Shown here: positions 1 to 64,000 of the stretch, one piece after another | Numbering within the stretch: position 1 is the first letter of the stretch | How the letters are laid out: each line of letters starts with the position of its first letter | DNA from: Pedococcus dokdonensis | GTDB lineage: Bacteria; Actinomycetota; Actinomycetes; Actinomycetales; Dermatophilaceae | Length of the DNA stretch: 64,000 bases | Direction of reading: 5' to 3' | Assembly (NCBI RefSeq): GCF_900104525.1 | Contig: NZ_LT629711.1 | Span: forward strand, 3,286,001 to 3,350,000 | Position numbers and translations under genes: made by a program | Notes under the pieces: generated by a model | What the model was told of the DNA's origin: nothing | Database searches by the model: none | Seen by the model: only the letters and a program-made list of their open reading frames with translations

Positions 1-339
1 TTCCTGTCCGAGGGCGACCGCCTCGACCAGCACATGGTCTGCGCCATCGTCGACGTCGCGCACCTCGTCACCACCTACAGCCTCCAGGCCGGAGATACCC
101 GCCAAGCCCGGCTGGCCGCAGAAACGGCGGCCATCGCGGCCCCCGACGAGGAGATCCCCAGGCTGGATCTCGCCGCGGTCGCCGACGCCGAAGGTCACCC
201 CCGCGAGGCAGAGCGGATCCTGCGCGACGAGGTGTGCAACCGCACCGACGACGAGTGCGCCCCGCCCGAACTCTCGGACCGAACCAAGCGAGTCATAGCC
301 ACACGCGAATGGCACGAGCGGACCCGAAAGGCCGGCTGA
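1..339 (+). CDS. C-terminal fragment of a BTAD-like regulator
   Basis: The reading frame is open from base 1 to a TGA at 337-339, so only the last 112 residues are visible and the start lies upstream. The alpha-helical repeat pattern (VDVAHLVTTYSLQAGDTRQA, then AAIAAPDEEIPRLDLAAV) resembles the end of the bacterial transcriptional activator domain of SARP/LysM-BTAD proteins, which often sit at the edge of actinobacterial conjugative elements. It is convergent with the large ATPase gene ending at 540, with about 200 bp of gene-free DNA between. The family call rests on pattern only, because the DNA-binding part is not in the window. Confidence 0.6.
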   Translation, partial: FLSEGDRLDQHMVCAIVDVAHLVTTYSLQAGDTRQARLAAETAAIAAPDEEIPRLDLAAVADAEGHPREAERILRDEVCNRTDDECAPPELSDRTKRVIATREWHERTRKAG

Positions 340-539
340 CCGAGCCAGAGTGTCAGCAGCCCCAAGCCCCTCCAGCAGTCACAATCGGGTCGCGTGCGGA
401 CCAGTGTCGAACCGCCCACTAAGGGCGCCCCCTCGCGCCGCGGGCAATAGGACGCCACCGTCGCTCCTTGCCCTTGTCATCGAGGATGGCTCCGCACTCA
501 GTCTCATATGCCTGTAGATGGGCGGCCGGACGAACCAGG

Positions 540-3500
540 TCAATCGGCGGGCGGCTGCGACGCGGACGTAGATCCATCCCATACGAGAAGCCGCCGGGTC
601 GAAGCAATCAGTGCTTTTCCCGACTCATCGCGCTCGATCTCTGGTTCGCGAAGTGCCTGCCATCCCGCGTCGAATCCGAACTTTGTCGCCTCGCCGACGG
701 GGTTTTGGATTCGGTGAATCACTGCAGCGTCGTCGTCCTCCGCGTGCTCCACCACGTACAACCAGAAGTCGTCTGGGTGGGTGCGGTTCTCCTCGAGCTG
801 TGTTGCCGACATCCAGACGCCGAAACCAGTCCACGCTCCGCCGATTGACTTGATCTCGATGCGACGAAGAACGGCGCCATCTGAGTCCTTGGAGAGAATG
901 TCGTAGCCGGGGTTGTTGTGAGCTTGCTCCTCTGGGGTCCGGCCGCAGGATCTCTCGTACTCGAGGACACGGCGGACGCCCGCGATATCCACAGGTGACT
1001 TCTCAGGCGCCTCGTCGCCGCCGTCGTCGTGGCCTTGGTCCTCGTCGTCGAACGACACGAAGGAAGCCATGTGAGTCCGCCGTTGCCCACTGCCTGAGCG
1101 ACGTTGGGGGCGCTTCCGGCTCGAGTTGGTCGATGACGGTGTGCCATCGCCGTCCGCGTTACCTCCCGGCTCGGACGCTGCGTCGAGGGCCGCGTAGTCC
1201 GTTGAATCGTCGTCCGAGGAAACGGGCGGGTCATCGAGCTGATTTGAGGCGAGGTCCGGGTCGGACGGGGTAAGGGGGTCGAGGTCGAGATCTTCGACCT
1301 CGACCGAAGTCTGGCTGCCCACGCGCTCCCACTCCGTGTGGTCCAGATCCCGCACCCCGTACTCGTCGAGGACAGTCATCGCACCAGTGAGATCGGAGGC
1401 AGTCAGAACTTCCAGGATGGATGGCGCCAGGGAGCTGACGTCGATGCCGGGGGCGATGCAAAGCGCGATCTCTCGAGCAATGTGACGGTTGGGGGTCTCC
1501 GTTCGAACGATCAGGCGGTTTTCGTCGGGTAGGTAGATCGCTTCCGTTGGTCGGGGAGGATCGACCTGATGCTGGTGCGCGAATCGTGTGACGTACTCGA
1601 CGGTGAGGTCAGGCATTACCTCGATACCCGTCTCGGCCAGTCGGTTGAGGTCGTACTGGGCCCCGTCCTCTACGCGCTGCGCCTCCGCAAGACGCTCGAG
1701 TGCCGGCCTGCGGTCGTCCACAAGCGCAGCAAGCGACGACGCTTCAGTCGAAGGCGCCCCTTCATTGATGCACGGAGTGATCACTTCCTCGGCAGGTCGA
1801 ACCCCGGCTGCCGCCAACGCACGATGAGTGGACCGGTCACGCCGAATCAGGTTGTCCCTGATCAGAAGGATGGTCTCGGCAAGCCGACGGCCGTCTGCGA
1901 AAAGGAGCAGTTCGGGCTTCTCCAGCACGTCACGTGGGCCCACGGCGGACCTGATCGCTCCGAGCCTAGGCAGCGTGTCTGCTGACTCATGCAGATGCTG
2001 GTCGAGCAGTTCCCAGCAGCGATGGACAACCCGCTTGGCATCCTCATCGAGCCGTGTATTGCCAGCAGCTCGGCTGATTCGGCGCAGTGTTTCCTCGACG
2101 TGAGCCGGTTGCGCTGACTCGCTGACCCCGACCCGATCGAAGAAGGCTTGGTAATCGCGGTGGCCGGGCGCAAGAACATGTGCCCACTCGCCGAGTCCGG
2201 GATCTGACCAAAAGACGGTGTTGGGCTCCACGAACACCCCATCGCCGATTTGAACGCAAGGTTCGCGGCTCAGCGCCCTGACGGCGTGCTCCTCCTTCGC
2301 CTGCCCAAGAGCGCGGTACACCTCGGGGTGCAACCGGCTGTTGCCAGATACGCAGTGGCGCAGGTGGGCGATGACCATGGCTGTTGCCGGCGTCCTCTGG
2401 ACCCCCAGCCATTCCAGGACCGGGGCGAGTCGACCTTGGTCGGTCACATGGAGCGCCAGCTTCTTGCCCTGCGACTCAAATAGGTATCGCTGGAACGTTG
2501 CAAAGACTTGGTCCGGCTTGTCGCGGCCACCTCCCTCGCAGGGGAGCCAGGCTGCGGACTGTAGCGATCGCAACGAACCGGAAACGGTTTCTGACTCGGG
2601 CGGGTTGGGGAGAGCATCAAGGATCGCCAGAACGACGTCTGCGTCCGGGGTCACGTCTTGCTCTCCGAGTCTGAACGCAGCCTCGTTCAGAACCTCATTG
2701 CTCGGATGTGCCGACACCCCAAGCCACACGAGCGTCTCGAGAAGGTGCGACGCCATACCGCGAGTGTCGGCGATGGGCGCTTCAGGTGCGATGAGGGTAA
2801 GCGCCGGGTTGGGCAGGTGGACGTTGTGGGCCGGATGTAGTCCGTCGGAGCAGGGGACGAGCGGTGTCTGGCGGAGAATCTCGCGGGCGCCCGGTGTCTG
2901 GTCCAGCTCGACGCGGTGGCGCTGAATGATCTCGAGCACTTGCCGTGCTTGATCGGTGCTGAGGCCATTGACCGCAGCCGGCGCAACATGGCGCAGCAGG
3001 TACTCCACGGCGTCGAGCTCCCGGGCTCCGAGTAGGCGCAAGAGGTCGGTATGGCCGGCGGTCTTGTCACGGTCCACAACGTCGGCGACGCCAAGGAGGT
3101 CGTCAAAGTCGGACGACAGCGACAGTTCCGTGAGCGGCCGGAGTTCGCCACCGGTGCTCGGGAAGAGGGGAAGAGCGCTGACGCGGGCTCGAAGCTCTTG
3201 AGCCAGGGCCGCCCGGTGGTTGTCCAGCCAGTCAAGCACCAGGTCGGGCGCAACTTCGAGAGCGGCTGGATCGGCTTCGAAGATCGCGACCGCTCGCTCA
3301 GGGTTGATGTCGTCGCAGAGGTCGATAAGGTTAGGACAGAGTCCAGCCAATCTCTCTGTGTCCACGATCTTCAGGTCGGGGTCGAGAAGTTCGAACAGCG
3401 CGCGGTCGTCCTCCTCGAGTTTAGATACCCGGCTCGCAGCCGCGAACGTTCCGTCCACGCAGGGGACGATCGCCACGCCAGCGATACTGGAGTTGGCCAG

Positions 3501-5003
3501 CAGCGACTTGCCACGCTCTTGAAGGTGGTTGACCAAGCGCAGGAGCGCGTCGACGTCATCAGCGGTGAGCAGTGCGTCGTCGCGCTCCGGCTCCCACGCC
3601 TCAGCTATCCCGGATTTCTCCAGGGCCGAAACAACATCGGAGATCCCGAGGAGGCTCATGCCGTACTGTGTCAGCGTCGTCTGCCTAGCTAGCGGGCGAA
3701 TCGACGGCGCGAGGACCGGGACGCCTAGTCGGAGCAGGACCTCTACAGCGTCGTACTCTTCCTCGTCTCGTGGCACGAGCGTGCCGGCCGGCAAGACGCC
3801 GGTGTCGTCGGCAAGTAGCGCGATCCGCGATGCGGAAGCGAGCTCCTTCGCCCGTTCGAAGAACTCGCTGAACACCGCCGGGTATTCATCCTTGGCGATG
3901 TCGCGGTTGACCCTCTCAACGTCCACCAGGTAGTTCCACGCGACTCGGTGGCCGAGCTCCTGTGCGATGGTCTCCAGGTTGTCGGCGACAAGGACGGCTG
4001 CGGCATCAATAAGGATGTCGTTCCACTTGCCGCGAAACCCTCGGCTATCGAACTCCACTCCCTTCCGGTCCTGTCTGGGAAAGAACGTGGCGTTGACGTG
4101 GCCGCTCCAACCGGTCCGAGTCTCGGTAGGGAGATCCGCGAAGATGCGCCCTACGACACTTTCCTCGACAGGTACGGCGACCTGAACTAGTGAGGATCTG
4201 CTCGAATCGGGCTCGTACTCCTCCTTCAGCCGGTCCGCACCCTCGGCCTCGCCCTCGAGGAGCAGCCACTCCGAGGAATCACCGTTGACCGTGATGGTGA
4301 TCCGGTTACCCTGCTGCCGCCTGCCGACCTTGGACGTCCGTTCGGGCGACTCAATGCTGAGTACTTGAGTTCGGTCGAGGAACACTAGGGCGGCGCCGGC
4401 TGCATCGTGCAGTTCGTCGACGAGCCGGGCAACGTCTGCATCGGTGAGCGGGGGTGCGCTCAAGTCTCGGCGCAGCGGCGTGTGCTGCCGGGCCCAAGGC
4501 AGATAGAAGGTCGTACCGGCAGATGCGTGGTCTCGCGGGCAGCCCCCGGGGCATAGGACGATCCTCTTGTTCTCGTCACGGGACTCGTCGAGGATCAGGT
4601 GTCGCCCGGCCGTGAGCACCTCTGGATGGTCTGTGACCTGATAGACGGCCGTGAAGCCCACGCCGAACGCTCCTGTGGTCCGGGCGTCATCGGCCTTGTG
4701 GCGCCCCGCGACCTCGCGAAATGAGTGCAAGTCGCAACTGCGCCTGCCCTCGTCAACTTTCCAAGGACACCGCTTCGACTTCTCTTGATGCCCACAGTCG
4801 GTGAAAACCGCGGAGTTCCAGACGGTGAGCTCCTGGTGTGACGCGACGAAGGTGATGCGGTCCGCCTCCGCGTCGTTCGCGTTCTGTGTCAGCTCGTGCA
4901 AAAGGGTGCCGCCGCCCCCGAGATCCTTGAGAATGTTTGCAAGGTTCCCGAGATGGTCCGACGCTCTCGACAGTGTCGTCGGCTCGCTTGCCGTTCCCGC
5001 CAT
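540..5003 (-). CDS. Sacsin-like GHKL ATPase with C-terminal DUF3883 domain
   Basis: A very large protein (1487 residues from the chosen start). The N-terminus has a Hsp90/histidine-kinase type ATP site: N-box ELTQNANDA at about residues 37-45 and a glycine box GAFGVGF at 111-117, as in sacsin-type proteins. Between and after them are C70, C79, C90 and then C151 and C155, a possible zinc-binding insertion. The long middle part has no domain I can name. The C-terminus looks like DUF3883: GYDI followed by RIEIKS gives a PD-(D/E)XK-like set D1368, E1383, K1385. I chose ATG 5003 because GGGGAAGG lies just upstream; the frame also opens from 5111 but would overlap the divergent gene. It is transcribed away from the restriction-like operon and probably belongs to it as an ATP-dependent sensor or effector; that role is inferred. 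Confidence 0.85.
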   Translation of the reverse strand: MAGTASEPTTLSRASDHLGNLANILKDLGGGGTLLHELTQNANDAEADRITFVASHQELTVWNSAVFTDCGHQEKSKRCPWKVDEGRRSCDLHSFREVAGRHKADDARTTGAFGVGFTAVYQVTDHPEVLTAGRHLILDESRDENKRIVLCPGGCPRDHASAGTTFYLPWARQHTPLRRDLSAPPLTDADVARLVDELHDAAGAALVFLDRTQVLSIESPERTSKVGRRQQGNRITITVNGDSSEWLLLEGEAEGADRLKEEYEPDSSRSSLVQVAVPVEESVVGRIFADLPTETRTGWSGHVNATFFPRQDRKGVEFDSRGFRGKWNDILIDAAAVLVADNLETIAQELGHRVAWNYLVDVERVNRDIAKDEYPAVFSEFFERAKELASASRIALLADDTGVLPAGTLVPRDEEEYDAVEVLLRLGVPVLAPSIRPLARQTTLTQYGMSLLGISDVVSALEKSGIAEAWEPERDDALLTADDVDALLRLVNHLQERGKSLLANSSIAGVAIVPCVDGTFAAASRVSKLEEDDRALFELLDPDLKIVDTERLAGLCPNLIDLCDDINPERAVAIFEADPAALEVAPDLVLDWLDNHRAALAQELRARVSALPLFPSTGGELRPLTELSLSSDFDDLLGVADVVDRDKTAGHTDLLRLLGARELDAVEYLLRHVAPAAVNGLSTDQARQVLEIIQRHRVELDQTPGAREILRQTPLVPCSDGLHPAHNVHLPNPALTLIAPEAPIADTRGMASHLLETLVWLGVSAHPSNEVLNEAAFRLGEQDVTPDADVVLAILDALPNPPESETVSGSLRSLQSAAWLPCEGGGRDKPDQVFATFQRYLFESQGKKLALHVTDQGRLAPVLEWLGVQRTPATAMVIAHLRHCVSGNSRLHPEVYRALGQAKEEHAVRALSREPCVQIGDGVFVEPNTVFWSDPGLGEWAHVLAPGHRDYQAFFDRVGVSESAQPAHVEETLRRISRAAGNTRLDEDAKRVVHRCWELLDQHLHESADTLPRLGAIRSAVGPRDVLEKPELLLFADGRRLAETILLIRDNLIRRDRSTHRALAAAGVRPAEEVITPCINEGAPSTEASSLAALVDDRRPALERLAEAQRVEDGAQYDLNRLAETGIEVMPDLTVEYVTRFAHQHQVDPPRPTEAIYLPDENRLIVRTETPNRHIAREIALCIAPGIDVSSLAPSILEVLTASDLTGAMTVLDEYGVRDLDHTEWERVGSQTSVEVEDLDLDPLTPSDPDLASNQLDDPPVSSDDDSTDYAALDAASEPGGNADGDGTPSSTNSSRKRPQRRSGSGQRRTHMASFVSFDDEDQGHDDGGDEAPEKSPVDIAGVRRVLEYERSCGRTPEEQAHNNPGYDILSKDSDGAVLRRIEIKSIGGAWTGFGVWMSATQLEENRTHPDDFWLYVVEHAEDDDAAVIHRIQNPVGEATKFGFDAGWQALREPEIERDESGKALIASTRRLLVWDGSTSASQPPAD

Positions 5004-5016
5004 GCCCGATCCTTCC

Positions 5017-5032
5017 CCGTTCCGAAGAACGG
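5017..5032. promoter_or_regulatory. Palindrome in the divergent defence-locus promoter region
   Basis: CCGTTC and GAACGG form a perfect 6-bp inverted repeat around CGAA in the roughly 135-bp gap between the sacsin-like gene (start 5003) and the res-like gene (start 5139). It overlaps the edge of the leftward Shine-Dalgarno sequence. It could be an operator or an mRNA hairpin limiting translation of the ATPase. No clear -35/-10 pair was recognised. Confidence 0.3.
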
Positions 5033-5138
5033 TATCGAGGAAGGCTGACAGGGTCAGTCGAATCGCCCGAATCCGCCCAATCCGTCGGTTGACCTCACTA
5101 GGGTGACCCATTGTGGGAGCAAGCAGGGCGCGGCAGCC

Positions 5139-8100
5139 ATGACGGGGACGATCGACAACCCCATCCTGAACTCGCCATATGAGCAGCCGGACCGGTACTA
5201 CGAGATCGGTCCGCAGGGCCCCACCGGCGAAGTCAGGGAGGGCCGTCGCCCCAGTGAGTCGTTCATCCCGATCGCCGTTTCCCGGAAGGGCCAGAAGGGC
5301 AAGGGCGACTCCGTCCAGGAGTCCTTCGACTTCGACGCCACGGGAGAGCGCCGAGAGAGGAACAGCCTAATCAACGACGTCCGACGGGACGTCGCGAAGT
5401 GGCGTCGTGGGCGCGAGTACGCCGGCGTGACACCGATCACCCGAAAGCTCCTTCAATACTGGGCTGACCCCGAGCGAGAGAATCGGGTCATCTTCGCCCA
5501 GCGGGAGGCTGCCGAGACGGCGATCTTCCTCACCGAAGTCGCGGGTCGAACTCATAGTTATGCGGACTGGCGCCAGCGACTGGAGCCGCAGAACGATCTC
5601 CACAATGCCGGTCTGCCGCGAGCTGCCCTCAAGATGGCGACCGGCTCCGGCAAGACCGTCGTGATGGCGATGCTGATCGCTTGGCAGACCCTCAACAAGG
5701 TCCAATCGCCGCGGGACGCTCGATTCACAAACCGCTTCCTGATCGTCGCGCCCGGCATCACCATCCGAGACCGCCTCCGGGTGCTCCTTCCGGAGGACAC
5801 GGAGAACTACTACGACCTCCGTGACCTGATCCCTGCCGACCTCAAGGGCGGCTTGGAGCACGCCCGGATCGTGATCACCAACTACCACGCCTTCCAGCTC
5901 AAGGACGCCAAGGAGATCAAGGGCGTCGCCAAGAACACCCGCCTGCTGCTCAAGGGTGACATGAAGGGTGACCCCTTCAAGGAGACACCCCAGGCCATGG
6001 TGAGTCGTGTCCTGCGTGACCTCGGCGCGGACAAGCAGCAGATCATCGTCTTCAACGACGAAGCCCATCACTGCTACATGGACAAGCCTCTCCCTGCCGG
6101 TGAAAAGGCCGCCAAGGAACAGGAGGCCGCCAACGACGAGGCCAGGGTCTGGTTCAAGGGCCTTCAGGCGGTCGCCAAGCACGTCGGTGTCAAGCAGATC
6201 TTTGACCTCTCGGCAACGCCGTTCTACCTCGCTGGCTCCGGCTACAACGAGGGCTACATCTTTCCCTGGACCGTCAGCGACTTCTCACTCATGGATGCGA
6301 TCGAGGCCGGCATCGTGAAGGTGCCAAGAACCCCGGTCGATGACGACGCCGCCCACGAACTGGTGACATACCTGCGCCTCTGGGATTTCGTCGGCGAAGC
6401 CCTACCCAAACGCGCGGCAAAGGGAAACGTCGCCGGTTGGCTGCCACCGCCCGAGCTCGAGGGTGGGCTCAGGAGCCTCCATCGCAGCTACGAGAAGGCC
6501 TTCAACCACTGGGAGACTGAGCTCGCACAACATGGCGAGACTCCACCTGTCTTCATCGTCGTCTGCCCGAACACCGTCGTGAGCAAGCTGGTCTACGACT
6601 GGATTGCCGGCGAGGAGGTGGTCGGGGACGACGCGGTCGTCGCGCACAAGCCCGGGAACCTGGCGCTGCTGAGCAACGTCCAGGACGGCCGGCCACTCGC
6701 GCGGCCACGGACTGTCCTCATCGACTCGGCTCAGCTTGAGTCCGGCGAGGCCATGAAGGCCGACTTCAAGCTCGCCGCAGGGCCTGAGATCGCCTCGTTC
6801 AAGGCCGAGTTCCGGCGTCGCAACCCGGGAGCGGACACCGACCAACTCACCGACGAGGACCTGCTCCGCGAGGTGATGAACACGGTCGGCAAGAAGGGCA
6901 AGCTCGGCGAACAGATCCGCTGCGTCGTCAGCGTTTCCATGCTCACCGAGGGATGGGACGCCAACACCGTCACCCACATCCTCGGAGTCCGCGCGTTCCG
7001 CAGCCAACTCCTGTGCGAACAGGTAGTCGGCCGAGGCCTGCGACGACGGTCGTATGCCGTGAACGATCAAGGCTACTTCGAGCCGGAGTACGCCAACGTC
7101 TACGGCATCCCGTTCCAGTTCATCTCCTCCGACAAGCCGATCAAGGACCCGCTGCCACCCAAGCCGGTCCAGCAGGTCGCTGCCATCGAGGGCCGGGAAC
7201 ACCTTCGCATCCAGTTCCCCAAGCTAACCGGTTATAGGGTCGAGCTCCCCGACGAAGACATTTGGCTCGACCTGGAGAATGCACCCGCCTTCGAGATCGG
7301 CCCGAACACCGTCCCGCGATGGGTGGAGATGCAGGGCGTGGTCGGTGCCGGCGAGAGTGAGGGTGGCGAGGACCGCGCCTACCGGCCTCAGGAGGTTGCC
7401 TTCGCCCTGGCCAAGCGAATCCTGGACACTCGGTTCAACACGGTTGACGACAAGCGACCGTGGCTGTTCCCGAGGCTCATCGGGATGTGCCGGGAATGGA
7501 TCGACCAAAGGGTTCGGCTCGCCGAGGGCTACACGCTCGCCCACCTCATGACCATCACGGAGGTGCAGGCGGAAGCTGCCGAGCAGGTCTGGAACGCAAT
7601 CACACGTCAGGTCGGCAACCGGCGCGAGCGGCTTCGACCAATGCTCAACCGGTTCGACCCTGAAGGCTCGACGGGCGACGTCGACTTCGACACCCGCAAA
7701 TCCACCGTGTCCACGGAGAAGTCCGAGGTCTCTCACGTCACCCTCGACGGAAAGGACGGCAACACCTGGGAGCAGCTCCTCGCCTCCGAGCTCGAGCTGA
7801 ATCGGAACGTCGATGCCTACGTCAAGAACGACCACCTCGGGTTCAGCATCCCGTACGTCCACAAGGGCCGCACCCACTCCTACGTTCCCGACTTCCTCGT
7901 GCGACTCCAACCACTCGACGGCGATGACTTGGCGCGGACACTGATAATCGAGGTGTCCGGCAGTCAGAAGAGCCCCGGACCAACGACCGCCAAAGCCACG
8001 ACCGCACGCGACTCATGGTGCGCATCGGTGAACAACCACGGCGGCTTCGGTCGCTGGGGCTATATCGAGATGACCAATCCAATCGACTTCAAGACCCAGC

Positions 8101-8201
8101 TCGCCGAGGCGATTCAGCTCTTGTACGACGACGGGCCCATCATCGGCGACCCAGACCTACTCGACTTCGACGATGACGCAAGGAGCGCTCGTGGCGCGTA
8201 A
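5139..8201 (+). CDS. res: Type III restriction Res-like DEAH helicase-nuclease
   Basis: A 1020-residue superfamily 2 helicase of the type III restriction Res family. Visible motifs are Walker A ATGSGKT (lysine about residue 172), DEAH box NDEAHH (about 307), SATPF, and the arginine-finger region QVVGRGLRRR. The C-terminus keeps PD (D918) and E938 of a PD-(D/E)XK nuclease, but the expected lysine of ExK is serine (EVSG); a lysine follows at 944. The start is taken as ATG 5139, matching MTGTIDNPILNSPYE-type family N-termini; the frame also opens at 5103. It overlaps the next gene by 11 nt and heads a four-gene operon. It would drive ATP-dependent translocation on DNA recognised by the Mod partner. 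Confidence 0.9.
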   Translation: MTGTIDNPILNSPYEQPDRYYEIGPQGPTGEVREGRRPSESFIPIAVSRKGQKGKGDSVQESFDFDATGERRERNSLINDVRRDVAKWRRGREYAGVTPITRKLLQYWADPERENRVIFAQREAAETAIFLTEVAGRTHSYADWRQRLEPQNDLHNAGLPRAALKMATGSGKTVVMAMLIAWQTLNKVQSPRDARFTNRFLIVAPGITIRDRLRVLLPEDTENYYDLRDLIPADLKGGLEHARIVITNYHAFQLKDAKEIKGVAKNTRLLLKGDMKGDPFKETPQAMVSRVLRDLGADKQQIIVFNDEAHHCYMDKPLPAGEKAAKEQEAANDEARVWFKGLQAVAKHVGVKQIFDLSATPFYLAGSGYNEGYIFPWTVSDFSLMDAIEAGIVKVPRTPVDDDAAHELVTYLRLWDFVGEALPKRAAKGNVAGWLPPPELEGGLRSLHRSYEKAFNHWETELAQHGETPPVFIVVCPNTVVSKLVYDWIAGEEVVGDDAVVAHKPGNLALLSNVQDGRPLARPRTVLIDSAQLESGEAMKADFKLAAGPEIASFKAEFRRRNPGADTDQLTDEDLLREVMNTVGKKGKLGEQIRCVVSVSMLTEGWDANTVTHILGVRAFRSQLLCEQVVGRGLRRRSYAVNDQGYFEPEYANVYGIPFQFISSDKPIKDPLPPKPVQQVAAIEGREHLRIQFPKLTGYRVELPDEDIWLDLENAPAFEIGPNTVPRWVEMQGVVGAGESEGGEDRAYRPQEVAFALAKRILDTRFNTVDDKRPWLFPRLIGMCREWIDQRVRLAEGYTLAHLMTITEVQAEAAEQVWNAITRQVGNRRERLRPMLNRFDPEGSTGDVDFDTRKSTVSTEKSEVSHVTLDGKDGNTWEQLLASELELNRNVDAYVKNDHLGFSIPYVHKGRTHSYVPDFLVRLQPLDGDDLARTLIIEVSGSQKSPGPTTAKATTARDSWCASVNNHGGFGRWGYIEMTNPIDFKTQLAEAIQLLYDDGPIIGDPDLLDFDDDARSARGA

Positions 8202-10908
8202 CACCTCCAAGGGCTCGACCCCCGTCGATGCGATCAAGCACACTGACAAGCGGACCAACATCCCTACCGCCGACGCCCACGAATTCGTGGATCCGTCGAT
8301 CGAAGAGATTCGCCAAGTCCGCTACGCCCGGGACGAGAGTCTCGACCCGCAGTTGGTCTGGCGCGGCAAGTACCCGGCGGCGAATCATCTCGAAGGGTAC
8401 GACGGCGACCTCGTTACAGACGCACCACCAATCTACATTCAAGAGAAGATCGATCCGCGGGTCCTGATCGAGAACCTCCGTCGCACGGCGGCCCGGAGCG
8501 AGGACGAGCCAGAACTGACCCTCTTCGACTCCTTCGATGGCCTCGCCGAACTCGACCAGGTCGACTTTTACAAGCACGATGCGAACTGGTCAAACCGCAT
8601 GATCCTTGGCGACTCGCTCCAGGCGATGGCCTCTCTCGCCGAGCGGGAGCAGTTGCGAGGCAAGGTGCAGATGGTCTACATAGACCCGCCCTACGGCATC
8701 AAGTTCAACTCCAACTGGCAGGTCTCAACCCGGAGTCGCGATGTCACGGACGGCAAGCTGTCAGATGCCGCGAGGGAGGCCGAACAGATCAAGGCGTTTC
8801 GCGACACCTGGCAGCTGGGCATCCACTCCTACTTGACGTACCTGCGAGATCGCTTGCTTGTAGCGCGTGAGTTGCTGACTGACTCAGGGTCGTGCTTCGT
8901 TCAGATCGGCGATGAGAACGTGCATCTGGTTCGTTCGCTCGCCGACGAGGTGTTCGGAGCAGAGAACTTCGTCACCATGGTTACGGTCACGAAGACGAGC
9001 AGTTCCACGAGCCCATATCTTGGGGGCACAGCGGACTACATTCTCTGGTACGGGCGAGACCTCACGGTCATGAAGTACCGCCCCCTCTGGCGGCTAAAGG
9101 CGGTCGGTGCGGAGGGTGCGGGTTCATACGGTCGAGTGAGAATCGGCGATCTCACCCGGACTCTTACGCCTGAGGAACGGCGCGACCCGACGTTGATTCC
9201 TGACGATGCCCGGCTGTACACGACTAGCGACCTCACGAGCCAAGCGATGGGCCGGGCAAAGGGCGAAGGCGCCGCCTCTTGGTTCCCCATCGAGGTAGGC
9301 GGCGTGGCGTACACCCCGAGTATGCAGGCCAGGTGGAAGACGAATGAGCTGGGCATGTCGCGGCTGCTCGCGGCTGGACGCGTGGAAGTAGTTGGAAAGA
9401 CCCCACGCTACGTCAGGTATTTCGATGACTTTCCGGCGTTTCCCTACACCGAAATCTGGAACGACCTGGGCGGTGCTACGGACAAGACGTACGTGGTGCA
9501 AACCGCTCCACGAATCGTTGAGCGTTGCATGCTCATGTGCAGTGATCCCGGCGATCTTGTCCTGGACCCGACGTGCGGCAGTGGCACCACGGCAGCGGTC
9601 GCCGAGCAGTGGGGTCGTCGTTGGATCACCATCGACACGTCTAGGGTGGCGCTCGCACTGGCTCGCCAGCGCGTCATGGGCGCACGGCACCCTTGGTACC
9701 TCCTCGCCGACTCGCGTCAGGGCCTCGACAAGGAGCAGTCGCTAACAGCACTTGCCCTTCCGAGACAGGAGGTGTCGGGGGATATCCGTCAGGGGTTTGT
9801 CTATGACCGAGTCCCGCACGTCATGCTGCGCTCGATCGCGAGTAACCCCGAGATTAAGGAGGCAATGACTCGCGGACAGATCGACGCGGCTATCAAGCGT
9901 CACTCGGATTTCGAACTGCTCTATGACAAGCCATTCGAGGACCCCAAGAAGGTCAGGGTTGCGGGCCCGTTCACGGTCGAGTCGCTCAGCCCTCACCGGT
10001 CGCTGGCCTTTTCCGGCGGACCCGCGACCGAGTCACGTGCCGAGACCGAGGCCGCCAAGGAGGCCGCCGCGCCGAACTTCGAGCAGTCGATTCTGGACAA
10101 TCTCGCCAGGGCCGGTATTCAGAACGGGCGGCGTCAGGAGCGCATCACTTTCGCCTCGTTCGAGACATACGCGGGCGAGTACATCCAGGCGATCGGGGAG
10201 CGGGCAGGTGATACGGAAGGTGATGCACCAAGCCGCGTGGCGATTGCCATCGGACCTCAGTACGGAACGGTCAGCCCGGCATACGTGAAGAAGGCGGCAC
10301 GGGAAGCCATCAACGCCGAGGACGTTGACCTGCTGTGCATCCTCGGGTTTGCCTTCGACGCGCAGGTGACTGGAGTGACCGAGGACGACGGCGTCACGGT
10401 GGAAGCATCGGACGAAGGCTTCGCGAATGTCGCAGGTGCGCGGAAACTCGGCCGCATCCCGGTCCTCATGGTCCGCATGAACGCCGACCTGTTGATGGGT
10501 GAGGAACTCAAGAAGACCGGTGCCGGCAACCTCTTCACCGTGTTCGGTGAGCCCGACATCGAGATCGAAGACACGGCCGACGGCTATGTTGTCAACCTCA
10601 AGGGCGTCGACGTCTACGACCCGACAACTGGCGAGGTCCGCAGCAACGACACCAGCCGCATCGCGCTCTGGATGATCGACACGGACTACAACGAGGAGTC
10701 CTTCTTCGTCCGCCACTGCTACTTCACTGGCGACACCGACCCCTATAAGAGACTTAAGACGGCCCTGAAGGCGGATATCGACGTGGACGCCTGGGACTCG
10801 CTGTATCAGACCACGTCCCGCCCCTTCCCGAAGCCGGAGACCGGCAAGATCGCAGTCAAGGTCATCAACGACTATGGCGACGAAGTCATGAAGGTCTTCG
10901 ACGTATGA
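8191..10908 (+). CDS. mod: Type III Mod-like DNA methyltransferase (beta class)
   Basis: A site-specific DNA methyltransferase of the type III Mod family, about 905 residues. Catalytic motif IV DPPYG is at about 165-169 and the AdoMet motif DPTCGSGTT at about 459-467, the order seen in beta-class amino-methyltransferases. The roughly 290 residues between them should hold the target-recognition domain. About 400 residues follow the AdoMet motif, more than in classical Mod proteins. I prefer GTG 8191, preceded by AAGGAG with 5-nt spacing, over the ATG at 8173. Its last codons overlap the OLD gene (ATGA at 10905). It probably forms the recognition and modification complex with the Res-like protein. 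Confidence 0.9.
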   Translation: MARNTSKGSTPVDAIKHTDKRTNIPTADAHEFVDPSIEEIRQVRYARDESLDPQLVWRGKYPAANHLEGYDGDLVTDAPPIYIQEKIDPRVLIENLRRTAARSEDEPELTLFDSFDGLAELDQVDFYKHDANWSNRMILGDSLQAMASLAEREQLRGKVQMVYIDPPYGIKFNSNWQVSTRSRDVTDGKLSDAAREAEQIKAFRDTWQLGIHSYLTYLRDRLLVARELLTDSGSCFVQIGDENVHLVRSLADEVFGAENFVTMVTVTKTSSSTSPYLGGTADYILWYGRDLTVMKYRPLWRLKAVGAEGAGSYGRVRIGDLTRTLTPEERRDPTLIPDDARLYTTSDLTSQAMGRAKGEGAASWFPIEVGGVAYTPSMQARWKTNELGMSRLLAAGRVEVVGKTPRYVRYFDDFPAFPYTEIWNDLGGATDKTYVVQTAPRIVERCMLMCSDPGDLVLDPTCGSGTTAAVAEQWGRRWITIDTSRVALALARQRVMGARHPWYLLADSRQGLDKEQSLTALALPRQEVSGDIRQGFVYDRVPHVMLRSIASNPEIKEAMTRGQIDAAIKRHSDFELLYDKPFEDPKKVRVAGPFTVESLSPHRSLAFSGGPATESRAETEAAKEAAAPNFEQSILDNLARAGIQNGRRQERITFASFETYAGEYIQAIGERAGDTEGDAPSRVAIAIGPQYGTVSPAYVKKAAREAINAEDVDLLCILGFAFDAQVTGVTEDDGVTVEASDEGFANVAGARKLGRIPVLMVRMNADLLMGEELKKTGAGNLFTVFGEPDIEIEDTADGYVVNLKGVDVYDPTTGEVRSNDTSRIALWMIDTDYNEESFFVRHCYFTGDTDPYKRLKTALKADIDVDAWDSLYQTTSRPFPKPETGKIAVKVINDYGDEVMKVFDV

Positions 10909-12686
10909 AGCTCACCCACATCCGGATCAAAGACTTCCGAAGCTTCTCTGGCGAACACGAGTTCGATGTTTCGTCCGGCGTGAACTACTTCGTGGGGCCA
11001 AACAACTGTGGCAAATCCAACCTCGTGCGCGCGCTGGAGCTTGCGTTGGATCCGGACGCGAAGTACGTCCCGGAAAGGGACCGTCCGGCGCGGCCTGGCG
11101 CACTGGGTGCTCCGCCGACGACGCGGATCACGCTGACGTTCCACGTGGGGAAGACGAGCCCCGAGGTCACACTTCTGACGCGTGCGAAAGAGTTCGAGCT
11201 GGCGGTTCGCAAGGCACGCAAGGGCGCAACGACGGGGAAGATCCAGACCTATGCCGCAGATCGGGAGGTCCGAATGGTCACGTCGTTTGCAGGACATGGC
11301 GGCCGGCAGACGACCTTCCAAGCGAGGGGCTACGGCGCAGCATCGTTGCCTGCCGATAGCCAGCAGCACTTGAAACTCGAGGCTCAGTTTCGCTCGGTGG
11401 TCCGCTCAGCGGTCGTGCACAGCGGCGAAGACCTTGAGTCGCTCTTGCAGGGTAAGTTCCGCCAGATCCTGCAACTCGTGATCGCAGACCACTTGGGCGA
11501 GGAGCTTGGAAAGGCGGAGCAGGCGCGGGCGGAATACCTAGAGGCGCTGCGGGCTGAGCTATTGGAACCGCTTCGGGCCCAGATCCAGGACAGGGTCGGT
11601 GCGATGTTTCCGGAGATCGCGTCCGCGAAGCTGGTGCCGGACCTACCGTCTGTTGCGGAGACGTTGTCCTCGGTTGACGTCCAGCTTGGAGACGACCTCG
11701 TCACGACGCAGCTCGTCGACAAGGGAACCGGAGTCCGTGGGGCCGTGCTGGTTTCCATGCTCCAGTACCTGGCTGAGCAGAGCAGACGCTCATTGGTGTT
11801 GGCGGTCGAGGAGCCTGAGGCGTTCCTTCATCCCGCGGCCCAAGAAGCCATCATGCAACAACTGGAGGAACTGGCCACGCGGTCCGACGTCTCCCTATTG
11901 GTCACGACTCACTCGCCGTACGTCCTGTCGAGGCGCGCGGACGCATCGATCACCGAACTGCGAAAGCGGCCGGACGGCGTGACGAGCAAGGCCGCGACCT
12001 GTGCTGGAGATCAGAGCCGAGCCGAGTTGATCGGATCGCTCTATCGCGACGCTGGCATGGCTGGCGTGCTCGAACGGGCTCTTACGATCCCGGCCGGTAC
12101 ACGGGCGGTCGTGATCACGGAGGGATACACCGATGGCGAGTTCCTGCGCATCGCGTGCCGCGCCGCAGGACGCTCCGAACTTCTCGAAGGCATCCACATC
12201 ATCAGCGCAGGCGGCGCCAAGAAGGTCGTCTTTCAAGCCATCCTGGCGCGCTCTGCCACGGACAAACCGGTGGTCGCGATCCTCGACCATGACGATCAAG
12301 GCCGAGCGGCCATTTCGAAGCTCGAGGACTTCGGCTGGGCGAAGAACAAGGAACTCGTGTCGCTAGCATCTTGGTCGAACAGGTGCGCAAAAGGCCATGA
12401 CGTCGAGATTGAGGACTTGATCCCGTCCTCCCTCTGGGAAAACGTCGTCAAGCGCGTGGGCGAGCTGGACGCCATCGATTCGAAGCAGAAGTGTGGGGCT
12501 AAGTGGCATTTCCAACTGAGCACGGCAGGCAAGGCCGAGGCACTGACCATCCTGCCCAGCACGATGAGGGCCGCGCACGCACAGGGCCTCGTTTGGCTCG
12601 CTGAGGAGATCGAAGCCCGCGTCAAGAAGATCGAGAAGTCATCTGCCACAACCAAGGCGTATGCGAAGGTGCCCGCAACGTCATGA
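10905..12686 (+). CDS. Class 2 OLD-family ATPase-TOPRIM nuclease (GajA-like)
   Basis: A 593-residue OLD-family protein, the usual size of the Gabija nuclease GajA. The N-terminal ABC/SMC-like ATPase has Walker A GPNNCGKSN (31-39), a Walker B region VEEPEAFLHP with E302/E303, and a H-loop TTHSPY with H336. The C-terminal TOPRIM domain shows ITEGYTDGEF with catalytic E406 and LDHDDQG with D461 and D463. Class 2 OLD proteins are defined by a neighbouring UvrD/Rep-like helicase, which is exactly the next gene. The start overlaps the mod stop and the end overlaps the helicase start, both by ATGA, so translation is probably coupled. Expected activity is metal-dependent DNA nicking or cleavage controlled by nucleotides. 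Confidence 0.88.
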   Translation: MKLTHIRIKDFRSFSGEHEFDVSSGVNYFVGPNNCGKSNLVRALELALDPDAKYVPERDRPARPGALGAPPTTRITLTFHVGKTSPEVTLLTRAKEFELAVRKARKGATTGKIQTYAADREVRMVTSFAGHGGRQTTFQARGYGAASLPADSQQHLKLEAQFRSVVRSAVVHSGEDLESLLQGKFRQILQLVIADHLGEELGKAEQARAEYLEALRAELLEPLRAQIQDRVGAMFPEIASAKLVPDLPSVAETLSSVDVQLGDDLVTTQLVDKGTGVRGAVLVSMLQYLAEQSRRSLVLAVEEPEAFLHPAAQEAIMQQLEELATRSDVSLLVTTHSPYVLSRRADASITELRKRPDGVTSKAATCAGDQSRAELIGSLYRDAGMAGVLERALTIPAGTRAVVITEGYTDGEFLRIACRAAGRSELLEGIHIISAGGAKKVVFQAILARSATDKPVVAILDHDDQGRAAISKLEDFGWAKNKELVSLASWSNRCAKGHDVEIEDLIPSSLWENVVKRVGELDAIDSKQKCGAKWHFQLSTAGKAEALTILPSTMRAAHAQGLVWLAEEIEARVKKIEKSSATTKAYAKVPATS

Positions 12687-15487
12687 CCGCGTATACCGAG
12701 GCACAGGCACAGGCCATCGATTGCCTGGACGAGCCGCTCCAGATCATCGCTTGTGCGGGATCGGGCAAGACACAGGTCATCTCCCAACGCGTGGCAGAGA
12801 TTCTCAAGCAGCCGAAGGTTGAGCCCCGCAACATCATCGCTTTCACCTTTACCGAGAAGGCTGCGGCCGAGCTCAAGGAGCGCATCCACACGGTTCTTGA
12901 AACTGAGGGCGTGAGCACTCAAGGCATCGCCGAGATGTACGTAGGAACCATGCATGGCTACGCACTGGACCTGGTCCAGCGACTGGTGCCAGAGACCTTC
13001 AAGTTCTCGGTCCTGACCGACATCACGACCAGGCTGTTCATCGATCGCAACAGTAGGAAGTCCGGCCTCACCGAATGTCCGACGCTCTCCCCCGGCACAC
13101 CGCGGCTACGTCGGTTCCTCCACTCGAAGCTCTACATGCAAGCGACAAGCGTGTTGCGAGAAGACACTATCGATGAGGAGCGGGTCCCATCCGGCGTACT
13201 GAAGTCCCACTGGGAATACATGCGCCTGCTCTACGACAATGCCTACTTCGACTTCACCGAGATGATCAATCTCGCAGTGCAACTTCTTGAGGCCGACCCT
13301 GCTGAAGATGCTGAGGCTGGGCTCGTGCAGCGCCACATCCGCGACGCGATCAGATACGTCGTCGTAGACGAGTATCAGGACGTCAATCCGCTCCAGGAAC
13401 GACTCATCCGTGGGCTCGTGCAGTTCAGTGCGAACCTCTGCGTCGTCGGGGATGACGACCAAACCATTTACCAGTGGCGCGGCAGCGAGGTCAGCAACAT
13501 TTTGACCTTCAGCGATCGATACGCCGGCGTCAGGCAAGTAACTCTGGACGACAACTTCCGCTCAAGCAAGGGTGTTGTCGAAGTCGGCCGTTCGGTGGCG
13601 GAGCTCATCCCGTTTGAGGCGAGGCTCTCGAAGGCGATGGTCGCGGCCGGGCATCAGGACTTCGCTCGAGGTGACCTTCTGGCTCTCGACTTCGCCGACC
13701 CCGACGCTGAGGCCTCGTGGATCTGTGAACGTATACAGGCCATGCGTGGAGTTGCGTTTGTGGACGGACCGGGGGCAGATCCGCGCGGCCTGTCGTGGTC
13801 AGACTGCGCGGTGCTGTTTCGTTCGGTGGCACGCGACGCAGGACCACTGGTGGACGAGATGCGCCGCAGGAACATTCCGTTCGTGATCAAGGGCCTCAAC
13901 CGGCTGTTCGACAGCCCCGAGATCCACGCGATCGTAGGCGTCTTCCGCTACATCGTGAGCCAGATCGACGGAGTCGCTCTGCGGAACCTGTTCGACGACG
14001 CGTCGCTGCTCCCGCCCTGCTGTGACTGGACGGCAGCAATGCAGGTGCTGAACGAGGGGCGCGACTTCGACCGCGGCAAAAGGTGGGGCGTCTACAACAT
14101 CCAGCGCCTGTATCTCGAGTTCCTCGAAGCCCTGACGCTCCGCGAAGACACCGTCCCCGGAGATCCCGCCCGCGCGGAGCTGGTCTTTTATCAGCTCGGC
14201 AAGTTCAGCCAAGCGATCTCGGACTTCGAGGCCATCTACTTCAACACCGACCCTGAACAGAAATACAGGTCGTTCGCCGACTGGCTGGAGCACCAAGCGC
14301 CCGACTACTACGCCGACGCAGGCGCGGACGTCGGCTACGCCGCGCCCGACGCCGTCGTGATTTCAACGGTCCACCAAGCCAAGGGCATGCAGTGGCCCGT
14401 CGTGTTCGTCCCGTGCCTCCGCAACAACCGCTTCCCAGCTAAACGACAGGGCGGGCTTGGTCTCTTCCATGTGATCCCGGACACCGCGGTCGCGAGCCCC
14501 GATCGCTACCGGGGGACCGTGGACGATGAAACCCGCCTGTTCTACGTGGCGGTGACTCGTGCGCAGAAGTACCTGTTCCTGTCCTACTCCCCGGTGCCGG
14601 GCAATCGGCTATACGGCAGACGATCGCAGTTCTTCGACCACTGCGCTCGACAGTCCTGGTTTCTGACTCGCGAGTTGAGGGCTCCTTCGCCGACGCTTCA
14701 GCCACACGCCAAGCAGGAACTCCCTAACGTCTCCCTCTCGTTCTCCGAGCTCAAGTACCTCTTCGAATGCCCTTACCAGTTCAAGCTGCGCTTCCTGTAC
14801 GGCTTCAACCCGCCGCTCCATGAGGCCCTCGGCTACGGCAAGGGTCTGCACGACGCGCTGGCTGAAGCACACAAGCGGGCCCTCGACGGGGATCTCGTCG
14901 GGCCGAGCGCGGCAGAGGACCTCGTTGATCGACATCTGCACGCTCCGTACGCGTATCCAGCGCTGAAGGCAGCGCTACGCGACGCGGCGATCAAGTCAGT
15001 CGAGCGCTACCTGACCGAGCACGCTGCGGACCTGGAGCGAACGATCCACAGCGAGAAGCAGATCCAGGTACACGTCGCGCCCGGGATCACTGTTGATGGC
15101 CGCATCGACCTCATTCGCCGCCTCGACAGTGACGAGGTGGCGATCGTCGACTTCAAGTCGACCGCCAGGGCGCAGGACGAGGACGTCACGCGGGACCAGC
15201 TTCATGTGTACGCGGTCGGCTATCAGGAGTTGACCGGTCGGCGTGCCGACCTAATCGAGGTCCTCAACCTAGACGAGCAGGGCAAGACGATCCGCGAACT
15301 GGTAGAGGACCCGCTGCTCAGCGCCGTCCGTGGTCGGATCAAGACGGCAGGCGACGCGCTGCGCGACAACGATCTTCCACGACTGCCCGTTTGGGATGAC
15401 AAATGCTCCCAGTGTGACCTCGCTGAGCTGTGTAGAGACATCCCTGACGATCAGAAGAGGGCACGCAGGGTTGCGAACGGGCGCTAG
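12683..15487 (+). CDS. UvrD-family helicase fused to AddB/Cas4-type Fe-S nuclease
   Basis: A 934-residue superfamily 1A helicase. Motif I CAGSGKT (24-30), motif Ia FTFTEKAAAELK, motif II DEYQD (229-233), motif III VVGDDDQTIYQWRG, motif IV DDNFRSS, motif V STVHQAKG and motif VI RLFYVAVTRA are all present. From about residue 690 follows a RecB-type nuclease: D809 in GRIDLI, then VDFK with D823 and K825. C696, C908, C911 and C917 match the AddB/Cas4 pattern of one distant cysteine plus C-x2-C-x5-C, which binds a 4Fe-4S cluster. Gabija GajB is only about 500 residues, as I recall, and lacks such a nuclease. This is the last gene of the operon. Confidence 0.9.
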   Translation: MTAYTEAQAQAIDCLDEPLQIIACAGSGKTQVISQRVAEILKQPKVEPRNIIAFTFTEKAAAELKERIHTVLETEGVSTQGIAEMYVGTMHGYALDLVQRLVPETFKFSVLTDITTRLFIDRNSRKSGLTECPTLSPGTPRLRRFLHSKLYMQATSVLREDTIDEERVPSGVLKSHWEYMRLLYDNAYFDFTEMINLAVQLLEADPAEDAEAGLVQRHIRDAIRYVVVDEYQDVNPLQERLIRGLVQFSANLCVVGDDDQTIYQWRGSEVSNILTFSDRYAGVRQVTLDDNFRSSKGVVEVGRSVAELIPFEARLSKAMVAAGHQDFARGDLLALDFADPDAEASWICERIQAMRGVAFVDGPGADPRGLSWSDCAVLFRSVARDAGPLVDEMRRRNIPFVIKGLNRLFDSPEIHAIVGVFRYIVSQIDGVALRNLFDDASLLPPCCDWTAAMQVLNEGRDFDRGKRWGVYNIQRLYLEFLEALTLREDTVPGDPARAELVFYQLGKFSQAISDFEAIYFNTDPEQKYRSFADWLEHQAPDYYADAGADVGYAAPDAVVISTVHQAKGMQWPVVFVPCLRNNRFPAKRQGGLGLFHVIPDTAVASPDRYRGTVDDETRLFYVAVTRAQKYLFLSYSPVPGNRLYGRRSQFFDHCARQSWFLTRELRAPSPTLQPHAKQELPNVSLSFSELKYLFECPYQFKLRFLYGFNPPLHEALGYGKGLHDALAEAHKRALDGDLVGPSAAEDLVDRHLHAPYAYPALKAALRDAAIKSVERYLTEHAADLERTIHSEKQIQVHVAPGITVDGRIDLIRRLDSDEVAIVDFKSTARAQDEDVTRDQLHVYAVGYQELTGRRADLIEVLNLDEQGKTIRELVEDPLLSAVRGRIKTAGDALRDNDLPRLPVWDDKCSQCDLAELCRDIPDDQKRARRVANGR

Positions 15488-15638
15488 CAGGCAAGTTTGC
15501 GGTCCGTGCGCGTGTTGGCTGAGCCAATAGGCAACGTTGTCCATGGCCAGTAGGGACAGACAACCTCCTTAGGCCGCGAGCCGTGGCCCCGAATGTCTGC
15601 GCGATACGCAGGTTGCGTCTATCCGCGGCCAATGCCCG

Positions 15639-16093
15639 TCAATCGATCTTGGGCTGATCCGTCCCGTCCGGCGATCTCCGCCTAGTGGCCGAGGGCCGGT
15701 CACTAGAACCGCGCAATCGGAGCGGTAGCGGGTCTCTAGGCGAGTCCGCTGATGGTTGCGCCCTGAGTTCGGGTGCGTCGGGGACCTCGGCCTCCGAGGC
15801 GAGGCGCAGCAGGTCCTTTGCCGTGTCGGTTGGGGTGCGCTCGAAGCGCCGGTCGAGCCGAGCCCACCGCGCTCGTCGCGCTCGACCGCGGATGGCAGGG
15901 AAGCTTGCTGCCCGCTTGTCCAGGAGGGCTAGTCGCGGTTTGGCTGCCGGAGCGACGCCCACGGTCACGAGGTACTCGGGAGTGCCGACGTCGACCGGCG
16001 GCCGGCGAGCGGTCGCCCTCCCGAGGGGAACATCAGGGCGGCGACGCGGGGGTGCGGCTGCACACCCACGGGTGTGCCCTTCGCGACCGACAT
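15639..16093 (-). pseudogene. Possible decayed leftward coding sequence
   Basis: The space between the helicase gene and the transfer regulator holds two small leftward frames, 15965-16093 (42 residues) and 15639-15968 (109 residues, GTG start), overlapping by GTGA. The second has the GC-rich third positions of real genes in its middle part, including the stretch RFERTPTDTAKDLLRLASEA. I recognise no family and no good ribosome site. It may be two small genes or the remains of a larger one. The rightward frame through the same DNA (from 15685) looks like its shadow. Confidence 0.3.
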
Positions 16094-16160
16094 CGCTGCA
16101 CCCTCATTTGGCCGCAGCCGAGGGGGCGCAAGGCCTGTCGCACGAGAACGTCGTCGACTT

Positions 16161-16223
16161 GGGGTACAACGCATCGTTGCAGGTCACGCGGGTCGTACCC
16201 CCGGTCGCGGGATACGTACCCCC
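16161..16223. promoter_or_regulatory. GTACCCCC repeats upstream of the transfer operon
   Basis: GTACCCCC occurs at 16195-16202 and 16216-16223, spaced exactly 21 bp (two helical turns), and the inverse GGGGTAC lies at 16161-16167. All are within 150 bp of the start of the first transfer-operon gene at 16309. The arrangement suggests an operator read by a dimeric regulator. No regulator is assigned and the core 7-mer also occurs elsewhere in the window by chance. Confidence 0.35.
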
Positions 16224-16308
16224 TCCTGATTGGCCGAGGACGGGGACGAGTCCGGGGACGCCTGACCGAGACCTTCCTGCCGTGTCCACACGACGGAAGG
16301 AACCCGAG

Positions 16309-17103
16309 ATGAGTGTCGCAACACACCTGGGCCTGGCCGACCCCAACAGTGAGGTCCTGACCCTGGCCGGCCAGCGCTGGTCGCGATGGCAGATGTCACA
16401 CGAAGAGCTGCTCGTCGTCGACGAGCTGGCGGATCTCCCGGCCTGGCTGCAGGCCGCCGACTGGGACGAGGCGGACCGTGTCCTGCTGGCCCTGGCCCAA
16501 CTGTCGGCGCCGGACGGCGGCGACGACGTCGCCGCGACCGCAGCGCTGGCCTGGGTGCTCCTGCCCGGTGCCAGCCTGCTCGCGTTCCGTCTCGGGCGGC
16601 TCAGCCGTCGGATCGACGAGATCCTCGCCGCCCAGCTGTGGGTCGAGGCCCGGACCTTCCCGTGGCAGCGCGGCCACAAGGTGGCCGCCAACATCCTGAT
16701 GAACACGCGCAAGGGCGTCATGCGCGACCTCGGGATCGGCGCCCTGGGCGACCGCACCATCCCGTTCCCGCCCTCCGCGCAGGTGTGGACCGAGGCCGCC
16801 TACGGGGTCCTCCCGGCTGGCCCCACGGCTGAAGAGGAGTTGCTGGACATCCTCGAGCTCGCAATGAGCGCGGGTGCCCTGTCCGATGATGACGGCGAGC
16901 TTCTGCTGGGCCTGGCGCACGCCGCGGACCTGGCCAGCCCCGCCCGCTCGGGTCGCGGCCATGCCGGGCTGATGGCGCCGGCAGCCTCCGAAACCCTGGC
17001 CGCGGACCGCGGCGTCTCCGCCCGGACCATTCGCCGGCGGGCAGCCCGGTCGGTCTCCGTTCTGCGGACCGTTTGCGGCGCCCACCAGCGGGTCTCGGCG
17101 TGA
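16309..17103 (+). CDS. Transfer-operon HTH protein, sigma-factor-like layout
   Basis: A 264-residue protein starting at ATG 16309, preceded by GGAAGG eight bases upstream. The frame is open back to 15685, but the extension is arginine-rich and unlike a protein. The middle part (RLGRLSRRIDEILAAQLW) resembles the helical core of sigma region 2. The C-terminus ETLAADRGVSARTIRRRAA is a helix-turn-helix typical of DNA-binding regulators. As the first gene of a long rightward operon with transfer genes it probably controls that operon or the GTACCCCC region just upstream. The exact family is not recognised. Confidence 0.65.
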   Translation: MSVATHLGLADPNSEVLTLAGQRWSRWQMSHEELLVVDELADLPAWLQAADWDEADRVLLALAQLSAPDGGDDVAATAALAWVLLPGASLLAFRLGRLSRRIDEILAAQLWVEARTFPWQRGHKVAANILMNTRKGVMRDLGIGALGDRTIPFPPSAQVWTEAAYGVLPAGPTAEEELLDILELAMSAGALSDDDGELLLGLAHAADLASPARSGRGHAGLMAPAASETLAADRGVSARTIRRRAARSVSVLRTVCGAHQRVSA

Positions 17104-17147
17104 GGTGTCCGCCGGCACGCCGCGGGCCGGCTTTGGGCGGCGGGGTG

Positions 17148-17354
17148 ATGACCATGAACGACGGGACCGAACTCCAACGTCTGATCGTCGTCGCCAACAG
17201 CGAGGTCGAGGAATTTGTCGAGCCCGCGGAATGCGTGGACCGGCTGCACCAGGTGCAGACTGCGCGCGCCGCCCTGGCCCGACTGGACGCGCCCAGCCTG
17301 CGCGCCTCCCTCGAGGCCAGCAGGTCGGCGCGTGGGAACGGGAGCGCTCAGTGA
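17148..17354 (+). CDS. Small transfer-operon protein, unknown
   Basis: A 68-residue acidic helical protein starting at ATG 17148; ATG 17154 is the alternative. GGCGGGG lies just upstream. Its stop overlaps the GTG start of the next gene (GTGA at 17351), so it is probably translated with it. No family is recognised. Its place between the regulator and the ParA-like ATPase suggests a small accessory or regulatory subunit. Confidence 0.6.
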   Translation: MTMNDGTELQRLIVVANSEVEEFVEPAECVDRLHQVQTARAALARLDAPSLRASLEASRSARGNGSAQ

Positions 17355-18226
17355 CCTCATTGACCACCCACCCGGCACCCGCGCGACCCGCGGTGAGCGT
17401 TGAGGAGCTCAAGCGCGCGTGGCAGGCAGTACAGGCCGGCGACTTCTGCCGTCACCCGGGCGCCAGGCAGCGACCGGACACACCGAGCAGCTGTGACACC
17501 GGCGGGCGGTCGTGGGAGCCCCACGAGGCCGTGCTCCCCGTCATCGGGTGCGCCGGATCGGTCGGCGCAACCACCTTGGCGTTGAGCCTCGCCACCGCTG
17601 CCGCCGAGGCCGCCGCGGCAACGATGGGAAGCGCCCGCGTCGTGGAGTGCTGCACGGTGACGGCCTCCGGCCTGGCGCCAGCCTCCACCGCAGAGCTGGG
17701 CCAGCACCCCACAGGTTGGCTCCAGGGCACCCGAGGCGAGGTCCTCCTCGAGCGCAGCACGGACATGTACGTCAGCCCCGACGAAGTGCTACCCCCAACC
17801 GACGCGGCACCGGGGCTCGGGCTGACCGTCCTGGACGTCGGATGGGAGCTGGGACAGCTCCTGGCCAGCCCGAGCTGGCTGTCCGACCGGGTGCTCCACG
17901 CCGATCACGTCGTGGCCGTCACGACCGCCACCATCCCCGGCCTGCGGCGCCTGGAAGGGGCACTGGCACTGCTGGAGGGAACACCGGTCATCGGCGCCAT
18001 CCTCGGTCCACCGCGGCGCACGTGGCCTCGGGGCCTGGAGCACAGCCTCGGCGCCTTGTCCCGGCAGCTCGACCAGCGCGCGGCCATGCACCTGATCCCG
18101 CTAGACCGCGGCCTCGCCGTGCGGGGCCTGGACTCGCAAGCCCTGCCCACCCCACTGCTCACCGCAGCAGGCCACCTGCTCCACGCCAGCGTCGCCGGAG
18201 CCACCCCGAAGGGACACCCGTCATGA
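17351..18226 (+). CDS. ParA/CpaE-like ATPase with deviant P-loop
   Basis: A 291-residue protein. PVIGCAGSVGATTLALSLA at about residues 64-82 matches the P-loop of CpaE/TadZ/ParA-like proteins, where GGVGATTLA-type loops lack the usual GKT lysine. The later stretch LTVLDVGWELGQLL fits the Walker B strand. I start it at GTG 17351; the frame opens at 17105, but that part is a shadow of the small gene before it. It overlaps the next gene by ATGA. In this operon it probably positions the transfer apparatus at the membrane; that is inferred from family and place. Confidence 0.65.
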   Translation: MTSLTTHPAPARPAVSVEELKRAWQAVQAGDFCRHPGARQRPDTPSSCDTGGRSWEPHEAVLPVIGCAGSVGATTLALSLATAAAEAAAATMGSARVVECCTVTASGLAPASTAELGQHPTGWLQGTRGEVLLERSTDMYVSPDEVLPPTDAAPGLGLTVLDVGWELGQLLASPSWLSDRVLHADHVVAVTTATIPGLRRLEGALALLEGTPVIGAILGPPRRTWPRGLEHSLGALSRQLDQRAAMHLIPLDRGLAVRGLDSQALPTPLLTAAGHLLHASVAGATPKGHPS

Positions 18227-18516
18227 AGGCGCTCACCCGCCAGCTCGCCTCCCTCGCGCAGGTCTGCCCCGTCGCCCCGCCCGGAGCGCAGCGCTACGCC
18301 GACCAGCTCATGGGCTACGTCCTGTGGGGCACGATCATCCTGTTCGTGCTCGGCGTTGTCGTCGGCATCGGCGCGATCGTCGCGGGCCGCATCTTCGGCA
18401 TGCCGCACGCGTCCAAGGCCGGCATCGTCGGCGTGGTCGTCGTCTTCCTGGCGGTGATCGGCTACCTGGTGCTGCCGGGAATCGTGCGCGCCATGACCGG
18501 CGCTGGGTGTATCTGA
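18223..18516 (+). CDS. Two-helix membrane protein, VirB2/TrbC-like
   Basis: A 97-residue protein with two hydrophobic helices at about residues 30-55 and 68-90 and a short charged linker, the layout of VirB2/TrbC pilin-like subunits of type IV secretion. Its position directly before other channel genes fits. It overlaps its neighbours at both ends (ATGA upstream, TGATG downstream). Sequence identity to pilins cannot be judged by eye, so it is named by topology. Confidence 0.6.
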   Translation: MKALTRQLASLAQVCPVAPPGAQRYADQLMGYVLWGTIILFVLGVVVGIGAIVAGRIFGMPHASKAGIVGVVVVFLAVIGYLVLPGIVRAMTGAGCI

Positions 18517-19430
18517 TGAGCCGCGCTGACCAGGACAGCGCCAGCGGCGGGTGGGGACGACCGCGCCTGCTGGCAACCCTCGCGGCCGGGGTCGGGGCAG
18601 CAGTGTTGTTCGTGGCCGGCCTAGCCCTGGCGCTCTACTACGTCCTGCGGACCGCAGAAGCGACGTCGACGCCCCCTTCGGCTGCATGGTCGGCGGGTCC
18701 GAAGCCGGTCGCCTCCGGGAGCGGCCCGGCCTACCGAGACAGGGTGGCCGCAGCCCCGATGCTGAAGGTGGCCCCGGACGACGCCAGGCGCGGCGTCCCT
18801 GCCGCGGTCACCGGCCCAGTCATCGACGTGCCCGCGGCCACCGACGTGGGACCGGCGCGGGTGCCGACCGGCTTCCCTCGCACACCGCAGGGAGCGGTCG
18901 GCCAGCTGGCCGCCATCGAGACGACCGTCCTGCAGGGGATGTCCATCCCGCAGGCGAACCAGGTCTACGAACAGTGGGCGCTACCGGGCGGGGCAGGCGT
19001 CGCCGACTGGGCACTGACCAAGAACGTCCAGAACTTCCTCGCCAGCGCGGGGCAGGGGCAGAGCAAGGACCTCACGGTCGCGGTGACCGCGACCCCCGCG
19101 GCGGGACAGGTCAAAGGCACCGATGGGGCCAGCTGGGTGCTGGCCTGTGTCCTGCTGGACGTGCGGGCCACCATCACCGTGCAGGCCCGCATCGGCTACG
19201 GATACTGCGAACGCATGCAATGGCACGCCACTTCGACGGGGACGGGCGGGGATGGCGGACGCTGGATGATCGCGCCCGGCGCTCCCGCCGCGGCCGCACC
19301 CTGCACGTGGCCGGGAACCGACATCGCCTTCAAGGCTGGGTGGCGGACTTGGGTTTTCAATGACCTGGCCAGCAGCGACGAAGCGGGCGCGGCCAGCACC
19401 CCGACCAGCACCCCGACCAGCAGGGAGTAG
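18516..19430 (+). CDS. Single-pass membrane transfer protein
   Basis: A 304-residue protein with one membrane helix at about residues 19-43 and a large C-terminal part that should lie outside the cell. After a Pro/Ala/Ser-rich linker there is a compact domain from about residue 120 (AIETTVLQGMSIPQANQVYE onward). Such bitopic proteins in actinobacterial transfer operons may play the VirB8/TcpC role, but I see no diagnostic motif. The C-terminus ends in a short repeat STPTSTPTS. It sits between the VirB2-like and VirB6-like genes. Confidence 0.6.
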   Translation: MSRADQDSASGGWGRPRLLATLAAGVGAAVLFVAGLALALYYVLRTAEATSTPPSAAWSAGPKPVASGSGPAYRDRVAAAPMLKVAPDDARRGVPAAVTGPVIDVPAATDVGPARVPTGFPRTPQGAVGQLAAIETTVLQGMSIPQANQVYEQWALPGGAGVADWALTKNVQNFLASAGQGQSKDLTVAVTATPAAGQVKGTDGASWVLACVLLDVRATITVQARIGYGYCERMQWHATSTGTGGDGGRWMIAPGAPAAAAPCTWPGTDIAFKAGWRTWVFNDLASSDEAGAASTPTSTPTSRE

Positions 19431-19434
19431 CGCC

Positions 19435-20880
19435 GTGGACTTCCTCAACCCCTTCACCTATCTCGGTTCAGCCGCCGGCAGGGTCGTCGCCGACGGGTGG
19501 ACCGCCGCAATGCTCGGCCTCTGGAACGCCGGGCTCTGGCTGCTGAAGCTCGTCCTGACCATCGTCGACGCGTTCACCGTCCCCGACCTGCGCGAGGGGG
19601 GCCCCGGCGCGCATGTGTACCAGATAACCTTCTGGATCGCCGGAGCCCTCATGCTCCTGCTGGCAATGGTGCAGCTGGGCCTGACTGCCGCGCGGCGCGA
19701 CGGCAAGTCGATGGCGCGGGTCCTGGTCGGGACGGGCCAGTTCGTGATGGTGTGGGCCGGCTGGATCGCCCTGGCGGTGCTGGTCGTCGCCGCCTGCGGA
19801 GGGCTCACTCGCGCCCTGATGTCCACGCTGCTGCACATCGACGGGTGGGCCCAGTTCGACCCGCTCGGCACCCAGATCTCGACCCAGGACATCAGCGACG
19901 GCACTATCGCCACCGTCCTGGGATTCATGGGGATCTTCATGGTGTTCGCCGCGATCGGACACCTGCTGGTCATGCTCACCCGTGCGGGCGCCCTGATGGT
20001 GCTGGCAGCGACCACCCCGATCGCCGCAGGGGGACTGGTCAGCGACGCCGGGCAGGGCTGGTTCTGGAAGAGTCTGCGCTGGTTCATCGCCGCCGCGTTC
20101 ACCCCCGTGGTGATGGTCCTGGTGCTGGGCATCGGGGTGCAGATGACCTCAGGGGTCGCCACCGGAATGAGCGACACGCTGCAGAAGGCCATCGGGACTG
20201 CCGTGCCCGGCGTGGTCCTGATCTGCATCGGCTGCTTCAGCCCCCTCGCGCTGTTCAAGCTTCTGGCGTTCGTCGATCCCGGCACCAGCTCCGGGTCCGC
20301 GCTGCGGGCCGGTTTGGCCGCCCAGGGCGGCCTCAGCGGTGTCCTCGCCGGCCAGGGTCAGGCGCAGGGCGGGTCCTCGGCCGCGTCATCCACCGACACG
20401 AACGGCCGCTCCCAGGGCGAGAGCTCCGGGCAGGACTCCACCAGCGCGCGCTTCAGCTCCGGTGGGCGTGGGCTGATGGGCCAGGTCGGAGGCGGGCTCG
20501 GGCAAGCCGTCGGCGCAGGCATGGCAGCCATGGAGAGCATCGGGCCGCGCGGGGCGGCCGTGGCCGCCGACGTGACCAACCAGATGGGTGTCGGCCACAA
20601 CAACTACGTCCCGGACTTCAGCAAGACCAAGCAAGTGTCGAGCCACAGGAGCGGCGGCACGCAGGCAGACGACGACAACCCCCAGATCAACGGCTCCAGC
20701 CTTAACACCACGCCGGAGGCCGGCATCACTCCCCCCGCACCACCTGGGGTCGGGACGCCGCCCGCGCCGACACCCTCCCCGGGCGCAGTGGCTGGTTCCG
20801 CTGGTGGTGCCGGGGGCGCGGGCGCCGCGGGGGGCGAGGCGGCGGGTGCTGCGGCGGCCGTGCCGATCGTCCCGGTCTGA
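19435..20880 (+). CDS. VirB6/TrbL-like polytopic channel protein
   Basis: A 481-residue membrane protein with about six or seven hydrophobic segments in the first 310 residues (for example LWLLKLVLTIVDAF, ITFWIAGALMLLLAMVQLG, WFIAAAFTPVVMVLVLGIGV), followed by a long Gly/Ser/Ala/Pro-rich tail of about 170 residues. This is the VirB6/TrbL plan: an inner-membrane channel subunit with a disordered tail. GTG 19435 is the start, with GGGAG seven bases upstream. It is part of the same operon as the flanking transfer genes. Confidence 0.7.
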   Translation: MDFLNPFTYLGSAAGRVVADGWTAAMLGLWNAGLWLLKLVLTIVDAFTVPDLREGGPGAHVYQITFWIAGALMLLLAMVQLGLTAARRDGKSMARVLVGTGQFVMVWAGWIALAVLVVAACGGLTRALMSTLLHIDGWAQFDPLGTQISTQDISDGTIATVLGFMGIFMVFAAIGHLLVMLTRAGALMVLAATTPIAAGGLVSDAGQGWFWKSLRWFIAAAFTPVVMVLVLGIGVQMTSGVATGMSDTLQKAIGTAVPGVVLICIGCFSPLALFKLLAFVDPGTSSGSALRAGLAAQGGLSGVLAGQGQAQGGSSAASSTDTNGRSQGESSGQDSTSARFSSGGRGLMGQVGGGLGQAVGAGMAAMESIGPRGAAVAADVTNQMGVGHNNYVPDFSKTKQVSSHRSGGTQADDDNPQINGSSLNTTPEAGITPPAPPGVGTPPAPTPSPGAVAGSAGGAGGAGAAGGEAAGAAAAVPIVPV

Positions 20881-20930
20881 TCGATCACCCAAAACCGAAA
20901 GCCCTTGTTCGAAAAGCAGAGGAGGCTCTC

Positions 20931-22436
20931 ATGGCGGTCATCTACAGCGACTACAGCCGGGCCCGGATCGGGTGGTTCTTCGGGCTGTCCGGGTGGCAAT
21001 TGGCAGTCGTGGCCGGCTCGACGATGCCGGTGTTCTGGTCCGTCCAGGCCGGCGCGTGGATTTCGGCGGTGCTGTTCTTGGCGCTGTGGGCCACGATCAC
21101 CGTGGTCACGGTGACCCCGGTCCGGGGCCGGTCCACCTTCGGCTGGGTGGCGGCCTGTCTGGCCTTCGCCGCGGGCGGCCTGGCGGGGTGGACCCGCTTT
21201 CGTTCCAAGGCGACCCGAGGGCAGGTGGACTGCCTGCAGGAGCCCGACCTGCCCGGAGCGTTGCACGCCGTGCAGATCCATGACGGGCCACCGCACGGGG
21301 CCTCGTTCTCCCGGGTGGCGATCATCCAGAACCACGCCGCCCGAACGTGGGCGGTGACTGCGGCCGTCGTCCACCCGGGCATCGGGCTGCGCGAGATCGA
21401 GGAGCGGCAGCGGCAGGGTCGGGGTCTGAGCGAGCTGCTGGACATGGCCTCCCAGACCGGGCTGGTCGAGGAGATCCTGCTCTTGGTGCGCACCGTCCCC
21501 GAGGACGGCGCCGAACGGGACCAGTGGCTGGCCCGGCACCGCCGGCCCGGCGGTTCCCCGGGGGCCCGGCAGGTCAACGACGAGCTGCAGCAGACTCTCA
21601 CGCGGGCCAGCGTGCGCACCGAGTCCTTCGTGACGGTCGTCATCCCCGAGGGACGGCTGGGCAAGGCGGCCAAGGAGTCCGGCGGCGGCCTCGAAGGACG
21701 CGCCCGCGTCATCTACGGCGTCTTGGGCGAGATCGAGGCCCAGCTGCGCGGCGGGCTGGGCATGACCAGCGTCACGTGGCTGACCAGCCCCGAGCTCGCG
21801 CTGGCCTCCCGGACCGGGTTCGCCCCAGGGGATCGGGCCGGGATCATCGACGCCCTCGGCGCCCGCCACGCCGACCCGGGCGTCAACGCCGACGTCCCGT
21901 GGGCGATGGCCGGACCGTCCGGGGCCGACCCGGTGGCCCGGCACTACAGCCACGACGCGTGGAACAGCGTCAGCTCCACCATCAAGCTCCCGGTCAAGGG
22001 TGCCGCGATGGGTGCGTTGCTTCCGGTGCTGACCCCGACCGAGCCGGGGGAGCGTCGCTCCTTCCTGGTGGCCTACCCGATCCTGAGCCAGTCGGCGGCC
22101 GGCCGGCAGAGCGCCACCAGCGAGTGGGCTGCCGACATCGGCGAGGAGCTGCGCGTCAAGGCGAAGGTGAAGCAGAACGCCAAGGCCAGGGACGAGGCCG
22201 AGAAGGTGCGCCGGCTGGACACCAAGCTCGCCCGCGGCAACTCCCTGACCCGGCCGTACGCCGTCTGCACGGTCACCGTCCCCAAGACCGTCAGGGTGTC
22301 CGAGTTCGGGCGCCGCCTCGATGGGTCCGTGCGCCGGGCAGGGTTCGCGCCGCTGCGCCTGGACCTGGCCCAGGACGTCGCATTCGCCGCGTCGACCGTC
22401 CCGCTGGGCGTCAGCCTCACCCGGAAGGCGGACTGA
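20931..22436 (+). CDS. SCO6880-family conjugation protein
   Basis: A 501-residue protein of the SCO6880 family, common in Streptomyces and related conjugative elements. The N-terminus YSDYSRARIGWFFGLSGWQL leads into two membrane helices (about 20-65), as in PrgI/VirB3-type subunits. A long soluble part follows that resembles the N-terminal half of VirB4-like ATPases but has no P-loop. The next gene supplies the P-loop, so the two together may make a split VirB3-VirB4 system. GAGGAGG is positioned well before ATG 20931. Confidence 0.8.
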   Translation: MAVIYSDYSRARIGWFFGLSGWQLAVVAGSTMPVFWSVQAGAWISAVLFLALWATITVVTVTPVRGRSTFGWVAACLAFAAGGLAGWTRFRSKATRGQVDCLQEPDLPGALHAVQIHDGPPHGASFSRVAIIQNHAARTWAVTAAVVHPGIGLREIEERQRQGRGLSELLDMASQTGLVEEILLLVRTVPEDGAERDQWLARHRRPGGSPGARQVNDELQQTLTRASVRTESFVTVVIPEGRLGKAAKESGGGLEGRARVIYGVLGEIEAQLRGGLGMTSVTWLTSPELALASRTGFAPGDRAGIIDALGARHADPGVNADVPWAMAGPSGADPVARHYSHDAWNSVSSTIKLPVKGAAMGALLPVLTPTEPGERRSFLVAYPILSQSAAGRQSATSEWAADIGEELRVKAKVKQNAKARDEAEKVRRLDTKLARGNSLTRPYAVCTVTVPKTVRVSEFGRRLDGSVRRAGFAPLRLDLAQDVAFAASTVPLGVSLTRKAD

Positions 22437-22439
22437 ACA

Positions 22440-23972
22440 ATGAGTCCCTCGCAACGCACCCGAGGAGGCCGCCGGGCAGCGGGGCGCACCGTCTCACGGC
22501 TGCTCGCCGACTTCGGCCACGACCTGCCCTCCGTCCCAACGGTGCAGGAAGCCACCAAGGAGGCGCGACTGTTCCGGCACGCGTCACGCCGTGGGCCTCG
22601 CCGTCCCGGCAGCGGCTGGGCTCCGGCGGCCGCGCCCGTTTCGAGCTGGCGCATGACCTCCGACCAGGCGCCGGTGCTTTGGCCGTTCATCTCCACCCCC
22701 GGGCTCCCGCCGACCGGAGCCCAGATGGGCATCGACATGCTCTCCGGTGGCGCGTTCTACGCCGACCCCCACGGGTGGGTCCTCGACGACGACGTCCCGG
22801 TCACCAACCCAAACATCTTCAGCTTCGGGAAACCCGGCCGCGGCAAGTCGGCAACCACCAAGGCGTTCTGCCTGCGGATGACCGACTTCGGCTACCGCAT
22901 CCTGGTGCTCGGCGACCCCAAGGACGAGTACGAGGGACTGTGCCGGTTCTTCGGGGTCGAACCCTTCGCGATCGGACACGGCCTACCCACCCGCATCAAC
23001 CCCCTGGCATTCGGGCCTCTCCTCCAGGGCTGGGACCAGCTGGACGCCGCGCAGGCGCAAGGCCGCGCCGCGGTCGTCTTCGGGCGCTGGCTGACCCTGG
23101 TCCGAGGCCTCGTCGGAAGCCAACGGATCGGCGAGCAGCGGGTCCCATTCGGACCTACCGACGAAGTCGTCGTCAAGGCAGCCCTGCAAACCCTCACCGG
23201 ATACACCCACGGCCAGTCCCACCTGACCGAGACCACCATTCCCCAGCTGTGGCAGCTTCTGGACAAGCCCACCGCCGACCTGGTCGCAACCTGCCGGTAC
23301 GCCGACCTGCGGCACTTCCTCGACGACACCAGGCTCCTGCGAGACGCCCTCGGCCAGCTCGTCAATGGCGCCCTGGCCGGCCTGTTTGACGACCACACCA
23401 CCATCGACGTCGACTGGTCCGCCCCGATCCAGTCCCTGAGCCTGTCCCGCCTCGAGCCCCTGGGGGACGAGGCGATCGGGATCGCCCTGACCTGCCTCAA
23501 CTCCTGGGGTCGAGGCATGCGCGAGCGGGCAGTACCGGGGGACCTGCGGGTGGTCGTGCGCGACGAATCGTGGAAGCAGCTGCGGCTCGGCCCGGAGGCG
23601 GTCAAGTCCTTCGACGCCGACCTGCGCCTGTCCCGACGTGACGGGGACGTCCAGTTCGCCGTCGCGCACAAGCCCTCCGACCTGCTCTCCGCCGGTGACA
23701 CCGGCTCCCAGGCCGTCGCCATCGCCAAGGACCTGCTGCACCTGGCCGACGTGAAAATCCTGCACGGCCAGGATCTGGGTGTGGCCCGCGAGCTGGAGAA
23801 CATGCTCGGACTGGGCCCGATGGCGCGCGACCTGGTCACCGGGTGGGCCATGCAGGGCAAGGGCAGGGCTCTGTGGTGTGTGGGGGAGCAGCACTACCAG
23901 GTGCAGACCGTGCTGCACCCGGTCGAACGCGAGCTCACCTTCACCAACCAAGCCATCGCAGGCGCCGCCTGA
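22440..23972 (+). CDS. VirB4-like conjugation ATPase
   Basis: A 510-residue ATPase starting 3 nt after the SCO6880-like stop. Walker A FGKPGRGKSATT is at 129-140, and LVLGDPKDEYEGL follows, typical of VirB4/TraC/HerA-type motors. A Walker B-like strand LRVVVRDESWK lies near residue 370, and the later VQFAVAHKPSDLLS resembles the sensor region. It lacks the long N-terminal part of full-size VirB4, which the preceding gene probably supplies. It would power substrate transfer or channel assembly at the cytoplasmic membrane. Confidence 0.82.
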   Translation: MSPSQRTRGGRRAAGRTVSRLLADFGHDLPSVPTVQEATKEARLFRHASRRGPRRPGSGWAPAAAPVSSWRMTSDQAPVLWPFISTPGLPPTGAQMGIDMLSGGAFYADPHGWVLDDDVPVTNPNIFSFGKPGRGKSATTKAFCLRMTDFGYRILVLGDPKDEYEGLCRFFGVEPFAIGHGLPTRINPLAFGPLLQGWDQLDAAQAQGRAAVVFGRWLTLVRGLVGSQRIGEQRVPFGPTDEVVVKAALQTLTGYTHGQSHLTETTIPQLWQLLDKPTADLVATCRYADLRHFLDDTRLLRDALGQLVNGALAGLFDDHTTIDVDWSAPIQSLSLSRLEPLGDEAIGIALTCLNSWGRGMRERAVPGDLRVVVRDESWKQLRLGPEAVKSFDADLRLSRRDGDVQFAVAHKPSDLLSAGDTGSQAVAIAKDLLHLADVKILHGQDLGVARELENMLGLGPMARDLVTGWAMQGKGRALWCVGEQHYQVQTVLHPVERELTFTNQAIAGAA

Positions 23973-23996
23973 CCATCGCCGGACCGGAGCCGACCC

Positions 23997-25565
23997 ATGA
24001 AGAAGATCGCGCTGTTCCTCATCCCGGCCTTGCTGCTGATGCTCGGGCTGCCGGTGGCCGTCGCCCTGCTCGTGATGACGGTGAGCGCCCCGGCGGCCGC
24101 GCAGGAGCTGCGCACGATCGCCTGCGGCGGCGTCACACCGGTCACCGGCGCCTGGCGGCCCCCGTTCGCGCAGGCCTACACCGTTGGCCAGCGCGGCTTC
24201 GGCCGCGAGTTCCACCCGATCTACCACCAGTGGCGCCTGCACACGGGGCAGGACCTGGTGTCACAACCGGGACCCGGACCGGTGGTGGCGATCGGGGCCG
24301 GGCGAATCACCTTCGCCGGCGCGGAGGGAGGGTATGGCAACGTCGTCGATGTCGCGCACGTCGACGACACCACCGGGGCAGCGGTGGTCAGCCGCTACGC
24401 CCACCTCGCGTCCCTGAGCGTGAGCACCGGCGCGACGGTCGTCGGCGGCCAGCAGCTGGGGGTCGAGGGATCAACCGGCACCAGCACCGGCGACCACCTG
24501 CACTTCGAGATCCGCCTCGGCGGGACGCCGACCGACCCCGTGCCGTGGATGCTGGCCCACGGTGCACCCCTCAACGGCCAAGCCGTGGCCAGCTGGACAC
24601 GACCCCCCGGGGTGCCGGTCAACGAGGGCGGCGTCGGCTTCCCTTTGCCCCCACCCGGCACACCTCGACAGGCGTCGCTGCGCCACCCGGCGCAACCGAT
24701 CCCCACCCAGGTCAAGGCGGTCTACCTCGCGGCCGCGGCACGGTACAAGATCCCGTGGACGCTGCTCGCCGGGATCGGCATGGAGGAGACCGCCCACGGC
24801 CGCAACGACGGCACCAGCTCGGCCGGCGCGCAGGGCCTCATGCAGTTCCTGCCCGCCACCTGGGTCACGATGGGGGTCGACGGCGACGGCGACGGCCGCG
24901 CGGACATCACCAACGACGCCGACAGCGCCATGTCGGCCGCGAACTATCTCACCAAGTCCGGTGTCACCAAAGGTCCGGCGGGGGTGCGGGCGGCGATCTT
25001 CGCCTACAACCACGCCGACTGGTACGTCAACGACGTCCTGTACTACGCCGCGGCCTACGGCAGCGGCACCGTGCTGGGAAGCAGCACCGAGTGCGGGCCA
25101 GGACAAGGGAACCCTGCCCTGCCACCGCTGACCAGCGACCGCCTGCGGGTGGCCCTCACCTGGGCGACCAGCCACGTCGGGGACCGGTACGTCATGGGCG
25201 CCACGGGACCCCACGCGTGGGACTGCTCCTCGTTCACCCAGACCGCGTACGCCCAGATCGGCATCAGCACCCCGCGAACCGCGCAGGCGCAACGCGACTG
25301 GCTCGCGGCCGGGAACGGCTTCCGGGTCGACCCCCGGCAGGCCAGGCCCGGCGACCTGATCTTCTACGACTCCTACCTGGGGCCCAACACCATCGGGCAT
25401 GTCGCCATGGTCTTGGACCCCAGCAAGCAGACGACCGTGGAGGCGATGGACGGCCGGCACGGTGTCACCTACGGCAGCTACGCCTGCAAGGCGACCGTCA
25501 AGCACATCTTTCAGATCTGGCGGGTCGGCAACGTCTCCGACCAGCCGTCCCGGGCGGCACCCTGA
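23997..25565 (+). CDS. Three-domain peptidoglycan hydrolase (M23-SLT-NlpC/P60)
   Basis: A 522-residue exported wall hydrolase. A signal peptide or anchor covers residues 1-37. An M23 domain (HTGQDL, later GDHLHFEIRLGG) is followed by a lytic transglycosylase domain (PWTLLAGIGMEETAHGR, then AQGLMQFLPATW) and a C-terminal NlpC/P60 domain with catalytic Cys in WDCSSFTQ and a His in IGHVAMVLD. The three together can cut both peptide bridges and glycan strands. In a transfer operon its job is to open the cell wall locally for the channel, the VirB1-like role. All key residues appear present. Confidence 0.88.
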   Translation: MKKIALFLIPALLLMLGLPVAVALLVMTVSAPAAAQELRTIACGGVTPVTGAWRPPFAQAYTVGQRGFGREFHPIYHQWRLHTGQDLVSQPGPGPVVAIGAGRITFAGAEGGYGNVVDVAHVDDTTGAAVVSRYAHLASLSVSTGATVVGGQQLGVEGSTGTSTGDHLHFEIRLGGTPTDPVPWMLAHGAPLNGQAVASWTRPPGVPVNEGGVGFPLPPPGTPRQASLRHPAQPIPTQVKAVYLAAAARYKIPWTLLAGIGMEETAHGRNDGTSSAGAQGLMQFLPATWVTMGVDGDGDGRADITNDADSAMSAANYLTKSGVTKGPAGVRAAIFAYNHADWYVNDVLYYAAAYGSGTVLGSSTECGPGQGNPALPPLTSDRLRVALTWATSHVGDRYVMGATGPHAWDCSSFTQTAYAQIGISTPRTAQAQRDWLAAGNGFRVDPRQARPGDLIFYDSYLGPNTIGHVAMVLDPSKQTTVEAMDGRHGVTYGSYACKATVKHIFQIWRVGNVSDQPSRAAP

Positions 25566-25656
25566 GACCCGAACGTGCCCGTGCGGGGCGGCTGAGCGCA
25601 GATGTGACCACCCAGGATCGCTATCGGGCATTGGGGTGGCAGGAAGGGAGCAGCCC

Positions 25657-26106
25657 ATGCAGCGAGCACGTCGAACCAACCCCTATCCGTTCACCTGGGA
25701 GATCCCCGTGGCGGCGGTAGTCGCCACGGTCCTCCTGCTGGTCCTCGGGGTCCATGCCGGGCGCGCGGTGGCCAACCTCGTCGCCGGAGGGGGGCTCACC
25801 CTGCCTTCCCGGGAGACGCTGTTCACCAGCGTGCCCGGAGTGCTCGGTGGCGGCGCCGGTGCAGGCCTGACCGGCACGGCCGCCCACCTGGCTGGAGCGA
25901 CGGCAGTCAGGGTGTGGGTCGGTGTTGCGGAGGCGATGGTCCTTACCCTGACCGTCTGGGTCGGGAAGGTCGGCCTCGGCCGGTGGGGGCCCGGACGGAT
26001 CCAAGGGATGGCTTCGCGGGAGGAAGCCGCGCGGCTGCTCGGCCGGAGCCGGCTGCGCAAGGTCGGCGCCGTCGTCCGGCCGGATCTGTACGGGAGGGAA
26101 CGCTGA
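25657..26106 (+). CDS. Small membrane protein of the transfer operon
   Basis: A 149-residue protein with helices at about residues 17-40 and 80-110 and a basic C-terminus containing SREEAARLLGRSRLRK. The start ATG 25657 is preceded by GGAAGGGAG. Its stop lies 1 nt before the GTG of the coupling-protein gene. Small membrane partners directly before VirD4-type genes are common and may anchor or stabilise the coupling protein. No family is recognised. Confidence 0.6.
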   Translation: MQRARRTNPYPFTWEIPVAAVVATVLLLVLGVHAGRAVANLVAGGGLTLPSRETLFTSVPGVLGGGAGAGLTGTAAHLAGATAVRVWVGVAEAMVLTLTVWVGKVGLGRWGPGRIQGMASREEAARLLGRSRLRKVGAVVRPDLYGRER

Positions 26107-26107
26107 A

Positions 26108-27595
26108 GTGGCACTGAAAGGCGGCCGCCGGCGGGCGCCCTTCCGGCCCGAACAGGTTGGGTGGCGACTGGGCAACGGGCAGCAGCCGCGGGGCGGGCAG
26201 CTGTGGGTGCCGTGGGACCGCACCGCCGGGGTGATCGGACCCCAGGGCAGCGGCAAGACCCTGGACCTGCTCATCCCCGCTCTGCTGCGCGCTCCCGGAG
26301 CCGCCTTGGTGACGCTCACCAAGGTCGACGACCTTCTGCTGAGCTTCACGTCGAGGCAGGCGCCGCGGGCGGGGGAGGACGAGCAGCGCCCGTGCGTGGT
26401 GCTCGACCCGTTCGGACTGGCGATCGGTCTGCCGGAGCTGGTGTGGGACCCGATCGACGGCTGCGTCGACCCGATGGTCGCCGAGCGGCGCGCCAAGGCC
26501 TTCACCGCGGGCACCGTGAAGGGCGCCGTCGCCGGCGGGCACGGCGACGACGCTGCCCGGTTCTACGCGGCCGAGGCGGCCAAGGTCATCCAGGCGTACT
26601 TTCACGCCGCGGCCCTCACCGGGCGTGACCTGGAGGACGTGCTCCGCTGGGTGGCCAACCCCCTCAGTGCCACCGACCCCACCGAGATCCTGCGCGAACA
26701 CCCCCATGCTGCCCCGTTCTGGCACGGACTGCTCCACGGGGCGCTGCACGGCGATGACCGGACCGCCGGTAACACGGTCACCACGGTGCAGCAGGCGCTG
26801 AGCCTGTTCTTCCAAGAACCGATCCGGCGACGCTGCGTCCCCGGCCCTGGGCGCACCGCCACGGACATCGCCGATGTGATCCGCCGTGGCGGCACCATCT
26901 ACCTGCTCGGCCGGGAGGACCCGTACGCGAGCGCGTCGCCGCTGATGACCGCCGTGGCGGAGCACGTCCTGGACACCGCGCTGGTCGAGGCACAGACGTC
27001 GCGGTGGGGTCGATTGTGCCCGCCCATGCTGGCCTGCCTGGACGAGCTGCCCTCCACGGCGCCGCTGCCCACGCTGCGCACCCGGATGGCCAACGAGCGC
27101 GCCCTGGGCATCTCCTTCATCTGGGCAGCGCAGACCCGGCCGCAGCTGTCCGCGATCTTCGGGGACCAGGAGGCTCGAACGCTGCTAGGCCTGACGAACA
27201 ACCTGATCCTCTTCGGCGGCTCCAAGGACGTCGCGTTCAACCAGGAGATCTCCGACCTGCTGGGTCCGGTGCGGATCTCGCGGACCAGCTGGCAGACCGG
27301 CCAGATGGGCGGCCGCACCACCACCGCCGAAGACATCCCCATCCTCACCGCCGCCGAGGTCCGGCAACTCAAGGAACGCCACGCCCTGGTCGTGTCAGAG
27401 AACGGCAAACCAATGATCGCCCGGCTCACCCGATGCATCGACGGACGAGCCGGGCGCACCCTGCTGGCGCAGCAGGAGCAGGCGAGGACCCTCCTCGGGC
27501 GGAGCCGGCACGCCGCCACCGTGTCGGTCGACGTCCGCCGCACCGCCGCACTCGTCGAGGCCCGCCGACGAGGCCTAACCAACCACAGCAGCTGA
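26108..27595 (+). CDS. VirD4/TraG-type coupling protein
   Basis: A 495-residue ATPase of the VirD4/TraG/TraD group. Walker A GVIGPQGSGKTLDLL is at 41-55, Walker B LACLDELPSTAPL at about residue 305, and the family stretch ISFIWAAQTRPQLSAIFG follows. It starts with GTG 26108. It has no membrane helices of its own, so the small membrane protein encoded just before may supply them. Its role is to bring the relaxase-bound DNA strand to the secretion channel, and the relaxase lies further right in this window. Confidence 0.88.
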   Translation: MALKGGRRRAPFRPEQVGWRLGNGQQPRGGQLWVPWDRTAGVIGPQGSGKTLDLLIPALLRAPGAALVTLTKVDDLLLSFTSRQAPRAGEDEQRPCVVLDPFGLAIGLPELVWDPIDGCVDPMVAERRAKAFTAGTVKGAVAGGHGDDAARFYAAEAAKVIQAYFHAAALTGRDLEDVLRWVANPLSATDPTEILREHPHAAPFWHGLLHGALHGDDRTAGNTVTTVQQALSLFFQEPIRRRCVPGPGRTATDIADVIRRGGTIYLLGREDPYASASPLMTAVAEHVLDTALVEAQTSRWGRLCPPMLACLDELPSTAPLPTLRTRMANERALGISFIWAAQTRPQLSAIFGDQEARTLLGLTNNLILFGGSKDVAFNQEISDLLGPVRISRTSWQTGQMGGRTTTAEDIPILTAAEVRQLKERHALVVSENGKPMIARLTRCIDGRAGRTLLAQQEQARTLLGRSRHAATVSVDVRRTAALVEARRRGLTNHSS

Positions 27596-27609
27596 GCACG
27601 GAGATAAGC

Positions 27610-28266
27610 ATGAAGCCAATGAGCAGCCCGGACCCGACATCCGGCCCGATGGTGGCCACGTTCCCGCACCCGGGACGCCAGCTCGAGCAGGCATACCGCG
27701 AACTCGACCTCGCACTCAACGGGACCGACGAGCAGCGCAAAGCGTTGGGCAGCCTCAGAACGCTGCCACGGCCCTGGGACCCAGACAGCCTCACCCGTCC
27801 GCAGCTGCGCCGCGAGCTGTGGGACTGGCTCGAGGCCTTCACGATCTGGCTCAACAGCGAGTACGTATGGGACGTCGCCGGTGTCGTCCCATATTGCTGG
27901 CCGCAACACCCGCACCTGGTGCGTGAACTAGCCGTGCTGGCCGACCAACGTCGACGAGCCGCGCTGGCCCTCGGCAGCGACGCCCTCGAGGAGTGGCACC
28001 GCTACGCCCTCCTGGCCTTCATCGATCGAATGCGTCAGAGGGTCAAGGATCACTGCGAGGACGGACACCAGCAGTTGCCAGCCAAAGGCCGCCACTCGCG
28101 TCACCTGGGGGAGCCGGCCACGACCCAACGCGTGCACGCATTCGACCGGGACGTCGCCGCTCACCAAAGCCGGCCTGCGGCGAGCGAGGACAGCGCCGGC
28201 CCACGGCTTCGGGTCGTCGACGGCCAGACCATCGACACCGGCACTGGCGAGATCGTCGACTATTAG
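27610..28266 (+). CDS. DUF4913-like protein
   Basis: A 218-residue protein. The region from about residue 60 to 140, with tryptophans in ELWDWLEAFTIWLNSEYVWD, YCWPQHPHLVRELAVLADQR and DALEEWHRYAL, resembles DUF4913 proteins common in actinobacterial conjugative elements. Function is unknown. It is the last gene of the transfer operon, 14 nt after the coupling-protein stop, and is convergent with lsr2. Confidence 0.65.
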   Translation: MKPMSSPDPTSGPMVATFPHPGRQLEQAYRELDLALNGTDEQRKALGSLRTLPRPWDPDSLTRPQLRRELWDWLEAFTIWLNSEYVWDVAGVVPYCWPQHPHLVRELAVLADQRRRAALALGSDALEEWHRYALLAFIDRMRQRVKDHCEDGHQQLPAKGRHSRHLGEPATTQRVHAFDRDVAAHQSRPAASEDSAGPRLRVVDGQTIDTGTGEIVDY

Positions 28267-28444
28267 CAGCAACCTGCTCGGGCTGTGGAAATGGAGAGGA
28301 CCGCTGCGGCCCTTCCCACACCGGATTCGCAGCTGGCCATCAGATGGGAAACGTCCGGGTCACTCAGAGATCGGTGGGCGGATTATGGCGGCGTTATGCC
28401 GATGCTCTGCCCCGCCCCGCCCATCAGCCTCTATGCCTCACGGG

Positions 28445-28780
28445 CTACTGAGCCGTGTCGTACGCCTTCAGAACATCCGCACTGATCCGGCCACGGTCGC
28501 TCACCTGATGACCATTGTTCTTCGCCCAATCCCGCACCGCCGCAAGATCAGTACGTGACTTTGCTCGAGAGGACGAGCGAACTGCCTTGCCACGACGGCT
28601 GCCGCGGCCCTGCTCAGTCGCCTTAGCGATGTAGGGCTTAAGCACCTTCTCCAGGGCGGCGCGGTTCTTCGCACTGAGGTCGATCACCCAGCTCCTGCCA
28701 TCAAGGCTGAACGAGACCTCTTTCGCGTTGGTCGAACCGTCGAGGTCATCGGTGATGGTTACCGTCGTCTGCTTGGCCAT
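28445..28780 (-). CDS. lsr2: Lsr2 nucleoid-associated protein
   Basis: A 111-residue Lsr2 protein, the actinobacterial H-NS equivalent. The N-terminus [16 protein letters not shown] is the family hallmark and forms the oligomerisation domain (about 1-60). After a Ser/Arg-rich linker the C-terminal DNA-binding domain follows ([20 protein letters not shown], then DVLKAYDTA). The family AT-hook is usually RGR after a turn, and here it is DRGR. It binds AT-rich DNA and silences foreign genes. It is located at the border between the GC-rich transfer operon and the lower-GC island 28.4-39.4 kb. About 270 bp of gene-free DNA lies upstream. Confidence 0.93.
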
Positions 28781-29052
28781 GAAGAGAATGATTGCGCCTA
28801 TAGCCTGAGATTGCTAATCAACCACGATGACTGCTGCCTTGTCCGGCGTTTCGTATTGGCTTCGAGACGTCACCAACGCGTCCGCTCCAAGTAGGACCAA
28901 TTACCGCGATCCGTGCCCACGATGCCATCTCACTCGTCGAAGACCCTCTTCGCCCGGACCGAGCCGTAAGGCGGCGGTATGACGCAGGTTCATGAAGCCC
29001 CATGGCCGGGCTGTGGGCGCTGGGGCAACGGCCACTGCGGTGAACTCGCGAA

Positions 29053-29823
29053 TCAGACCCGGCATGTTGGGGGCTCTCGACGCATGTGGAAGAGCCGCAT
29101 TGCCTCCTGTAGCACCAAGCACCCGATGTGGTAGCTCATAGCCAGTCGATCCATGTTCCCCGTAATCCTGACATGGACCATGTCGGGCGACCGCAGTGAA
29201 TCGTGATGCTCGAGATCTGAGAGTGCGAAGGTCGACCACCGGCGCCCGTGGACCATTCCAGACGACGCGCGCCAGACGAGTAGTGCCGCAAGCCCGTGCC
29301 GCTCATCCAGTTCCCGCAGAACCCCCGTTGCCGAGGGATGTCGCTTGGCGGCACCTTCCTCGATCCCGGCCTTCGCAGCCACCGCCTTGAGATGCGTGAG
29401 CCTGCGCTCTTTGTACTGGACCCCAGCGGTCGAGCCCTCCAGGGCAGTCCCACCGTCGCATGCGTCCTTCCAGAAGATCCTGAGCGACCGGGTGCAACGC
29501 TCCTGCCGGCTTGCCGGAGCAAGCAACCACCACGCAGTCGCGGATGTCTCGATGCCAGCGCGGATCATGGCGTACTCCGCAAACGTATGGATCGCGCCAG
29601 CGTCCACAATCATGCTTTTGACGCCATGGAGGTTGTCCATCGCCGAATGGATGAGCCCCTCGAACTGCGATGAGATCGGATCGAACCCTTTGGTGACCGA
29701 GTCGTCCTTGGCAAGGGAACTGTTGGGATGGATTGGCCAGCGGCCGGGATCCGGGTCTGGCTCGAACAGATCACTGATTATTTGAAAGTCTCGCTGAAGA
29801 ATCTGATTGGTCACCTCTGACAT
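29053..29823 (-). CDS. Unknown helical protein, HEPN/DUF5677-like
   Basis: A 256-residue protein from ATG 29823 (AGAGGA about 12 bases upstream); ATG 29844 is the alternative, and the frame stays open to 29958. It looks all-helical, with patterns such as FEGLIHSAMDNLHGV and YAMIRAGIETSATAWWLL like DUF5677/HEPN-type proteins encoded in accessory islands. A run HGLAALLVWRASSGMVHGRR follows. No catalytic motif is clear. It lies divergent to the gene at 30305, and the two might belong together. Third-position GC is lower than in the transfer genes. Confidence 0.55.
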   Translation of the reverse strand: MSEVTNQILQRDFQIISDLFEPDPDPGRWPIHPNSSLAKDDSVTKGFDPISSQFEGLIHSAMDNLHGVKSMIVDAGAIHTFAEYAMIRAGIETSATAWWLLAPASRQERCTRSLRIFWKDACDGGTALEGSTAGVQYKERRLTHLKAVAAKAGIEEGAAKRHPSATGVLRELDERHGLAALLVWRASSGMVHGRRWSTFALSDLEHHDSLRSPDMVHVRITGNMDRLAMSYHIGCLVLQEAMRLFHMRREPPTCRV

Positions 29824-29859
29824 CGGCAACGAATCCTCTGGCATGTTGGCGATAGTAGG

Positions 29860-30256
29860 TCGGCCCCCCGACAACAGCTGGCGACTTCGGCGAACGGGCC
29901 CGTAGCGCCGCCCGACACGGTCCAGGCCCACTTGAGCGAGACTCGCTTTGGACCGCACGGGCTGACCAGGTCCCGCACCATGCTCGCGCCACGCAAGTTG
30001 TCCGCCTCGCGGCGGTATGACTCACCCAGAACGGCACTCAGCTCGTGGCCCCACAGGACGTCCCAACCACTGGGTCAAGCGCCTCAGCGAGTTGGCCATG
30101 GCGAGCGATCCACAGCACGTAGTCAGACGAACGCTGTGAGCCCAGATGAACGCAAGGGACCACGTGAACCTCAATGGGGTAAACCTGAGCAGCCTCCTGC
30201 GGCCGGGGGCCACCGAGCCAAGCAAGATGAATTAACCGCGCCCTCGTGTGGCCCAC
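29860..30256 (-). pseudogene. Possible frameshifted gene remnant
   Basis: This is the larger part of an apparent 480-bp gap (29824-30304). Two leftward frames look coding and join with a one- or two-base shift near 30060: the first ends SSDYVLWIARHGQLAEALDP and the second continues WDVLWGHELSAVLGESYRR and READNLRGASMVRDLVSP. No family is recognised. A short broken gene is the simplest reading, but chance is not excluded. Confidence 0.3.
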
Positions 30257-30304
30257 TCGCGCGCCGTCTGCCTCGGTTGGATGGTTTGCGCAAGAATCGC
30301 TGAT

Positions 30305-31498
30305 ATGTCTGGGTCAACGTTCGGTGAACCGCTTCCCGAAGATCGCCCACTTCTCCACCACGAGGACATGTCCGAGAAGATCGCCAAGGGCGTTCCTCTC
30401 CTGCCGGCGACCATGCAACTGGTCAACTTCGAACAGTTGGCCTTGGTATCTCAGGTAGTCGGTGACTCGACCACCCACGAGTCGGTCCGTCTACTGTTCA
30501 ACCTCGCCGTTAATGACTTCCGAGATCTGCTTGATGACATCGAGACGGGCTCGGGTCGGTCTGCAATGCGAGCAGCACGTTCCGTGATCGAACACGCCAT
30601 CAACTTGCGCACGGTGACCTCGAGTTTGGCCGAGGCCTCACGGTATGCGGAGCATCTGGACTTGGGACCAGCAATGATGGTTGACCTAGAGCCTGGAGCC
30701 GATCGCTTGAATGCGGCAGCGCGTCGCAAGTACACGCGTGCGCTCAGGAAGGCAGGGGTCGCCTCTAAGCGTCGCTTCAACGCAGCCGTCGCCGAACACG
30801 GTCACTGGTTCTCGCGCAACTGGACAAAACGCACCTTGAAGGATCGCGCGACCGTCGCGGGACTTGAACATCTATACACCTACTACAAGCTCGGTTCCCT
30901 GGTAAGCCACGGCAGCGCGGCGGGCTCCCTTGGCACCGTGTTCGATAGCCCAAACGGCTTCCGCATTTTCCGCACGGGGCTGTCCCTGGAATTGGCTCCA
31001 GTGGCCATGTGGGCTGGAATCGCGGGCTACCGGGAAGTGCTGTCCGCGCTGCAGGCGGTCCGGCCGGACCTAGAAGTCGACGCTTACAGCGATGGACTTG
31101 ATGCCCTGGACGGTCTTTGGGCCGAGTACTTCACCGCTTTGGCCAAAATCGATCGAGCCTTGTGGCCGACTGCACCAGTCGAGGCTCCGAGTGCAGTCCT
31201 GGCCTTCACCCAGAGCAAGGTACGTCGCTGGTACCTCCATCTTCCGATGACTGGTGCTCTGATCCGAGCCAAGACGCCAGACCTACCAGCGTGGATGGAG
31301 GATCGAATCGATCAACTGGTTGACCGCATCGTCACCGAACAACCTGATCTATTCCGGCCCGACCAGCGGTGGGTGACTGCGCGAGTCGCAAATGTCACTG
31401 TCACGCCTGAAGCACATGCGGAAGCCATTCCGGACACCGCCCTTTTTCAGAGCTCCCCCTCTGGCTTCGTAATCCGCGATCTGCCTAGTCTCGATTAG
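30305..31498 (+). CDS. DUF5677-like helical protein, unknown
   Basis: A 397-residue protein from ATG 30305 (the frame opens at 30248). The part RSAMRAARSVIEHAINLRTV and the following helices resemble DUF5677-type proteins. LYTYYKLGSLVSHGSAAGSL gives an S-H-G motif also seen in the divergent neighbour (GMVHGRR). No nuclease or NTPase motif is seen. In islands like this, such proteins are often uncharacterised defence or stress genes; I make no functional claim. Confidence 0.6.
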   Translation: MSGSTFGEPLPEDRPLLHHEDMSEKIAKGVPLLPATMQLVNFEQLALVSQVVGDSTTHESVRLLFNLAVNDFRDLLDDIETGSGRSAMRAARSVIEHAINLRTVTSSLAEASRYAEHLDLGPAMMVDLEPGADRLNAAARRKYTRALRKAGVASKRRFNAAVAEHGHWFSRNWTKRTLKDRATVAGLEHLYTYYKLGSLVSHGSAAGSLGTVFDSPNGFRIFRTGLSLELAPVAMWAGIAGYREVLSALQAVRPDLEVDAYSDGLDALDGLWAEYFTALAKIDRALWPTAPVEAPSAVLAFTQSKVRRWYLHLPMTGALIRAKTPDLPAWMEDRIDQLVDRIVTEQPDLFRPDQRWVTARVANVTVTPEAHAEAIPDTALFQSSPSGFVIRDLPSLD

Positions 31499-31737
31499 GA
31501 CTGGACGTTGCCCTACTTTCGCCCGACAGTGCGAGCGTGGTTCTGACTGAGGCGGTTCAACGGGTGCAGTTGGGCATCGCACACCGACCTGGCGGGATCT
31601 CTCGCGCGCACACTCCTTGGGCGGCGTGGAGACATAGCCGTGGTGCGGGGAAGTGGCCGAGCTGACGCGGCGGTGTGACGCGCGTATCGCGCCCCGCCTA
31701 TCGAGTTGGCGCGCCGCTGGGCTTTCCCCTCGCCGCG

Positions 31738-32292
31738 CTAGAAGCCTTCGCGATCGGCGTCTGTCCAGTCGGGAGAACGGCCGTGGTCGAGGCACCACTG
31801 CGCCCAGGTGAGGCGGCTTGTGGTCGCGGATGCGGGAGGCCGGGCCCAGTATGTGATTTCTTGGGGAGCCCACGCACCAGTCGCGGGACCGTAGGTTTGG
31901 AGTAACTCCCCGCGGTCAGCAAGGCGACCAAGTGCTATCGCAAATCGAACGCCTGAGGCAGTGACCTTATGCGGGCCCAACATCCGATGCCCGCGGTCGC
32001 GGACGTGAGCGGCGAATAAGTCGGGGTATCGCTGGCGGAATCTGTACTCGACGATGCCGTACTCCTCCCAAGGCCCTCCGACTTCGACACATGCAGAGAG
32101 TGGATCGAGCAGCTCGTCAGTAACGCCGGCGTCTGCCTCGTCGCTGAGCGCTACCGCGTCCAGTGTCTCGACCCAAAGGTGTGGACCAGCGTCCTCGTGG
32201 TTACGAGCGCACGTAAACCGTACGAGGCGATCGGGAAGACGCTCGTAGGTGACGTCGTCGGCGCTGAAGCAAAGAGGGCAAGTCCGGATCAC
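31738..32292 (-). CDS. Unknown protein with N-terminal zinc-ribbon-like motif
   Basis: A 184-residue protein. The N-terminus has CPLC at residues 5-8, then CARNHEDAGPH, giving C-x2-C plus Cys/His suited to one zinc ion. The rest has no recognised motif. It is followed on the left by about 240 bp in which I see no gene. It is divergent to the membrane-protein gene at 32553 across 260 bp. Confidence 0.55.
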   Translation of the reverse strand: MIRTCPLCFSADDVTYERLPDRLVRFTCARNHEDAGPHLWVETLDAVALSDEADAGVTDELLDPLSACVEVGGPWEEYGIVEYRFRQRYPDLFAAHVRDRGHRMLGPHKVTASGVRFAIALGRLADRGELLQTYGPATGAWAPQEITYWARPPASATTSRLTWAQWCLDHGRSPDWTDADREGF

Positions 32293-32552
32293 GCCCCCAA
32301 CTCATCACACTCGCGGTGGTCTTGTCTGCCCGAGCGCGGAAGTCGCCCGCGTTGCCGTATCCAGGAGCTCACCGCCGGGCCGGAGTCCACGTATGCCGCT
32401 ATGCGGCTGCTTGGCGGCGACAAGACGCCGTGCATGTTTGCCGCTACTCGAGCGTTGCTTCCGGCAAGTGGGCACCCGAAAGCGGTAGACGTCCGGTGCC
32501 AAAGCCAGTGCCGGCGGGGTCTTTGTCTGACCCGGCCGTCAGGATGGGGTGC

Positions 32553-33053
32553 ATGACCGAGACGTACTGGGCGCTGGTCGGCGCCCTCGCTGGCGCCCTG
32601 GTTACTGGGGGCATGTCCATCGTGGGATTGCTGCTCACCCATCGGCATGCCGAGCGGCTCGAGGTCCGTGCCAAACGAGATGCTGAGAATGCCTACCTCA
32701 AGGAACAACGACGCCTGGCGTACGGGCAGTTCATCACAGCCGTTCTAGACGCAGAGACGCGCATTGATCAACCTAACGAGAACGGAGATCCGGTTCCGCT
32801 GTCGACTGCAGATGCTTATGAACTGCAAAAGATGGTAGTTCAAGCCCAAGGCGTGATGCTCATATTTGGCAACGGGTCCGCGCTGCGCGCATCGAGCCGT
32901 TCAATGGGCGAGATCATTGGAGCGCTGCGCGGTGTCCAGACTCAGAGCGGTCGTCATGATGGCCTCAGCCAACTCGTGGCCACGGCACGGAGGGAGTTCG
33001 CAGTCGACGTGGGCGAGGATTCCTCGAATGTCCCCTCGCGGGCCCGTCGGTGA
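32553..33053 (+). CDS. Membrane-anchored protein with cytoplasmic helix
   Basis: A 166-residue protein from ATG 32553. Residues 4-29 (YWALVGALAGALVTGGMSIV onward) form one membrane helix, and the next part (HAERLEVRAKRDAENAYLKE) is probably coiled coil. This single-helix plus helical-tail type is common and functionally undefined. It is convergent with the Ntn-hydrolase-like gene. Confidence 0.6.
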   Translation: MTETYWALVGALAGALVTGGMSIVGLLLTHRHAERLEVRAKRDAENAYLKEQRRLAYGQFITAVLDAETRIDQPNENGDPVPLSTADAYELQKMVVQAQGVMLIFGNGSALRASSRSMGEIIGALRGVQTQSGRHDGLSQLVATARREFAVDVGEDSSNVPSRARR

Positions 33054-33118
33054 CTCCGGCTTTTGCGAGACCAGCCGCGAGTGGCCGCTGTCCGCCTCGC
33101 GGCGCAATGACGCGACCC

Positions 33119-33928
33119 TCAGTGGATCGGACGCTGTGCGTGCCGTTGCGCTCCTGGAAGCAAACGGCCGTGTCGATCTACGCGCTGTAGGTGGCGATCG
33201 AAATACTCAATGTCTTCGTTTTCGCTGATTTCCGGTACTCCGCTCACGTAGGGCGCACCCTCCCAGACAACTCCAAACGTAAAAGAGAGTCCGGTCCGGC
33301 GAAGGCCCACCAATTGGGGCGCCCCTCCCGTATTTGGGTCGGATGCGTCGGCTATCGAGTCGCAGAAGCCCGAGAAAACGGCTCGACTAGTTCGGTCGCG
33401 GCCGTCTCCTTGAGCGACCGGGATCCAGCGGGCCAAGCTCCTGTGTACGGCTCGCTCCCCGCTCCCCAAAATGGCTAGGTACGAACTCTGGCTGGTGGGG
33501 ACATTGAGCACTTGGTGGTCGACCACCTTGCTTCCAGCCGCGATCCGAACGATCTGCACACCAAACGTGGTCGTCTTGATAGCTGGCCCGCCGCATCGCA
33601 CGGCGTGCAGGAGAACGGTCTCAACCGGAACAGGCGCGTGGAGGCTCCAGCCCGCTTCTACTGCTTCTCGAAACTGTTCTTGCGCAGTCGCGATGTCATT
33701 GGCCGACGTCATGCGCTCCAAGGTCTCGCTCACTGATCCAAGAGTGGATGCAGGGCCGAGTACATGGCCGCAGTAGGCGAAAATCTGTGCCGATCGCGCC
33801 GCAGCAAACGTCTTTCGCGTTCCGTCGCTGAGCACATGTCGGCCTTGAGTGACGCGACTGTCTGCGGCGATGTATATGGAGGCGGGGCCTCGAGAGTCCA
33901 CCCCGCACCAAGCGATGATGCTCGTCAT
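33119..33928 (-). CDS. Proteasome-beta-like Ntn hydrolase
   Basis: A 269-residue protein. The start MTSIIAWCGVDSRG, then IYIAADSRVTQG, then DGTRKTFAA follows the proteasome beta-subunit/HslV pattern. After Met removal, Thr1 would be the nucleophile, Asp22 lies in AADSR and Lys38 in TRKTF. The 16-residue Asp-Lys spacing equals that of Asp17 and Lys33 in 20S beta subunits. There is no propeptide. No partner ATPase or second subunit lies nearby. It could be a stand-alone amidohydrolase or peptidase of the island. Function is inferred from motifs only. Confidence 0.6.
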   Translation of the reverse strand: MTSIIAWCGVDSRGPASIYIAADSRVTQGRHVLSDGTRKTFAAARSAQIFAYCGHVLGPASTLGSVSETLERMTSANDIATAQEQFREAVEAGWSLHAPVPVETVLLHAVRCGGPAIKTTTFGVQIVRIAAGSKVVDHQVLNVPTSQSSYLAILGSGERAVHRSLARWIPVAQGDGRDRTSRAVFSGFCDSIADASDPNTGGAPQLVGLRRTGLSFTFGVVWEGAPYVSGVPEISENEDIEYFDRHLQRVDRHGRLLPGAQRHAQRPIH

Positions 33929-34356
33929 CTAGCACCCCGATCCACCGAAACGTGTGGCGGGCACTCAAGAGCGCCCGCCACACTAAAACCGGAGACACGG
34001 AAGACAGAACGCTGGTTGACCGAGCGTTCACCGTGGGCGCCTCGCCGCCCCCATGTGGTGGAGGCTCCCGGAGTTGCAAGTTGAGCATAGGTCAAAGCCA
34101 GGTAGATTTCCGCGGAATCTCGCCGAAGCATGCCTCGACGATTCGCCATGCCGCCTTCGCAGGCACTCTCTGGTCACGTTGTCCGAGGCGACTTGCAACG
34201 AATTGACCCGCGCGGAGTTGTCCATGACGAGGCCGTGAACTCGCGGTTCACTGCGACGGAAGCGAACTCGCGGCGGTATGACGAGCGCACCGCAGCGGCG
34301 GAAACGTCTCGGCCGAGGTGCCGCACCTTCACCCAGCTAGGCATGGGCGTGCCCTG
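33929..34356. other. Gene-free gap with one hairpin
   Basis: No convincing gene in 428 bp between the Ntn-hydrolase-like gene and the FRG-domain gene, both leftward. It contains the strong inverted repeat at 33952-33983 (separate entry). Promoter sequences for the Ntn-hydrolase-like gene should lie here but none is clear. Confidence 0.5.
33952..33983. terminator. 11-bp perfect inverted repeat
   Basis: GTGTGGCGGGC (33952-33962) pairs perfectly with GCCCGCCACAC (33973-33983) around a 10-nt loop. On the leftward strand the stem is followed by GTTTCGG, on the rightward strand by TAAAACC, so it lacks a long U-run in either direction. It sits just upstream of the Ntn-hydrolase-like start. It could be a terminator of leftward transcription from the FRG gene or a protein-binding site. 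Confidence 0.4.
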
Positions 34357-35169
34357 TCAAGCCTTAGTCCCAGCGATCGAACCGGGCGGAAACTCGGTCT
34401 TGAAATCAGAAGCCAGATGCTCAAGGTCTGGGAAGAGATCCCCGCGACTGTAGCCGAGGGTCCGGAGGTCTTCGGCGAAACGACGAACGAGCTCAGCTGG
34501 GATCCGGAGTTGCCAGAGAAACTCGTCGGAACTGGTCAGCAAACGGAGATCGTGGGCCGATGGCGAATGCACCGTGAAACAGCCCTGCTGGACGAACATG
34601 CGCAGATCACTCTCGGTTGCCATCGCCGCGATGACCGTTGCTGCCCGACGCCCCGACGACTGTCGGTTGTTCCCGGCGAAAGCCGGCTTAACCAAGCCTT
34701 CGCACATCATCGATCTGAGAGCGGGCGTGACCAGGGTCCCAGCATGAAAATGATTCAGGGCATGCGGGTTGAGCATCCATATGGCCGCGTCGCGCGGTGG
34801 CAGCGAGTCGGCTACAAGAGACTCCTCGACCGCGAAGTAGGCAGCGATAAGGGGAGATCGACTCCAGTCAAGGAGGCGCGTCGGTAGTCCGTAGTGCTGC
34901 ATCAGGCTCAGCCAACCGGCGTGGTCATCGTAAGCGGGCGCAGCTGCATAGCGTATGGCGGCGCGCGTTCGGAAACGGTGTGTGAAGTTGCGCTCGTCCA
35001 TGGTCGTGTATCGCCCCGCTGGAGTGCGCCGCCAAAGGGTGGGTGAGACGCCCCAGGCGGCGTCGCGCTGTCCGCGAAACCAGACCGGAGACGGAGGGTG
35101 ATTGCTTATCCTTCGAGAGATCTCCAGAAGGAGGTCGTCGATCGATCCGATGGTGGCGGGATGCGGCAT
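34357..35169 (-). CDS. FRG-domain protein
   Basis: A 270-residue protein with a clear FRG domain, named for its Phe-Arg-Gly core: WFRGQRDAAWGVSPTLWRR (about 29-47) and LSLMQHYGLPTRLLDWSRSP (about 86-105). FRG proteins are found in defence islands and toxin-like loci; their activity is not firmly known. The gene is alone and leftward. It diverges from the HNH operon at 35520. Start ATG 35169 fits the expected N-terminal length. Confidence 0.85.
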   Translation of the reverse strand: MPHPATIGSIDDLLLEISRRISNHPPSPVWFRGQRDAAWGVSPTLWRRTPAGRYTTMDERNFTHRFRTRAAIRYAAAPAYDDHAGWLSLMQHYGLPTRLLDWSRSPLIAAYFAVEESLVADSLPPRDAAIWMLNPHALNHFHAGTLVTPALRSMMCEGLVKPAFAGNNRQSSGRRAATVIAAMATESDLRMFVQQGCFTVHSPSAHDLRLLTSSDEFLWQLRIPAELVRRFAEDLRTLGYSRGDLFPDLEHLASDFKTEFPPGSIAGTKA

Positions 35170-35519
35170 CTTGGCACGCTACCTGCGTCGCGTCTTCTGC
35201 GCTCCAACTTCTGCTGAGCGGATCGAAGCTTCCGCGCGGGACCGGCTCAGACTGCCTCCGGGGCCTCGTGGCGGCATCTAAGCGCGGCGCAGGTAAGCGT
35301 TAGGGCGCAAAGTAGAGACAGCGAAAGCGGCGGAATGACGCACGGAGAGCCTTGCCGTTGACGCCGCGGCGACGCAGAACCTTCCGGTGATTCCTAGTCC
35401 AAGCCGGAGGTCGGAAATCGGTGCAGTCGCGCCAGACGCTTCGAGCACGCTGCCGGGGCCCGACGGAGCAAGATTCGAAGCACGCACGCCGCTGCCGGTG
35501 ATGAGTAAGACTGTCCTCC
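35170..35519. other. Divergent intergenic region
   Basis: About 350 bp between the leftward FRG gene and the rightward HNH operon. I see no gene, repeat or clear promoter in it; a leftward 88-codon frame at 35278-35544 has no protein-like character. Promoters for both directions should lie here. Confidence 0.5.
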
Positions 35520-36227
35520 ATGGCTGCCGGAACGCAACAACCATCCGCCTGCAGACGTGTACCCCTCAGCACGGCCACCAAGCGACGGCTTTGGAGCGAG
35601 TCCGGAGGGTACTGCCAGTCTCCAGCCTGCAGTGACTTCCTGTTTGCCGACGATGCCGACGTCGACTTCGCCCAGATGGCTCACATTGTCGGAGCAAGCA
35701 CAGAAGGACCTCGGGGAAAGTCGAGCCTCACAAAGGTTCAGCGCGCACACCACAGCAACGTGACGGTGCTGTGCCCCAAGTGCCACATCCTGGTCGACAG
35801 CACACCCCAGAACTACCCAATCGAGCTCCTCCATTCGTGGAAGGCTCGCCACCAGGACCTGTTGGCCCAGGCGTTCGGCACCCCGCAGTTCGCAGATCGA
35901 GGAGCCGCGAGACGCTACATCGAACCCCTGTTGGCGCAGAACGGGGCCATCTTTGTCACGTACGGCCCGGTCGAAGGAAACATGTCCGATGAGCGCGCAG
36001 CGCTCTGGCGTAAACACGCGCGGCAGACCATTGTTCCGAACAACCAGAGGATCACGCGGGCTCTGACCCGAAATCGTGACCTGCTAACAGCGCACGAGCG
36101 TGCAACGGCCGATATCTTCGGCCTTCACGTCGCGGAGTTCGATGCCCGGCACGTACTTGGCGACTGGACCGCGGGCACCCAACGCTTTCCGGAGGGGATG
36201 AACAGCATCATGGAGGATCAGCCGTGA
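35520..36227 (+). CDS. HNH-type endonuclease-like protein
   Basis: A 235-residue protein with a treble-clef HNH nuclease core in the first 100 residues: GGYCQSPACSDFLF, then DFAQMAHIVGAS, then NVTVLCPKCHILVD. The two CxxC-like pairs would hold the structural zinc and the AHI histidine would be catalytic. The C-terminal 130 residues are not recognised. It starts a three-gene operon: the next gene begins at GTG 36224 in a 4-nt overlap. A role as a nuclease effector in a small defence module is likely but inferred. Confidence 0.75.
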   Translation: MAAGTQQPSACRRVPLSTATKRRLWSESGGYCQSPACSDFLFADDADVDFAQMAHIVGASTEGPRGKSSLTKVQRAHHSNVTVLCPKCHILVDSTPQNYPIELLHSWKARHQDLLAQAFGTPQFADRGAARRYIEPLLAQNGAIFVTYGPVEGNMSDERAALWRKHARQTIVPNNQRITRALTRNRDLLTAHERATADIFGLHVAEFDARHVLGDWTAGTQRFPEGMNSIMEDQP

Positions 36228-36907
36228 GCGCGCGCGACTGGGCGATCGACAAGCTGACGGAAGAGCGCGAGCACCGTCTGGATCGAACGCCATGGGCTAT
36301 CACTAAAGTCGGTGACTCGGGGTTCACCGTCGAGCGTCACCGCATGCCTGATGCGCACGTGTACTGCCCAGATGGCATCACTGGCCTATTCACAGTGGCA
36401 GACCTGAAGCAGTCGCTCCGAGAATTTCCCGAGGCAAGGTTCATCGTTGTGTTTCGTCGCGGGGCCGCCAACGACGTATATCCGTTCGCCGAACAGCGCG
36501 GGGTCGCCGTTGGCAGATTGGGCGAGCTGTCCTCCGCGCTAGAGCACTCGACCGACATCAGCAAGTTTGTTGCGCGAGAACGGAGTTACGTTGCAAAGCG
36601 GCTCAACACCAACCCAGCAGTTCGGGATTGGAGTCGCGTGGGCGAGGACGCTTACCAGATCACGCGCACCCGAGTGACTCCAGAAATCCTTACGGTCGCG
36701 ACCTTCGACACGTATGAGGCGACCGCGGATCAGCTCCTGTCGATCTTGGACAGGTATGACGATCTCGGACTAGACGCGATCATCGCCACCAACCCAAGCA
36801 CCGGTGGCTTCGCTGAAGCAGCGGTCGATGTGGCCCGCAACGCAGGGGTAAGACTCATGCTCATGAACGAGTTCGTCGCTGAGCTTTCCCGTTCATGGAA
36901 GGGCTGA
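36224..36907 (+). CDS. Unknown operon partner with Mrr-like C-terminus
   Basis: A 227-residue protein starting with GTG 36224. The last 70 residues (LDAIIATNPSTGGFAEAAVD then ARNAGVRLMLMNEF) resemble the end of Mrr-type restriction endonuclease domains, where an Ala-rich helix is followed by a strand ending in a DG/NE pair. The usual PD-(D/E)XK residues are not evident, so it may be a non-catalytic sensor. It overlaps HNH upstream and the nucleotidyltransferase downstream. Confidence 0.55.
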   Translation: MSARDWAIDKLTEEREHRLDRTPWAITKVGDSGFTVERHRMPDAHVYCPDGITGLFTVADLKQSLREFPEARFIVVFRRGAANDVYPFAEQRGVAVGRLGELSSALEHSTDISKFVARERSYVAKRLNTNPAVRDWSRVGEDAYQITRTRVTPEILTVATFDTYEATADQLLSILDRYDDLGLDAIIATNPSTGGFAEAAVDVARNAGVRLMLMNEFVAELSRSWKG

Positions 36908-37179
36908 TGCCCACGAGATGGTCTCACCTCAACGAATTTGTTGAGGCTGCTCAGGGGCTCGGGCTACGGGTCTGGCTCTTCGGGTCTGCTCTGACGAGCG
37001 ATAAGCCACGGGATCTCGACGTTCTGGTCGTCTATGGCCGACGTTCACTTGTGGAGACATTGCGGGCAGAGCGTTGCTGGATCGACCTGCACCCACCGCT
37101 GGACATCATTGCCATGACGGAACCCGAGGAGAGGCACTATCGCTTCATTCACGAGTGCGCAGCCGTCGAGCTCACCTGA
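36907..37179 (+). CDS. MNT-like small nucleotidyltransferase
   Basis: A 90-residue protein from ATG 36907, which overlaps the previous stop (TGATG); ATG 36895 is the alternative. LRVWLFGSALTSDKPRDLDV carries the nucleotidyltransferase signature GS followed by DxD, as in the minimal nucleotidyltransferases of HEPN-MNT toxin-antitoxin pairs. No HEPN gene is adjacent. In this operon it may modify or regulate the HNH or Mrr-like partner, which is inference. The MNT identity itself is well supported. Confidence 0.75.
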   Translation: MPTRWSHLNEFVEAAQGLGLRVWLFGSALTSDKPRDLDVLVVYGRRSLVETLRAERCWIDLHPPLDIIAMTEPEERHYRFIHECAAVELT

Positions 37180-37298
37180 CTTAGTGTCGCGCCCCGCCGA
37201 CGTCACATGTGGGACGGCTCTGCCGAAGGGACGCGGTCCGACCAAAGGCGTCTTCTGTAGCTAAGAGGCGGAGCGTCGTGTCGTCATCCCGATATTTC

Positions 37299-38498
37299 CT
37301 AGGTGGGGCCGTCTGACCCTTCCGAGGGTAGCTCGGGTTGGTCGAAGTCACGCGATGTAGTTGTGCTCGCGGGCTGGATCTCGGGGGCGACAATAGAGAC
37401 GCGATCAGGCCGATACATCCAGTAAAGGTTTCCTTCTCGGCTGAGTTCCCCCCTGACGAGCAATGGGGCTTCTTCACGATGGGCCTCGAGGGCCATTTCG
37501 TACTGCTCGGCGTTCAAGCGGACCCTCGCTTTGCCAATCGCACCACCACCGCCAGTCATCACGTCTAGGCGGATCACCCGGTCACCACCACCAACTGAAC
37601 GGCTCAGGAGGGTTACTTCCCCTGTCAAGGTCGCGTCTATGGGTTCTGGGTCTCGCGATAGTGCCGTTGTGGCACGGGCAAGGACTTGTGCGGTCGGCGC
37701 CTCAAACACCACCTCCCGGCCTTGAGACTGACCCCGCGAGATAACGACCGCGGTGTCGCCCCCAGCGACGAGCTCGCTGAGTGACTTGGTCAATTCGTAG
37801 GACACGCCACTGGACACGGCCTCGACGAAGGGCTCGATCCGAGGCGCCTTCGCATAATCCGCCAAACAAACCTGCAACGCGTCTAAGGCAACTTCGTAGG
37901 TTTTAAGGATCTCGCGGCCGGAGACTCTCTCCGGGTCGACGAGTCGAGCATCAGCCGCCGTAGCTCGATTCTCCGCAGCCTGCGAGATGTAGAACGACCG
38001 GCCCAACGGACTGAGTGCCGTCACAATGAAGCTGCCAGCCGCGGGTGCTGCCATGAAACTACTGTCGATGAAGTTTTTGGCCAGGTACGCGCTCCGGCTG
38101 CCGTAGTAGGCGCGCCTCTCTACAGTCGCCTTGGCGGAGGCAACTAACTGATCCCGCGCCAGGAGATGCATCTCCTCGCCGGACAGCCAAGTGATGAGGC
38201 CAGGTGGGGCGGGCGTTTCCTTGCGCCACGTCGTCTCGGCGAGATCGGCGTCGCGCTTCATCTCCTGCTCACGGACGAAGCGGTCGAACACAACAGGATC
38301 GCTGGACCGGACCAGGCCAACAGCGCGATCAAGAAGACCTTGATAGTCACCCGCAGACTGGTCCAGAGGAACGAAGGCCTCAAGAGCCCCGTCTGGAGAC
38401 TGCCAGATCTCAAAAGGTGCCCGCTCCGTTGTCATCGGCTCGCGCGACCAGGCCAAGCGGTACAACACCGCACCGAGGTCGCTCGGCTCAATGGTCAC
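37299..38498 (-). CDS. Unknown partner of the DUF4365 protein
   Basis: A 399-residue protein from GTG 38498, which overlaps the stop of the upstream gene by GTGA; an ATG at 38537 would lengthen the overlap. GGGTGG lies upstream of the GTG. The N-terminal half is helical. The C-terminal half contains beta-rich stretches (VTLLSRSVGGGDRVIRLDV and LVRGELSREGNLYWMYRPDR). No known domain is recognised. Coupling to DUF4365 suggests the two act together. Confidence 0.6.
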   Translation of the reverse strand: MTIEPSDLGAVLYRLAWSREPMTTERAPFEIWQSPDGALEAFVPLDQSAGDYQGLLDRAVGLVRSSDPVVFDRFVREQEMKRDADLAETTWRKETPAPPGLITWLSGEEMHLLARDQLVASAKATVERRAYYGSRSAYLAKNFIDSSFMAAPAAGSFIVTALSPLGRSFYISQAAENRATAADARLVDPERVSGREILKTYEVALDALQVCLADYAKAPRIEPFVEAVSSGVSYELTKSLSELVAGGDTAVVISRGQSQGREVVFEAPTAQVLARATTALSRDPEPIDATLTGEVTLLSRSVGGGDRVIRLDVMTGGGGAIGKARVRLNAEQYEMALEAHREEAPLLVRGELSREGNLYWMYRPDRVSIVAPEIQPASTTTSRDFDQPELPSEGSDGPT

Positions 38499-39040
38499 GG
38501 CTGCCCACCCTGCCCAATACGCTGCATGATCGAACACAGTGCTTCGTCGTCGAAGACATTTGCGCGTGGCGCTTTGACCGACGGTTCGACAGCTGACGAG
38601 TCGGGGAGGCCTGCCAGGTTCACCCAGTAGGAACAGTGGTGGATCCTGAGAAAGTCTTCGGAGGCTATAACCCAGTCTGCCTGGTCCTGGGGCAGGTGCA
38701 TGATGACGACGATCTTTGGCATCAGCGGTGAGGCGGTTCTGTAGTACTGAAATCGGTCCTGCCTCATCTTGGCCGAGATCGAGGCAACCGAGGGGGGAGC
38801 GTGTGTGGCCTTGAGTTGAATCTCCAAGCGGGCGGTTAGATCCGGCTGCGCAGTGTGTTGTGAAGACTTGTGATTGAACTGCGCGTCCACGCCGTCATCG
38901 ATATCAAAGCGAGCGACAAGACATCCAGATGCCGCGGCGATGGCGCGGAGGTAGCTTCCCTGGAACTCCTCCATGAAATTGGTATGACGGTGAGGGGACC
39001 CTCTCAGAACGGGCAACGGTGAGACAGACCCCTGCGTCAT
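38495..39040 (-). CDS. DUF4365-domain protein, PD-(D/E)XK-like
   Basis: A protein of 181 residues from ATG 39040; ATG 39052 and the open frame to 39187 are alternatives, but DUF4365 begins near FMEEFQGSYLRAIAAASG, so the short form fits. GVDAQF with D, then RLEIQLKAT with E/Q and K, follow the PD-(D/E)XK-like arrangement proposed for DUF4365, and WVNLAGLPD closes the domain. These proteins occur in defence islands. It is translationally coupled to the 399-residue gene downstream. Confidence 0.75.
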   Translation of the reverse strand: MTQGSVSPLPVLRGSPHRHTNFMEEFQGSYLRAIAAASGCLVARFDIDDGVDAQFNHKSSQHTAQPDLTARLEIQLKATHAPPSVASISAKMRQDRFQYYRTASPLMPKIVVIMHLPQDQADWVIASEDFLRIHHCSYWVNLAGLPDSSAVEPSVKAPRANVFDDEALCSIMQRIGQGGQP

Positions 39041-39383
39041 GTCGAGCACCATAACGCGCCATATCAACCGAGGCGCCCGATTTGGGGCAGGCTCGCGGTA
39101 GGGGCGCTCAGGAGTCCGAACCTCCAATGGTGTGCCAGCCACCATTGGATCCTCCCACCCGCGCCAGACAATGCTCATGGCCATCACAGATCATCGGGCG
39201 CCTCAATGAGGAGGCAACGCGGGGTCGCCCATGACGGCGGAGCGGCATGTTGTCGCGAGTTGCAGCCGCACTTGCGCCGCCGACTCTGGCTCCCGAATCA
39301 GGGCAGCCAAATAAGCGGCAGCAATGAAGGACGTTTCGAGCCGTACTCGTCGTCGTTAGCCGAATCTCCGACAGGCGAGGTGG

Positions 39384-39400
39384 GCGCCCATAGTGGGCGC
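39384..39400 (-). terminator. Short hairpin downstream of traA
   Basis: GCGCCCA and TGGGCGC form a perfect 7-bp stem around TAG, about 55 bp after the traA stop. There is no U-run, as is usual in GC-rich actinobacteria. It lies in the 267-bp gene-free stretch 39188-39454. Confidence 0.4.
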
Positions 39401-39454
39401 TGTGGGGCGCAGGACAGCAGGAGCAGCCCGGCAACCGCGACTGCGCTGGCCTTG

Positions 39455-42400
39455 TCAACGGACCTGGGTCTGCTGCGGACGCGGAGAGGGTTTGCCGGGC
39501 GTGCGGCGCTCTTGCGCTCGCGCGGCCCTGGAAGGTTGGTCCGCGATTGGGCTCCGAGCGGCAGCCGCGATGTCGAGTGGTAGGGCGGCGACAAGTCGGT
39601 ATCGCAGGTCCTGGGCGGGCAGGTTCGATAGCGGTTCGTTCTCGACGAGCCGTCGCACGGTGGCCGCCACGTTGTGGCCGTCCTGGTGGGCCAGCTGCAT
39701 CATGGCGGCAAGGGCCGGCCAGTCTGCCTCGGAGGCAAGTCGAGGATCGATTTCGGATGCCAGCGCAGCCCAGCGGTCGACGGCGATCGCCGGGATAGCA
39801 GCCGTGAGCCGAGCCTTGACGTCGGAGACCTCGTCGAGTCGGGCCTGCGCCGCGGCGCGCGGGTCGCGGTTCCACGCTTGGAGGCTGGCTCCTAGGCTGG
39901 CTCGGGCTTGGGCGGGGGAGAACCGCAGTCGCGCGGCGACTGTGTCGATCAGGGCAGTCCAGTGCTCTGCAGGCCTGGCCGCGAGGACCTGCACGGCGTC
40001 GTGCAGGGCAGCCGCGCCGGTCAGGTTGGTGAGCCGCTCGTCGAGCAGCAGCTCGCCGAGTGGCCGCGCGGTGGCCAGTGCTCGCTCAAGGGCGGGAGTG
40101 CCATCCCGGTTGAGCACGTCGGCCGGGTCCAGCCCGTCGGGGAAGGTGGCGGCCCTCGGGTCCAGTCCGTGCTGGGTGAGCAGCCAGTAGTCCCGTTCGG
40201 CGGCGACCCGTCCGGGGAGGTCCGCGTCGGTTGCGACGATGAGCGGGCGGCACAGGCCAGCGATCTGGCTGGCCTGCTCATCGGTGAGAGACGTACCCAG
40301 TGGGGCGATCCCCACATGGCTCCCGCCGGTGGCGATGGTGACGGCCCACGCATCCAAAGGACCTTCGACGAGGACAAGTGTCGCGTTGGCGGGGTTCAGC
40401 TCGGGCACAAGGCCGAACACCTGCGCGCCCTTGTGGAACTGGGGGGTGTCGGCGGTGTTGAGGTACTTGGGTCCAGCCTGGTCGTCGTCCCCCAGGTCTG
40501 GGTTTCGCCGGGCCACAAACCCGAGCACCTGGCTCTCGTGCACGATCGGCATGACGGCGCGGTCGCGGAACCGGTCGATAAGCCGACCCGTGCGTGCGGG
40601 GGTGGCGACGCCGGCCTCGGTCATCTCCTCATCGGTGACACCGAGGCGGCGAAGGTGCCTGACCAGATTGGTCCACCCGGCGGGGGCGCAGCCCGGTCGC
40701 AGGCCCGGCGTGCGCGCGGGATCCTGTCCAAGTCGTTGGGCCAGATACCCCTGCGCCCAGCTGCCTTCGTACTGGTCGCAGTAGAAGTCGAGCGCCAGCT
40801 GGTTCACCTCGAGCATCCGCGCCGGAGGCACGGGCGCGAAGTCGAGCTCCGCGGCACGGGCAACCTGCAGCTCGATCTCGGCGTCGCTCGGTCGCAGCGG
40901 GCCCATGACCGATCGCTCGAGGGCCGCCAGCTGCAGCTGCGCGTCGACGGTGAGCTCCGTCTGGTCAAGCAGAGCCCGGTCCTCGAGCGCGGCGTCCAGG
41001 AGCTCCAGCGGCGTGTGTGCGGGTCCAGGGTCGGCGTCGAGCGAGGCTGGCGTCGCCTCCCACACCTCGGGTGCCATCGGGTGCGGCGCATCCGCGCCGC
41101 CCGGGTCGCTGGCCCACATGTCTGGCGGGGCCTGGTCGTCGGGGTGGGAAGGGTCGAGGTCTTCGGCCGAGGGTGGCGGGTCGGTCAGCACGGACAGACG
41201 CCAGACCATGGCCTGGGCGGGGTCGACGTCGCTGTCGGCGACGACCGCCACGTCCATCAGGTCCTTCAGGGGCCATCCGCACTGCAGGGCGTGGTCGACG
41301 GTGCTGACCAGCGCCGGCCACCAGCTGCCGGCCTGCATCTGCTTGACACGGGCCAGGCCGATCTTGGCGGTCAGGTCGGACGCCCAGTCGGAGTGGAGGG
41401 GGTGGCCGCGGTCGACCTCTTGGGCTACTGCCGGGGCCACGTGGCGGCTCAGCCGCCACCAGAGTGCGGCGGCTGCGTGGTCGTCGGGCAGCGGGGCCTG
41501 GTGCAGGGCACTGGCCAGGAGCTGTCGTGTGGGCAGGCCGGCCCGGGACATGGCGGCCAGTCGTTCGGCCAGGAGCGGGGTGAAGTCGTCGCGGGAGGCT
41601 GCCGGTGCGGTCCGGCGCAGGAGCTCGCCCCATTCCTGCAGGGCTGGGGTGCGGTCGCCGACGACGGCGGTGTTGAGCCGCTGCTGCCACCGCGCCGGGG
41701 CCTTCTGCAACAGGGGCGCACCGGTGGGTCGGCGGTCGTCCTGGTCCACATGCATGGCGGCGCGCCACACGGCGACATCGCCGAGCGTGGCCGGGCTCGG
41801 GCGGGCTGCCCCTTGCTGTGCCCATGCCGGGGTCGGCGCGGACTGGGCATCGGCCCTGACCTGGGCGGCGAGGTCGGTCACCAGTTCGGCGCGCTGGCGC
41901 AGGTAGGGGCCCCACTGCGGGTGCTGGGCCAGGCGTGGGGGGATGGCGGGGATCCATAGCAGGGGGCCGGGTCCGGCGTTGCGCAGGCCGGTGTCATCCA
42001 GGCGCCAGTCCAGCACGGCGGCGCGGTCTGCGGCGCTGTCCAGCTCGCGACCGTCGACGGCCTGGGCCAAGGTCTGTGCCGGGTCTGGCCCGGTGGCGGC
42101 GAGCAGGATGAGGTGGGCGCGCAGCGTGGGCCACGCGGCCTCGGCGGTCAGGCCAGGGGCGACCGTCTCCGCGGCCTGCTGGAGGCCCTCGAGGGTGCCG
42201 CGGTCGAGCAGGTCCTCGGCTGCGACGTACAGCGCGTCGGTGTACCTGGTGGCGGCCTGCCCGAGCTGGACGGCGGGGTCTGCGGCTTGCCGGGCCATGG
42301 TGGTTGCGGACTGGGGGGAGTCGTCTCGGGCCAGGACGCGCTCCAGCAGGTCGGTCGCGGTGGGGGGAGCGATGCTTTCGGGGCGGATGGCGCTGTGCGG

Positions 42401-43662
42401 GTCGCCGTCGCTGACGACCTCGAGGTACGCGTGGTTGGCGAGGCGGCCGCGGGTCAGCATCGTGTACAACTGCTGGCGGGATTCTTGCCCGGTGGCTAGA
42501 CCGTGGACGGTGTCGACGGACACGCCTTGGGCGGTGTGAACGGTGGTGGCGTAGCCCAGTTCGGTCGAGGTGGACACGTAGTCGGCGGGGAGCTCGATTA
42601 CCCGCCCGTTGCGGGTGTGCTGCACAGTGAGGCACCCCCGACCGGTGGCCGCGGGGTCGACGTCCAGCACGGTCCACCGGTCGCCGTTCTTGACCCAGTC
42701 CGACGCGCTGATCCGGAGCCGTCGGTCGTTGGCGCGGGTGATGACCAGGTCCCCGGCGGAGGCGTGGTTGCCGTCGGCCAATCTCACGCTTCGCGCTGCT
42801 TGGTCGGGACCACTGGCCTGTGCGAGCCGGTGTACCCGGGCCCGCTGGTTCAGGTCGCAGACCAGGTCGCGGGTGGGTGCGAGCATGATCGCGTCGAGGC
42901 CGGCGGCCCGGTCGGCCTGCCACGCGTCGAAGACGTCCTCGGTCATGGTGGTCAGGTCGCCGACGTGGACGCGGTGGTTGTCGAGGTAGAACCCGAGTGC
43001 GTCGGTTAGGCCTTCGCGCAGCGCCAGTGAGGCGGCCCCTTCGGCCGGGTCGGCGAACCGCATGAGCTCGGTGAGCCGCAGCGCGCCGTGGGTGGCGTCG
43101 AGGTCGCGCAGCACCCCACCGGCGCCGATCGCCGCGAGCTGCTGGTCATCGCCGATGAGGCGGACGCTGGCTCCTCGGGCGGTGATCCAGTCCACGGCTG
43201 CGTCCAGGGAGAGGGTGTCGGCCATGCCAGCCTCGTCAATCACCACCAGCGTGTCCGGACCGATCTGGGTGGCCCACTCGGGCAGGTCACCGTTGGCGAG
43301 GTGGTGGGTGAGCTTGGCGAGAGTGTCCGTGCGGAGGGCGCCGTTCGTGTTGATCTGGTCGCGCAGGGCCGCGGCCGCGGCGGCCGACGGGGCGAGTCCG
43401 ATGAGGGTCCCGCCGCCGTTCTCCCAGGCCCGGGCCAGCGCGCGCATCGCCGTGGTCTTGCCCGCTCCGGCGGGGGCGATCGCCAGCTGCAGTCGAGCTC
43501 CGGAGGTGGCCATGCCGCGCACCAGGGCGACCTGCCCGGCGTTGAGAGTGACCCCGTTGGCTGCGGTCTCCAACAGCGCCACGTCGACGGCTTCGTTGCT
43601 GACTGTCCGGCCATCCGTGCGTGCCGCCGCGGCGACCAGGCGCTGCTCGGCGGCGAGCACCC
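39455..43662 (-). CDS. traA: TraA helicase-primase part (downstream of frameshift)
   Basis: This is the larger part of the relaxase gene, read in the frame after the shift at about 43660 (the open frame itself runs from 43924). First comes a RecD/TraI-type SF1 helicase, from VLAAEQRLVAAAA with Walker A APAGAGKTTAM, DEAGM motif II and GDDQQLAAIG. A TOPRIM primase-like domain follows: TLVLVEGPLDAWAVT with catalytic Glu, VATDADLPG with DxD, and PDGLDPADVL. The C-terminal 150 residues are helical. With the upstream half this is a MOBF relaxase with helicase and primase on one chain, about 1946 residues if the frames are joined. Confidence 0.8.
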
Positions 43663-45296
43663 CGGGCAGAGGTGTAGTGCTCGGCGCCGTGCACGGTGTA
43701 CACGCTTTCGTCGTCGCGGCGACGCAGCTGCGCCGGCTCTGCGACCCCATCGCCATCGGGGGACAGGCGCACTGAGTGCTGGCTGAGCGACTCGTCGACC
43801 AGCAGGTCCACCACCCGGTCGACGTCACTGACCGCCAGGTCCGCGGCGCGGGCTTGGCGCAGGGCTTCGGCCCGGACGTGCCACACCTGCCACGTGCTGC
43901 GGCGGGTCTCAGTCGTGCCCACAATCCGTTCGGCGGTGTCCCTTATCCACGCTGCGTCGACCCGGGTCGGCGCCGCGGTCGGCGTCGCCGTCGCAGCCCG
44001 CACCATGGAGGCCACAGCGGCGTCGTCGCCGAGGACCTCGACGGCCTGCTGGCGCCACGACCGCCGCTGCTCGGCGAGGCTGCGCGGTTCGTGCTTGGCC
44101 TCGCGGGTCTCCAACGTCGCCTGCTGCGCCAGATGGATCGACTCCACCTCGGTGGGCGGGCGCCCGTGGGCGCTCTGGAACTGCTGGGCGAGCACGGCCC
44201 GCCGCGCCTGGATGCTGGCCCGGCGGGCCGACCAGCGCTCGTTCAGCCGAGGGTCGACCCCGACGACCTCACGCACGGCACGCTTGCGGGCATCGGGGTT
44301 TGGCCGCTCCTCGAAACGCAGGCCGAGGTCGGCGCGCAGGTACTTCTCCAGAGAGGTGTTGTACTGCTCGGAGGCCGCCACGTTGGCCTTGAACAGCACC
44401 CTGCCGTCGATGCTCAGCCACCGGCCCGCGCCTCCTGGATCGATGGTCTGCACCTTGTTCGCCACCGCGACGTGGGTGTGCAGGTCCGGGTCGCCGGCGC
44501 GGGAGTCTCGGTGCGTGAACGCGGTGGCCACAAGCCCCTGCACGTTGACCTGACGGACCCCGTTGGTGCCCAACCTGGTGAAAAGGGCGTGCTCCTCCAG
44601 GAACGACAGCGCGTCCTTCACCGCCGCCTGGTGTGCCCTTTCGACCCGCGCCGCCGTGGCGGGATCAGCGACTGCCCACAGGGCGCTGACGCTCTTGACG
44701 GGGGAGAAGGTCAGGTCGTACCCGGCGACCGCCGTGGTGTGGGGTCGGGAGTTCTTGGCGATAGTGGCGGCGATCTCCCGCGCATCGGCGGGGTCCCGAC
44801 CGTGCTCCGTGCGGAAGAACTCAACCGCGACCTCGGAGCGGATCCGAGCCCTCTCCTCGACGGAGACGGCCACCTCACGGGCGGCGCTGCCGACCACGCC
44901 GCGACTGGTGTTTAGCTCGGCGATGCGCTGCGCGACCTCCAGCCGGAACGCGGACACATCGCGGGCATAGACCTTGTACGGAACGCCCAGCCGGGTGGCG
45001 GCTTGGAAGTCCTGATCTGTCAGACAGGGGCCCTGCAGCCGGTCGCGGCGCTGCTGCGCGAGCGGGTGGTGACCGGAGCCGAACAGGGCCTGCATCTGCT
45101 CGGCGGTGACCACGTCTCCGGCCGACAGCCCGTCGATGCCGACCATGCCGGAGCCGATCCACTGGCCGGGCGCTTCGCCTTTGGCGGCGTAGTAGCTGGC
45201 CAGGCCGGTGTGCCCTTTCTCGGTCGCGTCCTGGGCGGCCACTTGGCGAGTCAGGTAGTCGTACCCGCTGCCCGCGGTCAGCTTGTGGATCGACAT
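43287..45296 (-). CDS. traA: TraA MOBF relaxase part (upstream of frameshift)
   Basis: The N-terminal TrwC-like relaxase of TraA. I start it at ATG 45296 (MSIHKLTAGSGYDYLTRQVA), which carries the conserved tyrosines near the N-terminus; the frame opens at 45386. TFSPVKSVSALW and the metal-binding HRDSRAGDPDLHTHVAVAN with three histidines mark the MOBF catalytic core. After VYTVHGAEHYTS at about 43670 the frame leaves the family pattern and ends at 43287, while the helicase continues in the +1 frame. Removing one base from the G-run (CCCC at 43660-43663 on the + strand) joins them as HYTSARVLAAEQRL. It may be a sequencing error, a true mutation or recoding. Confidence 0.85.
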   Translation of the reverse strand: MSIHKLTAGSGYDYLTRQVAAQDATEKGHTGLASYYAAKGEAPGQWIGSGMVGIDGLSAGDVVTAEQMQALFGSGHHPLAQQRRDRLQGPCLTDQDFQAATRLGVPYKVYARDVSAFRLEVAQRIAELNTSRGVVGSAAREVAVSVEERARIRSEVAVEFFRTEHGRDPADAREIAATIAKNSRPHTTAVAGYDLTFSPVKSVSALWAVADPATAARVERAHQAAVKDALSFLEEHALFTRLGTNGVRQVNVQGLVATAFTHRDSRAGDPDLHTHVAVANKVQTIDPGGAGRWLSIDGRVLFKANVAASEQYNTSLEKYLRADLGLRFEERPNPDARKRAVREVVGVDPRLNERWSARRASIQARRAVLAQQFQSAHGRPPTEVESIHLAQQATLETREAKHEPRSLAEQRRSWRQQAVEVLGDDAAVASMVRAATATPTAAPTRVDAAWIRDTAERIVGTTETRRSTWQVWHVRAEALRQARAADLAVSDVDRVVDLLVDESLSQHSVRLSPDGDGVAEPAQLRRRDDESVYTVHGAEHYTSARGARRRAAPGRRGGTHGWPDSQQRSRRRGAVGDRSQRGHSQRRAGRPGARHGHLRSSTAAGDRPRRSGQDHGDARAGPGLGERRRDPHRTRPVGRRGRGPARPDQHERRPPHGHSRQAHPPPRQR

Positions 45297-45529
45297 GGTC
45301 ACACCCGTCGGAAGCCCTGCGCGCCCGCGCTGATGGACAGTAGTTGTGCGTTCAAGGACCGGGAATGCATGAGGTGTGTGGGACATGGCGGTGGGCGGTT
45401 TCGGCTGGGGTACGTCGGAGGCACGGAAGGGAGTTCGGGTGTGGGCGTGGGCTGTGATGGTTGTCCACTGGCGGAGCGGTCCGTGGCGTTCGTGGGTGGC
45501 ACGTTTCCGTGATCAGAGAGGACAAGGCG
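45297..45529. other. Divergent traA upstream region, possible oriT
   Basis: This 233-bp gene-free stretch lies between the leftward relaxase and the rightward small gene. Transfer origins often lie next to relaxase genes, and MOBF relaxases nick within short inverted repeats. I see no unambiguous inverted repeat or nick site, so the oriT label is only positional. A GGGGTAC copy lies at 45407-45413. Confidence 0.25.
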
Positions 45530-45889
45530 ATGAGTCAGACCCAGGACAGGCCGGTCAGCAAGCAGAGCGCTCGACAGTTGGCCCGACGGGCTGCGCTGGG
45601 CGCACAGTCCAAGATGCGCGAGCAGCGGGTGCAGCGGGAGAAGCGGCTCAGTGCCCGTGGGATCGAGGTGATGGTGGCGTTGGGGGAGCGCGATGAGATG
45701 GTGCGGCGGTGCGAGCAGCGAGCGGGGGAGGCGCTGCACCAGATGACGGCCGTCGAGGGCCTCGGCTTGGACGAGGCGATCCAGTGGTGCGGGCAGGGCC
45801 TGAGCCGTCGGGAGGCGGCGCGGCTGTGCGCGCTGGCCCGGGACGAGGTGTCGTCGTCCCGGACGGCGAGCGACGCCTCTGCCGACTGA
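45530..45889 (+). CDS. Small helical protein beside the relaxase
   Basis: A 119-residue, highly charged helical protein starting at ATG 45530 with GAGAGGA upstream. The N-terminal half is Arg/Lys-rich (SKQSARQLARRAALGAQSKM), suiting nucleic acid binding. The second half ends in GLSRREAARLCALARDEV. Divergent small basic proteins next to relaxases are often relaxosome helpers (MobC/TraJ role); here that is inferred. No family is recognised. Confidence 0.6.
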   Translation: MSQTQDRPVSKQSARQLARRAALGAQSKMREQRVQREKRLSARGIEVMVALGERDEMVRRCEQRAGEALHQMTAVEGLGLDEAIQWCGQGLSRREAARLCALARDEVSSSRTASDASAD

Positions 45890-45898
45890 GGCGCGCCG

Positions 45899-46399
45899 GT
45901 GGGTGCTCGGCGGCTGGACGAGGAAGGGTTAGCGCTGCTCCATGCGGCGGTCGCGGATGCCGACACGGTGGCCCGGCGTGGGCGCAAGATTGTGCGGGTC
46001 GCAGGGAGCGACTGCTGGTGGTGGACCGGGGCCATCAGCGGCAAGGGTCACGGCCGGTTCTGGTTCGCGCCGGAGCGGGTGATCATCGCGCATCGTTTCG
46101 GCTTCGCCCAGGTGCACGGCGTCGAGGCATTGGCCGCAACGGAGGTCCTCGGGCACCGGTGCGACAACCCCCTGTGCCAGCGGGTGCACCCCGAGCACGT
46201 GGTCGCCTCGACCTATGTCGAGAACCGGCGCGAGTGGGCCATCCGCCGGGCGCTGACTGGCTCCCCGCTGGGTGACCCTCGGGGCGCGCGCCGTCGAGCG
46301 CGGGAACTGCGGGACCTGGCGCGGAAGGATCCGCAGCTGGTCGCCGACGACCTGCGGCGACTCACGCGGATCTTCGGCGAGCAGCTGCCCCTTTGGTGA
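45899..46399 (+). CDS. HNH-type endonuclease-like protein (HNH_3)
   Basis: A 166-residue protein starting at GTG 45899, 9 nt after the previous stop. The pattern DCWWWTGAISGKGHGRFWF, AHRFGFAQVHG, LGHRCDNPLCQRVHPEHV matches phage- and plasmid-type HNH_3 endonucleases with the zinc ligands in CDNPLC and the catalytic histidine in GHRC. The C-terminus is helical and basic. It is probably co-transcribed with the small relaxase-linked gene and is followed by a strong terminator at 46409. Confidence 0.75.
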   Translation: MGARRLDEEGLALLHAAVADADTVARRGRKIVRVAGSDCWWWTGAISGKGHGRFWFAPERVIIAHRFGFAQVHGVEALAATEVLGHRCDNPLCQRVHPEHVVASTYVENRREWAIRRALTGSPLGDPRGARRRARELRDLARKDPQLVADDLRRLTRIFGEQLPLW

Positions 46400-46408
46400 T
46401 CTCGTGGG

Positions 46409-46451
46409 CAGAGCCCGGAGCGCGGCTCCTGGTCGAGCGCTCCGGGCTCTG
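46409..46451 (+). terminator. Terminator after the HNH gene
   Basis: CAGAGCCCGGAGCGC (46409-46423) pairs perfectly over 15 bp with GCGCTCCGGGCTCTG (46437-46451); the loop is 13 nt. It begins 9 nt after the HNH stop. No U-run follows, which is normal for GC-rich actinobacterial terminators. Confidence 0.7.
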
Positions 46452-46540
46452 TGCCGGGGGGGTCAGGCGTTGGTGTGCGCGTCCGACGCCGCACGCTTGA
46501 TGCGGCTTGGCTCATCGGTCGTCAGCAGCTGCTGGGCGCG

Positions 46541-46571
46541 TGCGCGGGTTGTCCCCTCGACAACCCGCGCA
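46541..46571 (-). terminator. Terminator after the ParB-like gene
   Basis: TGCGCGGGTTGTC (46541-46553) and GACAACCCGCGCA (46559-46571) make a perfect 13-bp stem with a 5-nt loop, 14 nt beyond the stop of the leftward ParB-like gene. Together with the hairpin at 46409 it separates the convergent transcripts. Confidence 0.7.
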
Positions 46572-46585
46572 CCGGAGTAGCCGGG

Positions 46586-48178
46586 TCAGGCGGCCGGGGT
46601 GGCCGCGCCGGCGTCGGTCGGAGCGTCGCTGGCGTCCTCGCTCCCCGGCGTGGGCTCAGGGTCCGGGGTGTCGATACTTGCCTCGGGGGCGTGGGTGGCA
46701 GGCGCGGCTGGGGCGGCCGGCTTGGTGCGGGCGCGCCGCGCGGGCTTGGGCTTGGTCAGACCTGCCGCCCGCTTCTCGACGTCGGACAGGTCGTAGCCGT
46801 TCGCGGTGATGAAGGTCAGGTAGTCGGCGGTGGCGGGCATGACCCGCCGCCACGACTGCCGGTCGGTGCCCGTCTCCAGGCTTGCGAGCAGTCGGCACAG
46901 GGCGATGACCTGGGCTCGACCTTCGGTGGCCTTTTCGATCAACGCGGTCCACCCGCTGCCGTAGCCGTAACCGGTGTGCTTCAGCCCGAACCACTCGGCG
47001 GCCAACTGCGATCCGCCGACGCTCGCGACGACCTCGGGGTGCTCGGTGAGGACACGGGCGAGGAAGGCCGACGACCCCTTGGGCGCGGTCTTGCGGCTGG
47101 CGAAGGCGGCCAGCCAGTCGCGCCGCACCGGCTCGGCGCTGTCCCACGCCTTGTTGGAGTCGACCACGTCGCGCCGCTCGGCACGGGCCGCCTCGCGCTG
47201 CTCGGGGCTCATGTCGGCCGCCTTGGGCTTGGACGATGCGCCCCCGTGGTTCCACAAGTCCACGTGCCCTGCGGCGCGCCACGTCGTGCACACGTAGTGG
47301 GGTTCGGCCTTCCGAAGGCGGACCTCCTTGCCCTTCTCGTCCTTCTCCCAGGCGGTGGTGACACTGAGGTAGGCCGCGTGGCCGTCGCACGTGGCGTGGG
47401 TGGCCTTGTTGTAAGCGCGGCCCCCCTCCGTGGCGGCGAGCCGGTCCAGAGTCCGGGTGCTGTGGTCGTCGTAGGCAGGCCGCTCGACGACGCGCACTCC
47501 CTTGGCCGTCAGGGTCTCGGTCATGGCGGCGATCGCGGTGGCGTCCAGCCGGGCGTCGCGCAGGCGCTGGGCCGTGTGGTCGAACCCGTGGCCGTCCTTG
47601 GCGGCGACCATCAGGTCCTTCACCGCGTCGGGGTCTGCCTCGAACTCGGCCAGCGCGACGGCCTGGTCCAGGGTCAGGAAGTCCCAGCGCTGCGCGGCCT
47701 TCTGGGCCAACTCGCTACCTGCGATAGTCAGTGCGGCGTCGACCTCGGTGCGGGGCCGTGCCGTGCGCCGTTTGATCTGCGCCGCAGTCAAGCCGAACGC
47801 TGCCAGCTGCTTGACGCCCGCGATCCGGTCGGCGGTAGTCATGGCGCTGCGGTGGTCGTTCTCGGCCATCTGGTGCACGATCCGGTCGGCGTCCTCTGGC
47901 TGCTGGACAATGACGGCCGGGATGCTGGGGCGCTTGGCCTCGACGGCGGCAAGGGCGCGCCGCTGGCCGCGCAGGATCACGAACCGGCCCTGTGCGTCGT
48001 AGTGACCGATCACCGGCTCCAGCACACCGAGTTCACGGATGCTGGACACGAAGTCGGCGGTCAGGTTGGCCTCGCTGCGCACGTTTAGGCCGACGACGGC
48101 GGTGGCGGGGTCGATCTGCACGAGGGTGATCTGCTCGGCGGCCGCGGCTGCGGCCTGCGGCGTGGCGTTGGTGTTCAT
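46586..48178 (-). CDS. ParB-like partition/CTPase-type protein
   Basis: A 530-residue protein from ATG 48178 with AGGAGAG upstream (the frame opens at 48334). The N-terminal ParB/Srx domain shows GLNVRSEANLT, IRELGVLEPVIGH and the box II GRFVILRGQRRALAA, where GQRR replaces the usual GERR. A helix-turn-helix-like part follows (IAGVKQLAAFGLTAAQIKRR). The long C-terminal half is specific to actinobacterial mobile elements and ends in a disordered Ala/Pro tail. It may serve partition or regulate the element. No ParA-like partner is adjacent, since the nearest one lies in the transfer operon. Confidence 0.82.
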   Translation of the reverse strand: MNTNATPQAAAAAAEQITLVQIDPATAVVGLNVRSEANLTADFVSSIRELGVLEPVIGHYDAQGRFVILRGQRRALAAVEAKRPSIPAVIVQQPEDADRIVHQMAENDHRSAMTTADRIAGVKQLAAFGLTAAQIKRRTARPRTEVDAALTIAGSELAQKAAQRWDFLTLDQAVALAEFEADPDAVKDLMVAAKDGHGFDHTAQRLRDARLDATAIAAMTETLTAKGVRVVERPAYDDHSTRTLDRLAATEGGRAYNKATHATCDGHAAYLSVTTAWEKDEKGKEVRLRKAEPHYVCTTWRAAGHVDLWNHGGASSKPKAADMSPEQREAARAERRDVVDSNKAWDSAEPVRRDWLAAFASRKTAPKGSSAFLARVLTEHPEVVASVGGSQLAAEWFGLKHTGYGYGSGWTALIEKATEGRAQVIALCRLLASLETGTDRQSWRRVMPATADYLTFITANGYDLSDVEKRAAGLTKPKPARRARTKPAAPAAPATHAPEASIDTPDPEPTPGSEDASDAPTDAGAATPAA

Positions 48179-48447
48179 CGGTGATGCTCTCCTGTCGAAT
48201 AGAACGAACTGACATGGGCTATCCTCGTCGGAACCAAGGCCCGGTCGTAGAGCGTGCGGCGAGCCTGTGGACAAGGCACCGGCGACGGGTTTCGACTGTG
48301 GAGAACGGGTGCCGGCGGGTGGCCTCCCCGGCACTCCCGCCGCGTCCTGGCAGGGCCCGTGCGCTGCCGCGCCAGCCGACGAGGAGAAGGGCGCGGGTGA
48401 CCGGGAATGACGAGCGGGTGGGTGTTAGGACGCGAAGGAGGAGCACC

Positions 48448-48885
48448 ATGGCGAAGACCGTCGAGGACACGATCTCGACGGGTGCCTACTGGGACCCGGA
48501 CACCTGGCACTTGGCGCGGGCGGCATACGTGGCCGACCTGGATAACGACCCGAACGGCCCGGATGCGTTCATCGGCTGGCTCCACCGGGCCATCGAGCAG
48601 CACGCCGCGCGCGGGGTCCGTGGCCGCGCACGCCTGCGAGCTGAGCACTCGCCGGCCGGGGACGGCCGGCGCGGGTTCAACAGGCACCACCCGCTTCGAG
48701 CGAGCACCAGGGCCGCGCTCGAGCAGGCGATCGTCGAGGACCGCCGGACCGGTGGCGTGGTGCTGAGCCGGTCGGGCTTCCTGCGGGAAGCCGTCGTGGT
48801 CGCAGTCGACGCCTCGAGACGCCGGGCGGGTGGCGAGCTGACGATGGTGGCCGGTCGGCTGCCCAACCACCCGGTTCGCAGCTGA
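48448..48885 (+). CDS. Unknown protein, possible DNA-binding partner of ParB-like
   Basis: A 145-residue protein starting at ATG 48448, preceded by AAGGAGGAG. It diverges from the ParB-like gene across about 270 bp. N-terminal part YWDPDTWHLARAAYVADLDN is helical. The C-terminus LSRSGFLREAVVVAVDASRR resembles the second helix of ribbon-helix-helix or MobC-like DNA-binding proteins. No family is firmly recognised. Confidence 0.55.
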   Translation: MAKTVEDTISTGAYWDPDTWHLARAAYVADLDNDPNGPDAFIGWLHRAIEQHAARGVRGRARLRAEHSPAGDGRRGFNRHHPLRASTRAALEQAIVEDRRTGGVVLSRSGFLREAVVVAVDASRRRAGGELTMVAGRLPNHPVRS

Positions 48886-48919
48886 TGACGCTCACTCGGC
48901 GACCGAGGCCGAATGGCGG

Positions 48920-49006
48920 TCAGCCGGCCGAGGAGATGTCGACGCCGCCGTTGTGGACGATGACCTTCACGGGCGGGTAGTCCACGTGGCCGTCATGGCA
49001 TCTCAC
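48920..49006 (-). CDS. Possible 28-residue microprotein
   Basis: A short leftward frame with GTG start reads VRCHDGHVDYPPVKVIVHNG and ends GGVDISSAG. It lies alone in the gap between two real genes and has coding-like third positions. There is no strong ribosome site, although GGACAGGCG is upstream. It is either a microprotein or the decayed end of a gene. Confidence 0.25.
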   Translation of the reverse strand: MRCHDGHVDYPPVKVIVHNGGVDISSAG

Positions 49007-49109
49007 CCAAGGGGCGCCTGTCCACTACGTCAACGATGTCCTGGCGGGCACCCCTGAGCACGGCGCTCCGCGACCGTTCAGCGGCCATCGAGTCCGGCCA
49101 GCTCCTTGC

Positions 49110-50063
49110 TCACGAGAGCCGGCGCGCCGAGAGCCCGACGTTTGCGCCCCGAGGCTGCGCCGTCCCGTACCCGGCGACCTTCTCAAGCCCGGTGGATCGG
49201 CGCAGACGCTGCGAACCGGTGGGGTCGACTGGCATCGATTCCTCACGCTCGGAGGAACCTGGTCGGGTGCCGGGGCGACCAGCTGAGATCTCCTGCCGAT
49301 GACGAAGTCGCAACACCGTTCGGGGCGAGACCCCGATCGCCTCCGCGATCTCGCGGTCGGAATACCCTGCCGTCGAGAGCCCGCGGACCGCTGCGACCCG
49401 CTCATCCTGAGTTAGTTGCAGACCGGTATCGCACCGTGTGCCGGCGGACCCGCCGGCCACCAGTCGATCGACCACGACCGAGTCCAAGGAGGCTTCCACC
49501 GGGGCGCCGTGCTGGGGCGTCGCTCGCGGGTCGTCGATCGCCTCGTCGTCCCACGCCAGTGGTGGGGGGTAGCCGCGGGCCGCAGCTCGGTCGCGTGCAG
49601 CCCGGGACGGGCCGAGGGTCATGCTCAGGCGGTCGTAGACGTCCCGCACCTGCCGCCAGCCCTGGATGCTGATCAGGTCGCGCGATCGCGTGACGAGCTG
49701 ACCGGAGGGGACACCCTCGGCCTCGAGGTCCGCCTTGCGCCACCCGAGGGCCATCAACGCCTGCACGCGGCGCACGGCGCCGACGCTGGGCACGCTCCCG
49801 GAGGCCCGGGCATACACGTCGTTCAGCGTCAACGACGCGACCCGTGCCGCGGTCTGCCGCTGTACCTGTTCATGGCGACCGTCCATGATGTGAGCGACCG
49901 CGGTGCCGCTCAGGCCGCTAGCCCGCGCGATCGCCCGGACGGGGACCTGCGCGTCCACGAGCTCTTGGAGCTTGGCTCGTGTGTCGGTTGCGGGGACGTA
50001 GCGCCGGCGGCCATGGGCCCGGTCGCGGGCGTATCCGACTTCCCAGGCCTTGGTGTAGCTCAT
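49110..50063 (-). CDS. Helix-turn-helix regulator with two HTH regions
   Basis: A 317-residue protein from ATG 50063 (MSYTKAWEVGYARDRAHGRR); the frame opens at 50714, but the long extension is a shadow. One HTH is near the N-terminus (VPVRAIARASGLSGTAVAHI), and a second is in the C-terminal third (YSDREIAEAIGVSPRTVLRL). Such proteins are frequent in actinobacterial phages and conjugative elements and act as transcription regulators. The target is unknown. It diverges from the zinc-protein gene at 50295. Confidence 0.7.
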   Translation of the reverse strand: MSYTKAWEVGYARDRAHGRRRYVPATDTRAKLQELVDAQVPVRAIARASGLSGTAVAHIMDGRHEQVQRQTAARVASLTLNDVYARASGSVPSVGAVRRVQALMALGWRKADLEAEGVPSGQLVTRSRDLISIQGWRQVRDVYDRLSMTLGPSRAARDRAAARGYPPPLAWDDEAIDDPRATPQHGAPVEASLDSVVVDRLVAGGSAGTRCDTGLQLTQDERVAAVRGLSTAGYSDREIAEAIGVSPRTVLRLRHRQEISAGRPGTRPGSSEREESMPVDPTGSQRLRRSTGLEKVAGYGTAQPRGANVGLSARRLS

Positions 50064-50294
50064 CGATCCGTCCTGACGCGGTGGGCAGCGGGCTATCCCG
50101 GGTTCCGCAACCAAAGCCGTGGAGGCGGGTCCGGGTGGACGGCCAGGGCGGCCGGCGGGTCTGTCCACCAAGGCACTGGACGACGTCTTTGGGCAGTGAC
50201 AAGGCGCCCGGGACGAACCGCTGGCTTCCCTACTCCTGTACAGGCTGACGGTGCGGGACCACTGTTCCCGGGGTGCAAGGAGAGGAAGGGCACG

Positions 50295-50678
50295 ATGCAC
50301 GCGTTGACGAGCGAAGTGGTGCTGGAGCCGATGGTCTTGGCGCGACTGCGACACCAGCGGGTGGCGATGCTGGCTTCGGCCGAGGTGCTCCGACGCACAC
50401 GGCACCCCCGGGCGGCGCAGCAGCTGCTGGCCGCCGCCGAGGATCTCGCTGTAGAGATCGAATCCGTTGAGGCGGGCGGCGATCCGCGGCGGCGTGCCTG
50501 TCTGGTGTGCGGCTGTACGCAGAAGCGTGCCTGCCTCGGCGGGTGTGTCTGGGTGGGCGCTCCGACGGGGGTCGACCTGTGCAGCCGGTGCGCGGCGGTG
50601 GTGGATCCCAGGAACCCACCAGCAGGCTGTGCCAGTGACCTGAGGTCCGTTCTGGACCCGGACGAGGCGGGGCTGTGA
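50295..50678 (+). CDS. Small Cys-rich zinc-binding protein
   Basis: A 127-residue protein starting at ATG 50295 with GAGAGGAAGG upstream. The N-terminal half is helical. The C-terminal half carries CLVCGCTQKRACLGGCVWVG and then LCSRC, a C-x2-C-x1-C ... C-x2-C layout for one or two zinc ions. The pattern is known from small proteins of actinobacterial plasmids and phages, with no assigned function. It is convergent with the M48-like gene. Confidence 0.65.
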   Translation: MHALTSEVVLEPMVLARLRHQRVAMLASAEVLRRTRHPRAAQQLLAAAEDLAVEIESVEAGGDPRRRACLVCGCTQKRACLGGCVWVGAPTGVDLCSRCAAVVDPRNPPAGCASDLRSVLDPDEAGL

Positions 50679-50761
50679 GCAAATGCGGGCCGGCCATGGG
50701 GAAAGCAGTCCCAACCGCGACCGCTGCCACGCCGACTGCGCGACCCGCGGCTCTGACGGAG

Positions 50762-51619
50762 CTACGCCCGGGGGGCCACGACGGCCAGCTGGGGCCGCTG
50801 CGCGGGGCCGGTCAGCGCATGGACGCGTTCGTGTACCTCCGGTGAGCTCGAGCAGCGCAGTAAGAACCGGGACAGAGCCTCAGCGAGGCCGGCTTGGCGG
50901 ACCTGCTCGTCGCCGAGCTCGCGGATCGTCGTGGCCCAGGCCCGCTCCCAGGGGCTCACGAGGTAGGACAGGGCGCCCACGAGGGTGATGATGGCGGCCA
51001 CAAGCCACTTTTGCACCGCTCCGGCCTGCGCTGCGGCGATCGCCGCAACGATGAACCGGCCCGTCCACGCCCACCGCACTGGCGGCAACCACCGGAAGGC
51101 CAGCAAGAGGCCGTCGGCCAGTCCACGTAGGGCCTGCCACGGCAGCGTCCAGAACTCCAGCGCCAAATCGGAACGCACGGCGCCACTGAGGACGACGCCC
51201 GCACCATGGCCGAGGACCGCCGCCTCCTGGTCGAGGGGCAGTTGGCGGTCCCGGACCGCGGCCACCAGGCCGGCCGAGACCACGACGGTGCTGCGGCCCG
51301 CTCCGACAGCCGTGATAGGCACCGCGCCGTCCCGCACTTGGAGCCGAAGCGTGCCCATGGGGACTCCGTGCTGGCACAGCAGGGCCACGGCGGGTGCCAG
51401 CGCCGCAGCCTCGGCCGAGCTGAGGTCACGGGCACGGAACAGGACCCGGACCGCCGCTGACTCCCCGGCTCCGACCAGCAGCACCAGCATGGTGGCCAGA
51501 CCGCAAACGAACACCGCTAGGCCCACCGTCGCGGGCAGCACCGCGCCCACCACGAACGCCAGCAGCATGCTGACCACGACCGCAGGCCCGTACGCGCCCA
51601 CCTTCCTCATCGTCGTCAT
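50762..51619 (-). CDS. M48-like membrane protein lacking the HExxH motif
   Basis: A 285-residue protein from ATG 51619 (GTG 51625 is the alternative; GAGGAGGAGGAG is upstream). Two membrane helices lie at the N-terminus (about 10-50) and more hydrophobic segments around 165-215. The context AVLGHGAGVVLSGAVRSDLA occupies the place of the HtpX/M48 zinc site, where HExxH is expected; here it is GHGAG. FWTLPWQALRGLADG follows as in M48 relatives. I read it as a catalytically dead M48-type protein. M48-like genes are common in these elements. Confidence 0.6.
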   Translation of the reverse strand: MTTMRKVGAYGPAVVVSMLLAFVVGAVLPATVGLAVFVCGLATMLVLLVGAGESAAVRVLFRARDLSSAEAAALAPAVALLCQHGVPMGTLRLQVRDGAVPITAVGAGRSTVVVSAGLVAAVRDRQLPLDQEAAVLGHGAGVVLSGAVRSDLALEFWTLPWQALRGLADGLLLAFRWLPPVRWAWTGRFIVAAIAAAQAGAVQKWLVAAIITLVGALSYLVSPWERAWATTIRELGDEQVRQAGLAEALSRFLLRCSSSPEVHERVHALTGPAQRPQLAVVAPRA

Positions 51620-51854
51620 CACCACCGTCTCCTCCTCCTCGAGTCGAGATGGGCACTAGTGCGAAAACCTCGACGGCGGGCGGTGCTGACCTCCAGAGGG
51701 GCACCGGTGGCCATTAGGCCTACGAGAGCAGCGTCGTCCCCACCTACGACACCCCGGCGGCGTCATGCACAGGCTCGGAAGCAGGCCTGACCGCGCCCCG
51801 GCGGGGTCTGAGTGGATCGGGTTGTACACCTCTCACGAACCAAGGAGAACAGCC

Positions 51855-52205
51855 ATGATGAGCGCCGACCCCAGCCCTATCGATCTGCACGCCGTCGACA
51901 GCCTGAGCACCGTAGCCCGACTGCTGGCGCGCGCCTCGGACATGACCTGGGACCAGGCCGCCACCAATCCCGGCCCGGCCCTGCGCTTCCTGGGGATCGG
52001 TCTGGATCTGGCCACGTCCCTGGCACTCGAGCTGCTGCCCGCAGGCCACAACGTCGACGACCCCGCGCCCGTCGAGACCGACCCGCTGAAGCTGCTGCGC
52101 GCCGCCGAAGAGCTCACCCGGCTGCGCCCCATCGAGGACTTCCCGCCCGGAACGTCACAGGTGATCGCCGCGATCTGCGACCTGCTCAGCGAGCACGCGC
52201 CATGA
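51855..52205 (+). CDS. Unknown helical protein, first of a coupled pair
   Basis: A 116-residue acidic helical protein starting at ATG 51855 with AAGGAG upstream. Its end overlaps the next start by ATGA (52202), so the two are translated together. No motif is recognised. Confidence 0.6.
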   Translation: MMSADPSPIDLHAVDSLSTVARLLARASDMTWDQAATNPGPALRFLGIGLDLATSLALELLPAGHNVDDPAPVETDPLKLLRAAEELTRLRPIEDFPPGTSQVIAAICDLLSEHAP

Positions 52206-53698
52206 CCGGCCGGGACAAACGCAGCGTCGGCGAACTCCTCCTCGAGTCCGACCACGCCGCCAGAGCGATCCTGATGGACGTCGACGAGATGGACGCCGCC
52301 ACGATGCTGCGCACCTGGGGTGAAGTCGTCCAGGCGGCCGGCGAACTCTGGCAGGCCCTACCACCGGTGACCCTTCCCCAACCGGGCACCGGGGAGCACC
52401 TTCCCGACTCCGCAGACCTCGCGATCCGACAGCTTCGCGCGATGAGCGAAGCCATGCATCGCACCGGACGCGGGCGAGCCTGGCCAGGAGACGGGCCCGC
52501 CGACGACCGCCTCCTCGGCATAGCCGAGAGCTTCACCGGAGCAACCGATCTGATCAGCCGTCACGCTATTCCTCGGCCGCCACTCAGCGAGCCCGAACGG
52601 CGCGACCTCCAGGCCGCCAGGACCCGGATCATGCACACCCTGTACATCGGCTCCCACGGGGTCGCCGTCGCCGTCGGCCGACGGGTGCGCGAGCTGGAGA
52701 TGAAGATGGCCACACGGGGCGCACTAACCACCGGGGACTCACTTCGGCAAGCCCGCGCCGCACACGCGCGGCTAACCGCGTTCGAGCAGCAGGCCGGCGC
52801 CGTCATCGCCGGCACCTACCCCGGCCGCCTGACGGGGGAACACCGCGAGCCCCCAGCCGCAGGACGGCTGGCCCAAGCCCTGGCCATCTGGGACGTCCAG
52901 ACCCACCGCACCCTGAGCGACCGGGTTAGCACCGCGGATCTCATGCTCACCGCCCGCACGCAGGCAATGGTTCTCACCGCGACCAGCACGCTCACACGCG
53001 CCGCCGCCGACTACGGACATGTCGACCGGCAGCAGTACACGACCCGCCTGTTGCCCGCGATCGAGGCAAGCCACCAAGGCTGGGAGATCATGGCCGGCCT
53101 CTGGAGAGACCTGACACCGCCGACCTCACGCCGCGTCGACCCCGACCTCGCCCGCGCGGCCCTCGAGACCCGGGCCGCGCTGTACGAACTCCTTCACGAC
53201 GGCGCAACCATCGCCCATGACTCGCTCATCGGCCAAAGGACCGACTTGCGCCGGGTCGGCCGACTCGCCAAGCAGGTACTGGCCACCAACCTCGACCTGG
53301 CGCACGTCAATCATGACGCCGCCACCGACCCCGAATTGAGCGGAGCCGCACGAACCGTGAACATTTTGGCGATCGCCACCCGGCGCCACGATCCGCGAGA
53401 CGCCCCGGCCATCGACGACAGCCCCCTCGCCGCGTGGGTCACGCCCCGCGACCTTCTTGCCAACCGAGCCGTCTCCCTGCCCGACCACGTCCGCGCCGGA
53501 ATCGCGGCCACCGCGAACTCCCTCATCGAAGCTAACGGGACAGCCATGAGCGCCGCGGCACTCCTCGACGCCGCCAGCCCGCAGGCCCACCAGACCCGCC
53601 GGAACACTGAGCGAAGCGCCAATGGGCGCAAGGCCCTTCACGACCTAAGCATCCTTAGCTTGTCCGCGGCTCGGCCAGGGCCGCGCTGCGAGAGGTAA
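52202..53698 (+). CDS. Unknown helical protein, second of a coupled pair
   Basis: A 498-residue, almost fully helical protein coupled to the gene before it. It has no signal peptide, membrane helix or known motif. Long Ala/Arg-rich helices and GC-rich third codon positions like those of the transfer genes suggest it belongs to the element backbone. The 290-bp gap after it (to 53991) contains only a weak 6-bp hairpin at the stop and no gene I can support. Confidence 0.6.
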   Translation: MTGRDKRSVGELLLESDHAARAILMDVDEMDAATMLRTWGEVVQAAGELWQALPPVTLPQPGTGEHLPDSADLAIRQLRAMSEAMHRTGRGRAWPGDGPADDRLLGIAESFTGATDLISRHAIPRPPLSEPERRDLQAARTRIMHTLYIGSHGVAVAVGRRVRELEMKMATRGALTTGDSLRQARAAHARLTAFEQQAGAVIAGTYPGRLTGEHREPPAAGRLAQALAIWDVQTHRTLSDRVSTADLMLTARTQAMVLTATSTLTRAAADYGHVDRQQYTTRLLPAIEASHQGWEIMAGLWRDLTPPTSRRVDPDLARAALETRAALYELLHDGATIAHDSLIGQRTDLRRVGRLAKQVLATNLDLAHVNHDAATDPELSGAARTVNILAIATRRHDPRDAPAIDDSPLAAWVTPRDLLANRAVSLPDHVRAGIAATANSLIEANGTAMSAAALLDAASPQAHQTRRNTERSANGRKALHDLSILSLSAARPGPRCER

Positions 53699-53991
53699 TT
53701 GGGGCGGCCAATTCGCAGGGACTTACTGGTCTAGTTTTCGAGGTCTCGGCGCGTACTTCGGAGCGTGCTCGCCCAGCGCAGACGAAAGGCCCGATCCCTA
53801 ACCGCCCGCCGGCCAAGCCGACGGGCCGTACGGCGAGTCGGGAACTTGGACATCGGTGTCGCGGCTCCGAAGCTCGTCCGTGTCGGCTTGCTCAAGTTCT
53901 GCCTCTGCATGTCCGCCGTTTACACGGAGTTCATCGGGTGGGAGTCGGATGTCATCACCACTTCTACCTTCCTGCCAGGAGATGCATTTCC

Positions 53992-55539
53992 ATGAGCCAC
54001 GCGCACGAGGATGGTCACAGTCACGAGCACGGCCAGGCACCGCAAGACGGCTGGGAGGCGATGGAGGCGGCGGACCCGAAGGCCGCTCCCCCCTCGCGCC
54101 GCCAGCTGTTGAAGTACGGCGGCGTAGGCGCCACCCTCGCCGCCGCGTCAGCGGCCCTTCCCACCCCCGCGTTTGCCGCCGGTTCCGACACGTCGTCGCG
54201 GAGGAGCGGCGGTCGCGCGTGGCGTGCCGGAGACCACCACATCCACTCCGAGTACTCGGGCCGGTTCGACACCACTAAGAACCCGCCGACCTTCACCAAG
54301 GGCGCGGACGCCGTCTACCCGATCGTTGCGAACGCGATCATGGCCAAGAGCTTCGGGCTCGCGTGGGTGATGTGCACCGACCACGGTGGCCCCACCCACT
54401 CCAAGGTCAATCTGGAGCTCGCCTACCCGGACCTGCTCAAGTCTCGCGACCTGGTACCCGAGGTGCTGCAGTTTTGGGGCATGGAGTTCGATGCACCTCA
54501 GATGGACCACCACACGCTGATGATTCCGCGGCGCAACAACGAGGCACAGCTGCTGTACGACCTCGAGTCGCGGTACGCCAAGCTCGACGCGTTTCCCAGC
54601 GACCCGTCGCGGGACACCGAGGCCAAGATGGTCGAGTTCCTCAACTATGCCGACAACATGGCCAGCAAGCCCCTCGTGATCGCGCACCACGCGTCCCGCT
54701 CTGCGACCGGGCTCGGCGTCTGGGGCCAGGACACCCCACGCGAGTTCCGCAACAACCAAGACGCCGCCCCGACCGTGTACGTCGGCTTCGAGGGCGCCCC
54801 TGGTCACCAGGCGGGGCCGCTCAACGGCGGCGCCCGCGGGGCGTATGGCAACTATCCCACGCATGGTGGCTATGACCAGATGACAGCAATGGTCGGCGGG
54901 CTCTGGGATTCACTGCTCGGCGAAGGCCGCAAGTGGTGGATCACCGCGACCTCTGACTCCCACGTCCACTGGACCCGAGGCGGGTCGGACTTCTGGCCGG
55001 GGGAGTACTCCAAGACCTACGTCGATGCCCGTCAGGACTACGCGGACATCATGGACGGTCTGCGCACCGGCCGAATCTTCGTCACCACGGGGGACCTGAT
55101 CGCAGGACTGGACGTCACCGCCTCCCATGCCGGCCGTGTAGCCACGGTGGGGCAGACGGTGACAGTCAAGCGGGGCCGGGACAACGACGTCGAGATCGAG
55201 ATCCGATTCAAGCCGCCGCAGGGTAAGAACGGCAACGGGGACCGGCCTCGAGTCAACCGCGTCGACATCATCGCAGGCGACGTCACAGGCCCGGTAACCA
55301 ACCGTGATGCGGCCGCCAACGCGACCACGAAGGTCGTGGCCCGGTACGGCACCGGTGACTTCCGCAGACGGGGTGACGAGTACGTCATCCGACACACGTT
55401 GCGGGATGTGACTTCCAAGGGATACGTCCGTGTGCGTGGTACGAGCACCGACGAGATTGAGCCTGCCGCCGACGGCCTCGAGTCGCCATGGGATGACCTG
55501 TGGTTCTACTCCAACCCGGTGTTCATCGACGTCACCTGA
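53992..55539 (+). CDS. Tat-exported PHP-domain phosphoesterase
   Basis: A 515-residue protein. After a His-rich start (HAHEDGHSHEHG, probably metal-binding) comes a twin-arginine signal SRRQLLKYGG near residue 36 with a hydrophobic stretch ending in AFA. The mature part is a PHP-type metal phosphoesterase: DHHIHSEYSG at about residue 80, CTDHGGPTHS, and TATSDSHVHW further on. Export by Tat fits a metal cofactor loaded in the cytoplasm. AGGAG lies upstream of ATG 53992. Substrate is unknown. It is followed by convergent VKOR. Confidence 0.8.
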   Translation: MSHAHEDGHSHEHGQAPQDGWEAMEAADPKAAPPSRRQLLKYGGVGATLAAASAALPTPAFAAGSDTSSRRSGGRAWRAGDHHIHSEYSGRFDTTKNPPTFTKGADAVYPIVANAIMAKSFGLAWVMCTDHGGPTHSKVNLELAYPDLLKSRDLVPEVLQFWGMEFDAPQMDHHTLMIPRRNNEAQLLYDLESRYAKLDAFPSDPSRDTEAKMVEFLNYADNMASKPLVIAHHASRSATGLGVWGQDTPREFRNNQDAAPTVYVGFEGAPGHQAGPLNGGARGAYGNYPTHGGYDQMTAMVGGLWDSLLGEGRKWWITATSDSHVHWTRGGSDFWPGEYSKTYVDARQDYADIMDGLRTGRIFVTTGDLIAGLDVTASHAGRVATVGQTVTVKRGRDNDVEIEIRFKPPQGKNGNGDRPRVNRVDIIAGDVTGPVTNRDAAANATTKVVARYGTGDFRRRGDEYVIRHTLRDVTSKGYVRVRGTSTDEIEPAADGLESPWDDLWFYSNPVFIDVT

Positions 55540-55658
55540 CCGCCCGTGGGCATGGACTCGTCCGGTGCGGCCGGCCGGTCGCCGCTCGTCGGAGGTGTCC
55601 GGCCAGCTCTACTTGGTTGGGCATATGGCCAAACCGCGAGGCCGGGATGACGCGCCGC

Positions 55659-56303
55659 TCAGCTGGCCAAGGTGGACCAGTAGTCCCAGAACCGGACGAG
55701 GGCCAAGGACGCGATGGCGACCAGCCAGAAGGTGATGACGCTAGGGGTGTATGCCGCGGCACCTCGCCACCGGGTCGGCACCGGGAATCGACCGGTTCTG
55801 ACGTTGTGGGCGGTGGTGGTGACGAACGCGGTGATGGTGGCTACCCAGACGACCACGCAGTACGGGCACAAGGCCCCGATGCGGTAAAGGCTGGCAAAGA
55901 TGAGCCAGTGCACAAACGCGACCCCGAAGGTGGTCCCGGCCTGGATACCCCACCAGAACCAGCCGGGCAGGGTGACGCTGGCCAGCAGGACGACGCCCAG
56001 GGTGAGCAGCGCAGTGAAACCGACAACACCGAGGATGGGGTTGGGAAATCCGAAGGCGGAGGCTTGTGGAGTGTTCATGACAGATCCGCAGGAGAGAACC
56101 GGGTTGATGCTGCAGGTCGGCACATAGGCAGGGTCGGCGAGCAGGGCGACCTTCTCCACGAGCAGCGTGAACGCGGCGGCCAGCCCGGCAAGCCCGGCAA
56201 GGGTCAGCGTCCACGCTGTCCTGTTCCTGACCTCGGCGGCGGCGCCGTCCGGGTTGGTGCTGTTGGACGCCAGGGGGCCGCTGGTCGTGCCCGTTGCGTT
56301 CAC
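55659..56303 (-). CDS. VKOR-family membrane quinone reductase
   Basis: A 214-residue membrane protein of the vitamin K epoxide reductase family with four or five helices. The loop pair is C in TCSINPVLSCGSVMNT and the active CxxC is in CPYC. VKOR re-oxidises DsbA-like proteins using quinone, which fits the DsbA-like gene only 3 nt upstream. GTG 56303 is the start. Together they form an oxidative folding pair for exported proteins. Confidence 0.9.
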   Translation of the reverse strand: MNATGTTSGPLASNSTNPDGAAAEVRNRTAWTLTLAGLAGLAAAFTLLVEKVALLADPAYVPTCSINPVLSCGSVMNTPQASAFGFPNPILGVVGFTALLTLGVVLLASVTLPGWFWWGIQAGTTFGVAFVHWLIFASLYRIGALCPYCVVVWVATITAFVTTTAHNVRTGRFPVPTRWRGAAAYTPSVITFWLVAIASLALVRFWDYWSTLAS

Positions 56304-56306
56304 GTG

Positions 56307-56963
56307 TCAGCCCTTTAGCGCGGCGTCGATCTGGGCGTGGAAGTCCTCTACTGAGGCTGGCTCTATCTGCTTGCCGTTGAGGAAGAACGTGGGAGTTCCT
56401 TTGACGCCGAGGGCGAGGCCGTCCTTGCGGTCGCGCTCGACCCGCTCCGCGGTTGCCTTGTCGGCGACGGCCTTGTCGTATGCGGCCATGTCTAGTTTCA
56501 GTTCGGCGGCGAAGCCTCGGAACACGTCGGCCTTGGAGTCCTGCTGCTCGCCCCACTCGGTTTGGGTGTCGTACATCCGCTTGTACATGTCCTCGAACTT
56601 GCCCTGTTGTGCAGCGGCCTCGACCGCGACCGCGGCGTTGACCGCGTTGGTGTGGCTCGGGATCGGGAAGTACCGCACGACGAAGTCGACCTTGCCCGTG
56701 TACTTGGTCCGCAGGTCCTCCACGACGGGGTAGGCGGCGCGGCAGGACTCGCACTCGAAGTCGAGGAACTCGACCAGGACGACCTTGCCGGTGCCGGGGG
56801 CGCCGAGTCTGTGACTGTCGTCGCGAATGAGTCGGCCGGCCGACGTGCCGGGCTCACTGGCCTCGGCAGGGTCGGTGGTGTCGGGTCCGAGGGCCAGGGC
56901 GGCGGTCACGATTGCCGCGAACACGGCCACAACGACAGCCGAGATGACGGCGTTGCGCTTCAC
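56307..56963 (-). CDS. DsbA-like thiol-disulfide oxidoreductase
   Basis: A 218-residue protein with an N-terminal membrane anchor (about 7-27) and a thioredoxin-fold domain. LVEFLDFECESCRAAYPVVE has the active CxxC, here CESC, and GTPTFFLNG has the cis-proline. It oxidises or isomerises cysteines outside the cell and is recycled by the downstream VKOR. It is the first major gene of a leftward pair. Confidence 0.9.
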   Translation of the reverse strand: MKRNAVISAVVVAVFAAIVTAALALGPDTTDPAEASEPGTSAGRLIRDDSHRLGAPGTGKVVLVEFLDFECESCRAAYPVVEDLRTKYTGKVDFVVRYFPIPSHTNAVNAAVAVEAAAQQGKFEDMYKRMYDTQTEWGEQQDSKADVFRGFAAELKLDMAAYDKAVADKATAERVERDRKDGLALGVKGTPTFFLNGKQIEPASVEDFHAQIDAALKG

Positions 56964-56966
56964 AGG

Positions 56967-57110
56967 TCAGCTCCAGAGCAGGGGTGGGGAGGCGGGTGAC
57001 GGGTTTCGTTTGGGGCAACGGGCGCAGGCACGTTCGAGTTCCGCAGCCTGACACAGTGTCAGCGGCGAGCGGTTCGCGAGCAGCTCGGCCAGGTCCGGCG
57101 GGAGTGGCAT
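56967..57110 (-). CDS. Possible small Cys-containing protein
   Basis: A leftward frame of 47 codons from ATG 57110 ending 3 nt before the DsbA-like start. LTLCQAAELERACARCPKRN has three cysteines and coding-like composition. There is no strong ribosome site. It could be a small partner of the redox pair or an open frame by chance. Confidence 0.3.
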   Translation of the reverse strand: MPLPPDLAELLANRSPLTLCQAAELERACARCPKRNPSPASPPLLWS

Positions 57111-57168
57111 CGGCCGTTTCAGCGGGACGCCTCGAACGCGGCCTGGATGGTGATCGGTATGCGGTGGC

Positions 57169-57954
57169 TCAGGAGTGGTCCTCTCGCCGGGTGAGCTGAA
57201 GCGGATTGGTTGCCACCTGCCTGGTCTCCTCATGCTTTTCGGTTGCGGCTGGAGCGCAGCAGGCGTCGCCGCAGCCGTCTGTGGCCGCGGTCGAGACGTC
57301 AGTCCCCTCTCCAAGGGCGGACAACGCGGCTGGCGCGCAGCAGTCATCGCCCTGCCAGTTCTGCCAGCCCTCGCGTGCGGCCACGGCGGCGATGACTAGT
57401 GCGGCCACCGGATCGGCCCATGACCAGCCCAGCGTGGCGTTGAGCACCAGGCCGACGAGCAGCACCGCGGACAGGTACGTGCACAGCAGCGTCTGGGTGC
57501 CGTCACCTTCTACGGCGCCGGAGCCGAGCTCGCGGCCGGTGCGTCGCTGCCACAGGCTCAGGAACGGCATGATGGCCAGCGAGGCGATGGCCAGGCCGAT
57601 GCCCACGGGACTGTCCTCGGGTCGCGCCCCGGTGAGCAGGGCGTGTCCGGCGTCCACGGTCAGATATGCGGCGAGCGCGAAGAAGGAGACGGCGATGAGG
57701 CGTTGCGCTGTTCGTTCGCGACTCTCGGGCATGTGGTGCCGGAACTGCCACAGGATGACTAGCCCGGAGGACACCTCGACAAGGGAGTCAAGGCCGAACC
57801 CGACGAGAGCAGAGGAACCTGCAACGTTCCCCGCTGTGATCGCGATGATTGCCTCAACGGTGTTGTACGTGACGGATGCCGCTGCCAGCAGTTGGGCCCT
57901 GCGCATCAGAGTCGCGCGCCGCTCGGGGCTGGTGAGGGTGGTCCACGTGGTCAC
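57169..57954 (-). CDS. Cation transporter with Cys-rich tail
   Basis: A 261-residue protein from GTG 57954 (AAGGAGG seven bases upstream; GTGA overlap with the previous gene). About six membrane helices follow. The helix SSALVGFGLDSLVEVSSGLV carries the G-x-D-S-x-x-E pattern of CDF-like transporters. The tail ends with two copies of DxCCAP (DDCCAP and DACCAP), likely metal ligands in the cytoplasm. It is the third gene of a leftward metal operon. Confidence 0.75.
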   Translation of the reverse strand: MTTWTTLTSPERRATLMRRAQLLAAASVTYNTVEAIIAITAGNVAGSSALVGFGLDSLVEVSSGLVILWQFRHHMPESRERTAQRLIAVSFFALAAYLTVDAGHALLTGARPEDSPVGIGLAIASLAIMPFLSLWQRRTGRELGSGAVEGDGTQTLLCTYLSAVLLVGLVLNATLGWSWADPVAALVIAAVAAREGWQNWQGDDCCAPAALSALGEGTDVSTAATDGCGDACCAPAATEKHEETRQVATNPLQLTRREDHS

Positions 57955-58856
57955 CAGGTGACCTCCTTGCATCCGGTGTGCGTGTTCGGTTCGACCTGAA
58001 GGGTGGCGTGCTCGACGCCGAACTTCGCGCGCATGACCCGGCGGGCTTCGTCGAGGACCGCGTGCGGGTCCGTGTCCTCTCCTGTCATCAGGTGCGCAGT
58101 GGCTACGTTCATTCCAGAGGTGAGCGTCCACACGTGCAGGTCGTGCACGTCGGTGACACCTGGGACCGCAGCTAAGGCACTTTCCACCTCAACTGGCGCC
58201 ATGTCGGTGGGTGCGTGCTGACCCAAGACGGTAAGAACCTCGCGGCCCAGGATGACGGCACGGACAGCCACGAAGACGGCGATGGCCAGGGCGATGCCGG
58301 TGTCCCACCACACGTTGCCGGTCGCTCCGACCATCACCCCGGCGACGATGACACCCACGGATCCCACGGTGTCCGCGACGACCTCCATGTAGGCGCCCTT
58401 GACGTTCAGGCTCTCGCTAGCGCCCCCGCGGAGTAGCAACAGGGCGATGAGGTTGATGACCAGGCCGATACCCCCAACCACCAGCATTGGACCGGAGGCA
58501 ACCTCGGCGGTCCCGCCGATGCGGCCGATGGCCTCAACCGCGATGTAGACCGAGACGCCGAGCATCAGCAGGACCGCGAGACCCGAAGCGAATACTTCGG
58601 CCCGGTAGGAACCAAACGTGCGCCGCCCGGTCGTGTCCGCCCGTGTCGCAATGCGAGTGGCGACCAACGCCGCACCCAGGGCAACGACATCTGCAGCCAT
58701 GTGCCCAGCGTCGGACAGCAGGGCAAGGGAACCGGACAGCAGGCCCGCGACCAGCTCGACGACGAAATAGCCTGCTACCAGGGCGAACGCCAACTGCAGG
58801 CGCCACCGGTGCGCACCACCTGCATGCCCGTGACTGTGGCCGTGCCCGCCACTCAT
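57951..58856 (-). CDS. CDF-family heavy-metal efflux transporter (CzcD-like)
   Basis: A 301-residue cation diffusion facilitator. A His-rich start (GHGHSHGHAGGAH) is followed by six helices with SDAGHMAAD in the second and EVVADTVGS in the fifth, which form the zinc/cadmium transport site (HD and D residues). The C-terminal domain (VTDVHDLHVWTLTSG) is the cytoplasmic dimer domain. It exports divalent metals. It overlaps the ArsR-type regulator upstream by ATGA. Confidence 0.92.
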   Translation of the reverse strand: MSGGHGHSHGHAGGAHRWRLQLAFALVAGYFVVELVAGLLSGSLALLSDAGHMAADVVALGAALVATRIATRADTTGRRTFGSYRAEVFASGLAVLLMLGVSVYIAVEAIGRIGGTAEVASGPMLVVGGIGLVINLIALLLLRGGASESLNVKGAYMEVVADTVGSVGVIVAGVMVGATGNVWWDTGIALAIAVFVAVRAVILGREVLTVLGQHAPTDMAPVEVESALAAVPGVTDVHDLHVWTLTSGMNVATAHLMTGEDTDPHAVLDEARRVMRAKFGVEHATLQVEPNTHTGCKEVTW

Positions 58857-59281
58857 CGAGTTGCCTTCGCCGTGGACCGAGCTGCACCGTCACCAGCGCT
58901 GAGGGCCTCATGGGCGATGTGCTCCCGCGTCAGATCGAGCAGCATCCGCACATGCCCGTCCGCGAGCCGGTAGAAGACCAGCCGTCCCTGCCGGCGCCCG
59001 CTGACCACGCCGGAAGCGCGTAGCATGCGCAGCGACTGCGAGACCGTGGCCTCTTGGGTTCCCGTCGCTGCGGCGAGATCGCACACGCACAGTTCACCGG
59101 CCTCGAGCAATGCGTACAGCAGGCGGGAACGGGTCTGGTCCCCCAGTAGCTTGAACATGCCTGCTGCCCGGGCCAGGTCGTCTGTTGGCAGAGTGGCGTC
59201 GAGCACCATCTGAACCTTTTCCGGGTGGACACATTGGACGGAGCAGCCGTCCAAACCAATGACCGTGTCATCTGAGCGCAT
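58853..59281 (-). CDS. ArsR/SmtB-family metal repressor (CadC-like)
   Basis: A 142-residue winged-helix repressor. ELCVCDLAAATGTQEATVSQ has the CadC-type CxC in the ELCVCDLA helix and the recognition helix. C13 and C17 (CSVQC) in the N-terminus could complete a cadmium/lead/zinc thiolate site. It releases DNA when it binds metal. It is the first gene of the metal operon and its start overlaps a palindrome (59269-59290). Confidence 0.9.
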   Translation of the reverse strand: MRSDDTVIGLDGCSVQCVHPEKVQMVLDATLPTDDLARAAGMFKLLGDQTRSRLLYALLEAGELCVCDLAAATGTQEATVSQSLRMLRASGVVSGRRQGRLVFYRLADGHVRMLLDLTREHIAHEALSAGDGAARSTAKATR

Positions 59282-59290
59282 GCTCAGATG
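59269..59290. promoter_or_regulatory. Palindromic operator at the repressor start
   Basis: CATCTGAGC and GCTCAGATG form a perfect 9-bp inverted repeat around a 4-bp spacer that holds the repressor ATG. Binding here would block the leftward start. A leaderless or very short leader mRNA is likely. TACAGT on the leftward strand, about 20 bases upstream, could be its -10 element. Confidence 0.6.
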
Positions 59291-59477
59291 TTAGGGCAAC
59301 TGTACTAGTCCGTGTCGAGGACCTTCATCAAACCTTCACGGAACGCCAGCAAGTTCCCGACATCGCTGCGGGAGGCTGACGCCTGCCGCGGGAAGCGGCA
59401 GAACAGAAAGAACCGACCCACCGCCCACCGACCCACGTCCACCCGGACGCCGGGACTGCGTCTGAGGAGATCAGCCT

Positions 59478-60230
59478 ATGCCTGGACATCAGTACGCCGG
59501 ACGTCACCGCGGCGGACGTCACCGCGCTCCGCGCCGCGGCCGAGCCGTCCTCGGTGGGGCGACCAGCTGCGCCGTCGGCGTGGTCGTGGTCGCGGTCACG
59601 GCAGCTGGGGGCCCTGGCGAGCTCGTCAGCGCGGCCGCAGCACGTCCAGCGGCGTCGGCATTGCCGGCGATGCTCACCGCGGCCGATGCGTCGCGAGAGG
59701 CCCAGCTGGAGAAGGAAGCCGGTATCCGTGCCGAGCTGGCCACCGTTCGAGCCTCCCAAGCGCAACGGGTTTCCCGTAGCCGGGCGCGAGCCGCAGCCAA
59801 GGCCAAGCAGAAGCAACAGGCAGCTGCAGAGCGGCGCCGCGCTCGGGCATGGGTGTCGCCGCTGAAGGGGTACACCCTCACGTCCGGCTTCGGACCCCGT
59901 TGGGGTCGCCAGCACCAGGGCCTCGACCTGGCCGCGCCTTCGGGCACCCGGATCGGGTCGCTCAGCTCCGGCACGGTCATCTTCGCAGGCTCGCAGAGCG
60001 GTTACGGCAACAAGGTCGAGGTGCGTCACTGGGACGGCACGATCTCCTACTACGCGCACATGTCCTCCATCGCCGTGACCGTCGGGGAGCAGGTTGGCCC
60101 GGGTGACAAGGTTGGCGAGGTCGGCAATACCGGTCGCTCCACTGGACCCCACCTGCACCTTCAGGTCCTGCCCGCAGGATCCGCCGTCAACGGGTACACC
60201 TGGTTGGAAGAGCGTGGTGTTCGCCTCTAA
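59478..60230 (+). CDS. M23-family (LytM-type) peptidase
   Basis: A 250-residue exported protein. A basic N-terminus and a hydrophobic stretch (about 25-45) give a membrane anchor or signal; a coiled-coil stalk follows (REAQLEKEAGIRAELATVRA). The M23 domain has HQGLDLAAP and GPHLHLQVLP, with the zinc-binding His residues. It hydrolyses peptidoglycan cross-links, or acts as a regulator if the site is inactive. GAGGAG precedes ATG 59478. It overlaps the TlpA-like gene. Confidence 0.85.
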   Translation: MPGHQYAGRHRGGRHRAPRRGRAVLGGATSCAVGVVVVAVTAAGGPGELVSAAAARPAASALPAMLTAADASREAQLEKEAGIRAELATVRASQAQRVSRSRARAAAKAKQKQQAAAERRRARAWVSPLKGYTLTSGFGPRWGRQHQGLDLAAPSGTRIGSLSSGTVIFAGSQSGYGNKVEVRHWDGTISYYAHMSSIAVTVGEQVGPGDKVGEVGNTGRSTGPHLHLQVLPAGSAVNGYTWLEERGVRL

Positions 60231-60831
60231 GGTGCTCCGTGCGTGGGCCGGCGGCGCTGTTGTCGCTGCGCTGCTGACGGGGTGCAGCAGCGACCCGAAC
60301 TCGGTCGCGTCGCAGGCCCGCGCCGGGGACCGCAAGGGGTACGTGTCCGGGGACGGGAGCGTGCAGCTGATCGCGCTGAGCCAACGCGATCAGCCGCTGC
60401 TCATCTCGGGAACGACGCTGGACGGCAAGGCATGGTCCTCCGACACCGCACGCGGCAAGGTCCTCGTCCTGAACGTGTGGGGGTCTTGGTGCGCCCCGTG
60501 CGTGAAGGAGGCGCCGGTGCTGCAGAAGGTCTACGCCCAAACCCAGCGGGACAAGCAGCCGGTCGCCTTCATGGGGATGGACATGAAAGAGAGCCCCGAG
60601 TCGGCCGCAGCATTCGTACGCTCCCGCGGCATCACGTACCCATCCTTAGCGTTCGACGGCGGCAAGCCGATGCTCGGACTAAACGGCAAAGCGCCCACCG
60701 TGCCCGCCACGCTCGTGCTCGACTCCCGTGGACGGCTGGCATCCCGGGTGCTCGGCCCGGTCAACGAGTCCACCCTGACCGGTCTGATCCACGACGCGCT
60801 GCTCGAGCACGCCCAGTCAAGCGGACAGTGA
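60217..60831 (+). CDS. TlpA/ResA-like thioredoxin lipoprotein
   Basis: A 204-residue protein from GTG 60217 (GTG 60214 possible; GGAAGAG upstream). The lipobox LLTGC is at about residues 17-21. The thioredoxin fold has [13 protein letters not shown] with CAPC and a cis-proline in TVPATLV. It keeps apocytochrome c or other exported proteins reduced, working with CcdA directly downstream. Confidence 0.85.
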
Positions 60832-61595
60832 CCGTGGGCTTCCCCATACTCGAACCCGTCCCAACGATCCTTGGCGGCGCCATGCCAGCCGCCATCGCCA
60901 TCAGCGGCCTGGCTGGCTTGATCGCGTTCGCCTCCCCGTGCATGCTGCCGCTGGTCCCGGGAATCATGGCCCACCTTACCGACGCGAACTCCGGCGCCGC
61001 GACCGCAATCCGTCGGCGTACTGCAGTCATCGGCGCAGCCCTGTTCACGGTCGGATTCAGCACTGTCTACATCGCTGGGGCCGTGCTGTTCTCCTCCGTC
61101 GGAGCCCTACTGCTCGAACACCGCGCATTGCTGATGCGCACCGGCGGAGTCATCGTCATCGTCCTTGCCTTGGTCTTTCTCGGCGTCGGACCGCAGTCTG
61201 GATGGCGACCGCGATGGAAGCCGCGGCCAGGACTGGCCTCCTCCCCGCTGCTCGGGGTCGTGTTCGGACTCGGGTGGGCGCCATGCAGCGGACCAACCCT
61301 GGGAGCGGTCATGGCGTTGGCCACAACCACTGCCGACACCGACGCCACCAGCCGAGGCGTCATCCTCGCCGCCGCGTACTGCGCCGGACTGGGCCTACCC
61401 CTGCTCGCGCTGGCTGCCGGGGCCACCGGCGCCAACCGGCTCGCGTCGGCGCTGCGCCGCCGCCGTCTCGCCGTGCACCGTGCCGGCGGCGCAGTGCTGC
61501 TCGCCACCGGGATGCTCATGACCACCGGCCTGTGGGACACGCTCGTCGCCACCCTCCAGACTCGGCTGGTCAGCTCCTTCACGACCGCGTTGTGA
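60828..61595 (+). CDS. ccdA: CcdA-family electron-transfer membrane protein
   Basis: A 255-residue membrane protein with six helices, starting at GTG 60828 in GTGA overlap with the TlpA stop. [12 protein letters not shown] and [13 protein letters not shown] carry the two conserved cysteines in P-C/C-P contexts of CcdA/DsbD. It passes electrons from cytoplasmic thioredoxin to the exported TlpA-like protein. Confidence 0.92.
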
Positions 61596-61602
61596 GCGCA
61601 CC

Positions 61603-63318
61603 ATGACAACCGCGAGCACGGACACCCGCCCAACCCCATCACCTCCGGGCGACGGGCCCATCACCCAACCCCGCCTCGGCGCGGCCGGGTGGGCACGATG
61701 GGCGTGGCGGCAGCTGACCAGCATGCGGACCGCGCTGCTCCTGCTCCTGCTGCTGGCCGTCGCCGCCATCCCCGGCTCGATCCTGCCGCAACGCAACATC
61801 GACTCCGCCCGGGTGAGCGACTACCTGGACCGGCACCGCACCACCGGCCCATGGCTGGACCGTCTGTCCCTGTTCGACGTGTACGCCTCACCATGGTTCG
61901 CGTCCATCTACCTGCTGCTCCTGGTATCACTCGTCGGGTGCGTCATACCCCGCACCCGAGCGCACTGGCAGGCGCTCCGCGCGACGCCCCCTCGGACCCC
62001 CGCTCGCCTGACAAGGCTGCCAGCGCACACCCAGTTCGTTGTCGCGGGAGGGCCTGAACAGGTACAGCAGGCGCTGCGCTCCGTGCTTCGCCGACGCCGG
62101 TACCGGCTTCGCAAACCGGACCCAACCAACCCACGGGCGCTCAGCGCGCAGCGCGGCCAAGCCCGGGAGACCGGGAACCTGCTCTTCCACACAGCCCTGA
62201 TCGTCGTCATCGCCGCCGTCGGCGCCCGTTACCTCTGGGGGTGGCGCGGTGACGTCATCGTCCCTGCCGGACAGACCTTCGCCAGCACCGCCTCCGGGTA
62301 CGGCACCCTCAGCCCCGGACCGTTCGTCGACCCGGCCAAGCTGCCCCCCTTCACCGTCCGCGTCAACACGATGGACGTCACCTTCGAGGACCGTGCATCC
62401 GGCGCCCAGTTCGGCGCCCCCCGCGACTTCATCGCCGACACCACCACCACGACCGCCCCCGGAGCGCCGCCCCAGCAGCAGCGGCTGAGCGTGAACAACC
62501 CACTGTCCCTGTCAGGTACGTCGGTCTTCCTCCTGGGCAACGGCTACGCACCCGTCGTCACCGTCCGCGACAGCAAGGGAAACGTCCTGTACCGGGAAGC
62601 GACGCCCTTCCTGCCCCAGGACAACAACTACCGCTCCGTCGGTGCCGTCAAGGTGCCCGCCGCCAGCCCGAAACAGTTCGGGTTCACGGGACTGTTCCTG
62701 CCCACCGCGACCATCGACCCGACCGCGGGGCCGGTGTCGGTGTTTCCGGACACCAGAGCCCCAGCACTCGCCCTGACGATGTACGAGGGTGACATGTTCG
62801 CCTCCGGCCGATCCCAGTCGGTGTACACGCTCAACACTGATGGCATGTCGCAGGTGCGCCGCCCCGACGGCCAACCGCTACGACTGTGGCTCACCCCGGG
62901 AAACGACGTCACCCTGCCGGGCGGGCGCGGCACCATCACCCTCGAGCGGGTGGACCGTTTCGCGGGGCTCTCCGTGCGGTACGACCCCGGCAAGGGGTAC
63001 GCGCTGGCTGGAGCACTCGCCGCCCTCGGCGGGCTCGTCCTTTCCCTGACCATTCGTCGGCGTCGCGTGTTCGCACGCCTCGATCCGTGCGAGACATACC
63101 CCCCGACCGGCCCGCGCACCAAGGTCGTGCTCGCAGGCATCAGCAAGAACGACGACCCGGCCCTGCCCGAAGAGCTGAACCGGATCGTCGCCGCGCTGGA
63201 AAAGCTTCTCGGGCCCGCCATCGCGAATGCGCCCCGCGACACGGCCAGCCCTAACGCGGACAGCCCCGACACCAACCGCGGCCACCGCTCCCACAACCCC
63301 GACGGAGACCCACGATGA
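61603..63318 (+). CDS. resB: ResB/Ccs1 cytochrome c biogenesis protein
   Basis: A 571-residue membrane protein of the ResB family. The early helix MRTALLLLLLLAVAAIPGSI, the next helix LLLVSLVGCVIPRTR, and a large domain outside the cell between helices 3 and 4 are typical. A short cytoplasmic tail rich in Asp/Pro ends the protein. ResB and CcsB form the haem-lyase (System II) complex. It overlaps ccsB by ATGA. Confidence 0.92.
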   Translation: MTTASTDTRPTPSPPGDGPITQPRLGAAGWARWAWRQLTSMRTALLLLLLLAVAAIPGSILPQRNIDSARVSDYLDRHRTTGPWLDRLSLFDVYASPWFASIYLLLLVSLVGCVIPRTRAHWQALRATPPRTPARLTRLPAHTQFVVAGGPEQVQQALRSVLRRRRYRLRKPDPTNPRALSAQRGQARETGNLLFHTALIVVIAAVGARYLWGWRGDVIVPAGQTFASTASGYGTLSPGPFVDPAKLPPFTVRVNTMDVTFEDRASGAQFGAPRDFIADTTTTTAPGAPPQQQRLSVNNPLSLSGTSVFLLGNGYAPVVTVRDSKGNVLYREATPFLPQDNNYRSVGAVKVPAASPKQFGFTGLFLPTATIDPTAGPVSVFPDTRAPALALTMYEGDMFASGRSQSVYTLNTDGMSQVRRPDGQPLRLWLTPGNDVTLPGGRGTITLERVDRFAGLSVRYDPGKGYALAGALAALGGLVLSLTIRRRRVFARLDPCETYPPTGPRTKVVLAGISKNDDPALPEELNRIVAALEKLLGPAIANAPRDTASPNADSPDTNRGHRSHNPDGDPR

Positions 63319-64000
63319 CCGTTCACCCGATGCTGTCCCAGTACGCCAACATTGCCGCGTACTCCGCCATCGTGGTGCTCGCGGCGGCCATGATCGCCTT
63401 CGTCGTCGACCTGGCCCGGAGCACGTCACGACAAACGTCGGCAACGACCCGCGACGGCGCACCGGCGCCCGTGCCGGCCGCGGCCACCGCAAGCCACACC
63501 ATTCACGCCATTGGTCCAACGGCCGTGGCCCTAAGCCCGGCGGCGGCGCCTAGTACTCCGGCGGCACCGCGTCAGGCCGCCGGAATCGGGACATCGCTGA
63601 CCTGGCTGGGAGCTGTGTTGCTCGTTGCTGCTGCGGTCATGCGCGGAGCCGCAGTGTCGCGGGTGCCGTGGGGAAACATGTTTGAGTTCTCCCTCACCGG
63701 GTCCGCCGCCGTGACCGTTACCTACCTGGTCCTGAGCCTTCGTCGGGACGTGCGCTGGCTCGGGACCTTCGTGGTGGGGCCGGTCGTCCTGACCCTCGGG
63801 CTGGCGGTCACGGTGTTCTACACCGAGGCCAGCCCGCTGCTGCCGTCGCTGCGGTCGTTCTGGCTGGTCATCCACGTCAGCATCGCCATTCTGGCGGTCG
63901 CGCTGTTCACGCTCGCCGCCGCGGTCACCGTCCTGCAGATGATCCAGGACCGGCGCGAGAAGGCGGCCTCACAGGGTCGCTCGTTCATGCGCGCACTGCC
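63315..64000 (+). CDS. ccsB: CcsB/ResC haem handling protein (partial)
   Basis: A CcsB/ResC/CcmC-family protein, cut by the right edge after about 228 residues. Several membrane helices are visible, and RVPWGNMFEFSLTGS is typical of the region before the family WWD-type haem loop, which lies outside the window. It works with ResB to attach haem to exported apocytochrome c. ATG 63315 overlaps the resB stop. Confidence 0.88.
   Translation, partial: MTVHPMLSQYANIAAYSAIVVLAAAMIAFVVDLARSTSRQTSATTRDGAPAPVPAAATASHTIHAIGPTAVALSPAAAPSTPAAPRQAAGIGTSLTWLGAVLLVAAAVMRGAAVSRVPWGNMFEFSLTGSAAVTVTYLVLSLRRDVRWLGTFVVGPVVLTLGLAVTVFYTEASPLLPSLRSFWLVIHVSIAILAVALFTLAAAVTVLQMIQDRREKAASQGRSFMRAL

Follow-up and report, generated by a model that had tools for sequence, protein, structure and literature searches.

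Among the closest described defence systems, as far as the available portions of the cited papers go, Gabija combines an OLD protein with a helicase. Class 2 OLD proteins, that is GajA, are defined by context, the OLD gene lying beside that of a UvrD helicase (PMC10568477), and linear DNA not occupied by RecBCD has been proposed as the substrate of Gabija (PMC12407980). For BREX and related systems, a role of OLD-TOPRIM modules as backup effectors has been described (PMC12839542), and UvrD-Cas4-like fusions with a predicted role in defence were located in type III Mod/Res loci by Hudaiberdiev et al. 2017 (PMC5704561). Tiamat is listed among the systems enriched in Actinobacteria; its mechanism is unknown and it is almost always chromosomal (PMC10482375). 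A literature search on titles and abstract openings yielded no report of a Res-Mod-OLD-UvrD operon.

The window, by which we mean the whole stretch of 64,000 nucleotides of Pedococcus dokdonensis DNA that was analysed, had in a preliminary description been credited with a composite defence unit of five genes, in which a divergent giant ATPase with a DUF3883 end accompanies four overlapping rightward genes encoding a type III restriction-modification (R-M) pair and an OLD/UvrD pair. The five reading frames are indeed present at the positions given there (540-5111 divergent, four rightward within 5139-15487), and the overlaps of 11 nucleotides, ATGA and ATGA are as described. With a probability of roughly 60% we read the locus as a four-gene operon in which Mod of a type III-like R-M pair is followed by two exchangeable nuclease modules, carried on a probable integrative element. 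The features are given below, with reference to two related loci, L004 (an Actinomycetota bin, MAG contig) and L005 (Mycobacterium sp.).

540..5111, minus strand: homologue of TmtA (Tiamat), a sacsin-type ATPase with a C-terminal NOV_C/DUF3883 domain (PADLOC, Pfam)
5139..8201, plus strand: Res, a type III-like restriction helicase-nuclease of the BPTD_3080 family, 1020 amino acids (NCBIfam NF046055)
8191..8201, plus strand: Res/Mod overlap of 11 nucleotides (GTGGCGCGTAA), identical in L005
8191..10908, plus strand: Mod, a type III-like N6-adenine/N4-cytosine methyltransferase, 905 amino acids (PADLOC PDLC03632)
10905..10908, plus strand: Mod/OLD overlap ATGA, also in L004
10905..12686, plus strand: OLD-family ABC ATPase with TOPRIM nuclease, 593 amino acids (Pfam, PADLOC, motifs, fold)
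12683..12686, plus strand: OLD/UvrD overlap ATGA, also in L004 and L005
12683..15487, plus strand: UvrD helicase fused to a Cas4-like PD-(D/E)XK nuclease, 934 amino acids (Pfam, motifs)

The stop codon of Res ends at 8201 and Mod most plausibly starts with the GTG at 8191, where a GGAG ends five bases 5' of the start codon, which results in the 11-nucleotide overlap; the longest reading frame of Mod would begin with the ATG at 8173. With start codons picked by us, the Res/Mod overlap measures 11, 8, and 11 nucleotides in the window, L004, and L005, respectively. The Mod/OLD junction is ATGA in the window and in L004 and a gap of 25 nucleotides in L005, and the OLD/UvrD junction is ATGA in all three loci. 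As the same overlaps recur in the relatives, they are more than chance. A promoter scan gave no promoter-like site, and a terminator scan gave one terminator-like site, which lies within OLD, fewer than were obtained in shuffled sequences. The four genes Res-Mod-OLD-UvrD are presumably transcribed together. When the window was compared with L004 in steps of 150 columns, nucleotide identity ranged from 49 to 80% in Mod and from 55 to 73% in OLD. The highest local value, 90%, was found over 10850-10964 at the Mod/OLD junction, and a dip to 49-68% at 8918-9502 within Mod falls where the target-recognition region would be expected.

Res scored 1180.7 bits with NCBIfam NF046055 (BPTD_3080), for which the equivalog cut-off is 800, and is thus a member of this family; Pfam ResIII and the helicase motifs are present. 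At its C-terminus (window 7881-7970) the sequence PD...EVSGSQK stands in place of the canonical PD-ExK. When the window and 15 loci were aligned, all twelve actinobacterial rows had serine instead of the ExK lysine and a lysine four positions further along, whereas ExK is kept in all three proteobacterial rows and the single cyanobacterial row is without both lysines. Since the motif is EVSGxxK and not ExK, cleavage by Res on its own is uncertain. A single-sequence search with Res gave no PDB match at E 0.001. Mod, which adjoins Res, scored 934 bits with the type III methyltransferase profile PDLC03632 of PADLOC, as calculated for the longer reading frame, and matches Pfam N6_N4_Mtase. All 15 aligned rows have DPPYG, and all but L108, which has GGG, have DPTCGSG; the methylation type and site of Mod are predicted ones. 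These scores agree with the R-M pair of the preliminary description, here taken as type III-like.

The OLD protein combines an ABC ATPase with a TOPRIM domain with intact catalytic residues and accordingly belongs to the OLD family. Pfam detected AAA_15, and the match to the OLD-like TOPRIM domain stayed below threshold with 22.9 bits versus a cut-off of 23.2; the TOPRIM residues E406, D461, D463, and K543 are invariant in the alignment and the Walker motifs are kept. With the profiles of PADLOC, 122 bits were obtained for Old, 95 for AriA, and 82 for the best GajA. A structure model built from 23 sequences had a mean pLDDT of 80.5. The best Foldseek matches of this model were OLD of Thermus (TsOLD), GajA (E ~1e-17), and the effector of Retron-Eco8, with TM-scores of 0.3-0.4 over the whole chain. 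In a second structure comparison SMC heads ranked equal or higher by Z, as the ATPase part is common to both.

The last gene encodes a UvrD helicase (Pfam UvrD-helicase, 189 bits) with a C-terminal PDDEXK_1 nuclease (89 bits) which is absent from the preliminary description; as a UvrD fused to a PF12705 nuclease beside a type III-like Mod/Res pair it is a UvrD-Cas4 protein. Four cysteines of the nuclease are, by analogy, presumably placed as for an Fe-S cluster. Motifs of the SF1 helicase, the nuclease, and the methylase are conserved in the window, as are the Walker and TOPRIM residues, and mostly also in those relatives whose sequence extends far enough. UvrD-Cas4 was detected in six of 394 genomes of the class, and among these six only the genome of the window gave an OLD match. 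In a genome newly found by the UvrD search (L138) a UvrD of 69% identity lies beside another type III Mod (PDLC03645, 894 bits), and distant relatives (30-32%) occur on two plasmids together with cytosine methylases and type II enzymes. To speak of an OLD/UvrD pair, as the preliminary description did, is misleading: the genes are adjacent, but the UvrD is a Cas4-like fusion, which in the other genomes of the class was found without OLD.

A scan of genome contigs for relatives of OLD gave at least 80 loci, of which L002-L010 match over most of the length (E <=1e-90); at E 0.001 OLD has 519 homologues. Among the matches listed, three loci carry Res-Mod-OLD-UvrD, namely the window, L004, and L005. 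Gene order is the same, and identities for Res, Mod, OLD, and UvrD are 79, 74, 65, and 73% in L004, where UvrD runs off the contig, and 76, 70, 59, and 68% in L005, where Res begins at the contig edge. Among the matches listed, six OLD loci either have at least 54% identity or are the window itself; three of them bear the four genes, and the other three are L002, L003, and L006. It is this four-gene part of the proposed composite, recurring at 59-79% identity with its overlaps mostly kept, that is supported, and the five-gene version is not.

Elsewhere OLD has other company. In Rhodococcus (L006:2-11740) it comes after DrmMI (truncated at the edge of the locus), DrmA, and DrmB, all recognised by profile; a reading frame with a phospholipase-D-like motif was read by eye as DrmC. 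In Microbacterium (L008, OLD 38%) it follows HsdM, HsdS, and HsdR. No UvrD-Cas4 was found in these two genomes, in which the neighbours of the OLD relative are DISARM and type I R-M genes, respectively. A remnant of the N-terminal part of Res is located just upstream of OLD in L010 (41%), and in L019 (29%) a Res relative lies on the opposite strand, running off the contig. UvrD-Cas4 was present in both genomes with Res-Mod-OLD and in none of eight others with an OLD relative, L010 and L019 included (E 1e-60). No clear defence partner of OLD was seen in L002, L003, L007, and L009 (reading frames scanned for L002 and L003). OLD of L002 is near a ParB-like gene and an AAA_30-matching reading frame read as a TraA-like helicase, and no R-M gene was recognised in 10 of 18 reading frames scanned there; OLD of L003 is broken and lies on a contig of 7 kb, and in L009 we read AddB/AddA-like genes further along. 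OLD is rare, with one match in 396 genomes of the order and one in 394 of the class, both being the window itself, and two in 301 genomes of the family of L005, those of L005 and L006, so that widening to whole genomes gave no new loci. Plasmids and phages gave no OLD match at E 1e-40 and 1e-20, and viral contigs gave distant relatives only (best 24% over 337 residues, E 2e-19).

The place behind Mod was then viewed from the side of Mod, relatives of which were detected in 11 of 394 class genomes, that of the window included. In five of the ten other class regions (L100, L101, L102, L103, and L105) the gene behind Mod is this UvrD. These five loci are not independent, since three are from one genus and two of those have nearly identical flanks; in L101 the nuclease part of UvrD breaks off. 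As a separate observation, Mod is in at least two pieces in L102, L103, L104, and L105, in L105 also Res and UvrD, by decay or assembly error. L099 has a PDC-S29 candidate (213 bits) a few bases past the end of Mod, the two reading frames behind Mod in L097 are without any PADLOC match, the contig of L098 ends ~0.9 kb behind Mod, and L106 is a remnant. In L104, with its Mod in two pieces, Res is ~8 kb away and a UvrD relative of 25% identity is ~4.6 kb downstream. None of the ten regions contains OLD at E 1e-5.

On plasmids, Mod matched 39 records, 17 of which were examined, chosen by coverage and annotation and not at random. A UvrD helicase of another type is found behind Mod in five of the 17; in H15 and H18 the two genes overlap by a single base, and in H9, H12, and H19 one or two small genes lie in between. 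One plasmid each has, behind Mod, a dCTPase-family protein (H7, 451 bits), a DUF4747 protein (H20), and a hypothetical gene (H6), the latter two without PADLOC match. In a Methylomagnum plasmid (H5, L142:3278-12472) the phospholipase effector and the cyclase of CBASS start 17 nucleotides after Mod of a BPTD_3080 pair. The remaining eight have nothing recognisable directly behind Mod, H8 being unannotated and Mod of H1 being interrupted by an insertion sequence. Some plasmids have an extra gene between Res and Mod; a small DUF3883 protein encoded at this place in L112:10033-11001 weakly matches the C-terminal part of the TmtA profiles.

Phylogenetic trees place the window, L004, and L005 in one clade for both Mod (100/98) and Res (100/100). 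In the tree of OLD from eight loci, by contrast, the type III-borne OLD of L005 from Mycobacterium joins the DISARM-borne OLD of L006 (100/100), and a single clade of the three type III-borne OLDs was rejected by the AU test (p 1e-52, at a cost of 100 log units). These are small trees with two long-branched rows, and they do not give a direction of exchange. With 39 OLDs one clade was also rejected (p 4e-109), a result which was set aside since 32 of the proteins had been added without known context; here L005 and L006 fall into the same clade of ten rows (100/100) without being sisters. The OLD tree conflicts strongly with those of Res and Mod and fits an exchange of OLD between systems. For UvrD, the tree of which was rebuilt without two very long branches, one clade of the OLD-bearing loci was not rejected (AU p 0.138), so that this tree does not show an exchange of UvrD.

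The surroundings of the operon look mobile. The 3' end of a tRNA-Arg(acg) gene (genome 3270041-3270065) is repeated exactly over 25 nucleotides at 3388030-3388054, and these are the only two matches genome-wide with up to two mismatches allowed. Beside the tRNA lies an integrase-like reading frame (L139 4449-5801, identified by eye only), and the window encodes an NlpC/P60-transglycosylase, a TraG-type protein, and, with a score just under the cut-off, a TrbL-like protein. Taken together with the repeat, these genes agree with an integrative conjugative element, probably one of ~118 kb in which the whole window is contained (G000:C1:3270041-3388054). A DUF5677 protein encoded at window 30248-31498 is among the cargo of the element.

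The divergent gene matches the TmtA profile of PADLOC (PDLC03969) with 1452 bits over residues 42-1518 of the long reading frame, which is near full-length, and Pfam confirms the Sacsin and NOV_C/DUF3883 parts that had been recognised before (SACS 77 bits, NOV_C 45 bits). The comparison with PADLOC that had been suggested thus identifies the first gene as TmtA, just as it identifies Mod as a type III methyltransferase. TmtA is the protein of the single-gene defence system Tiamat. Its start is probably the ATG at 5003 and not at 5111, as a GAAGGA is found six bases upstream and the profile match begins at residue 42; ~135 bp would therefore separate the divergent genes.

Starts this close could share regulation, and MORC, another GHKL family, has been reported in operons with type III-like helicases in what is available of one paper (PMC2292703), which would suit a single five-gene system including the divergent ATPase. 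Such a system is nevertheless highly improbable and was largely refuted by searches for TmtA, which, as a named single-gene system, was found in none of 13 other genomes bearing relatives of Mod or OLD, a set with four genomes 81-88% complete and four without stated completeness, run without positive control and leaving out G485 and six of the ten genomes with OLD relatives. A later run on 89 genomes of the order matched the copy of the window and no other, and as the same query recovers this copy the search works. TmtA was also absent from plasmids at E 1e-40 and from the regions retrieved around the other Mod loci. The expectation of five genes within 20 kb was not upheld in any of these sets, and because TmtA is missing from the genomes with relatives of Mod or OLD, the five-gene unit is unsupported; TmtA is a separate neighbouring system outside the operon. 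Its presence next door, as another defence gene on an element which looks mobile, and an OLD tree fitting exchange between contexts are what one would expect from ordinary clustering in a defence island, with independent genes functionally linked by nothing beyond co-transcription. We regard this as unlikely, since overlapping starts are kept at 59-79% protein identity and the top identity between the window and L004 (90%) is at the Mod/OLD junction, not within OLD (55-73%) or Mod (49-80%).

Somewhat more doubtful is that OLD and UvrD are Gabija (GajA-GajB), transcribed by chance behind an unrelated R-M pair. Their adjacency agrees with the contextual definition of class 2 OLD, as worded in the available part of PMC10568477, the OLD model matches GajA in Foldseek, and UvrD scored 186 bits with a GajB model of PADLOC. 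OLD scores higher with Old and AriA than with GajA, however, and UvrD of the window has a nuclease domain and 934 amino acids as compared to 382-725 in the listed GajB models. In the relatives, moreover, OLD and helicase are not kept as one pair: UvrD is behind Mod without OLD in five of ten class loci, and eight of ten genomes with OLD relatives are without UvrD-Cas4 (E 1e-60). The preliminary description had counted a mostly independent occurrence of Res-Mod and OLD-UvrD, with no preserved junction, against the unit; the former is partly the case, but loci with all four genes have kept the junctions. The replacement of the ExK lysine by serine in all twelve actinobacterial Res proteins, with ExK kept in the three proteobacterial ones, would also suit a Res which has lost its own nuclease, so that Res-Mod would be the sensor only and the added nucleases would cut. 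This is quite improbable in view of the lysine which all twelve have four residues further along, and of the fact that six of them (L097, L098, L099, L107, L108, and L114) belong to loci in which no OLD and no UvrD-Cas4 was found, L098 being counted with a contig that ends shortly behind Mod.

The preferred reading, an R-M pair with two exchangeable nuclease modules, builds on what was observed: which genes are present, how they overlap and recur, that their motifs are intact, and that the OLD trees fit an exchange between systems. Mod would mark host DNA at its own sites, and Res-Mod, using ATP, would find and cut unmarked incoming DNA. UvrD-Cas4 would then load on the ends and degrade the DNA, making repair impossible. 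OLD may serve as a second, backup nuclease acting on DNA ends or when the R-M core is blocked, a role modelled on proposals for OLD-type modules in BREX and PARIS. Given what has been proposed for Gabija on linear DNA, end-directed action is a reasonable guess for OLD. As relatives have different extras in the same place, the locus is better described as a known defence with exchangeable backups than as a wholly new system. More tentatively, the BPTD_3080 Res-Mod pair might serve generally as a platform on which the place directly behind Mod is a slot for exchangeable effectors, taken here to hold UvrD-Cas4, OLD, other UvrD helicases, CBASS, or dCTPase relatives, in which the slotted gene would be a guard triggered or released when phage proteins disable the core; OLD would be such a guard here, shared with DISARM. 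If true, second-line weapons of very different kinds would dock onto one R-M core, a single OLD family would serve DISARM as well as type I and type III R-M, and the guard idea would be directly testable.

As compared to known systems, the first gene is a near full-length match of Tiamat TmtA with no distinguishing feature found; it is a neighbour of this operon. With type III R-M as in EcoP15I the window shares a Mod matching EcoP15I Mod and other Mods of the PDB, and a helicase-type Res that ends in a nuclease-like region. It differs in the size of Mod (905 amino acids versus 567-644 in the three best PDB chains), the altered ExK motif of Res, and the add-on nucleases. As in Gabija, an ABC-TOPRIM protein of the OLD family adjoins a UvrD-type helicase, but in the window UvrD has a nuclease attached and accompanies Mod-Res, and both genes also occur apart. 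With the OLD-TOPRIM modules of BREX, as presented in the available part of PMC12839542, it has in common that such a nuclease is added to a modification-based core operon; the core there is that of BREX, whereas here it is a BPTD_3080 pair, and a relative of this OLD follows DISARM genes. Together with these BREX modules, the loci of Hudaiberdiev et al. 2017 (PMC5704561) come closest; in them UvrD fused to a pfam12705 nuclease is likewise encoded with type III Mod and Res; OLD is not mentioned in the available portion of that paper, whereas in the window it lies between Mod and UvrD with overlapping starts.
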